DNA of 31,781 nucleotides, taken from contig NYZA01000011.1 of NCBI GenBank assembly GCA_002686955.1, positions 1 to 31,781 of the forward strand, in the 5' to 3' direction. The notes below the pieces were generated by a model that saw nothing but the letters and a program-made list of their open reading frames with translations, had not been told where the DNA came from and did no database searches. How positions within the stretch are numbered: position 1 is the stretch's first letter; every line of letters starts with the position of its first letter. Below, piece by piece: positions 1 to 31,781 of this stretch. A program made the position numbers and the translations under genes. The stretch is from Gemmatimonadota bacterium. Its GTDB lineage: Bacteria > GCA-2686955.

Positions 1-269
1 AGGTGGATGCGACCCTCGCCGAACGCCCGCAACACGGCGGGGAATCGACGGCCGAGCCGCGCCGCCTGAATCCGCTTGTAGGCCACATCCTCCGAGAAAC
101 CGAGGCGGGTCGTACAGAACGCGAACATCGAAGGGCAGGCTTCTTCGAGAAATAGCCTGCGCGCATCGACCTCGCCCAGCTCCACCAACAGCTCTCGCGT
201 CACACCGCGCACCTGAGCCACCAGATTCCGTAGCGCATTCAGTAGCTCCTCTTTCGATCGAGTTTTCAT
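1..269 (-). CDS. HNH endonuclease-type protein, N-terminal part (runs off the left edge)
   Basis: An open frame begins at the ATG complementary to 267-269 and runs without a stop off the left edge (89 codons). The peptide starts MKTRSKEELLNAL and contains LVELGEVDARRLFLEEAC, then FCTTRLGFSEDVAYKRIQAAR and FPAVLRAFGEGRIH. This resembles the helical N-terminal (DUF222-like) region of HNH-nuclease proteins common in deltaproteobacterial and Eisenbacteria-type genomes. In that family the HNH nuclease domain is C-terminal, so it would lie outside the window and cannot be confirmed. AGGA lies about 9 nt upstream of the ATG. Such genes are typical accessory, often multi-copy genes, in keeping with the decayed neighbourhood. 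The family assignment comes from remembered sequence resemblance only. Confidence 0.7.
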   Translation of the reverse strand, partial: MKTRSKEELLNALRNLVAQVRGVTRELLVELGEVDARRLFLEEACPSMFAFCTTRLGFSEDVAYKRIQAARLGRRFPAVLRAFGEGRIH

Positions 270-632
270 GGCGTTCAATCCTGTTCCTTTCTTGAGTTGG
301 ACCCGATTCTACCATCGAATTTCGCGGCCTCCCGCAGCCGCCCCAGACGCCACTTCTCCATGTGCGGGGCATGAAATCGTTGCTGCCGCCGCGATCGCCA
401 GGCAGAGAGGGCCCGTGCGTGCTCTCGATGCCGCTGAAACCATGACGCTCAGTCCGCCCCCTCTCGGCCGCGAAATCGCTGTCAAGTGTTTTCTGGTCCT
501 CCGGGGTTGCGACATAAAGAATTCTCGGGATGCCCGAGCACTGATTGGCCCTTCGCCGTCCTACCGGACCTAGCATGCCGAGGGTGGCCCGCCGCGAAGC
601 GTGTCCCACACACTCGGAGTCGTGGGCATTGA
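270..632. other. Gene-poor stretch
   Basis: I see no convincing gene here. The open frames lack a clear ribosome binding site, domain signature or third-position GC bias. The left part is the upstream region of the HNH gene. The rest looks like decayed DNA leading into the remnant at 633. Confidence 0.4.
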
Positions 633-818
633 AGGCATCGCCTTCGAGACATTCGCAAGCCCGCGCGAGAAAACGCCCAGAAGCTGATCGTGTTCATCGA
701 CGATCGCTTCGGCATCCACTTCACCACCGAATTCGCTCTGCTGCTCGGCCAGCGAGTCAAGCGTCCCAATGCGAGAGCCGCGAAGAACATCGAAGAGCTG
801 ATGGCGCACCTCGAATAA
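633..818 (+). pseudogene. Coding remnant, C-terminal fragment of an unrecognised protein
   Basis: After an in-frame TGA at 630-632 a frame stays open to the TAA at 816-818. It encodes about 60 residues with no start codon in a sensible place, including KLIVFIDDRFGIHFTTEFAL and ending RAAKNIEELMAHLE. Codon third positions are strongly G/C-biased as in real genes of this window, and the peptide looks globular, so I take it as the surviving 3' end of a gene. The region just upstream looks coding-like in another frame (VVGIEGIAFETF), which suggests a frameshift. I do not recognise the family. Confidence 0.35.
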
Positions 819-1005
819 GACGCTGCCAAGGGCTGATCTCAGCCGACGCGGCCTCTCACGCCCGTCACGCCAACGGAAAGCCGGCCGGAACGCGATGGTG
901 GCAGCCCCCAACGTGCGGATGTCGCGCCCTGCCCAATGCCCGGCGAGCGTCCCCGACCTCGAGTCATCCGCGATCTCTCGTCGGGGTACTCGCGAGCTTG
1001 CGGCT

Positions 1006-1022
1006 ATATCGAAACGTCAGCC
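1006..1022. repeat. Left copy of 17-bp imperfect direct repeat flanking the ATPase pseudogene
   Basis: ATATCGAAACGTCAGCC here matches ATATCGAAACCTCAGCC at 1932-1948 with one mismatch, in the same orientation. The copies lie about 50 bp before and 75 bp after the pseudogene. They could be traces of insertion or recombination, or a shared upstream sequence. Confidence 0.55.
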
Positions 1023-1068
1023 CAGACGATGTCCCGCTTGCGTTTGGTAGCACTGTGCGCAATAGGGA

Positions 1069-1858
1069 TTGCATAGGGCAAGCAGGCGTTCTTGGCTCAG
1101 ACGCATCGACCTCGCGTGGCGCGAGAAGACGGTCATCTGGCTGTCCGGCGTTCGACGCGTGGGAAAGACCGTCCTCAGCAGCTCGCTGCCCGACGTCGAG
1201 TGCTTCGCGGGAATGGATGGACGCCTATTGGGCCAAGGACATCCAAGAGCTGTTCCGGCTGCAGCGCCGGAGCTCGTTTCAACGTTTCGTTGAACTGATC
1301 CTGGCGCAGAGCGGCGGCATCTTCGAGGCAACGCGATTTGCCCGCCCCTGCGAGGTGAGCCGCACAACGATCTCCAACTACCTAAACGTGTTGCAGTCGA
1401 CGTACGTTGCGCACGTGATCAGACCCTTCAGCGGCCGCCGTGGAACGGAAATAGTGGCCGCTCCGAAGGTGTACGCGTTCGACACTGGGCTTGCCTGCTA
1501 CCACAAGGGGTGGCACGAACTGAGGCCGGGCGATTTCGGGTACCTGTGGAAGCACTTCGTTCTCAACGATGTCCACGCAGTGCTCCAGACGTGAGACGTC
1601 CGCTACTGGAGGGACAGACGAGGTCATGAGATCGATTTCGTCTATCTGAGACGCTGCAGCGAACCGATCGCGATCGAATGCAAGTGGTTCTCCGGTGACT
1701 TCGACCCGCGAAACCTCCTGGCGTTCAGGCGCCATCATCCCGAGGGTGAGAACTACGTCGTGTCGGCCGACATCGAGCGGAGCTTCATCCGAAAACGGAG
1801 AGATCTGGTCGTCCGTTTTGTGAAGCTGGAAGCCTTGATGAAGAAGCTCGCGGCCTGA
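1069..1858 (+). pseudogene. Broken AAA+ ATPase with DUF4143 (AAA_14 family)
   Basis: The N-terminal piece, from a TTG at 1069, reads LRRIDLAWREKTVIWLSGVR followed by RVGKTVL, a Walker A P-loop. After about 45 codons the reading frame changes near 1200-1210. The new frame gives EWMDAYWAKDIQELFRLQRR and then the body of a DUF4143 domain (RPCEVSRTTISNYLNVLQST, KVYAFDTGLACYHKGWHELR). The roughly 120 residues expected between them, with Walker B and sensor motifs, are missing. An in-frame TGA at 1592-1594 interrupts the domain just before DVRYWRDRRGHEIDFVYLRR, where relatives as I recall them have Arg, so a CGA-to-TGA change is likely. The frame then ends at the TGA at 1856-1858. Intact relatives are ATP-binding proteins of poorly known role, often near toxin-antitoxin or nuclease genes. 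With a deletion, a frame change and a nonsense codon it is surely non-functional. Confidence 0.8.
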
Positions 1859-1931
1859 GACAGCGGCTCCAGAGCGCGGAGAAGCGGTTCCTACGTGCCG
1901 CCGCGCTGTCCTCCTGGAGGATTTCAGGGCC

Positions 1932-1948
1932 ATATCGAAACCTCAGCC
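1932..1948. repeat. Right copy of 17-bp imperfect direct repeat
   Basis: This is the partner of 1006-1022 (16 of 17 identical). It lies just upstream of the candidate promoter of the methyltransferase gene. Confidence 0.55.
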
Positions 1949-1962
1949 GGGCCCCCTTCCGA

Positions 1963-1992
1963 TTGCACGATCCAGAGTCCCGGGCGTAGGCT
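1963..1992 (+). promoter_or_regulatory. Candidate sigma-70 promoter for the methyltransferase-sulfatase pair
   Basis: TTGCAC (1963-1968), 18 bp, then TAGGCT (1987-1992), about 60 bp before the start codon. It resembles the candidate promoters before aroB (TTGACC-17-TAGCCT) and trkA (TTGACC-17-CACGAT). The -10 element matches the consensus only partly. Confidence 0.35.
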
Positions 1993-2052
1993 GGCGTCAT
2001 CGCTTTTCGCCGCCCTCGGCCAGTCCTCCCCCCCACCCCGGGACCCAAGAAA

Positions 2053-2790
2053 ATGCCCCCATGGCACGAAAACGAATCGTTCTGGTGCACGATGGAACCC
2101 TTCATCTTTCCTCGGGCGCGATTCGAGGCGGCGGAGGATGAGATCGAGCGAGTGCTGGCCTTGACCGGTATAGAGGGGGGGGCGGTGCTCGATATCGGAT
2201 GTGGACCCGGGCGGCATTCGGTGGCATTGGCGAAACGGGGCTTCGAGGTCACGGGGGTCGACGTGACGCCCTGCTTGTTGCGACGGGCGAAGGAGCTCGC
2301 GCGCTCCGAGGGGCTGGAGGTCGAGTGGATTCTCGCCGATATGCGCGAATTCGTCCGTCCGGCGGGCTTCGACCTGGTGATCAGCATGTTTACGTCGTTT
2401 GGGTACTTCGATACGGCCGAGGAGAACGAGCGGGTCCTTGGCAACTTCCGCGAGAGCCTGCGACCTGGCGGGGCGTGTGTTGTCGATGTGATCGGCAAGG
2501 AGGTGCTGGCGCGGGTCTTCGAGCCCACGGCGGCAACCACGCTCGAAGGGAGCGCGGTGGTGTTCGAGCGGCGCGAGGTGGCGCGCGATTGGTCCCGCAT
2601 GCATGTCGTCTGGACCCTCGTCGATGGGGATCGCGCGACCCATTTCGAGCTGGATCATGCGATCTACTCCGCGCAGGAGCTGAAAGACCGGCTGCGCCAC
2701 GCCGGCTTCTCGTCGGTCGCCTGCCACGGCAACTTCGACGGGGATCGATATGGGCCCGACGCGCAAAGGCTCGTGGCGTTGGCTCGGTAG
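2053..2790 (+). CDS. SAM-dependent class I methyltransferase
   Basis: This 245-residue cytoplasmic protein has a Rossmann-type methyltransferase fold. Motif I is VLDIGCGPGRHS at about residues 45-56, followed by the acidic end of strand 2 (EVTGVDVTP) and a motif II/III region ending WILADMREF. The N-terminus MPPWHENESFWCTMEPFIF is typical of a small-molecule methyltransferase subgroup whose substrate is not predictable from sequence. The ATG at 2053 is chosen because this WHE...FW segment is conserved in relatives; no strong Shine-Dalgarno is visible. The stop at 2788-2790 is followed by the sulfatase gene on the same strand, so co-transcription is likely, but no functional link is obvious. 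Confidence 0.85.
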   Translation: MPPWHENESFWCTMEPFIFPRARFEAAEDEIERVLALTGIEGGAVLDIGCGPGRHSVALAKRGFEVTGVDVTPCLLRRAKELARSEGLEVEWILADMREFVRPAGFDLVISMFTSFGYFDTAEENERVLGNFRESLRPGGACVVDVIGKEVLARVFEPTAATTLEGSAVVFERREVARDWSRMHVVWTLVDGDRATHFELDHAIYSAQELKDRLRHAGFSSVACHGNFDGDRYGPDAQRLVALAR

Positions 2791-2901
2791 ATGATAGGAG
2801 GGAGCAACGAGGCAGACACGAGTTCTGGCCCGCGCCAGCCTGGTAGCTCTCTGGTTATAGACAGACCGATTGCGGCGGTGGAGGTTGGGGTCGGTGAGGG
2901 G

Positions 2902-4281
2902 ATGCTGGAGCCTGAACGGGCATATCGCCTCCCGATCCTTCTTCTTCTGACTTGCGCATGCCTGTGCTGGAGCGCGTGCACCCGGACGAACACGCCGCCG
3001 CCCAGTGGTCCGAATATCTTGATCGTCTTGATCGATACGCTGCGCTACGACGCCATCGGCGCGGACGGAGGTCCTCAGGGTTACTCGCCGACTTTCGACT
3101 CTCTCGCGGCGGAGGGGTTGCTCTTCACCGAAATGCGGAGCCAATCGCCGTGGACCCGCCCCTCCGTGGGGACACTCCTGACCTCCCGCTACCCTTCCGA
3201 GCTGGGCATCGATCATGGTGGACACCACGGTGTCATGCAGGCTCTGCCCTCGACCGTCGACTACCTTCCGGAGCTGCTGCGGAACCAGGGGTATTCCGTC
3301 GCGGCACTCTTCTCGAATCCCCACCTGAAGGTCTGGACTCGATTCGATCGCGGCTTCGAGCTCTACGAATATGTGGACCACCGCCTCGAAGGGGAGTTTC
3401 GCGCTCGAACGGAATCGGTTCTCGATTCGCTGGCGCGGGGGGATCGCCCTTTCTTCTTCTATGTGCACACTATGGAGCCGCACCTCCCTTACCGGGCCCA
3501 TCCCGAGCTGAATCCGCCGGCGCCGCGGGCGAGCGGGGTTTACCGCCCCCCGCGGATCGATCGCAAGCTGCTGACCTCGATCGATCTGCCGCCGGATCTG
3601 CGCAAGCATATTCGCGATCTCTACCATGAAGAGGTGCTTGCCGCCGATCGATGGGCGGGGGAGCTGCTTGAGCGTCTGAGGAGGGCGGGTGCTGCCGAGA
3701 ACACCATCGTCTTGATGACATCGGACCATGGAGAAGAACATTGGGAACACGGCTCCGCGGAACACGGGCACACGCTCTACGAGGAGCTGTTGCGGGTTCC
3801 GGCGGTGCTTTCGGCGCCTGGGGAGTTGCGAGAGTATCTGGGGACTGGGGCGATCACCCGGCCGGCCCGCATTCTCGACTTGGCTCCGACGCTTCTCGAT
3901 CTGGCGGGGCTACCGCGATTGCCTGGGGCGAGGGGGACGAGCCTCTTGGGCGCACCGGTCGGGGGGGGGCGGGCGGACGAGCCGTGGCTCGCCGAGGCGA
4001 CCCTCTATGGAGATCAGCTCCGCGCCGTGCGGGCAGGCGACTGGAAGCTGATCCGCAACCTGGCGACCGATGACGAAGAGCTCTACGAGCTCGTTCGCGA
4101 CCCCGGCGAACGGAACGACCTGCTCGCGGCCGGCGTGCGCCCGCCGGAATACGCCCGGGTCGCGTTCGCTCTCGATTCTCTGAGCGGAACATGCGAGCCG
4201 CCCGAGGAGGAGGCGACGCGGATCTCCGTGGATTCGGTCACTCGTGGTCAGCTCGAGAGTTTGGGATATTTGGGGGACTAG
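2902..4281 (+). CDS. Exported sulfatase-superfamily hydrolase with Thr nucleophile
   Basis: This is an alkaline phosphatase/sulfatase-fold enzyme of about 459 residues. The chosen ATG gives MLEPERAYRLPILLLLTCAC and then WSAC, a charged n-region and hydrophobic stretch, so it is exported and perhaps lipid-anchored; the lipobox is imperfect. A start at 2791, directly after the methyltransferase stop, is also open but puts 37 odd residues before the signal. Metal-site landmarks are present: NILIVLIDTLRYD (about 38-50), TSDHGEEHWEHG and EHGHTLYEE. At the nucleophile position it has TRPS (Thr at about residue 85) instead of the Cys/Ser-x-Pro-Ser-Arg needed to make formylglycine. It may therefore act as a phosphohydrolase or phosphotransferase rather than a true sulfatase. 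The C-terminus has the usual DWKLIRN...ELYELVRDPGE segment. Its substrate is unknown. Confidence 0.85.
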   Translation: MLEPERAYRLPILLLLTCACLCWSACTRTNTPPPSGPNILIVLIDTLRYDAIGADGGPQGYSPTFDSLAAEGLLFTEMRSQSPWTRPSVGTLLTSRYPSELGIDHGGHHGVMQALPSTVDYLPELLRNQGYSVAALFSNPHLKVWTRFDRGFELYEYVDHRLEGEFRARTESVLDSLARGDRPFFFYVHTMEPHLPYRAHPELNPPAPRASGVYRPPRIDRKLLTSIDLPPDLRKHIRDLYHEEVLAADRWAGELLERLRRAGAAENTIVLMTSDHGEEHWEHGSAEHGHTLYEELLRVPAVLSAPGELREYLGTGAITRPARILDLAPTLLDLAGLPRLPGARGTSLLGAPVGGGRADEPWLAEATLYGDQLRAVRAGDWKLIRNLATDDEELYELVRDPGERNDLLAAGVRPPEYARVAFALDSLSGTCEPPEEEATRISVDSVTRGQLESLGYLGD

Positions 4282-4339
4282 TGCGCATAGGCCTTCGAGC
4301 CCGGTCAATTCCTGACAAAACATCGACCAATTGTGGCTT

Positions 4340-5683
4340 ATGGTGGATGTCATGCTTGATCGAAAGACGCCGCGAGGCCGCCCCCTGGATTGGATCACTG
4401 CCGTGATGATGGCCGCGTCGCCGAGCCTGGGTGAAGGTGAGCTGATCGTCGGCATCGGGCCGGACCAGAGGAATTGGGACGGCATGGGGAAGGTGGTGTT
4501 CTTCCTGGAATCGATCAATGGCGACGCTACGCCCGAGATCGTCGCGACGGCGCACTGCGCGGATTGCCACGGGACCAATTCCGGAACGATACAGGTTTTT
4601 GACGGTGTGGCAGACACGCTCTCGGGGAAACACGAACTGCTTTGGCAGCGATACGGCGATTCGGCGGGGGACCGGCTGGGGGAGGCCGCGGCGCCTTGTG
4701 GGGATATCGATGCCGACGGCATAGGCGACATCATCGTTGGAGCTCCAGGAGACGCTTTGGATCAAGTCACCGTGGGAAGTGTGTATCTTCTTTCCGGGAT
4801 CGATGGAACGGAAATCTATCGCTTCTGGGGATCGAGCGCCGGCGGGCGGTTTGGGGCGAGGGTTGCGAGTCTGGGCGATATGGATGGTGACGGGGTGCCG
4901 GAGATCGGGATCGGCGCGCCGAACGATTCCGGGATGGGCTCGCTCATCGTCATCTCAGGGGGGAACGGAGAAACGCTGACGCGGCTCTGGGGAAGGGCGG
5001 CCAGCCTTTTCGGAATGGGGATCACGGCGACGGACGATTTCACCGACGACGAAGTTCCCGACATCTTGGTGGGAGCGCCCGGGTGGTCCGGTGGACGCGG
5101 AAGAGCTCTGTTGTTGGACGGCTCGGCCGTTGCCCGGGGAGAGAGCGATCTCGCCGTGGTCGCGGTGAAGACGATCGACGGTCCCAATCCGATTTCTCGC
5201 ATGGGCTTCTCGGCTGCCGTAATTGGGGATCTCGATGGTGGCGGCGCGCGAGAGATCGCTGTCGGCGCGATCGGTGACGACGCTATCTACCTTTTCGAGG
5301 GCGAGAAGGGCGAGTTCATCGATGCGATCAGGGGGCGAGGGGGGGGCGGCGACGCTCTCGACGGATTCGGATATGCCCCCGCCGCGCCGACAGGGGACAT
5401 CGACCTGGACGGGATAGAGGATTTCGTTGTCGGCGCACCCGGATACAGCACGGCGGAGTTGGCGAATGTTGGAATCGCCCATGTGTATTCCGGCGCGGAC
5501 CTCAGCATTCTGCGATCCAGCCAGGTTTTCATCGCGCGGGAGGACTATTTCGGCGCGTCGGTCGGTGCGGGAGACGTCGATCTAAACGGCGATGGTCTGC
5601 CGGACGTGTTGATCGGCATTCCGGGTTACGGCGATAGGCAGGGGCGGACCGCCTTCGGGGCGATCTATATCGACCTGTCTTGA
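4340..5683 (+). CDS. FG-GAP repeat (integrin-alpha-like) beta-propeller protein with a CxxCH motif
   Basis: The protein has about 447 residues and at least six FG-GAP blades, each with a GxxxG segment, a calcium-type DxDxDGxxD loop and a VGAP-like end: GDIDADGIGDIIVGAPG, GDMDGDGVPEIGIGAPN, DDFTDDEVPDILVGAPG, GDLDGGGAREIAVGAIG, GDIDLDGIEDFVVGAPG and GDVDLNGDGLPDVLIGIPG. With a degenerate first blade this suggests a seven-bladed propeller, usually extracellular. The signal peptide is unconvincing: MLDRKTPRGRPLDW then ITAVMMAA. TTG 4331, ATG 4340 and ATG 4352 are all possible starts. Unusually for the family it carries CADCH (4556-4570), a c-type haem-binding pattern, between blades one and two. 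It converges on a di-haem cytochrome gene. The function is unknown: it could bind a ligand or surface, or the CxxCH could be fortuitous. Confidence 0.8.
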   Translation: MVDVMLDRKTPRGRPLDWITAVMMAASPSLGEGELIVGIGPDQRNWDGMGKVVFFLESINGDATPEIVATAHCADCHGTNSGTIQVFDGVADTLSGKHELLWQRYGDSAGDRLGEAAAPCGDIDADGIGDIIVGAPGDALDQVTVGSVYLLSGIDGTEIYRFWGSSAGGRFGARVASLGDMDGDGVPEIGIGAPNDSGMGSLIVISGGNGETLTRLWGRAASLFGMGITATDDFTDDEVPDILVGAPGWSGGRGRALLLDGSAVARGESDLAVVAVKTIDGPNPISRMGFSAAVIGDLDGGGAREIAVGAIGDDAIYLFEGEKGEFIDAIRGRGGGGDALDGFGYAPAAPTGDIDLDGIEDFVVGAPGYSTAELANVGIAHVYSGADLSILRSSQVFIAREDYFGASVGAGDVDLNGDGLPDVLIGIPGYGDRQGRTAFGAIYIDLS

Positions 5684-5870
5684 TGGTTGCGGCTCAATGA
5701 CGAGGACGATAAGGCCGCTCTGTCCGGTTTCGCGAAGGTCTCGAGAACCCGCGGGCGGCTGTGATGGAGTCGAGCGTGGTGGAGATCGAAGGTGTGCGCG
5801 AAGCCTGGGCCGCGCGCGGCAGTCAGTCGGTATGCCGAGCCCGAGGCGACCTGGATCGTAGCGTCGGCCT

Positions 5871-7070
5871 CTACTCCGCCGGTGCGAGGCCGGCCAAAGA
5901 CATCACGTAGGCCGCCAGTGCCCAGCGCCGGTGCGCTGCGGCAGAGGCGACTTCTTCTGCCGGCATCCGGTCGATCTGTCTCCATACCGGAAGTGTCGCG
6001 ATGTGGTCGCGGAGCTGGGCGATCTCGGTTTCGGAGTACGAATCCTGCATCGGATAGGCCTCCGCATCGATATGCTCGCGGTGGGCCATGAGGCGATCTT
6101 CGAGGCTGTCGCGAATGAAGGTCAGGTCCGCGTTCTCGACAGGCTGCATGAAACGGGACGATGTCCCCGTGATCAGGGTGCGGTGGAGGATTCTCAGAGT
6201 CGTGCCGCAGCGTAGCTGGTCTCTTTTCAACGGCCGGATCGGCTCGTCGATTAGATGAGCCATCGGGCCTTCACCATCGCCTCTCGGCCCGTGGCACTGC
6301 CAGCAACCCAGGACCATGTAGGTATAACGGCCCTCGTCGAACAGCTCCGGGGCGATCTCCGGTGGGTCGGTGATCGGCACGACCGGCCCTGGAACCTCGT
6401 CGAGCCAGCGGCGGGAGAACTGTTTGATATGCGCCACCAAGGACTGGAGCTCCCCCGGTGTCATCGAGACATTGCCCGGCATCTCAGCGGCCAGAAGCCC
6501 CTCGGTAATAGTACCGATCAAGTCGGCATCTTCGGGTAGGGTGCGGTAGGCGGTGGATCGGCAATTGAAATCGGCCACAACAAAGTTGGCCGGCGGGAAG
6601 GGGAGGGCGTCCGCCGAGGGGCCGTCACCAAAGCCATCGTCTCCGTGGCAGGTGGCGCAGAGCTCGGCATAGACCGCCTCTCCGCTTCGTTCGCCGATCG
6701 CGCCTGGCGGCTCGAAGTCGACGACCCGCCAATAGACCGATTGAACCCCTTTCTCCGCCGCCGCGATGCCGCCGGCCTTTCTGAACATGGTCTCCGCCCG
6801 CTCGGTGAGCTCTTCCGCGTTGGTCAGATCGAGAGGAAGGTCGGCGATCGCGCGCAGCAGATCGGGGTCGGGAGCGCTCTCCGGGTAGGGCCGCCCGAGC
6901 GTGATGTAGCCCCGGTCGGCCGCGAAGACCGGGATCTCGAATCCTGTCCGGTTTTCGAACGCCGCAATGTCCGGATCGGCGAGAAGGGCCTCGCGGATGC
7001 TCTCTCGGCTCGGACCGGAGCAGCCGCAGACGACGATCAGTAAGGTGATCCAAGTTCGAGTCGAGTTCAC
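5871..7070 (-). CDS. Di-haem c-type cytochrome lipoprotein
   Basis: This 399-residue protein begins at a GTG (7068-7070) with MNSTRTWITLLIVVCGCSG, a short lipoprotein signal with a lipobox-like VCGC, so it should be anchored to a membrane and face the periplasm. Two haem-attachment motifs are present, CATCH (about 138-142) and CWQCH (about 256-260), each followed by a Gly-rich HGxxGxGxGP loop. Candidate distal Met ligands are in LLAAEMPGN (Met about 197) and SRFMQPVENADL (Met about 308). It is therefore a mono-polypeptide, two-domain electron carrier of class I type. The N-terminal 120 residues have no recognised motif. No oxidase, reductase or cytochrome-maturation gene is adjacent, so its redox partners are unknown. 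It is divergent from the phosphofructokinase gene. Confidence 0.85.
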   Translation of the reverse strand: MNSTRTWITLLIVVCGCSGPSRESIREALLADPDIAAFENRTGFEIPVFAADRGYITLGRPYPESAPDPDLLRAIADLPLDLTNAEELTERAETMFRKAGGIAAAEKGVQSVYWRVVDFEPPGAIGERSGEAVYAELCATCHGDDGFGDGPSADALPFPPANFVVADFNCRSTAYRTLPEDADLIGTITEGLLAAEMPGNVSMTPGELQSLVAHIKQFSRRWLDEVPGPVVPITDPPEIAPELFDEGRYTYMVLGCWQCHGPRGDGEGPMAHLIDEPIRPLKRDQLRCGTTLRILHRTLITGTSSRFMQPVENADLTFIRDSLEDRLMAHREHIDAEAYPMQDSYSETEIAQLRDHIATLPVWRQIDRMPAEEVASAAAHRRWALAAYVMSLAGLAPAE

Positions 7071-7243
7071 GATTGAGACCTGTCAGGGCTTGTGGTGCCT
7101 GGGGAACGATCGATGATCGCACCGATCGTGTCCGGGATAGTCCCAAAATCGGAGAAACGTGTGCGAGAATCGACCCGCGCTACGACACGATCATTCTTTT
7201 CTCGTATCGGCACTCGCGCGTTCGACCTGACAGGAGGAGTTCG

Positions 7244-8352
7244 TTGAGATCAGGACAGATTCGCCGCATCGCGATCAACACCGCGGGGGCGGAGATGCCC
7301 CGGGCCTCAACGCCGTCATCCGCGCCGCCGTCTTGGCCGCCCTATCGCGAGGCTGGGAAGTTGTCGGAATCAAGAAGGGATACGGCGGCCTCTTCGCACC
7401 GGATGGGAGCGGGTTGATCGACATGGACCGCGATGCCGTGCGGGGAATCACTCATACCGGGGGAACGATCCTGGGGACGTCGAATCGCGGCAACCCCTTC
7501 TCATGGCCGGTCGAGAACGACGATGGCTCATGGACCGAGCTCGATCGATCGGCCGACGTGACCTCCGCTTTCGACACCGCCGGCATCGACGCCCTGATCG
7601 CCATCGGCGGAGACGGCAGCCTGTCGATTGCGCATGAGCTCTCGATGAGAGGCCTGCCTGTCGTGGGTGTGCCGAAGACGATCGATAACGATGTGGGGTC
7701 GACCTTCTTCACTTTCGGATTCGTGACCGCTTGCTACATCGCCACCGATGCGATCGACCGCTTGCACTCGACCGCCGAAAGCCACGACCGCGTCATGATC
7801 ATCGAGGTCATGGGACGCGATGCAGGGTGGATCGCCATGCACAGCGGTGTCGCCGGATCGGCGGACGTCATTCTGATTCCGGAGATCCCCTTCGGCCTGG
7901 ACTCGGTGGTAGAGAAGATCTGCGACCGCGAGAGACATGGCAGGCATTTCTCCATCGTGGTGGTGGCCGAGGGGGCCGCCCCGGCGGGTGAGGGGCAGCG
8001 AACCCTCGAGGATGCGGGCGCCGGCCGCGAAGAGGCCCGACTCGGCGGCGTTGCCGAGTGGCTCGCTGATCGGCTGGAAGCGGAAACCGGGAAGGAATGC
8101 CGCCATCTCGTCCTCGGACATCTGCAACGAGGCGGGGTGCCCGCGGCGTACGATCGTTTGCTCGCCCTTCGTTTCGGCGCCGCCGCGGTGCGCAGCATAG
8201 AGATGCGAGCTTTCGGAACGATGGTTGCGCTTCAGCCTCCGCGGGTCGTGGCGGTGCCCCTCGCGGAGGCGATCCGCCAGAGGAAGCTCGTGCCGCTCGA
8301 TGGAGATCTCGTCCAGACTGCGCGCGACCGGGGCATCAGCCTGGGGGATTGA
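7244..8352 (+). CDS. pfkA: 6-phosphofructokinase, interrupted by a one-base frameshift
   Basis: This is glycolytic phosphofructokinase (fructose-6-phosphate to fructose-1,6-bisphosphate). A perfect AGGAGG (7232-7237) stands 6 nt before a TTG start (7244), giving MRSGQIRRIAINTAG. At the five-G run 7285-7289 the frame is lost. One more G would restore GGDAPGLNAVIRAAVLAA and join directly to the frame that runs to the TGA at 8350-8352, about 369 residues in all. The rest is intact: GTSNRGNP, IGGDGSLSIA, GVPKTIDND, MGRDAGWIA and HLQRGG. GGDG with PKTIDND suggests an ATP-dependent enzyme of the mixed (group III) type rather than a PPi enzyme, which would have GGDD. The frameshift may be a true mutation, a sequencing error in the G run, or programmed slippage. 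Because the defect is in the first 15 codons and everything else is conserved, I favour a sequence error or very recent mutation. Confidence 0.85.
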
Positions 8353-8394
8353 GCAGATGCGCACCCTCCCCACCCACCTGCCCAGCTCTCTCGG

Positions 8395-9069
8395 ATGACG
8401 CCGGACTTTCGAAGAGCCGCGGTATTCGACGTGGACCACACCTTGGTCGACGGCTGGACCGGGCAGCTCTTTGCATCGCATCTCGTGCGCAAACAGCCCT
8501 TCCGCGTGCGCTCCTGGAGAGCCGTCGGTAGGCGGGGCCTCAATCTCTGGCGGGCGGGGATGCAGAGGCCGGCGGCGGTCGAGACGGGAGTCCGTTTGCT
8601 CGCCGGGCTGACCGAGGCCGACGCGGATCAGCTGGCTCGAGAGTGCTTCGATCGCCGGATCAAATCGATCATCTTCGATGAGGGAGTCTCGGAGTTGGTC
8701 CGCTACCGATGCGATCCGGCCTGCTACTGCATGCTGGCAAGCGGTTCATCGATCTACATCGTGCGGGCGATCGCGGCCTTCCTCGGTGTCGACGCCGCCG
8801 TCGGATCGCGGGGCAGAGTGCAGGATGGCGTGATCACCAAGACTCTCTCGCATCCGCTCTGCTTCGGTGAGGGAAAGCTCGACCGGGTTCGCGCGCACCT
8901 TGATGCGGAGGGGATTTCGCTGAAAAACACGACCTTTTACACCGACTCGGAGTCGGATCTTCCCTTGCTGCAAGCGGTGGGGGAGCCAGTGGTCGTGAAC
9001 CCTTCGCCGATGCTCCGCTTGACCTCCAGGAGCCGTGGGTGGCGTGAAGAGAAATGGCGAAGAGGGTAA
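8395..9069 (+). CDS. HAD-superfamily phosphatase (SerB-like, HAD-IB)
   Basis: This 224-residue cytoplasmic protein has the HAD catalytic set. Motif I is FDVDHTLVDG (nucleophile Asp about 12, acid/base Asp about 14), motif II is LASGSS, motif III is a Lys in GEGKLDRVRAH, and motif IV is TDSESDLPLL. The helical cap between motifs I and II matches the subclass IB of phosphoserine phosphatase-like enzymes, which often act on phosphoserine or lysophosphatidate. The substrate is not determined. It follows pfkA by 42 bp on the same strand and is probably co-transcribed. No strong Shine-Dalgarno precedes the ATG. Confidence 0.85.
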   Translation: MTPDFRRAAVFDVDHTLVDGWTGQLFASHLVRKQPFRVRSWRAVGRRGLNLWRAGMQRPAAVETGVRLLAGLTEADADQLARECFDRRIKSIIFDEGVSELVRYRCDPACYCMLASGSSIYIVRAIAAFLGVDAAVGSRGRVQDGVITKTLSHPLCFGEGKLDRVRAHLDAEGISLKNTTFYTDSESDLPLLQAVGEPVVVNPSPMLRLTSRSRGWREEKWRRG

Positions 9070-9267
9070 TCGCCACTACCGTTTGGCCGATATAGCGCCC
9101 AGCGGCAACACTATATCAAACGAGTGGTGAGATCCTGTTGCGCCCGGCGGTTTTCTGCCACACGCGGCTCCCGGATCGTTTATCGTTCAATGCTGAGATG
9201 GCACCCACGTAGAAGTATCCCATGTGGCTGAGGCCGTCCCGAAACCCACTACCGGAGCAGATCAGCT

Positions 9268-10119
9268 TTGCGTCTACTCTTGTGCGCTTGGGGGTTGGCG
9301 CTATCCAACAATATCGGTTCCGCATCCGCGATGTCCACCGCCGTTGCCCCGGGCCATCAACAGTCCGGGGAGCTGAGCAACAAGTATCGCTTGTTGCGAG
9401 GGTTTTATCCCGTCGAGAACCAGGAATCCGTGCATTTCATTGCCTGCGCTCCCGCGAGCAAGGGTTCATACGATGCAGTGCTGATGCTGCATGGCTACCG
9501 GAGAAGTGATCGCCACTGGGGCTATCACCAAATCGCCTTGGCGATTGAGGATTGGGTCTCGGTCGCGATCGATTACGACGAAACCGCTCCAGAGCAAGAC
9601 CAACTGTTGCAGATCCGCACCGCAATCGAGCGGATGCGGGCGCACCCAGAGGTCCAGTCCGTCTCCATCTGTGGAACGAGCTGGGGAGGCAAGATGGCGC
9701 TCGAAACGATCGCCAAGATGCCTGAGCTCGATATTGCAACAGCCTTCATCGTCTACCCGACACTTCCCTTTGTCACCGACCAACAGGTCGCGAACATCCG
9801 AACCGACATTTTGAACTGTGTAGGAGCGGTCGATCCACTGAGCCCGATCTCGTACATGATCGAAGAGAAAGTGCGCGAATGCAACGATCAGATCGCGTAC
9901 AAGCTACACGTTTATTCGCGTGATGACTTCCCGCAAGACGCCGACCACGGATTCCTCTTCGCGCGCACCCCAGAGGAATTCAACGACGTTGCGAGAGACA
10001 GCTTTGTTCGGTGGTTGAGCTTGGTCGAGTGGAAGCTCGGCAAGACGGGGCCTCCCCCATGGATCAGCGACCCGAAGATCCTGCGCGAAGAGCATCTACT
10101 GAAGCTGACCGACCGTTAG
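9268..10119 (+). CDS. Exported alpha/beta hydrolase
   Basis: This 283-residue protein starts at TTG (9268) with a cleavable signal peptide, MRLLLCAWGLALSNNIGSAS, then A. It has the oxyanion segment LMLHGYRRSD (about 73-81), the nucleophile elbow GTSWGG (Ser about 138), a possible acid in VGAVDP, and the catalytic His in DADHGFLF. The pattern fits the dienelactone hydrolase/peptidase-like branch of alpha/beta hydrolases. The natural substrate is unknown. GGAG lies about 11 nt upstream of the TTG. Codon use is visibly less GC3-biased (CAA, AAT, ATT, GAT are frequent) than in the flanking genes, which hints at later acquisition. The 200 bp before it hold no gene. Confidence 0.75.
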   Translation: MRLLLCAWGLALSNNIGSASAMSTAVAPGHQQSGELSNKYRLLRGFYPVENQESVHFIACAPASKGSYDAVLMLHGYRRSDRHWGYHQIALAIEDWVSVAIDYDETAPEQDQLLQIRTAIERMRAHPEVQSVSICGTSWGGKMALETIAKMPELDIATAFIVYPTLPFVTDQQVANIRTDILNCVGAVDPLSPISYMIEEKVRECNDQIAYKLHVYSRDDFPQDADHGFLFARTPEEFNDVARDSFVRWLSLVEWKLGKTGPPPWISDPKILREEHLLKLTDR

Positions 10120-10149
10120 GGTCCCGGCTCGCTGGAATCGGTCCCCGCG

Positions 10150-10178
10150 TTGACCCCTCCGCGGTCCGATGCTAGCCT
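10150..10178 (+). promoter_or_regulatory. Candidate sigma-70 promoter of the aroB-thiE operon
   Basis: TTGACC (10150-10155), exactly 17 bp, then TAGCCT (10173-10178). Predicted transcription would begin near 10185, leaving a leader of about 85 nt before the aroB start at 10271. The -35 box is near consensus; the -10 box matches at three of six positions. Confidence 0.45.
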
Positions 10179-10270
10179 CAGCGCTTGGTCGGCGGCCTCG
10201 AGTCCTCTTGCGTGAAACGTCTGGGTTCGAAGGGGGCGGCCGACAGAACGTTGGCCCGCCGATCGGCGCT

Positions 10271-11440
10271 ATGCCCCGCACCATGAAGAGAATCGAACTC
10301 GACGCATCAGGGACGCCGTCCGACATCCTGATCGGTAGGGGCCAGGTCGATCGCGTTGGAATGCTCGCCCGCGAGGCCGGCCACGACGGGCTCACCTCGA
10401 TGGTGCTGATGGGGAGAACGGCATCTACCCGCTACGGCAGCCGCGTTGAAGCGAGCCTTCGGGCCGCCGGGTATCAGGTGGAGCTCAGGAGAGTGCCACC
10501 GGGAGAGCGCGCCAAGGAGCTCGATGTGGCGACTTCGCTCTTTCGGGATCTTGCGGCCGCGAGCATCGACCGCTCGGCGCTGCTCGTCGGCCTGGGTGGC
10601 GGTGTCGTCATGGATCTGGCGGGGTATGTCGCCGCCAACTATCTGCGCGGCATCACCTTGGCTCAGATCCCCACGACCCTTCTCTCGCAAGTCGATGCGG
10701 CGGTTGGGGGCAAGTGTGCTCTCAATGTTCCTCCAGGCAAGAACAACGTGGGAACGATCCACCACCCCCGGATCGTGGTGGTCGATCCCGACCTGCTCGC
10801 ATCGCTTCGCCGAGGACAGATCGCATGCGGGCTCTCCGAGGCGATCAAGCTCGCTGCGGTCGGCAACGATCGATACCTCAGGCTTCTGGAGAGCCAGGCC
10901 GGGCGTTTGCTCGAAGGGGAGCAGGACGCCATCGACACGGCGGTCGAGTGCGCACTGGAGATCAAGACCGGATTCGTTTCCCGGGACCCCAGAGGAGAGG
11001 CAGAGCAAGAGCTGCTCCATTTCGGCCACACACTCGCGGGGGCGCTCGAAGCGCTGCTCTTGCCCCACGGCCCCACGCACGGCCAAGCGGTCGCCCTTGG
11101 AATGTCGTTCGCGACCCATCTGGCCGAGATCGAGGGGATTGCCGCAGCCGAAACGGGGGACCGAATTCGAGGCCTGCTCGGCGCAATCGGGCTTCCCACG
11201 GTGCTGCCGGGCACTCACTCCGACGAGATCCTCGCCGCGATGCGACACGACAAGAAGGTGCGCAACGGGCGGCAACACTTCGTCCTGGTGCGGCGACCAG
11301 GAGAAGCGCTGGTTCACGACAGCGCCACACCCGATGCCCTGAGGGCGGCCCTTCGCCTCACGCAGCATCAAGCGGCGGTGTCGACCGGTCAGCGCCCGAC
11401 GCGATCTCGGCGCCTCCGAGCAAACGCGGCGGCGGGCTGA
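10271..11440 (+). CDS. aroB: 3-dehydroquinate synthase
   Basis: This enzyme converts DAHP to 3-dehydroquinate, the second step of the shikimate pathway, using NAD and a divalent metal. The product is about 389 residues. Family landmarks appear in order: LVGLGGGVVMDLAGYVAANY, LRGITLAQIPTTLLSQVDAA, VGGKCALNVPPGKNNVGTIH, GLSEAIKLAAVGN (with the metal-ligand Glu), HFGHTLAGALEALL, HGQAVALGM and MRHDKKVRNG. ATG 10271 is chosen; ATG 10283 is four codons further in, and a longer frame from 10169 overlaps the promoter. HFGHT replaces the more usual NLGHT, a modest variation. The C-terminus has a basic tail. It is the first gene of a tight operon, four bases before the TPR gene. Confidence 0.88.
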   Translation: MPRTMKRIELDASGTPSDILIGRGQVDRVGMLAREAGHDGLTSMVLMGRTASTRYGSRVEASLRAAGYQVELRRVPPGERAKELDVATSLFRDLAAASIDRSALLVGLGGGVVMDLAGYVAANYLRGITLAQIPTTLLSQVDAAVGGKCALNVPPGKNNVGTIHHPRIVVVDPDLLASLRRGQIACGLSEAIKLAAVGNDRYLRLLESQAGRLLEGEQDAIDTAVECALEIKTGFVSRDPRGEAEQELLHFGHTLAGALEALLLPHGPTHGQAVALGMSFATHLAEIEGIAAAETGDRIRGLLGAIGLPTVLPGTHSDEILAAMRHDKKVRNGRQHFVLVRRPGEALVHDSATPDALRAALRLTQHQAAVSTGQRPTRSRRLRANAAAG

Positions 11441-11443
11441 GCC

Positions 11444-12292
11444 GTGCCGAAAGAAATGATGCGATGGGCTTGCGCGAGAGAGGCGGGGGCGCTCTTGGAT
11501 GAGGGGGCCTGGGCCGAGGCGATCCCGATCCTCGAAGCGCTCATCGAGCGGGCTTCCGACTACTCGACCGCGCGCAAGTTTTTGGGAATGGCCTATGTCG
11601 AGGCGGGGCGCTACGACGAGGCCCGATCGTTGCTCGAACGAAGCGTCGAGCTCGCGCCCGATGACGAGGGCGCCGCGCGTGAGCTCTGCGAGCTGTACGT
11701 GAAGCTCGGGGAGCAAGAAGGTGCACGTTCGATCGCCACCCACTTGGGCAGACTCCGCCCCCTCGACGACGACTTCGCGGACTTGTTGGACCAGCTCCAG
11801 GCCGAGGCACCGACAATCCCCGAGATCGGGACCGAGCTCGCGGAAGATGCGGGCCGCTGGATCGCGGCGGGGGCACGAGCGGTGGAACAGATCCTGGGGC
11901 CTGGCCCCGACGTCCAAGCGCTGACGAAAGTGCCGCGCTTGAGGGCGAACGTCGATGATCCGCCGGCGCAAGGAACGAGCGAAGCACCGCCGCCGGCTCG
12001 AGCCGACCCCGCCCCCGCCGCGCCGCCCGGGACCGCGGCGAGTCCGCCCGCGGCTCCCCCTCGAAGTCTGGACGCCGAGCTCGCCACCGCCCCGATCGAG
12101 ACTTTGACCATGGCCGATATCTACGTCGAACAGGGGCTTTACGGACAGGCCATGAGGATCTATCAGAAGCAGGCAGAGCTGCGCCCGCGAGACGACTCCA
12201 TAGCCGAACGAATTCGGCGTCTGGAGGAGCGCATCCAGAAAGAGGGAACCGATTCGAATTCCCTCTCGTCGTCCCCGAATTCAGGAGCGTAG
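11444..12292 (+). CDS. TPR-repeat protein of unknown function
   Basis: This 282-residue, probably cytoplasmic protein starts at GTG (11444), three bases after the aroB stop. Residues about 10-100 form tetratricopeptide repeats (EAIPILEALIERASDYSTAR, LGMAYVEAGRYDEARSLLER, LCELYVKLGEQEGARSIATH). A low-complexity Pro/Ala linker lies at about 175-210. One more TPR follows near the C-terminus (LTMADIYVEQGLYGQAMRIY then QKQAELRPRD), ahead of a coiled-coil-like Arg/Glu helix. It has no catalytic motif and no signal peptide. The two TPR blocks on a flexible linker suggest a scaffold. Its position between aroB and efp does not define a role. Confidence 0.8.
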   Translation: MPKEMMRWACAREAGALLDEGAWAEAIPILEALIERASDYSTARKFLGMAYVEAGRYDEARSLLERSVELAPDDEGAARELCELYVKLGEQEGARSIATHLGRLRPLDDDFADLLDQLQAEAPTIPEIGTELAEDAGRWIAAGARAVEQILGPGPDVQALTKVPRLRANVDDPPAQGTSEAPPPARADPAPAAPPGTAASPPAAPPRSLDAELATAPIETLTMADIYVEQGLYGQAMRIYQKQAELRPRDDSIAERIRRLEERIQKEGTDSNSLSSSPNSGA

Positions 12293-12296
12293 ACAG

Positions 12297-12860
12297 ATGG
12301 CATCCACGTCCGATTTTCGCAACGGCTTCGTAATGGAATTCAAGAACGGCTACTACACGGTCGTCGAGTTTCAACATGTGAAGCCCGGGAAGGGGGGGGC
12401 TTTCGTCCGCACGAAGCTCAAGAACGTCGAGACGGGCGCGGTGATCGACCACACCTTTCGGGCCGGCGAGTCGGTGACCGAGGTGCGACTCGAGCGCCGC
12501 AGATATCAGTACATCTACAGCGAGGGTGACCTCTACTACTGCATGGACGAAGAGACCTATGAGCAGATCCCCGTGAACGGAAGTGCTTTTGGCGGCGCCA
12601 CCGACCTTCTCAGCGAGAATTTGAGCCTGACCTTGCTTCTGAAAGACGACCGAGTCTTGATCGTGGAGCTGCCGAACTTCATCGAAGCTGAGATCGTCGC
12701 CACCGATCCGGGCGTTCGAGGTGATACGGCGACCGGTGGAACGAAACCGGCCAAGATCGCGCCCGGAGCGAGCGTCAACGTGCCGCTTTTCCTCAACATC
12801 GGAGATGTCATCAAGGTGGATACCCGCTCCCGCGAGTATATGGAACGGGTCTCATCCTGA
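12297..12860 (+). CDS. efp: Translation elongation factor P
   Basis: EF-P binds between the P and E sites of the ribosome and relieves stalling at polyproline stretches. The length (187 residues) is normal and all three OB-like domains are present: KOW-like N-domain (FRNGFVMEFKNGYYTVVEFQ), central domain (YQYIYSEGDLYYCMDEETYE) and C-domain ending NIGDVIKVDTRSREYMERV. The tip loop is VKPGKGGAFVRTK, with Lys at about residue 32, the residue that is lysylated or otherwise modified in many bacteria. No modification enzyme (EpmA/EpmB or EarP) is in this window. AGGAG (12283-12287) lies 9 nt before the ATG. The efp-accB-accC order is widely conserved. Confidence 0.95.
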   Translation: MASTSDFRNGFVMEFKNGYYTVVEFQHVKPGKGGAFVRTKLKNVETGAVIDHTFRAGESVTEVRLERRRYQYIYSEGDLYYCMDEETYEQIPVNGSAFGGATDLLSENLSLTLLLKDDRVLIVELPNFIEAEIVATDPGVRGDTATGGTKPAKIAPGASVNVPLFLNIGDVIKVDTRSREYMERVSS

Positions 12861-12885
12861 AACCCCATGCCGATTCGGAGAACGC

Positions 12886-13425
12886 ATGAAATTCGAGGAG
12901 ATTCGCCGCCTCATCGACCTGGTCGAGCGGAGCGATGTGGACGAAGTCGAGGTAACCCAGTGGTTCATGAATCGGATCCGGGTGACCCGCCGCGTCCCCC
13001 GCGACATCGTCGACCGGCCCGCAGCCTCCCTATCGAATCCTCCGGATCTACCTAGCCTCTCGTCCCCGAATGACAGGAGCCGAACGAAGCCCTCGACCAC
13101 AGCTCCGCCGCAGTCGGAGCCGGAGCCCGATCCGGAACCGGTGAAGACCGCCGCCGAGCCCGCCCCGGCTCCCTCCAGCGATCGCTTGCACACCGTGACC
13201 TCTCCGATCGTGGGCACCTTCTATGCAGCGCAATCGCCCGGCGCCGAGCCCTTCGCGCAGGTCGGCGACCGCGTCGTTCCGAGCACCGTCCTCTGCATTG
13301 TCGAGGCGATGAAGATCATGAACGAGATCGAGGCCGAGAGCGCCGGCACGATCGAGGCGCGCCTCGTGGAGAATGGAGAGCCGGTGGAGTTCGGCCAGCC
13401 GCTCTTCACCCTCCGCCTTGCCTGA
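12886..13425 (+). CDS. accB: Acetyl-CoA carboxylase biotin carboxyl carrier protein
   Basis: This is the BCCP subunit, which carries carboxybiotin between biotin carboxylase and carboxyltransferase in malonyl-CoA synthesis. The start is ATG 12886 with GGAG 5-8 nt upstream; the frame is open further upstream but overlaps efp. The product is about 179 residues: an N-terminal helical segment (MKFEEIRRLIDLVERSDVDE), a Pro/Ala/Glu-rich flexible linker (about 45-100), and the biotinyl domain starting TVTSPIVGTFYAA with the biotinylation site EAMKIMNE (the Lys). All the expected parts are present. Confidence 0.95.
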   Translation: MKFEEIRRLIDLVERSDVDEVEVTQWFMNRIRVTRRVPRDIVDRPAASLSNPPDLPSLSSPNDRSRTKPSTTAPPQSEPEPDPEPVKTAAEPAPAPSSDRLHTVTSPIVGTFYAAQSPGAEPFAQVGDRVVPSTVLCIVEAMKIMNEIEAESAGTIEARLVENGEPVEFGQPLFTLRLA

Positions 13426-13431
13426 CCGGCC

Positions 13432-14772
13432 ATGTTCGACAAGATCCTGATCGCGAATCGAGGCGAGATCGCCCTTCGGGTGATCCGGGCCTGCAAAGAG
13501 CTCGGCGTATCGACGGTCGCGGTTCACTCGGAAGCGGATCGAGAGTCGCTGCACGTGCGGATGGCCGATGAGCACGTCTGCATCGGTCCGGCTGCGTCAA
13601 CCCAGAGCTACCTGAACAAGGAGCGGATCATCGCGGCCGCCGAGATCACCGACGCATCCGCGGTCCACCCCGGCTACGGCTTCATGGCCGAGAGCGCGGA
13701 GTTCGCCGAGGCTTGTCGCGCGTCGCATCTGGTATTCATCGGTCCAGAGCCCGAAACGATCGAATCGATGGGGAACAAGGTAAAGGCCCGCGAGCGCATG
13801 GTCGATGCGGGCGTTCCCGTCGTACCTGGGAGCGATGGACCGGTGGAGACCGGTCCCTCCGCGCTCGCGGTGGCAAGCGAGATCGGCTACCCGGTGATCG
13901 TAAAGGCGGCCGCCGGGGGCGGGGGCCGAGGCATGAGGGTCGCCCGCTCCGACGCCGAGCTGGAAACCGGCATCGCGATGGCTCGGGCCGAGGCCGCGAC
14001 CGCTTTCGGGTCGGATGTGGTCTACATCGAACGTTTCGTGGAGCGACCACGGCATGTCGAAATCCAAATCCTGGGCGATCGACTGGGGTCGGTGATCCAC
14101 CTGGGGGAACGGGACTGCTCGATCCAACGGCGGCACCAGAAGCTCCTGGAAGAGGCGCCCTCTCCCGCCGTCGACGACGCACTCAGGGCCAAGATGGGCG
14201 ACGCGGCCGTCCGAGGAGCGGAAGCGATCGGATACGACTCCGCCGGCACCGTGGAGTTCCTTCTCACGCCCGGCGGCGAGTTCTATTTCATGGAGATGAA
14301 CACCCGCATTCAGGTCGAGCATCCGGTCACCGAATGCGTCACGGGAATCGACCTCGTCAAAGAGCAGATCCGTGTGGCTGCGGGTGATCGACTCGGTTTC
14401 GAGCAGGCGGATGTGAGTGTGCAGGGGCACGCGATCGAATGCCGAATCAACGCGGAATCGCCGCGCCACAACTTCCGGCCCGCCCCCGGTCGAATCGATC
14501 TGGTCTACTTCCCCGGCGGACCCGGAATCCGAGTCGATTCGCACATCTACCCGGGCTACGACGTGAGCCCCCACTACGACTCGATGATCGCCAAGCTGGT
14601 CGCGCACGGATCGACCAGAGACGAGGCGATCCGGAGAATGCGCCGAGCGCTCGAAGAGCTGATTATCGAGGGGATCCCGACGACCGCCCCCTTCCATCAG
14701 GCCGTGCTCGCCAGCGCGGAGTTTTCCGAAGGAAGGGTCGACACCGGATTCATCGAGCGATTCGAATGGTAG
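13432..14772 (+). CDS. accC: Acetyl-CoA carboxylase, biotin carboxylase subunit
   Basis: This ATP-grasp enzyme carboxylates the biotin on AccB using bicarbonate and ATP. At 446 residues it has the standard length. Motifs: [20 protein letters not shown] at the N-terminus, [10 protein letters not shown], the Gly-rich ATP loop [32 protein letters not shown], and the metal/active-site segment [18 protein letters not shown]. It begins 6 bp after accB. Its end overlaps the next gene: the TGG TAG that ends accC contains the ATG of the phosphatidyltransferase gene, so translational coupling is likely. Confidence 0.96.
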
Positions 14773-15401
14773 AGGACTCCGATCCGAATCGCCTGCGTTG
14801 GCGGGACTTCATCACCCTGCCGAATGGGATCTCCATGTTGCGGGTCGTTGCAATGCCCTTTCTGATCTGGGGCCTTGCAAACGACCTGGACGGCTGGGTA
14901 TTCGGCGCCTATCTGGTCGCCGTCCTCTCGGACGCGATCGATGGCACCGTCGCTCGCCGATTGGGCGCCGCCTCGCTGACCGGCAGAATCGTCGACCCCC
15001 TCGCGGACAAGGTCGCCCTCGGGACCACCTACGTCGCGCTCTCGGTGTGGCGAAGCCTGCCCTGGTGGCTAACGGTCCTGGTTCTGGCTCGCGATCTCGT
15101 GATCATGGGCATCGGTGCCTTCGTCTACCGCAGGCGGAGAACGATCCCCTCTTCGACCCAGCTCGGACAGATCTCGGTGACCGTGCTCGCGCTGGTCGGG
15201 CTCGTCTACGCCGCGCGCTGGAGCGGGGCGGCTCCCACGGCGGCGATCATCGGGGGGATCGCAATCGCCCTTTCGTTCGTGCACTATCTCTACCGAGCCA
15301 CCGGCATCTTGGCGGGAACGACCGATGGGGTTCGTACCGGCGCGGGAATGAACTGGCTCGACTTCCTGATCGGCTCGGGTGATGAGGATCGATCGAAGTA
15401 G
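14766..15401 (+). CDS. pgsA: CDP-alcohol phosphatidyltransferase (PgsA-like)
   Basis: This is an integral membrane enzyme of about 211 residues that transfers a phosphatidyl group from CDP-diacylglycerol to an alcohol, most likely glycerol-3-phosphate. The full signature D-G-x2-A-R-x8-G-x3-D-x3-D is visible in [20 protein letters not shown] then LADK. Hydrophobic segments flank it ([71 protein letters not shown]). The start ATG 14766 lies inside the end of accC, with a 7-nt overlap. The substrate call as phosphatidylglycerophosphate synthase is by family resemblance; another CDP-alcohol transferase is possible. Confidence 0.85.
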
Positions 15402-16011
15402 GCTGCGGTTGTACCTGGTGACACCGCCGGGTGTGGACGGCAGGCCGGACTACCCCGCGATCGTCGAAGGAGCGTTGCGGGGCGGAACGACAGCCGTGCA
15501 GCTCAGAATGAAGGGGGCGCCCGTGGCGGCGGCTCTTGAGCTTGGTGGACAATTGAGAACGATCACCCAGAGAGCAGGCGCCCTCTTCATCGTCAACGAC
15601 CGCCTCGATATCGCGTTGGCGCTGGGCGCCGATGGCATCCACCTCGGGGAAGACGATCTGCCGGTGGAAATCGCCCGGCGCCTGGCGCCGGATCTGGTGA
15701 TCGGAGCCACGATCAGAGACGCGAATGAGGCTCGCCGAGCGATCGAGGCTGGAGCGTCGTATCTGGGCTTCGGCGCCGTCTTCCCGAGCCGGACCAAGTC
15801 CGATTCCCCGGTCGGCGGAATCGACGAGCTACGTGCTGTCGTCGCGGCCGCGGAGCCTGTTCCCGTGGTGGGAATCGGGGGTATCGGACCGGCAGATTTC
15901 GGCAAAGTGATGGCCACGGGGGCCGCGGGCGCGGCGGTGGTCGAATCCCTCGATTTCCGGGACGGGGCGGGAGCGGAACGAGGGGCCGGAGAATTCGGCT
16001 CCGGTCGGTGA
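15382..16011 (+). CDS. thiE: Thiamine-phosphate synthase
   Basis: ThiE couples HMP-pyrophosphate and the thiazole phosphate to thiamine monophosphate in a TIM barrel. The product is 209 residues from ATG 15382 (a GTG one codon earlier is also possible) and overlaps the end of the previous gene by 20 nt. Landmarks: LRLYLVTPP, TTAVQLRMKG, LFIVNDRLDIALALGADGIH followed by LGEDDLP, YLGFGAVFPSRTKSDSP and VVGIGGIGPADF. No TPP riboswitch is apparent upstream, where the DNA is coding. The C-terminal tail (DFRDGAGAERGAGEFGSGR) is low-complexity. It is the last gene of the aroB operon. A weak hairpin (CCGGAG/CTCCGG, 15986-16004) without a T-run lies at its 3' end. Confidence 0.92.
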   Translation: MRIDRSRLRLYLVTPPGVDGRPDYPAIVEGALRGGTTAVQLRMKGAPVAAALELGGQLRTITQRAGALFIVNDRLDIALALGADGIHLGEDDLPVEIARRLAPDLVIGATIRDANEARRAIEAGASYLGFGAVFPSRTKSDSPVGGIDELRAVVAAAEPVPVVGIGGIGPADFGKVMATGAAGAAVVESLDFRDGAGAERGAGEFGSGR

Positions 16012-16033
16012 GCGAGCGATCCGCCGCAACTGC

Positions 16034-17377
16034 CTACTCCGCGGGCGGCCGCTCCGTCGGGATGGTGCGAACCGCAAGCGCCGACCCGTCCGTGATCACC
16101 TCTACGTGACCGGTGATATCTCGACGGAACGAAGCCCCCGGCACGATCGAATCCGAGCGAAAGACCGTAGCTCCTTCGTCCCACAGGATGTTGATCACAC
16201 CATCGGCCGGCAAAGCGTACTCCACCTGGCTGGCATCGATCGGAACCAGCGCCACTCGGGCCCCGACATCGCTGGCCCAGGAACGCTCGGTCGCGTCACT
16301 CGAGCCATGGTGCCCCACCTTTAGCACCAGCGCACCGAGTCCACCCGCGAAACGGCCTCGAACCTGGTCGATCAGAGGGGATTCCGCATCACCGGTATAG
16401 ATCAGGTCGACATCTCCGTAGCTGAGTCGGAAGACGAGGGAAGAGTTGTTCTCGTTGGTTCCATACTCGCTTGCCGGAGCGAAGGGATTGCCCGCATTGA
16501 GCACGAGCACATCGAGCTCGGGGCCGAAGTCGAGAAGGTCGCCGGTTTGCGGTTCGATCACTTCGGCTCCTCCCGATTCGACGCACGAGCGTAGCCAACT
16601 GTAGGTGCCGGCCTTCGAGGTGATGAACGGGGTCGAAAAGTAGACCGCCCCGACATCGTAGGCCGGGCTAGAACAGGGTGAAAAAAGTGTCGCCTCGAGG
16701 CCGGTGTAGTGATCGGCGTGCAGGTGGGTGATCACGAGATCGTCGATCTGGTTCCCCTCCGGTGTCGACACGCCGAGCTTGTCTCTGAGGAAGCGCTGGA
16801 AGCTACCCTGATTGTCCCAGCTCCCGGTGTCGATGAGGACGCGCCGCCCCGAGGGAGTCTCGATCAGGTGGGCATCGCCCCACCCCACGTCGATCATGGT
16901 CGCGCGCAGGAAGTTCGGGGTCGAGGGCGGGGGCCAACCCTGGATCGCCGCGCGCATCGCCCCGATCTCATGAATCTGGTCGTCCTCTCCGGTGACGAAG
17001 ACCTTCACATCGAGGGAATCGCGCGTCTGCTCGGGCCAGGCCAGCAGAGCAAAGCTCCCGGCCGTGTCGGCCGGCGCGTTCTCGGGGGCCCAGGCGAACA
17101 CGGTGGCGCGCTCGCCCGGCAGAGCGACCTCCGCCTTGGGAACGCCCGGCACTGAAGACATCCACCGTATTCGGTCGCCCTCGAACACGATGGAGGACGA
17201 TTCCGGGGGCGGGGGCTCGACCGGCGGGTTATCGGGAGGACTGAAGGGGTTCTCTTCGGCCCTTCCGCAAGCGGCCGCGGCAACGAAGAGGAGGATCGCC
17301 GATCGATGTGGAAGGGAGCGGCGGCGACCGCTACCATTCGGCGGTCTCGAAGTGTCCTCTATTTCACGTTTTGTCAT
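16034..17377 (-). CDS. ComEC-like metallo-beta-lactamase lipoprotein
   Basis: This 447-residue exported protein has a lipoprotein signal (basic RRRSLPHR, hydrophobic SAILLFVAAAAC, lipobox AAAC with Cys about 37) and then a Pro-rich linker. Residues about 157-400 form a metallo-beta-lactamase domain of the ComEC C-terminal type: TMIDVGWGDAHLIE, the zinc motif THLHADHYTG (about 217-226), IYTGDAES and LKVGHHGSSDATERSW. The ComEC membrane channel is absent, so it is a stand-alone hydrolase, perhaps a nuclease or phosphodiesterase outside the cytoplasm. The ATG (complement of 17375-17377) is forced, because only rare codons and then a stop lie upstream in frame. It diverges from the nucleotidase gene with overlapping start codons, and converges on thiE. 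Confidence 0.82.
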   Translation of the reverse strand: MTKREIEDTSRPPNGSGRRRSLPHRSAILLFVAAAACGRAEENPFSPPDNPPVEPPPPESSSIVFEGDRIRWMSSVPGVPKAEVALPGERATVFAWAPENAPADTAGSFALLAWPEQTRDSLDVKVFVTGEDDQIHEIGAMRAAIQGWPPPSTPNFLRATMIDVGWGDAHLIETPSGRRVLIDTGSWDNQGSFQRFLRDKLGVSTPEGNQIDDLVITHLHADHYTGLEATLFSPCSSPAYDVGAVYFSTPFITSKAGTYSWLRSCVESGGAEVIEPQTGDLLDFGPELDVLVLNAGNPFAPASEYGTNENNSSLVFRLSYGDVDLIYTGDAESPLIDQVRGRFAGGLGALVLKVGHHGSSDATERSWASDVGARVALVPIDASQVEYALPADGVINILWDEGATVFRSDSIVPGASFRRDITGHVEVITDGSALAVRTIPTERPPAE

Positions 17378-19052
17378 GAGAAAGGTCCGCCGCGTGTCGC
17401 ATCAATCCGGGATCCGCGCCCTCGCCGCGAGCTGGGCGGCCGCGACGCTCATCCTCTGCTCTGGCGCACCTGCTCAGGCGGAACGCCCCCACGTCGGAGC
17501 ACGCGAAGGGGTCCTCCGTGTCCATCTGCTCCACACCAATGATATCCACGGGTACCTCGGAGCGCGAGAAGCGGGTTTCATGAACCCCGAGTTTCCGCCG
17601 GCGCTCGGCGGAGCAGCCTCCGCGGCCGCCTATATCAAAAGGGTTCGCTCAGAAGCCGCCGTGGCGGGCGAAGGGGTCCTGCTTCTGGACGGCGGCGACG
17701 TCTTCCAGGGCACTCGGCTCGGTGAGAGCACCAAGGGCGGGGCGATCATCGAGTGGATGAACGAGATCGGCTACGACGCGATGGTCCTGGGCAACCACGA
17801 CTTCGATGTGGGATGGGAGAACGCGCGACGCCTGGCTCGGATGGCCGAGTTTCCGGCGCTGGGTGCGAACGTGGCGATCGCCGAGACGGGGGAGCGCGTA
17901 GCCTGGGCGGAACCGTACACGATCGTCGAGACGGCCGGCGTCCGCTTCGGGATCGTCGGCATCGTGACCCGCGACACCAAGAGCCTCGTGCCGGCGGATC
18001 AGCTCGGCAATGTCGACTTCCTGCCCGCCGACGAAACCGTTAGACGCTACGCGCCGGAGATGAGAGAGAAGGGTGCCGAGGTCATGGTCGCCCTGGGCCA
18101 TATCGGCGTGCCCCCCGGCTACGAGACCAGAATGGAGTCGGTCGAGCAGAAGGTCGCGCTCTCGCCGGACGAACGCGAGGGCGGGCTCAACGCCCAAGAG
18201 CTCGTCCACGCGGTGACTGAGATCGACATCATGGTCGGAGGCCACATCCATTGGGGTCTGCGCAAGCCGTACGAAGACCCGATCACGCATACGGTCTGCT
18301 TCCAGACCTACGGCCGCATGTCGGGCCTGGGGCACATCGTTCTGCTCATCGATGAGCAGACCCACACCTTCGCCGGCTATGAATTCGCGCACGCCGACGG
18401 TGCCGAGGTCACGCTCTTCACCGATTACGTATGGCCGAACCCGGAGCACAAGCAGGCAATCGGAGCCGCGGTCGCGGTGGCCGAGGCCGGCATGGACGAG
18501 GTCGCGGGCATCGTGGAGGTTCACCTGGGACGCGGCGATGCCGAGCATATCTTGGGGCAGGTCGTGGCCGACGCCTTCCGGGAGGCGGCCGGCGCGGACG
18601 TGGCGTTCACCAATCGCGGCGGCATCCGCACCGAGCTCCGTCGCGGACCGGTGACGCCCCGGGACCTCTACGAAGTCCTCCCCTTCAACAACGAGCTGGA
18701 GCTCTTCGAAGTCACCGGCGAGACGCTCCGAGAGATCCTGGAGACCGGTGTCTCGGGTGGGCGCAGAGATCTCGAGCTCTCCGGCGCGCAGATCAGGGTC
18801 GACCAATCGAAGCCGGACGGCCAGAAGCTCGACCGCATCGAGATCGCCGGCGCCCCCATCGATCCCGCGGGCCACTACACCGTCGTCACGACCTCCTACC
18901 TGGCTCAGGGCTCGATCGGCTGGGACATTCTGCCCGAGCTCAGCTCGAAAAGCATCGGCATGAACGATCTGGAGGCCTTTCTGCGCTACATCGAAGCGCA
19001 CAGCCCGATCGCTCCCCACTTCGTACCCCGAATCGACCGGATCAACCAGTAG
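17376..19052 (+). CDS. Secreted 5'-nucleotidase / cyclic phosphodiesterase (UshA/YfkN family)
   Basis: This 558-residue protein has a signal peptide (basic RKVRR, hydrophobic ALAASWAAATLILCSG, cleavage near APAQA). The N-terminal metallophosphatase domain has HTNDIHG (Asp about 56, His about 58), LDGGDVFQGT, GNHDFDVG, ALGHIGVP and GGHIHWG. The C-terminal 5'-nucleotidase domain has FTNRGGIRTELRRGPVTP and LYEVLPFNNELELFEVTG. Such enzymes strip phosphate from nucleotides in the periplasm or outside the cell for salvage. ATG 17376 is chosen; GTG 17394 is a possible shorter start and GTG 17352 a longer one. No Shine-Dalgarno precedes the ATG. Its neighbour on the other strand is also an extracellular hydrolase of possible nucleic-acid role, so a joint nucleotide-scavenging function is a reasonable guess. 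Confidence 0.88.
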   Translation: MRKVRRVSHQSGIRALAASWAAATLILCSGAPAQAERPHVGAREGVLRVHLLHTNDIHGYLGAREAGFMNPEFPPALGGAASAAAYIKRVRSEAAVAGEGVLLLDGGDVFQGTRLGESTKGGAIIEWMNEIGYDAMVLGNHDFDVGWENARRLARMAEFPALGANVAIAETGERVAWAEPYTIVETAGVRFGIVGIVTRDTKSLVPADQLGNVDFLPADETVRRYAPEMREKGAEVMVALGHIGVPPGYETRMESVEQKVALSPDEREGGLNAQELVHAVTEIDIMVGGHIHWGLRKPYEDPITHTVCFQTYGRMSGLGHIVLLIDEQTHTFAGYEFAHADGAEVTLFTDYVWPNPEHKQAIGAAVAVAEAGMDEVAGIVEVHLGRGDAEHILGQVVADAFREAAGADVAFTNRGGIRTELRRGPVTPRDLYEVLPFNNELELFEVTGETLREILETGVSGGRRDLELSGAQIRVDQSKPDGQKLDRIEIAGAPIDPAGHYTVVTTSYLAQGSIGWDILPELSSKSIGMNDLEAFLRYIEAHSPIAPHFVPRIDRINQ

Positions 19053-19070
19053 AAGCCGCGTCGCAAGAGA

Positions 19071-19103
19071 AAGCCCCGTCAGGCTCTTCGCCGGACGGGG
19101 CTT
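19071..19103. terminator. Strong hairpin between convergent genes
   Basis: Perfect 10-bp stem AAGCCCCGTC (19071-19080) / GACGGGGCTT (19094-19103) with a 13-nt loop, placed 18 bp after the nucleotidase stop and 20 bp from the end of the opposite gene. The stem begins and ends with AA/TT but no long T-run follows, so it probably works in both directions as a moderate terminator. Confidence 0.75.
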
Positions 19104-19123
19104 CGATTCGAGTCGACCGGAGG

Positions 19124-19738
19124 TCAGTGGGAGTTGTTGGCCTTCATCTTCGACCAGCTGATCTCCTGGACACCGACACAAGGATTCTGGCCCGGAACCA
19201 TGACGCAGGCCCCGTCGGGCGCCTCGATGTGGAGGTCGTCGATCCAGACGATGTCTCCGGGATTGCTGTAGATGCGGGCTTCGATCCCGAGACCGGTGTG
19301 GCCATCCACGACCGTCCAGGTGTACTCGGTGTAATCCCAGCCTTCTCCCGTTCCGTAGTCGCTGTTCCCCCCGGCGGACCCGTTGTATCCGGTCAGATCG
19401 GCCGGCAAGTCGTCGTTCCAGTGCCCCCAGATTCTCGTGCTGGGTGCCGCGTCGGGTGACACATCGTATCGCCAATAACCGGCGGTCACGACATCCCCGT
19501 CTTGAAGTCCCCAAACGAAGCCGATGTATGCCTGGGGCGTGGAGGCGGCCAAGCGCTCGAGCTCGAGGCTTTGCGTGCCGCCATGAATCGGATCCCCCAC
19601 GAGAGTCGCCGTCAATCCGGCGTCGGGGAACATCCCCAGGACCGTCTCCGTGCCTTCCCAATCACAATCCAAGGTCTCGATCGCGCCGGCGCCGCCGGCC
19701 ATCAGCAATGCACCCGAAAGAACCAGAAGTTTCTTCAT
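19124..19738 (-). CDS. Secreted protein of unknown function, beta-sandwich-like
   Basis: This product of about 204 residues starts MKKLLVLSGALLMAGGAGAI, a classical signal peptide, with GGAG 9 nt upstream of the ATG (complement of 19736-19738); a longer frame to 19840 lacks support. The mature part has the look of a jelly-roll or carbohydrate-binding module: ETLDCDWEGTETVLG, then VGDPIHGGTQSLELER, YIGFVWGLQDGDVVTAGYWR, SDYGTGEGWDYTEYTW and YSNPGDIVWIDDLHIEAP. The 'event of interest, then WIDDLHIE' ending is typical of domains that bind sugars on secreted proteins. No catalytic residues can be assigned. It ends KMKANNSH with no obvious sorting tail. It stands alone between a terminator and the divergent trkA. 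Confidence 0.7.
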   Translation of the reverse strand: MKKLLVLSGALLMAGGAGAIETLDCDWEGTETVLGMFPDAGLTATLVGDPIHGGTQSLELERLAASTPQAYIGFVWGLQDGDVVTAGYWRYDVSPDAAPSTRIWGHWNDDLPADLTGYNGSAGGNSDYGTGEGWDYTEYTWTVVDGHTGLGIEARIYSNPGDIVWIDDLHIEAPDGACVMVPGQNPCVGVQEISWSKMKANNSH

Positions 19739-19895
19739 TACCGTTTTCTCCAGATTGTCGTAGAGCTGGTCTTCGCGTGGCATCTCCCGCTCCCCGGGCA
19801 AGCGCAGGCACGAAACCGCTATTCGCCGCAACGCAGGCAAGCGAACGCGATCCTACCGATGATTCGTTTGCTTTGCAACGCCCCGCGGGCGGGGG

Positions 19896-19924
19896 TTGAC
19901 CGCAGCCGGCCGCTGGCGCACGAT
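19896..19924 (+). promoter_or_regulatory. Candidate promoter of trkA-trkH, predicting a leaderless mRNA
   Basis: TTGACC (19896-19901), 17 bp, then CACGAT (19919-19924). Transcription would begin about 7 nt later, at 19931-19932, essentially on the trkA ATG (19933). No Shine-Dalgarno is present before that ATG, which agrees with leaderless initiation. The -10 box is weak. Confidence 0.4.
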
Positions 19925-19932
19925 GGCTTGCC

Positions 19933-21291
19933 ATGTACGCCATCGTCATCGGTGCGGGCGAGGTCGGCTTCCAAATCGCGCAGCGTCTTTCGGAAGAAGG
20001 TCACGACGTGATCGTGGTTGACTGCGACGAGGCTCGCCTCGAACGCTGCCGCGACCTCCTCGACGTCGCCACGATCTCCGGCTCGGGATCGCACGAACAG
20101 CCCTTGCGCGACGCCGAGATCGAACGCGCCGATCTCGTGGTCGCGGTGACCGACGTCGACGAGGTCAACATCGTCGGCTGCCTGATCGCCCGCGCATTCG
20201 ACGTGAAGAGGCGGCTGGCGCGGATCACCCATGTGGGGCCGGAAGGCGCTCGGTCGCGCCTGTCGGAGAGCGATCTGGGTCTCACACGCGTGATCAACCC
20301 CAACGAGGAGGCGGTGAGGGAGATCGACAACCTCTTGCACCACACGTCGGCCACCGAGGTCGTCGAGTACGCGCGCGGCAAGCTGACCATGGTGCGGGTG
20401 CCGGTCAACGACGGGGCGCCGATGGCCGGCAAAGAGCTCCGGGAGCTTTCGGCGGATACCGAAAACCGCTCGTTCACGATCGTCTCGATCCAAAGGGGTA
20501 GCCAGACGCTGATTCCCCATGGCGACGACCGGGTCGAAAACGGAGATCAGGTCTCGGTGATCTGTCGGACCGATGCGGTCGATGATGTGGCCTTTCTGGC
20601 CGGCCAGAGGAACGAGCCGATCAAGAGGGTCATGATCGTCGGAGGGGGCGACCTCGGCCGAAATCTCGCCAGGCGACTCGAGCGCGCCAAGATCTCGCCC
20701 ATCATCATCGAGCGCGATCGCAACGTCTGTATGCACCTCAACGAAAGCCTCGATTCGACCTTGGTTCTTCAGGGCGATGGAACCGATATTCAGCTCCTCA
20801 CCAGCGAAGGTGTCGGTGAGATGGACGCCTTCATTGCGCTGACTCCTGATGAAGAGAACAATATTCTCTCCTCGTTGATGGCCCGACATCATGGCTGCAA
20901 AAAGGTGATCACACTGATTCGCCGTTCGGATTACGTGGAGCTGATGCCTTCGATCGGTCTCGACGCGGTGATCTCGAAAAGGCTCTCGACGATCAGCGGA
21001 ATCCTGCGCTCGGTTCGACGAGCATCGATCGTATCGGTCACCCTTTTCAAGGACTCCGACGCCGAAGCGATCGAGGTGAGGGCGGCGAAGGGAGCGACCA
21101 TGGTCGATCGTCCGCTGAATCGACCCAGCAAATTCCCTCGCAATGCGGTAATCGGGGCCGTGATTCGGGGGGAGGCCGGAAAGGATGAAGTCGAACTGGC
21201 GTCCGGCAACACCGTGATCCAACCAGGCGATCGAGTGGTGGTCTTCGGATTGAAGGACGCCGTTCGAAAAGCTGAAAGCCTGATCGGGTGA
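19933..21291 (+). CDS. trkA: Trk potassium uptake regulatory subunit
   Basis: This 452-residue cytoplasmic protein has two RCK modules, each a Rossmann NAD(H)-binding TrkA_N domain plus a TrkA_C domain. The first begins MYAIVIGAGEVGFQIAQRLS (GxGxxG) and the second RVMIVGGGDLGRNLARRLER. TrkA_C segments are seen at about 140-220 (VRVPVNDGAPMAGKELREL ... DQVSVICRTD) and at the end (PGDRVVVFGLKDAVRKAESL). It binds nucleotide and gates the TrkH channel. The stop is 10 bp before trkH, on the same strand. There is no Shine-Dalgarno at the start (see the promoter entry). Confidence 0.93.
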   Translation: MYAIVIGAGEVGFQIAQRLSEEGHDVIVVDCDEARLERCRDLLDVATISGSGSHEQPLRDAEIERADLVVAVTDVDEVNIVGCLIARAFDVKRRLARITHVGPEGARSRLSESDLGLTRVINPNEEAVREIDNLLHHTSATEVVEYARGKLTMVRVPVNDGAPMAGKELRELSADTENRSFTIVSIQRGSQTLIPHGDDRVENGDQVSVICRTDAVDDVAFLAGQRNEPIKRVMIVGGGDLGRNLARRLERAKISPIIIERDRNVCMHLNESLDSTLVLQGDGTDIQLLTSEGVGEMDAFIALTPDEENNILSSLMARHHGCKKVITLIRRSDYVELMPSIGLDAVISKRLSTISGILRSVRRASIVSVTLFKDSDAEAIEVRAAKGATMVDRPLNRPSKFPRNAVIGAVIRGEAGKDEVELASGNTVIQPGDRVVVFGLKDAVRKAESLIG

Positions 21292-21301
21292 TCTGCGCAC
21301 A

Positions 21302-22909
21302 ATGCGTCTAGCAACAGTCCTCCACATGATCGGGGCGCTTCTCGTCGCACTCTCGGCGTGCATGTTGCTCACACTGGCCGTCAGTCTGCTTTCCGACGAT
21401 GGCATCTGGCGACAGTGGATCTCGGCGTTTTCACTCACGCTGCTCTCAGGCATCGGACTCTTCGTGGCCACCGGCTCCGCGGCCAGCCCCTCCGCCAAAC
21501 GAGAAACCAGCGACGCATTTTCCGCTCTCGCACGAGCTATACGTGAACTTCGATTCCGCGAGAGCCCAGAGGGCTCGGGCATCGGCGGAGCCCTCTTCCA
21601 GGTCCTTGGTCTGTTCGCTCAGTTCACGGAACCGGCCGACGACCTCAGGCGAAGCGAAGGCTTCGCGGCCGTATCGATCGGATGGGTCGCAATGGCGGTA
21701 TTCGGCGCCGTCCCCTTCTTGCTCTCCGGCTCGATCCCATCGATCACCGATGCCTTCTTCGAGACGATGAGCGGTTTCACCACCACGGGAGCCTCGATCC
21801 TCACCGACATCGAAGCCCTCAGTCCTTCGATCCTCTTCTGGCGCTCGCTCACGCACTGGATCGGAGGAATGGGGATCATCGTGCTCTCTCTGGCGATCCT
21901 CCCTTTTCTCGGTGTCGGCGGAATGCAGCTCTTTCGAGCCGAAGTTCCGGGGCCCGCCCCCGATCGCCTGCAGCCGCGGATCAAGGAGACCGCCAAGCTC
22001 CTCTGGGGTGTGTACGTCGCGCTTACCGTTCTCGAAATCGTGTCGCTGACTATCGCGGGCATGCCCTTGCTCGATTCATGTTGTCACGCTTTCGGCACGC
22101 TCGGAACCGGCGGATTCAGCACGAAGAACGGATCGATCGGTGCGTACGATAGCGCGGCGATCCACTGGATCATCATCGTATTCATGCTCTTTGCCGGCTC
22201 GAACTTTACGCTCCATTTCATGGCCTTGCGCAACAGGAGTATCAAAGGCTATCTAGGCGACGTTGAGTTTCGCATCTACGCACTGGTTACGATCGTTGTG
22301 GTCGCAACGATTTTCGGCATCCTGCAAATCGGTCGCTCAGGGACGACCGACACCAACGAGGCATTCCGGTCCGCGGCCTTCACCGTAGTGTCGCTGAGCA
22401 CATCGACCGGCTACGCGACCGCCGACTACGCGCAATGGGCGGTGCTCACGCATGCCCTGCTGCTGATCCTGATGTTCGTCGGGGGGTGCGCCGGATCGAC
22501 CGGAGGCGGTTTCAAAATGGTCAGAGCCGTGCTTCTGGTCCGCTTCACCCGGATCGAGCTGCGGCGCCTTCTTCACCCACGCGCGGTGATTTCGGTCAAG
22601 TACTCCAACCGGCGGGTGCCGGAGTCGATTATCCAAAACGTCCTCGGCTTCTTCCTACTCTACATGATCTTCCTCGGCCTCGGCGCGGTCTGCCTCACCT
22701 TCTTCGGCATCGACCTGATCACCGCGGGAACGGCGTCGTTGGCGTGTCTGAGCAACATCGGCCCCGGCCTGGGCGACGTGGGCCCCACGGCAAGCTACGC
22801 CTGGATGCCTGATGCGGCGAAGTGGCTCCTAGCGGCGTGGATGCTGCTCGGGCGCCTCGAGATCTACACGGTGCTGATCTTCTTCGCGCCGGAGCTCTGG
22901 CGGCGCTAG
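21302..22909 (+). CDS. trkH: Trk potassium uptake channel protein
   Basis: This 535-residue membrane protein of the TrkH/KtrB superfamily has four pore-loop repeats with their filter glycines: SGFTTTGASILTDIE, GTLGTGGFSTKNGSI, VSLSTSTGYATADYAQW and LSNIGPGLGDVGP. Long hydrophobic helices separate them, and it ends with the family-typical GRLEIYTVLIFFAPELWRR. It mediates K+ entry together with TrkA. The TAG stop (22907-22909) lies inside the CTAG terminus of the foldback element that follows. Potassium uptake also matters for pyruvate kinase, which generally needs K+, but no regulatory link is visible. Confidence 0.93.
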   Translation: MRLATVLHMIGALLVALSACMLLTLAVSLLSDDGIWRQWISAFSLTLLSGIGLFVATGSAASPSAKRETSDAFSALARAIRELRFRESPEGSGIGGALFQVLGLFAQFTEPADDLRRSEGFAAVSIGWVAMAVFGAVPFLLSGSIPSITDAFFETMSGFTTTGASILTDIEALSPSILFWRSLTHWIGGMGIIVLSLAILPFLGVGGMQLFRAEVPGPAPDRLQPRIKETAKLLWGVYVALTVLEIVSLTIAGMPLLDSCCHAFGTLGTGGFSTKNGSIGAYDSAAIHWIIIVFMLFAGSNFTLHFMALRNRSIKGYLGDVEFRIYALVTIVVVATIFGILQIGRSGTTDTNEAFRSAAFTVVSLSTSTGYATADYAQWAVLTHALLLILMFVGGCAGSTGGGFKMVRAVLLVRFTRIELRRLLHPRAVISVKYSNRRVPESIIQNVLGFFLLYMIFLGLGAVCLTFFGIDLITAGTASLACLSNIGPGLGDVGPTASYAWMPDAAKWLLAAWMLLGRLEIYTVLIFFAPELWRR

Positions 22910-23090
22910 CCCGCATTTCTCACGAGATTCCGTAGCGAGACCGTGCAGGTCCTTGTCCTGCCGGTGCTTCGTGCCGATTCGAAGCGGAGGCGTAGTGGTG
23001 CTACGTCGCACAAGGCGAAACGGTGGGAAGTGCCGGCAGGACAAGGACCTGTGCGGTCGCAGCAGGAATCTAGTGAGATATCCGGGCTAG
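22906..23090. repeat. 185-bp foldback (MITE/REP-like) element filling the trkH-lipoprotein gap
   Basis: The two ends are CTAGCCCG (22906-22913) and CGGGCTAG (23083-23090), and inverted similarity extends inward for about 58-59 nt per arm (about 49 matching positions by hand alignment). It culminates in a perfect 19-bp pair CAGGTCCTTGTCCTGCCGG (22946-22964) / 23033-23051. The 68-nt interior has two small hairpins, GCTTCG (22966-22971)/CGAAGC (22980-22985) and CGTAG (22991-22995)/CTACG (23001-23005). The terminal CTAG supplies the TAG stops of both flanking convergent genes. It has no coding capacity. It could be a non-autonomous mobile element, a REP-type unit, or a bidirectional terminator. 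Confidence 0.8.
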
Positions 23091-23317
23091 GATTCCGTCT
23101 CGGAACTCAGCTCGCTCAATCTGGCGCGGGCCTCCGCGGCCGCCTCGGTATCGGGGTACTTCTCGACCACCCGCTGGTAGAGCTTGGTCGCGTTCGGGAT
23201 ATTGCCCTGAGCCTCTTCGAACGCCGCGTGGTCGGCCATCTCGCGAGCCTTCCCCTCGGATCCCGCGCAGGACGAGAGAAGCGCGGCGAAGCCTATCGCC
23301 AGCAAGGACCGGTTCAT
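23087..23317 (-). CDS. Small TPR-like lipoprotein
   Basis: This 76-residue protein has a lipoprotein signal, MNRSLLAIGFAALLSSC, with lipobox LSSC. The mature part is one helical hairpin pair with tetratricopeptide character (EEAQGNIPNATKLYQRVVEK then YPDTEAAAEARARLSELS), like fragments of YbgF/BamD-type proteins. The family function is unknown. Its TAG stop (complement of 23087-23089) falls in the right CTAG end of the foldback element, so the original C-terminus may have been changed by the insertion. It diverges from the esterase gene across 72 bp. Only a weak GAGAG precedes the ATG. Confidence 0.72.
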   Translation of the reverse strand: MNRSLLAIGFAALLSSCAGSEGKAREMADHAAFEEAQGNIPNATKLYQRVVEKYPDTEAAAEARARLSELSSETES

Positions 23318-23389
23318 GTCGACTCTCGTGGCCAGGAGGTTATCGTTGCAAGTCGGACTTACGCATCCACCCTACCAGGAGAACCGCCG

Positions 23390-24607
23390 ATGCGCCTCCC
23401 TTTCATGCTCATTTGCACCATCGGTCTCGCCGCGGGAAGCGCACCGGCCGATCAGACGCTTCGGGTCGATCTCATCTCCTCGTACGACGGCGAGGAAACC
23501 TGGTCGCTGCTTCACATTCCCGACGCGTACACGCCGGGCGTGCCGGCGCCCCTGGTGATCAGCTGTCACGGCATGGGGGGCAGCGCGACCGATGCACTGA
23601 ACGGAGTCGCTCCCCATTCCGGTCCCCGAGGCTGGATTCTCGCCGCCCCTCATACGCACGGCGAGCGCTCCGGCGGGGAGACATCGCTTGGAGCACGCGC
23701 GGCCCAGCACGACCTGCTCGATCTGATTCAGTACTGTCTCGATCACTACGACATCGACACCGATCGGATCTATCTGACGGGGGGATCGATGGGCGGCCTT
23801 CAAACGACACTGAGCGCGGCCAAATACCCCGATCTCTTCGCCGCGGCCTGGGAATGGATGGGCCCCGCCGACCTCGAGGTCATCTGGTATGAGCTCGACG
23901 GATCCCTGCTCTTCCAACAGTTGGCCGACGACGCGGTCGTCGAATGCGGCGGCGAGCCGACCGAGATGCCCTTCGAATACCGCCGCCGATCATCGGTCGA
24001 ATACGCCATGAACCTGCGCACCGTCCCCTTCAAGATCGGACACGGACGCACCGACATCCTCGTCTACCCGCACCACGCCCGCGACCTCGACGCAGCCATC
24101 CGCTCGTGGGATCCACTGCACTACGATGGCGTGTTCTGGCACTGGGGCAGCCACTGGGTTCTGCCCAGGCAAGCCGAGCGAACCATGGCCTGGTTCGAAG
24201 ACAAGCGCCTGCTCCCATCCCCCGATTTCCTCCAACTCACGGTCGACGAGGATCTGCGCTACCACTATCTCGACATAGCTCCCCGCGAGCCCGACGCACG
24301 TTTCGCGAGGCTGCAGAGCGAGCTCCTGCCCGCGACCAACACCTGGGATCTCAAGATCCGCGGAGCTGCCCGCGCGGGGCTCTACCTGGCGGACTCGAGC
24401 CTGAATCCCGGCGCGGATCTCGCCCTCTCGGTTCTCAGACTCGACGCCATCGATCTCGAGCTGATCGGCCTGGAAGGGAATGTCGGCGCGGTGTTGCGAA
24501 ACGGAAGCCCCTTCTACGACTACGAAATCGACGGCTCGCGGCTCTTGATCCACGCACCCGGCACGGGGCGAGTGGCTGAGACCTACGCAGTAAGTCTCGT
24601 CCCCTGA
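23390..24607 (+). CDS. Exported esterase/PHB-depolymerase-like alpha/beta hydrolase
   Basis: This protein has about 405 residues. AGGAG (23377-23381) stands 8 nt before ATG 23390. The signal peptide is MRLPFMLICTIGLAAGSAPA, cleaved before DQ. The hydrolase core has an oxyanion segment VISCHGMGGSATD (about 57-68), HTHGERSGGE, the nucleophile elbow LTGGSMGG (Ser about 133), a possible acid in GHGRTDILVYPHH, and a His in WGSHWVLPRQA. The C-terminal third (from about 290) is a beta-rich domain (YHYLDIAPREPDARFARLQS ... ILIHAPGTGRVAE). It is probably a secreted peptidase or esterase of the prolyl-oligopeptidase/PHB depolymerase type. The substrate is unknown. Confidence 0.75.
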   Translation: MRLPFMLICTIGLAAGSAPADQTLRVDLISSYDGEETWSLLHIPDAYTPGVPAPLVISCHGMGGSATDALNGVAPHSGPRGWILAAPHTHGERSGGETSLGARAAQHDLLDLIQYCLDHYDIDTDRIYLTGGSMGGLQTTLSAAKYPDLFAAAWEWMGPADLEVIWYELDGSLLFQQLADDAVVECGGEPTEMPFEYRRRSSVEYAMNLRTVPFKIGHGRTDILVYPHHARDLDAAIRSWDPLHYDGVFWHWGSHWVLPRQAERTMAWFEDKRLLPSPDFLQLTVDEDLRYHYLDIAPREPDARFARLQSELLPATNTWDLKIRGAARAGLYLADSSLNPGADLALSVLRLDAIDLELIGLEGNVGAVLRNGSPFYDYEIDGSRLLIHAPGTGRVAETYAVSLVP

Positions 24608-24620
24608 TCCATCCCCCCCC

Positions 24621-24674
24621 AAAAAAAGCCCCGCCCGCCGGAGTTGGAGGCGACTCCGGCGGGCGATGCGGGGC
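24621..24674 (-). terminator. Strong intrinsic terminator of the sigma factor gene
   Basis: On the minus strand a long GC stem, with arms GCCGGAGT (24637-24644) / ACTCCGGC (24653-24660) extended through CCC/GGG and GCCCCGC (24628-24634) / GCGGGGC (24668-24674), is followed by seven T (complement of A at 24621-24627). This is a textbook rho-independent terminator, 13 bp past the sigma gene stop. In the other direction the flank is C-rich, so it acts mainly for the minus-strand gene. Confidence 0.88.
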
Positions 24675-24687
24675 AGGCGATCGGTGA

Positions 24688-25551
24688 CTAATTCTCCCAG
24701 TACTTCTCGAGTATCGCTCTCCTGGACTGCATCCGAAGACGCCCCAACGCCTTCTCTTTGATCAGTCGGATGTTCTCTTTGGTGCAGCCGAATTGGTCTC
24801 CGATGGCCTGCAGTGTGTGGCGTGATTCGCCGCCCAAGCCGAAGTAAAGCTGAACAACACGCGCCTGACGGGGGGTGAGCGTGCCCATCGCCCGCTGCAC
24901 GTCGATGCCGAGCGCCTCTTCGGTCAGGCGAGCCTCGACCATGTCTTCGAAGTCGGTCTGGAGGAAATCGATCAGGGCGCAGTCACCGTCGAGGGTGATC
25001 GGAGCGTCTAGTGAAAGGTGTGAGCGCCCCAGCACCAGATCTTGCGCCACGATCTCTGGGTCGAGATCCAGACGCCCCGCGATCTCTTCGATCTTCGGCT
25101 CTCTGTGCTCCGCACGCTCGATTTCCCGAGCAACCCGCTTCACGCGCTTGATCTCTTGGGACTTGTACTGCGGGTAGCGAACCACCCCTACCGTCTCGCA
25201 CAAGGCTTTCAGAATCGACTGGCGGATCCACCACACCGCGTAAGAGATGAAACGAACCCCTTTGGCTTCGTCGAAGCGGTGCGCCGCCTTGATCAACCCG
25301 TAATTGCCCTCGCTGATCAGATCTTCGAGGGGCAAGCCCCTATTGCGGAACTGGTTGGCGACTTTGACGACAAAACGCAGATTCGCCATGACGAGGCGAT
25401 CGAGCGCTTCCTTGTCTCCAGCGCGGGCCTCCCGCGCCAGGCTGACCTCAGATTCCCGATCGAGAAGATCTTCTCGCCCGATCTCGTTCAGGTATTGGCT
25501 CAGGATGTCGACAGGTTCATAGGGTGATGTGCTCGATTGTAAGGATGCCAT
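24688..25551 (-). CDS. Sigma-70 family RNA polymerase sigma factor (group 2, RpoS/RpoD-like)
   Basis: This 287-residue protein directs RNA polymerase to promoters. The start is ATG (complement of 25549-25551), giving MASLQSSTSPYEPVDILSQY; AAGGA is about 11 nt upstream, and a frame 56 codons longer has no family support. Region 1.2 is YLNEIGREDLLDRESEVSLA; region 2 includes RLVMANLRFVVKVANQFRNR and DLISEGNYGLIKAAHRFDEA, with the -10 reading helix KGVRFISYAVWWIRQSI; region 3 spans YPQYKSQEIKRVKRVAREIE; region 4 has LTPRQARVVQLYFGLGGE and the HTH LQAIGDQFGCTKENIRLIKE. Region 1.1 and the RpoD non-conserved region are absent, so it is probably a secondary (group 2) sigma, comparable in size to RpoS. 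It stands alone with its own terminator. Confidence 0.9.
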   Translation of the reverse strand: MASLQSSTSPYEPVDILSQYLNEIGREDLLDRESEVSLAREARAGDKEALDRLVMANLRFVVKVANQFRNRGLPLEDLISEGNYGLIKAAHRFDEAKGVRFISYAVWWIRQSILKALCETVGVVRYPQYKSQEIKRVKRVAREIERAEHREPKIEEIAGRLDLDPEIVAQDLVLGRSHLSLDAPITLDGDCALIDFLQTDFEDMVEARLTEEALGIDVQRAMGTLTPRQARVVQLYFGLGGESRHTLQAIGDQFGCTKENIRLIKEKALGRLRMQSRRAILEKYWEN

Positions 25552-25880
25552 GGCACCTGGTTCCTTTCGGTCAGATGTCGTCACGGCGGAGCTCCCCGGA
25601 GCACCGTTCGCGCAGTCGGTGTGCGAATCCGCGCGGTCGAGCGCGGGTGCACGCAGATCTATCAATGGCCGAGTTCCGGCGAACCCGGGCATGGGGATCA
25701 CTTGCAAGTCCCACGCCAATCGTGAAAAGGCCCGGCCCGATCGACCATCGATCTACTATCCATAGGCGCCGTGAACCCTTTTCGTTCCACATCCACCGGG
25801 CACTCCGCCAGTGCGTGGCCACTTTGGGCATCCGTAAAGCGTGTCCGAGCGGTCGCTAGCCAGGTTGGCACATCTCGCGT
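25552..25880. other. Intergenic region between divergent sigma factor and PIG-L genes
   Basis: About 330 bp with no supported gene. It must hold the divergent promoters. On the minus strand, TATGGATAGTAG near 25748-25760 could contain a -10 element for the sigma gene, but I see no matching -35 box. No repeat or hairpin stands out. Confidence 0.4.
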
Positions 25881-26705
25881 GTGTGTCCCCCCGATACGAC
25901 ACGGCTGCACCCCGAGGACGACGCTGCTTTGAGAAACGCCTGGCGAAACCGTTTTCTCCCCCGGCGCCTCAAGAGGCGGTTGCGCTACCGGGCGGCGATC
26001 GGTGCCCGGGCGACTTCGCCGACCTGGAGCGACCCGCCCGAAGGTCCCGTCCTCGTGCTCGCCCCCCATTCCGACGACGAGATCATCGGCGCGGGCGGCA
26101 CCGCGGCGCTCCACGCGAAGAGGGGAGACAAGATCGAGGCCGCGATCGTCTACGACGGTCGCCTGGGGGGCGAGGAGGGCGTCGATCCGGATGCGCTCGT
26201 GGAGACCCGTGAGTCGGAGTCGCGCGAGGCTGCCGCGCGGATCGGGTTTCGTGACATCCACTTCGCGCGTTCTCCGGAGTCCGCCTCCACCGTCCGGGAG
26301 CAGGATCTCCGCTGGCTCGGCGCCCTGCTCGAAGCTCTTCGTCCCCGGACGATCTATCTGCCCTCTCCGATCGACTGCCACCCGGACCACGCGATGACCA
26401 ACGAGTTGTTGGCGCGTACGTTGAAGGAGGGGGGGGGCTGGACACCCACCGAAGTTGCCGCCTACGAAGTCTGGTCGCCGCTCATCCCGAACCGCCTGAT
26501 CGACATCTCCGGCACCATCGAAATCAAACGGCGCGCCCTGGCGTCGTTTCGATCGCAGACCAGGCGCTCCAATATCGACGGAGCAGCTTTGGGCCTGGCG
26601 GCCTATCGGGGCGCTCGCCACGGCAGGTGCGCGGCCGCCGAAGCCTTCTGGGTCTCGCCCCCCGAGCGCTTCATCGAGGTTTGGAGCTCAGTGAAATGGC
26701 CCTGA
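25881..26705 (+). CDS. PIG-L family (LmbE-like) N-acetylglucosaminyl deacetylase
   Basis: This 274-residue enzyme belongs to the zinc-dependent family that removes acetyl groups from N-acetylglucosamine conjugates (as in mycothiol, bacillithiol or glycolipids). The metal site is PHSDDE (about 62-67; the usual motif is PHxDDE) and CHPDH (His about 167 and 170). The start is uncertain: GTG 25881 or the TTG at 25929 (MRNAWRNRFLPRR), which would put a basic segment first. The end overlaps the pyruvate kinase gene by 10 nt, so they are one transcription unit. The substrate is unknown; no partner glycosyltransferase lies in the window. Confidence 0.85.
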   Translation: MCPPDTTRLHPEDDAALRNAWRNRFLPRRLKRRLRYRAAIGARATSPTWSDPPEGPVLVLAPHSDDEIIGAGGTAALHAKRGDKIEAAIVYDGRLGGEEGVDPDALVETRESESREAAARIGFRDIHFARSPESASTVREQDLRWLGALLEALRPRTIYLPSPIDCHPDHAMTNELLARTLKEGGGWTPTEVAAYEVWSPLIPNRLIDISGTIEIKRRALASFRSQTRRSNIDGAALGLAAYRGARHGRCAAAEAFWVSPPERFIEVWSSVKWP

Positions 26706-28489
26706 TAGAGCACACATGGAACCGCCGAAAGACGCGAATCATCGCCACGGTCGGCCCCGGAATCCGGGCCACGCCTCGGCTGCGGGCCTTGATCGAGGCG
26801 GGAGTCGACGTCTTCAGGCTCAACATGAGCCACGGATCGTACGCCTCGCACGGCAGCGCGATTCGCCGGATACGCGGTGAAGCCGATGCAGCGGGCCGAC
26901 ATACGGCGATTCTGCTCGATCTGCCGGGGCCGAAGATCCGGCTGGGAGAGATGCAGGGTGGAAGCGTCCTACTGCGGGTGGGCGCCAAGATCGCGATCGA
27001 TTCCGACGTGGATCGCCCCGGAACCCGCCGCCGGGTGGCCGTGAACTGGCCCGGACTCTTGGCGGCGCTCGATCCTGGCGCACGCCTCTTGCTCGACGAC
27101 GGCAATATCGAGCTGATGATCGACTCGGCCACACCCAGCAAGGCGTGGGCGACGGTGGTGCGGGGGGGACCACTCTCGTCGAGGAAGGGGGTGACGCTGC
27201 CGGGCGCCACCGCGGGGCTCACCTGCCTGACCGACAAAGACCGGAAGCACCTGGAGTTCGGGATCCGGGCTGGGGTCGATTGGATCGCGATCTCCTTCGT
27301 GAACGAGGCGCGCGACGTGCGCGAGGTGCGGCGATTGGTCGATGCTCACGGGGCGAATATCCCCCTGCTCGCAAAAATCGAGACGGCGCTCGCGGTGTCG
27401 AATCTCGCCTCGATTCTCGACGCCGCCGACGGCGTGATGGTGGCTCGAGGCGACCTCGGGATCGAGACGCCGATTCAGGAGCTGCCCCTCGTCCAGAAAC
27501 GGATCATCCGCCTGGCGCGGGCCTCGGCGAAACCGGTGGTCGTCGCAACGCAGATCCTGGAATCGATGATCGAGAAGGCCCAGCCGACCCGCGCCGAGAT
27601 CACCGATATCGCCAACGCGGTGCTCGACGGCGCGGATGCGCTGATGCTCTCGGCCGAAACGGCGGTCGGCGCTCATCCCGTCGCCGCGGTGACCGCACTC
27701 GCCACTACGGCCAGGCGGGTCGAAAGCGCCACGCCTCGCTACCACCCCCCGAAATCCGGCGAGGTTGACGCCGGGAGGAGCGCCTCGATCGAAGCCTTCG
27801 GCATAGCGACCCGGGCGATCGCGCGCTCGATGGGGGCCGAGGCGATCCTCGCGATGACCGCCTCCGGCCGTACGGCAGCCAACCTAGCGCGATTCCTGCC
27901 CGAAGCGCCGGTGGTCGCAGGCGTCCCGGAAGCCGCGGTCGCCCGCCGACTCGCGGTGGTCCGAGGGGTCTTCCCGATCGTGGGACCATCGAGCGAAGAC
28001 GAGAGCTCCGCGATCGAAATGACGATCGAGTTGGCCCAGAAGGAGGGATTGATCGAAGCCGGCGATCTGCTCGTGATTACGGCGGGTCTGCCGATCGGCG
28101 AAGCGGTGAGCACCAACACGATCTCGGTTCAGATCGCGGGCGGCTTCTACCTTCGCGGGCACGGAGCGGGGGCGCGCCGCAGGGCGAGGGGCAGGATCGT
28201 GCGTCTGGTCCGACCGCAAGACGGCTCCGCCCAGGAGGACCTGACCGGCAAGATCGTTTTGGCGAAAGAGCTTACGGCTGAGCAGATACGAGATCTGCCG
28301 GGCTGCTCGGGCGCAATCGCCGAGCGAGGGGGAGCAAAGAGCCCCGCCGCCAGAGCCTGCGAGGAGACCGGAGTGCCGGCCGTGATAGGCGTGGCCTCCG
28401 CGACGGAGAAGCTGGACGAAGGTACCCTCGTCGTCCTGGACACCGAGAGAGGATTGGTGCGGGTAGCCCGTAATGACACTCCAGCGTAG
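26696..28489 (+). CDS. pyk: Pyruvate kinase with extra C-terminal PEP-mobile-like domain
   Basis: This enzyme makes pyruvate and ATP from PEP and ADP. The product is 597 residues from ATG 26696 (GGAG 9 nt upstream). Core motifs: TRIIATVGP at the N-terminus, FRLNMSHGS (about 40-48), LDLPGPKIRLG, SFVNEARDV, the catalytic Lys in LLAKIET, DGVMVARGDLGIE and ATQILESMI. The core ends near residue 480. About 115 further residues resemble the PEP-utiliser mobile (phosphohistidine) domain: LTGKIVLAKELTAEQIRDLP and then SGAIAERGGAKSPAARACEE before TGVPAVIGVA. The usual T/S-H-x-A with its phosphorylatable His is S-P-A-A here, so that domain should not be phosphorylated and is probably structural. Extra domains of this kind occur in some Bacillus-type pyruvate kinases. 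Confidence 0.93.
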   Translation: MALIEHTWNRRKTRIIATVGPGIRATPRLRALIEAGVDVFRLNMSHGSYASHGSAIRRIRGEADAAGRHTAILLDLPGPKIRLGEMQGGSVLLRVGAKIAIDSDVDRPGTRRRVAVNWPGLLAALDPGARLLLDDGNIELMIDSATPSKAWATVVRGGPLSSRKGVTLPGATAGLTCLTDKDRKHLEFGIRAGVDWIAISFVNEARDVREVRRLVDAHGANIPLLAKIETALAVSNLASILDAADGVMVARGDLGIETPIQELPLVQKRIIRLARASAKPVVVATQILESMIEKAQPTRAEITDIANAVLDGADALMLSAETAVGAHPVAAVTALATTARRVESATPRYHPPKSGEVDAGRSASIEAFGIATRAIARSMGAEAILAMTASGRTAANLARFLPEAPVVAGVPEAAVARRLAVVRGVFPIVGPSSEDESSAIEMTIELAQKEGLIEAGDLLVITAGLPIGEAVSTNTISVQIAGGFYLRGHGAGARRRARGRIVRLVRPQDGSAQEDLTGKIVLAKELTAEQIRDLPGCSGAIAERGGAKSPAARACEETGVPAVIGVASATEKLDEGTLVVLDTERGLVRVARNDTPA

Positions 28490-28554
28490 GCGTCCCATCG
28501 TAGGTAGAATGTAGGGTAGAAGCGAAGCTCAGAGCACCGATCAGGAGACCCGCC

Positions 28555-28875
28555 ATGCCCCGTTATGTGCTGATGACGCGCCTTAGCCCCGAACTGATGC
28601 AGGATCCACGCGGCCGCAAAGCGATCGGGAAGGAGTGGAAGCGCCGAGTCGACCGGCTCTGCCCCGAGGTCCGATGGATCGAACACTACGCGCTTCTCGG
28701 TCCCTACGATTTCATGGACGTCTACGAGGCAACCGATGACGAGGTGGCCCACAAGGTGTCGCTGATCTCCCGAACAGCAGGAGCCCTCAGCGCCGAAAGC
28801 TGGCCGGCGATCCGCTACGAGCGCTTCCTCGCGCTGGCCGAGACGATCGAAGAGGAGACCCACTCGGGCGGTTGA
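28555..28875 (+). CDS. GYD-domain protein
   Basis: This 106-residue cytoplasmic protein of the GYD (ferredoxin-like fold) family has the hallmark GPYDFMDVYEATDDEVAHKV and then ISRTAGALSAESWPAIRYER. AGGAG is 6 nt before the ATG. A TAGAAT -10-like element (28505-28510) lies upstream, without a clear -35 box. The family's function is unknown. It follows pyruvate kinase by 65 bp on the same strand. Confidence 0.85.
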   Translation: MPRYVLMTRLSPELMQDPRGRKAIGKEWKRRVDRLCPEVRWIEHYALLGPYDFMDVYEATDDEVAHKVSLISRTAGALSAESWPAIRYERFLALAETIEEETHSGG

Positions 28876-29286
28876 CGCCGGCAACTGAGCTCGTTCGAGG
28901 CGGGGCATCGATCGACCCATTGGAGGAAGACAGGGGGGATGACGGAGTATTGGCTCGCCGATCGCCGCAACCAGGAATGCCAGGCATGCCCCGGCGCTCC
29001 GCTTCCTACGAACCTCCGGCCTTGTATGCGGGCAAAGCCCGGTGGCTCTCCAGAACCTGTCAACAACAAGTGATGTCTGAGCAAACATCCGGAGCGAAGC
29101 TCTGACTGGTCCACTGAGTGTTCCAGTAGCCTGTTTCGTTTTCGAGGAGAACCCCACGCTACGTGCCATCGCGTCCGGCAGGAAGATGCTGGTCCGCTCA
29201 CAATGCCCATCGTCCGCTCTGTTTGTGCGATGGGAGAAAGCGCTTGACGTCGATCGCCAGGTCAGTTCTGGTGAGCGCCTGAGATT
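28876..29286. other. Gene-poor stretch before the foldback element
   Basis: About 410 bp, less GC-rich than the neighbours, with no convincing gene. One frame (29079-29304, from VPVACFVFEENP to GERLRLGFAQE) is open but has no start codon and no recognised family. It may be decayed DNA. Confidence 0.4.
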
Positions 29287-29287
29287 A

Positions 29288-29439
29288 GGGTTCGCGCAAG
29301 AATAGCTTGTCATTTTGACGCCCAGATGTGCGGCAGATCTGGTCGATCGGCAAGTTCCGAAACCGTCGGGACTTGCCGATCGACCGGAGATGTTGTGCAG
29401 ATGGGAGGCCAAATGACATGTCATTCTTGCGCGAACCCC
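29288..29439. mobile_element. 152-bp foldback MITE-like element with TA flanks
   Basis: Left end GGGTTCGCGCAAGAAT (29288-29303); right end ATTCTTGCGCGAACCC plus C (29423-29439). The inverted match continues inward with TGTCATTT (29308-29315) / AAATGACA (29411-29418). In the centre lies a 15-bp perfect stem GGTCGATCGGCAAGT (29341-29355) / 29371-29385, extended by CCGA/TCGG around a five-base loop. Both sides are flanked by TA (29286-29287 and 29440-29441), as expected for a TA target duplication of IS630/Tc1-mariner-type elements. There is no coding capacity. The right arm also holds a 14-bp palindrome AATGACATGTCATT (29412-29425), degenerate on the left. It could serve as terminator for the genes on either side. 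Confidence 0.8.
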
Positions 29440-29458
29440 TAGGCGGCGAAGGGTTCAT

Positions 29459-31309
29459 TCACCAAGCATGCGGCCGCTCATCCAGAATCGGCAGCTCGGT
29501 ATGTGTCGTCAGCAGCCAGCGGTCGAGATCGATCGGGGCGCCCCGGGTGGTGAGGCTGAGCTCGTGCAGGCCGACACCGACGGTGCGGCGGCCGAGCTCG
29601 ATCCAGCGCCAGCCGCCGGGAGAGGCTTTGCTCTTGCCGGTGGAGCGCCAGGGGAAGCCGTCGATTTTGGCGGTGATTTGGGGACGGGTCATGGCGGTGT
29701 TGGAATCGTCGCCGCGGCGACGCGCGCGGACCCAGAGGCTGTATTTCTCGTAGACGGGGGTTTCGGTGCGGTAGGTGAGTGTTGCGAATGGGTGGGTGGG
29801 GGCGAGTGTTGCTTCCTCTTGGGTGGGGGTGCCCGTGGCGGAGATGGCGGCGGCGTGGGCCTGTTTCGTGTCGATCGAGTGGCGGGAGGGGTGGACGTAC
29901 TCGTGGCCCCAGGCGGAAGTGTCGCTTTCGCTGATCCAGCCGGTGCGCCAGTTGGCGGACTCGGCCTCGCGGTAGATCAGCTTGTGGTAGTTGCCGGTGT
30001 GCCAGTTGTCGTACATCCAGCGGGCGCATTCGATGCGATCGGCGTCCCAGACACCCGGGGTGTCGTAGACGTGGACGGAGTCGTCGAACTGCATGATGAT
30101 GTCGGTGTCGCCGTCGTGGTCGAGGTCGGCTAGGGTGCCGGCGCCGGTGCCCATCCAGTGGTCGGAGGGGATCGGGAAGCCGTCTACCACGGTGCCGTCG
30201 AGATTGAAGGCCCAGTCGCCGAGCTCGTAGCAGGGGCCCATGAAGCCCTCCGGGGCGGGGTCGCCGTCGAGGTCGCCTACTATGAACTGGGAGTAGACGC
30301 GGCAATCGCGATGCCAAGGCCAACCGGGGAGCATTTGGCCATTGCGGTCGACAAGGCCGACGGCGTAGTAGGAGGAGTGGAGCCAGACCGCTTTGGCGGG
30401 ACCGTCGGTGGCGCCGATTGCAACGGGCATCGGTTCGGTGTAGCCGACTCCTTCGGGGGGCCAGCCGGGGACGGAAACGCCCTGCCAGTCGATTGCGTAC
30501 GGCGCCTGGCCACTCGTTGGCGCGAGGATCTCGGGATGCAGGTCACCCGAGATATTGACGGCGGATAGGGGATTGGCGATGAAGCGAGTCGGGACGACCG
30601 CCAGAGTGTCGGTCTCGGCGTAGAGGGTGCCGTCGTGGTGGTATGCGAGCAGCCAGCCGGGGCCGATGTACGGGAGGGATGCGCCTGCCAGCACCTCGAG
30701 GTCTCCATCGAGATCGAGGTCGGTGAAGATCGGAGAGCTCTGAAGCTGCTTTTGGTAGATCTTGGGCCATCCAGAACGCAGAATGCCGTCGGAGCTGTAC
30801 AAGTGCAGCTCCCCCTCCGCCTCCGTGGGCAGCGTGATCGCCAGGCCGATCTCGAGCCGCCCATCTCCGTCCAAGTCGCTAAAGGAGGCGCCACCGTTGG
30901 CCATCCACCGCAAAGCGATCGGCCAGCCCTCTGGGACAGAGTCGTCATGACGGTACGCAACGGCCTGAGTAGGACCAAACGTGCGGTGCGGGACAACGAC
31001 AACTTCGATCCTGCCGTCGTTGTCGAAATCGGCCCCGGGGATTGCTTCGGTGTTTCTGAGGACCATCGGCTTGGGCCAACGTTCCAAGGGAAGACCGTCG
31101 CCAGACCATGCCATGATATCGACATCTTGCTGTGCGCTCCCGTTCGAGGCGACAACATCCAGCTCGCCGTCGCCGTCGATATCCACGACGAGCGGTCCGC
31201 CGGAATTGAATTGGTATGATACAGGCCAGCCTTCGTTCTCCGGATATCCTCCGTGGGCGGACTTGACCGCAGAGCAAGACAGCAATACGACTGAGATGAG
31301 ACGCAGCAT
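29459..31309 (-). CDS. Secreted FG-GAP/VCBS beta-propeller protein
   Basis: This protein has about 616 residues. ATG (complement of 31307-31309) is preceded by GGAG with an 8-nt spacer. The signal peptide is MLRLISVVLLSCSAVKSAHG. Residues about 20-440 hold FG-GAP/VCBS repeats with DxDxDG loops (VDIDGDGELDVVASNG, ADFDNDGRIEVVVVP, SDLDGDGRLEIGLAI, TDLDLDGDLEVLAGAS, GDLDGDPAPEGFMG, ADLDHDGDTDIIMQFDD) alternating with Trp-rich GWP strands, a secreted propeller layout. The C-terminal 150 residues (YREAESANWRTGW ... YEKYSLWVRARR) look like a carbohydrate-binding beta-sandwich, followed by LDRWLLTTHTELPILDE. It is probably a surface or extracellular protein. Its stop is 20 bp from the TA-flanked foldback element. 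Confidence 0.83.
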   Translation of the reverse strand: MLRLISVVLLSCSAVKSAHGGYPENEGWPVSYQFNSGGPLVVDIDGDGELDVVASNGSAQQDVDIMAWSGDGLPLERWPKPMVLRNTEAIPGADFDNDGRIEVVVVPHRTFGPTQAVAYRHDDSVPEGWPIALRWMANGGASFSDLDGDGRLEIGLAITLPTEAEGELHLYSSDGILRSGWPKIYQKQLQSSPIFTDLDLDGDLEVLAGASLPYIGPGWLLAYHHDGTLYAETDTLAVVPTRFIANPLSAVNISGDLHPEILAPTSGQAPYAIDWQGVSVPGWPPEGVGYTEPMPVAIGATDGPAKAVWLHSSYYAVGLVDRNGQMLPGWPWHRDCRVYSQFIVGDLDGDPAPEGFMGPCYELGDWAFNLDGTVVDGFPIPSDHWMGTGAGTLADLDHDGDTDIIMQFDDSVHVYDTPGVWDADRIECARWMYDNWHTGNYHKLIYREAESANWRTGWISESDTSAWGHEYVHPSRHSIDTKQAHAAAISATGTPTQEEATLAPTHPFATLTYRTETPVYEKYSLWVRARRRGDDSNTAMTRPQITAKIDGFPWRSTGKSKASPGGWRWIELGRRTVGVGLHELSLTTRGAPIDLDRWLLTTHTELPILDERPHAW

Positions 31310-31323
31310 AGCGAAGGCTCCAG

Positions 31324-31349
31324 GGAGCGGGCGTCGAAACGCCCGCTCC
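31324..31349. other. Intercistronic perfect hairpin
   Basis: GGAGCGGGCGT (31324-31334), loop CGAA, then ACGCCCGCTCC (31339-31349): an 11-bp perfect stem. On the minus strand the loop reads TTCG. It lies between the stop of the beta-helix gene and the start of the FG-GAP gene, with the latter's GGAG just after it. No T-run follows, so an RNA stabiliser, processing site or partial terminator fits better than a strong terminator. Confidence 0.65.
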
Positions 31350-31358
31350 AAAACAGGG

Positions 31359-31781
31359 CTAGTTGCCGCAGTTCACTACACCGGTGTCGTACTCTAGGCA
31401 AGCGCTGCCACCGCTAGGATCCCACCAATTGTATAGACCGCCAAACGCGCCCGCATCCCCTCGCTCGCTGCCGAGCCCAGGTCCCGGAACGGCATCTTCG
31501 TAGGCGAAATCACCCTCCGCAAACACGTCGATCGCGTTCGATTTCGGCCCGTCCTGCGGCAGGCACGGAGGATTCGGTTCGTCTGTCCGCAGCATGTAGC
31601 TGTAGCTCTCCGCTCCTTTCAGATGCGCCCGATAGTGCGGCTCGGAATCGCTCGTCTTGTCGTTCACACCAACAAAGATCGGGTCTCCATAGTTGCCGGT
31701 CGAGTTGCCCCAGTAGACGTTCCAGCCCTTTGGATCATTCTCCAATGCATCGGGATCGCCAAAGATATCGGGCGGCCCCCC
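31359..31781 (-). CDS. Probable parallel beta-helix protein, C-terminal part (5' end outside the window)
   Basis: The frame is open from the right edge to the TAA at 31359-31361 (about 140 residues seen). It reads PPDIFGDPDALENDPKGWNV, then YWGNSTGNYGDPIFVGVND, and ends GSERGDAGAFGGLYNWWDPS before the stop. 'DPIFVG' and a C-terminal 'D(A/M)GA(F/Y)GG' are typical of the end of right-handed parallel beta-helix (pectate-lyase-like) secreted proteins. The assignment is by these patterns only. It lies upstream of the FG-GAP gene on the same strand, 49 bp apart, so a shared transcript is possible. An internal TTG (31743-31745) is not taken as the start, because the frame is coding further upstream. 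Confidence 0.6.
   Translation of the reverse strand, partial: GGPPDIFGDPDALENDPKGWNVYWGNSTGNYGDPIFVGVNDKTSDSEPHYRAHLKGAESYSYMLRTDEPNPPCLPQDGPKSNAIDVFAEGDFAYEDAVPGPGLGSERGDAGAFGGLYNWWDPSGGSACLEYDTGVVNCGN

Follow-up and report, generated by a model that had tools for sequence, protein, structure and literature searches.

The potassium uptake gene trkH and a small lipoprotein-like gene converge, within the 31,781-nucleotide stretch of DNA that was analysed (the window), on a strongly folding inverted repeat that forms the entire gap between them. An earlier note on this DNA had described the repeat as 185 bp long, filling the intergenic gap and ending in CTAG on both sides, with the stop codon of a flanking gene inside each tip; the sequence and coordinates bear this out (Table 1). 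How did two genes come to end in the two tips of one repeat? The feature has the form CTAG-[177 bp]-CTAG, in which terminal inverted repeats are bounded by a target-site duplication, as in a MITE. No transposase gene is present in the 177 bp, which are crossed only by mechanical ORFs. Pfam searches identified TrkH as PF02386 at 5e-71, and matched the 76-aa product of the opposite gene to a TPR repeat with weak support.

Table 1. Parts of the element and its target genes, as interpreted in the text (positions are those of the window)
Feature	Position	Strand	Remarks
Whole feature	22906..23090	.	Probable MITE of subfamily A, 177 bp, flanked at either end by the 4-bp target duplication
Left target-site duplication	22906..22909	+	CTAG; TAG at 22907-22909 is the trkH stop
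Right target-site duplication	23087..23090	-	CTAG; minus-strand TAG at 23089-23087 ends the lipoprotein-like gene
Left terminal repeat	22910..22923	+	CCCGCATTTCTCAC; same sequence as the ends of IS1380-family elements
Right terminal repeat	23073..23086	-	CCCGGATATCTCAC; 2 mismatches relative to left terminal repeat
Left subterminal block	22928..22941	+	TTCCGTAGCGAGAC; common to the L327 insertion sequence and MITEs of other taxa
Right subterminal block	23057..23068	-	TTCCTGCTGCGA; second end type, common to MITEs of other taxa
Inner stem, left half	22946..22964	+	Perfect 19-bp stem
Inner stem, right half	23033..23051	-	Perfect 19-bp stem
trkH	21302..22909	+	Potassium uptake, PF02386; target gene with duplicated stop codon
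Small lipoprotein-like gene	23087..23317	-	Second target gene; product of 76 aa with a weak TPR match

The genome that contains the window (G000; 4.28 Mb in 270 contigs, 84.5% complete) was searched with BLAST and with a pattern for the element terminus, and 89 copies or fragments were catalogued. The search for dispersed CTAG-ended copies that the earlier note had proposed thus shows that the sequence is not single-copy, and that the element is short, multicopy and dispersed, as MITEs are. The terminus pattern matched 114 times, compared with 14 matches for the reversed control. Two subfamilies were recognised, A (to which the copy at trkH belongs) and B, which are about 75% identical to each other. 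A contig end is no more than 30 bp away from 60 of the 89 copies or fragments, so some insertions will have been entered from both sides and hence counted twice, and the repeat is a major cause of breaks in this assembly. Two copies (L010 1501-1686 on contig C120 and L020 1501-1684 on contig C155) have arms of differing type and look like A/B hybrids; they could be products either of recombination or of short-read misassembly.

CTAG is self-complementary, so a single copy cannot reveal whether it flanks the inverted repeat or belongs to it. Identical tetranucleotides flanked 12 of the 16 two-ended copies in G000, and in three of these 12 they were non-palindromic direct repeats, TTAG/TTAG or CTAA/CTAA. 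In other genomes 21 of 27 end pairs matched; six were non-palindromic, all of them direct and none inverted. The element proper begins CCCGCATTTCTCAC, and CCCG stood at its start at 95 of 103 ends. Judged on these alignments, the CTAG tips are a duplication of a YTAR target, most often CTAG. This duplication of four bases differs from the TA duplication that characterises IS630/Tc1-mariner MITEs. Since tips that vary between copies as target-site duplications are not part of the element, the stop codons would have come from the target genes.

The copy at trkH has CTAG at both tips and each serves as a stop, and the earlier note had read it as a mobile element with stop codons built into its own tips, which would supply ends to the genes that it enters. 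The mobile character fits the many dispersed CTAG-ended copies. Stops as element sequence do not fit tips that vary between CTAG, CTAA and TTAG, with direct duplications of the last two around other copies, and IS1380-type elements duplicate the same targets (see below). Orthologues of both target genes also end at about the same residue when no element is present. In the nearest relative (G001, the only genome of the same family among the relatives searched), trkH is 69% identical, has the same end residue and uses a TGA stop; the lipoprotein gene is 59% identical and ends within about one residue of the same place. Neither is accompanied by the element. Stop positions are therefore independent of the element, and the lipoprotein orthologue in particular is the kind of gene that had been named in advance as speaking against ready-made stops. 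We regard built-in stops as very improbable.

Under target-site duplication, the empty site would have been one palindromic CTAG shared by the overlapping TAG stops of the two convergent genes (..GCGGCG-CTAG-GATTCC..). Insertion would have duplicated this single CTAG so that each gene kept its stop, and the inserted element would have become the whole intergenic gap. As trkH and the lipoprotein gene are not neighbours in G001, that genome did not show the exact empty site. A second double-stop locus was found in a gammaproteobacterium (L221), where a 76-bp element has the end of a 176-codon ORF, which we take to be anti-anti-sigma-like, in one tip and that of a 573-codon ORF in the other.

The termini point to the family from which the element may derive. 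The pattern YTAR-CCCGCATTTCTCAC was seen in contigs of many phyla among the matches listed, of which single ones may be due to chance. On plasmid pKF715A of P. putida the same ends bound a 1655-bp IS1380-family insertion sequence with a CTAG duplication (the WP_034018616.1 element), and a Stutzerimonas plasmid bears the same transposase. A 1650-bp element of Bradyrhizobium has the same ends and a CTAA/CTAA duplication. The same ends, with a CTAG or CTAA duplication, surround IS1380-family transposases at two other loci (L307 and L309), and Marinobacter and further elements carry identical ends or variants of them. The match to ordinary IS1380 elements extends over only about 14-16 identical bases. 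Both matching termini and the same target duplication (CTAG or CTAA), as expected of an IS1380-derived MITE, were thus found. Matches to PF13701 were present in 16 of 25 genomes with these ends (a relative, G036, being one of the 25) and exceeded the curated cut-off in 14, compared with three of 14 control genomes, one of them over the cut-off. No described family with exactly these ends had been known to the earlier note; they can now be identified as IS1380-type termini.

A full-length insertion sequence of 1763 bp flanked by CTAG/CTAG (L327) was found within the genome of a gammaproteobacterial locus, L195. It shares with the element both the terminus and the subterminal block GTAGCGAGAC, and CCCGCTTTTCTCACAGCACTTCGTAGCGAGACGG occurs at both of its ends. 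Its 524-aa transposase matches PF13701 at 9e-21 and scores 131 bits against the IS1380 NCBIfam model; as this is below the curated cut-off of 180, the protein represents a divergent IS1380 branch. That branch is the best candidate for the driver of the element, the longer end match resting on this one insertion sequence. Alignment of ends across genomes revealed a second end block: in G000 and at L156, TTC-CGTAGCGAG stands at one end and TTC-CTGCTGCG at the opposite one, and variants of these blocks occur in G036 and at L200.

A transposase with the same ends, another check named beforehand, was therefore found in other genomes as an IS1380-type enzyme; no IS1380-type transposase, ordinary or L327-type, was found in the 84.5% complete G000 assembly, whose 270 contigs break at these repeats. 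Two PF01609 matches in that genome (L132 and L133) were rejected as drivers, being without these ends. A search for matching ends gave none near L328, nor near the relatives of the 524-aa transposase in Polaromonas and Aliarcobacter. The same search around IS1380A, ISAzs25 and a viral relative (L299) also gave no matching ends, so either not all IS1380-family elements have them or they lie beyond the fetched flanks. A scan of viral contigs with the L262 transposase yielded two relatives, of which one has CCCG ends flanked by YTAR; the viral contigs scanned contained no relative of the 524-aa transposase and no match to the extended-terminus pattern.

From these comparisons we consider the feature at trkH to be a MITE, that is, a non-autonomous, transposase-less IS1380-type derivative that was inserted at YTAR and duplicated the shared stop CTAG, with a probability of about 0.9. 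A DDE transposase encoded elsewhere would bind the termini CCCGCATTTCTCAC together with the subterminal GTAGCGAG or CTGCTGCG block, and would place the element at a YTAR sequence, usually CTAG, with duplication of the four target bases. The target sequence itself is shared with other families: IS5 is known for YTAR (PMC10359306), and the IS481-family transposon TnRErm46 inserts at CTAG (PMC6794481). A MITE derived from one of these would enter the same sites. The element's termini, however, match IS1380-type elements in several genomes, and the terminal repeat of TnRErm46, TGTTGCGGGTCATGACGTTG, is unlike them, so that we attach hardly any weight to such an origin.

We then turn to the structure of the element. 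The perfect 19-bp inner stem would be expected 0.02 times by chance, and the outer arms (22906-22931 and 23065-23090) are 88% complementary. The predicted DNA fold of 216 nt has a free energy of -76.3 kcal/mol (z = -12.4), which none of 200 shuffles equalled, and that of the 185-nt RNA has -130.2 kcal/mol (z = -15.1). Both are far more stable than expected by chance. The earlier note had pictured two arms of 58-59 nt around an open loop with two hairpins. The perfect inner stem of that picture stands; pairing, however, continues along almost all of the 185 nt, and a single apical hairpin is present in the minimum-energy fold. The helix is kept across 19 near-full-length copies, with 95.9% of cells paired. 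In the same copies, both sides have changed in 20 of 62 helix pairs, compared with 10.6 in shuffles and 2-6 when the alignment was slid. Much of this covariation separates subfamily A from subfamily B and may represent few events; it could arise equally from one arm correcting the other and from selection on RNA.

Such stability and conservation between two convergent genes would also be expected if the palindrome had been domesticated at trkH, and was kept there as a bidirectional terminator or 3′-end processing signal. No intrinsic terminator, which would consist of a GC-rich stem-loop and a downstream U/T tract, was found on either strand between 22700 and 23400. Every copy, moreover, has the structure wherever it is located, so the palindrome is a property of the element rather than of this site, and the covariation that might argue for a retained function falls largely between the subfamilies. 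Domestication at this locus is on balance unlikely. The element had no match in Rfam at the gathering threshold; the sole weak match, to a plant microRNA precursor (19.7 bits, where the gathering score is 200), was dismissed as a generic hairpin match. If transcribed, the palindrome would give a long RNA hairpin at the 3′ ends of both mRNAs, perhaps a substrate for RNase III or a stabiliser of the 3′ end. A role of the inserted MITE at mRNA 3′ ends is possible.

Ends of the element coincide with stop codons at other loci as well. In G000, 15 of 88 ends coincided with the stop codon of a long ORF whose GC3 was of coding type, compared with 10 of 268 background YTAR sites (p = 1e-4). In other genomes, with ORFs of at least 150 codons, the figures were 24 of 95 ends and 103 of 1836 background sites (odds ratio 5.7, p = 2e-9). 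Ends at long-ORF stops are therefore about five times commoner, by odds ratio, than background YTAR sites both in G000 and in other taxa, a size that is approximate as gene calls were crude, ends belonging to a single copy depend on each other and background sites were drawn from the elements' own flanks. The greedy ORF caller overcalls in the GC-rich G000, placing the copy in the window inside an antisense ORF, and its G000 row was excluded.

The excess persisted when sites inside genes were removed (22% of ends in G000 against 4-7% of background YTAR; in the other genomes the counts were 8 of 15 and 16 of 111, respectively), as would be expected if the transposase or its complex actively targeted stop codons or gene 3′ ends beyond the YTAR sequence. 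The remaining intergenic sites, however, include promoters, where insertions are costly, and the gene calls are crude. An unrelated MITE of G000 that also duplicates CTAG showed an equal excess (6 of 28 ends at stops against 10 of 268), as survivorship predicts, and active targeting seems quite improbable to us. The likeliest cause is instead the survival of harmless insertions that were not purged. Insertion at a stop codon is harmless for any YTAR-duplicating element, since the duplication keeps the stop of the gene, and such insertions therefore survive; the suggestion that landing at gene ends does little harm was in this sense correct. A broader proposal, that IS1380-type YTAR elements are guided to the 3′ ends of genes, for example through transcription or translation termination, and that this is an evolved safe-site strategy across many phyla, we hold to be highly doubtful.

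The element has the termini CCCGCATTTCTCAC and the YTAR (CTAG, CTAA) duplication of IS1380-family insertion sequences such as the WP_034018616.1 element of pKF715A and L327. Those are about 1650-1763 bp long and encode a transposase, whereas the element is 177 bp long, has none and is a palindrome over its full length. Like the Correia/NEMIS repeats of Neisseria and RUP of pneumococcus it is short, multicopy, mostly intergenic, transposase-less and hairpin-forming with terminal inverted repeats; it differs from them in its termini and in its YTAR target, theirs being TA. piggyBac elements have a palindromic 4-bp target, TTAA, and termini that start CCC; the preferred target here is CTAG, not TTAA. 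IS1380 serves as an outgroup in piggyBac trees (PMC10813416). REP sequences, as defined in PMC3733652, are palindromes of 20-40 bp that carry a tag of the GTAG or CGTC type and are associated with a RAYT transposase; the element differs from REP/BIME sequences in its 177-bp length and in that its tetranucleotide is a duplicated target.

Bacterial MITEs that fold into hairpins are well known (PMC2229807, PMC10969869). Literature searches, which left most subscription journals and ISfinder outside their scope, brought up no paper in which IS1380-type MITEs, or these ends, are described; neither the terminus sequence nor the combination of IS1380, MITE and CTAG gave a match. The principle of sparing stops is already published: in Rhodococcus equi the CTAG duplication of TnRErm46 preserves the TAG stop of some target genes, which remain uninterrupted (PMC6794481). 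TnRErm46 spares stops in the same way, but is a large, autonomous transposon that carries resistance, and neither its termini nor its transposase is related. The present analysis names a probable origin for an abundant repeat that breaks the G000 draft assembly, ties palindromic repeats across many bacterial phyla to IS1380-type transposases, and suggests a simple rule, that a YTAR-duplicating element spares any gene whose stop codon it strikes.

Several other repeats were noted. Elements of 176-177 bp occur in unrelated genomes (L098, L156, L180, L187, L200, L206 and L223); these are full-length palindromes with differing arm sequences, and their near-constant length possibly indicates a length constraint. 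G000 contains a further MITE family, unrelated to the first, with elements of about 161 bp whose termini are GAGCCTGTTGCGCATAG and which duplicate CTAG (for example L267 1485-1654, L271 388-556 and L282 1485-1653), with 92 candidates at first look. The two MITE families adjoin each other, with one CTAG in common, on six G000 contigs (C155, C29, C57, C109, C244 and C252), as expected if one enters the target duplication of the other. Another long inverted repeat lies in the window at 29288-29438, with 73-nt arms that are 78% complementary and separated by a 5-nt spacer.
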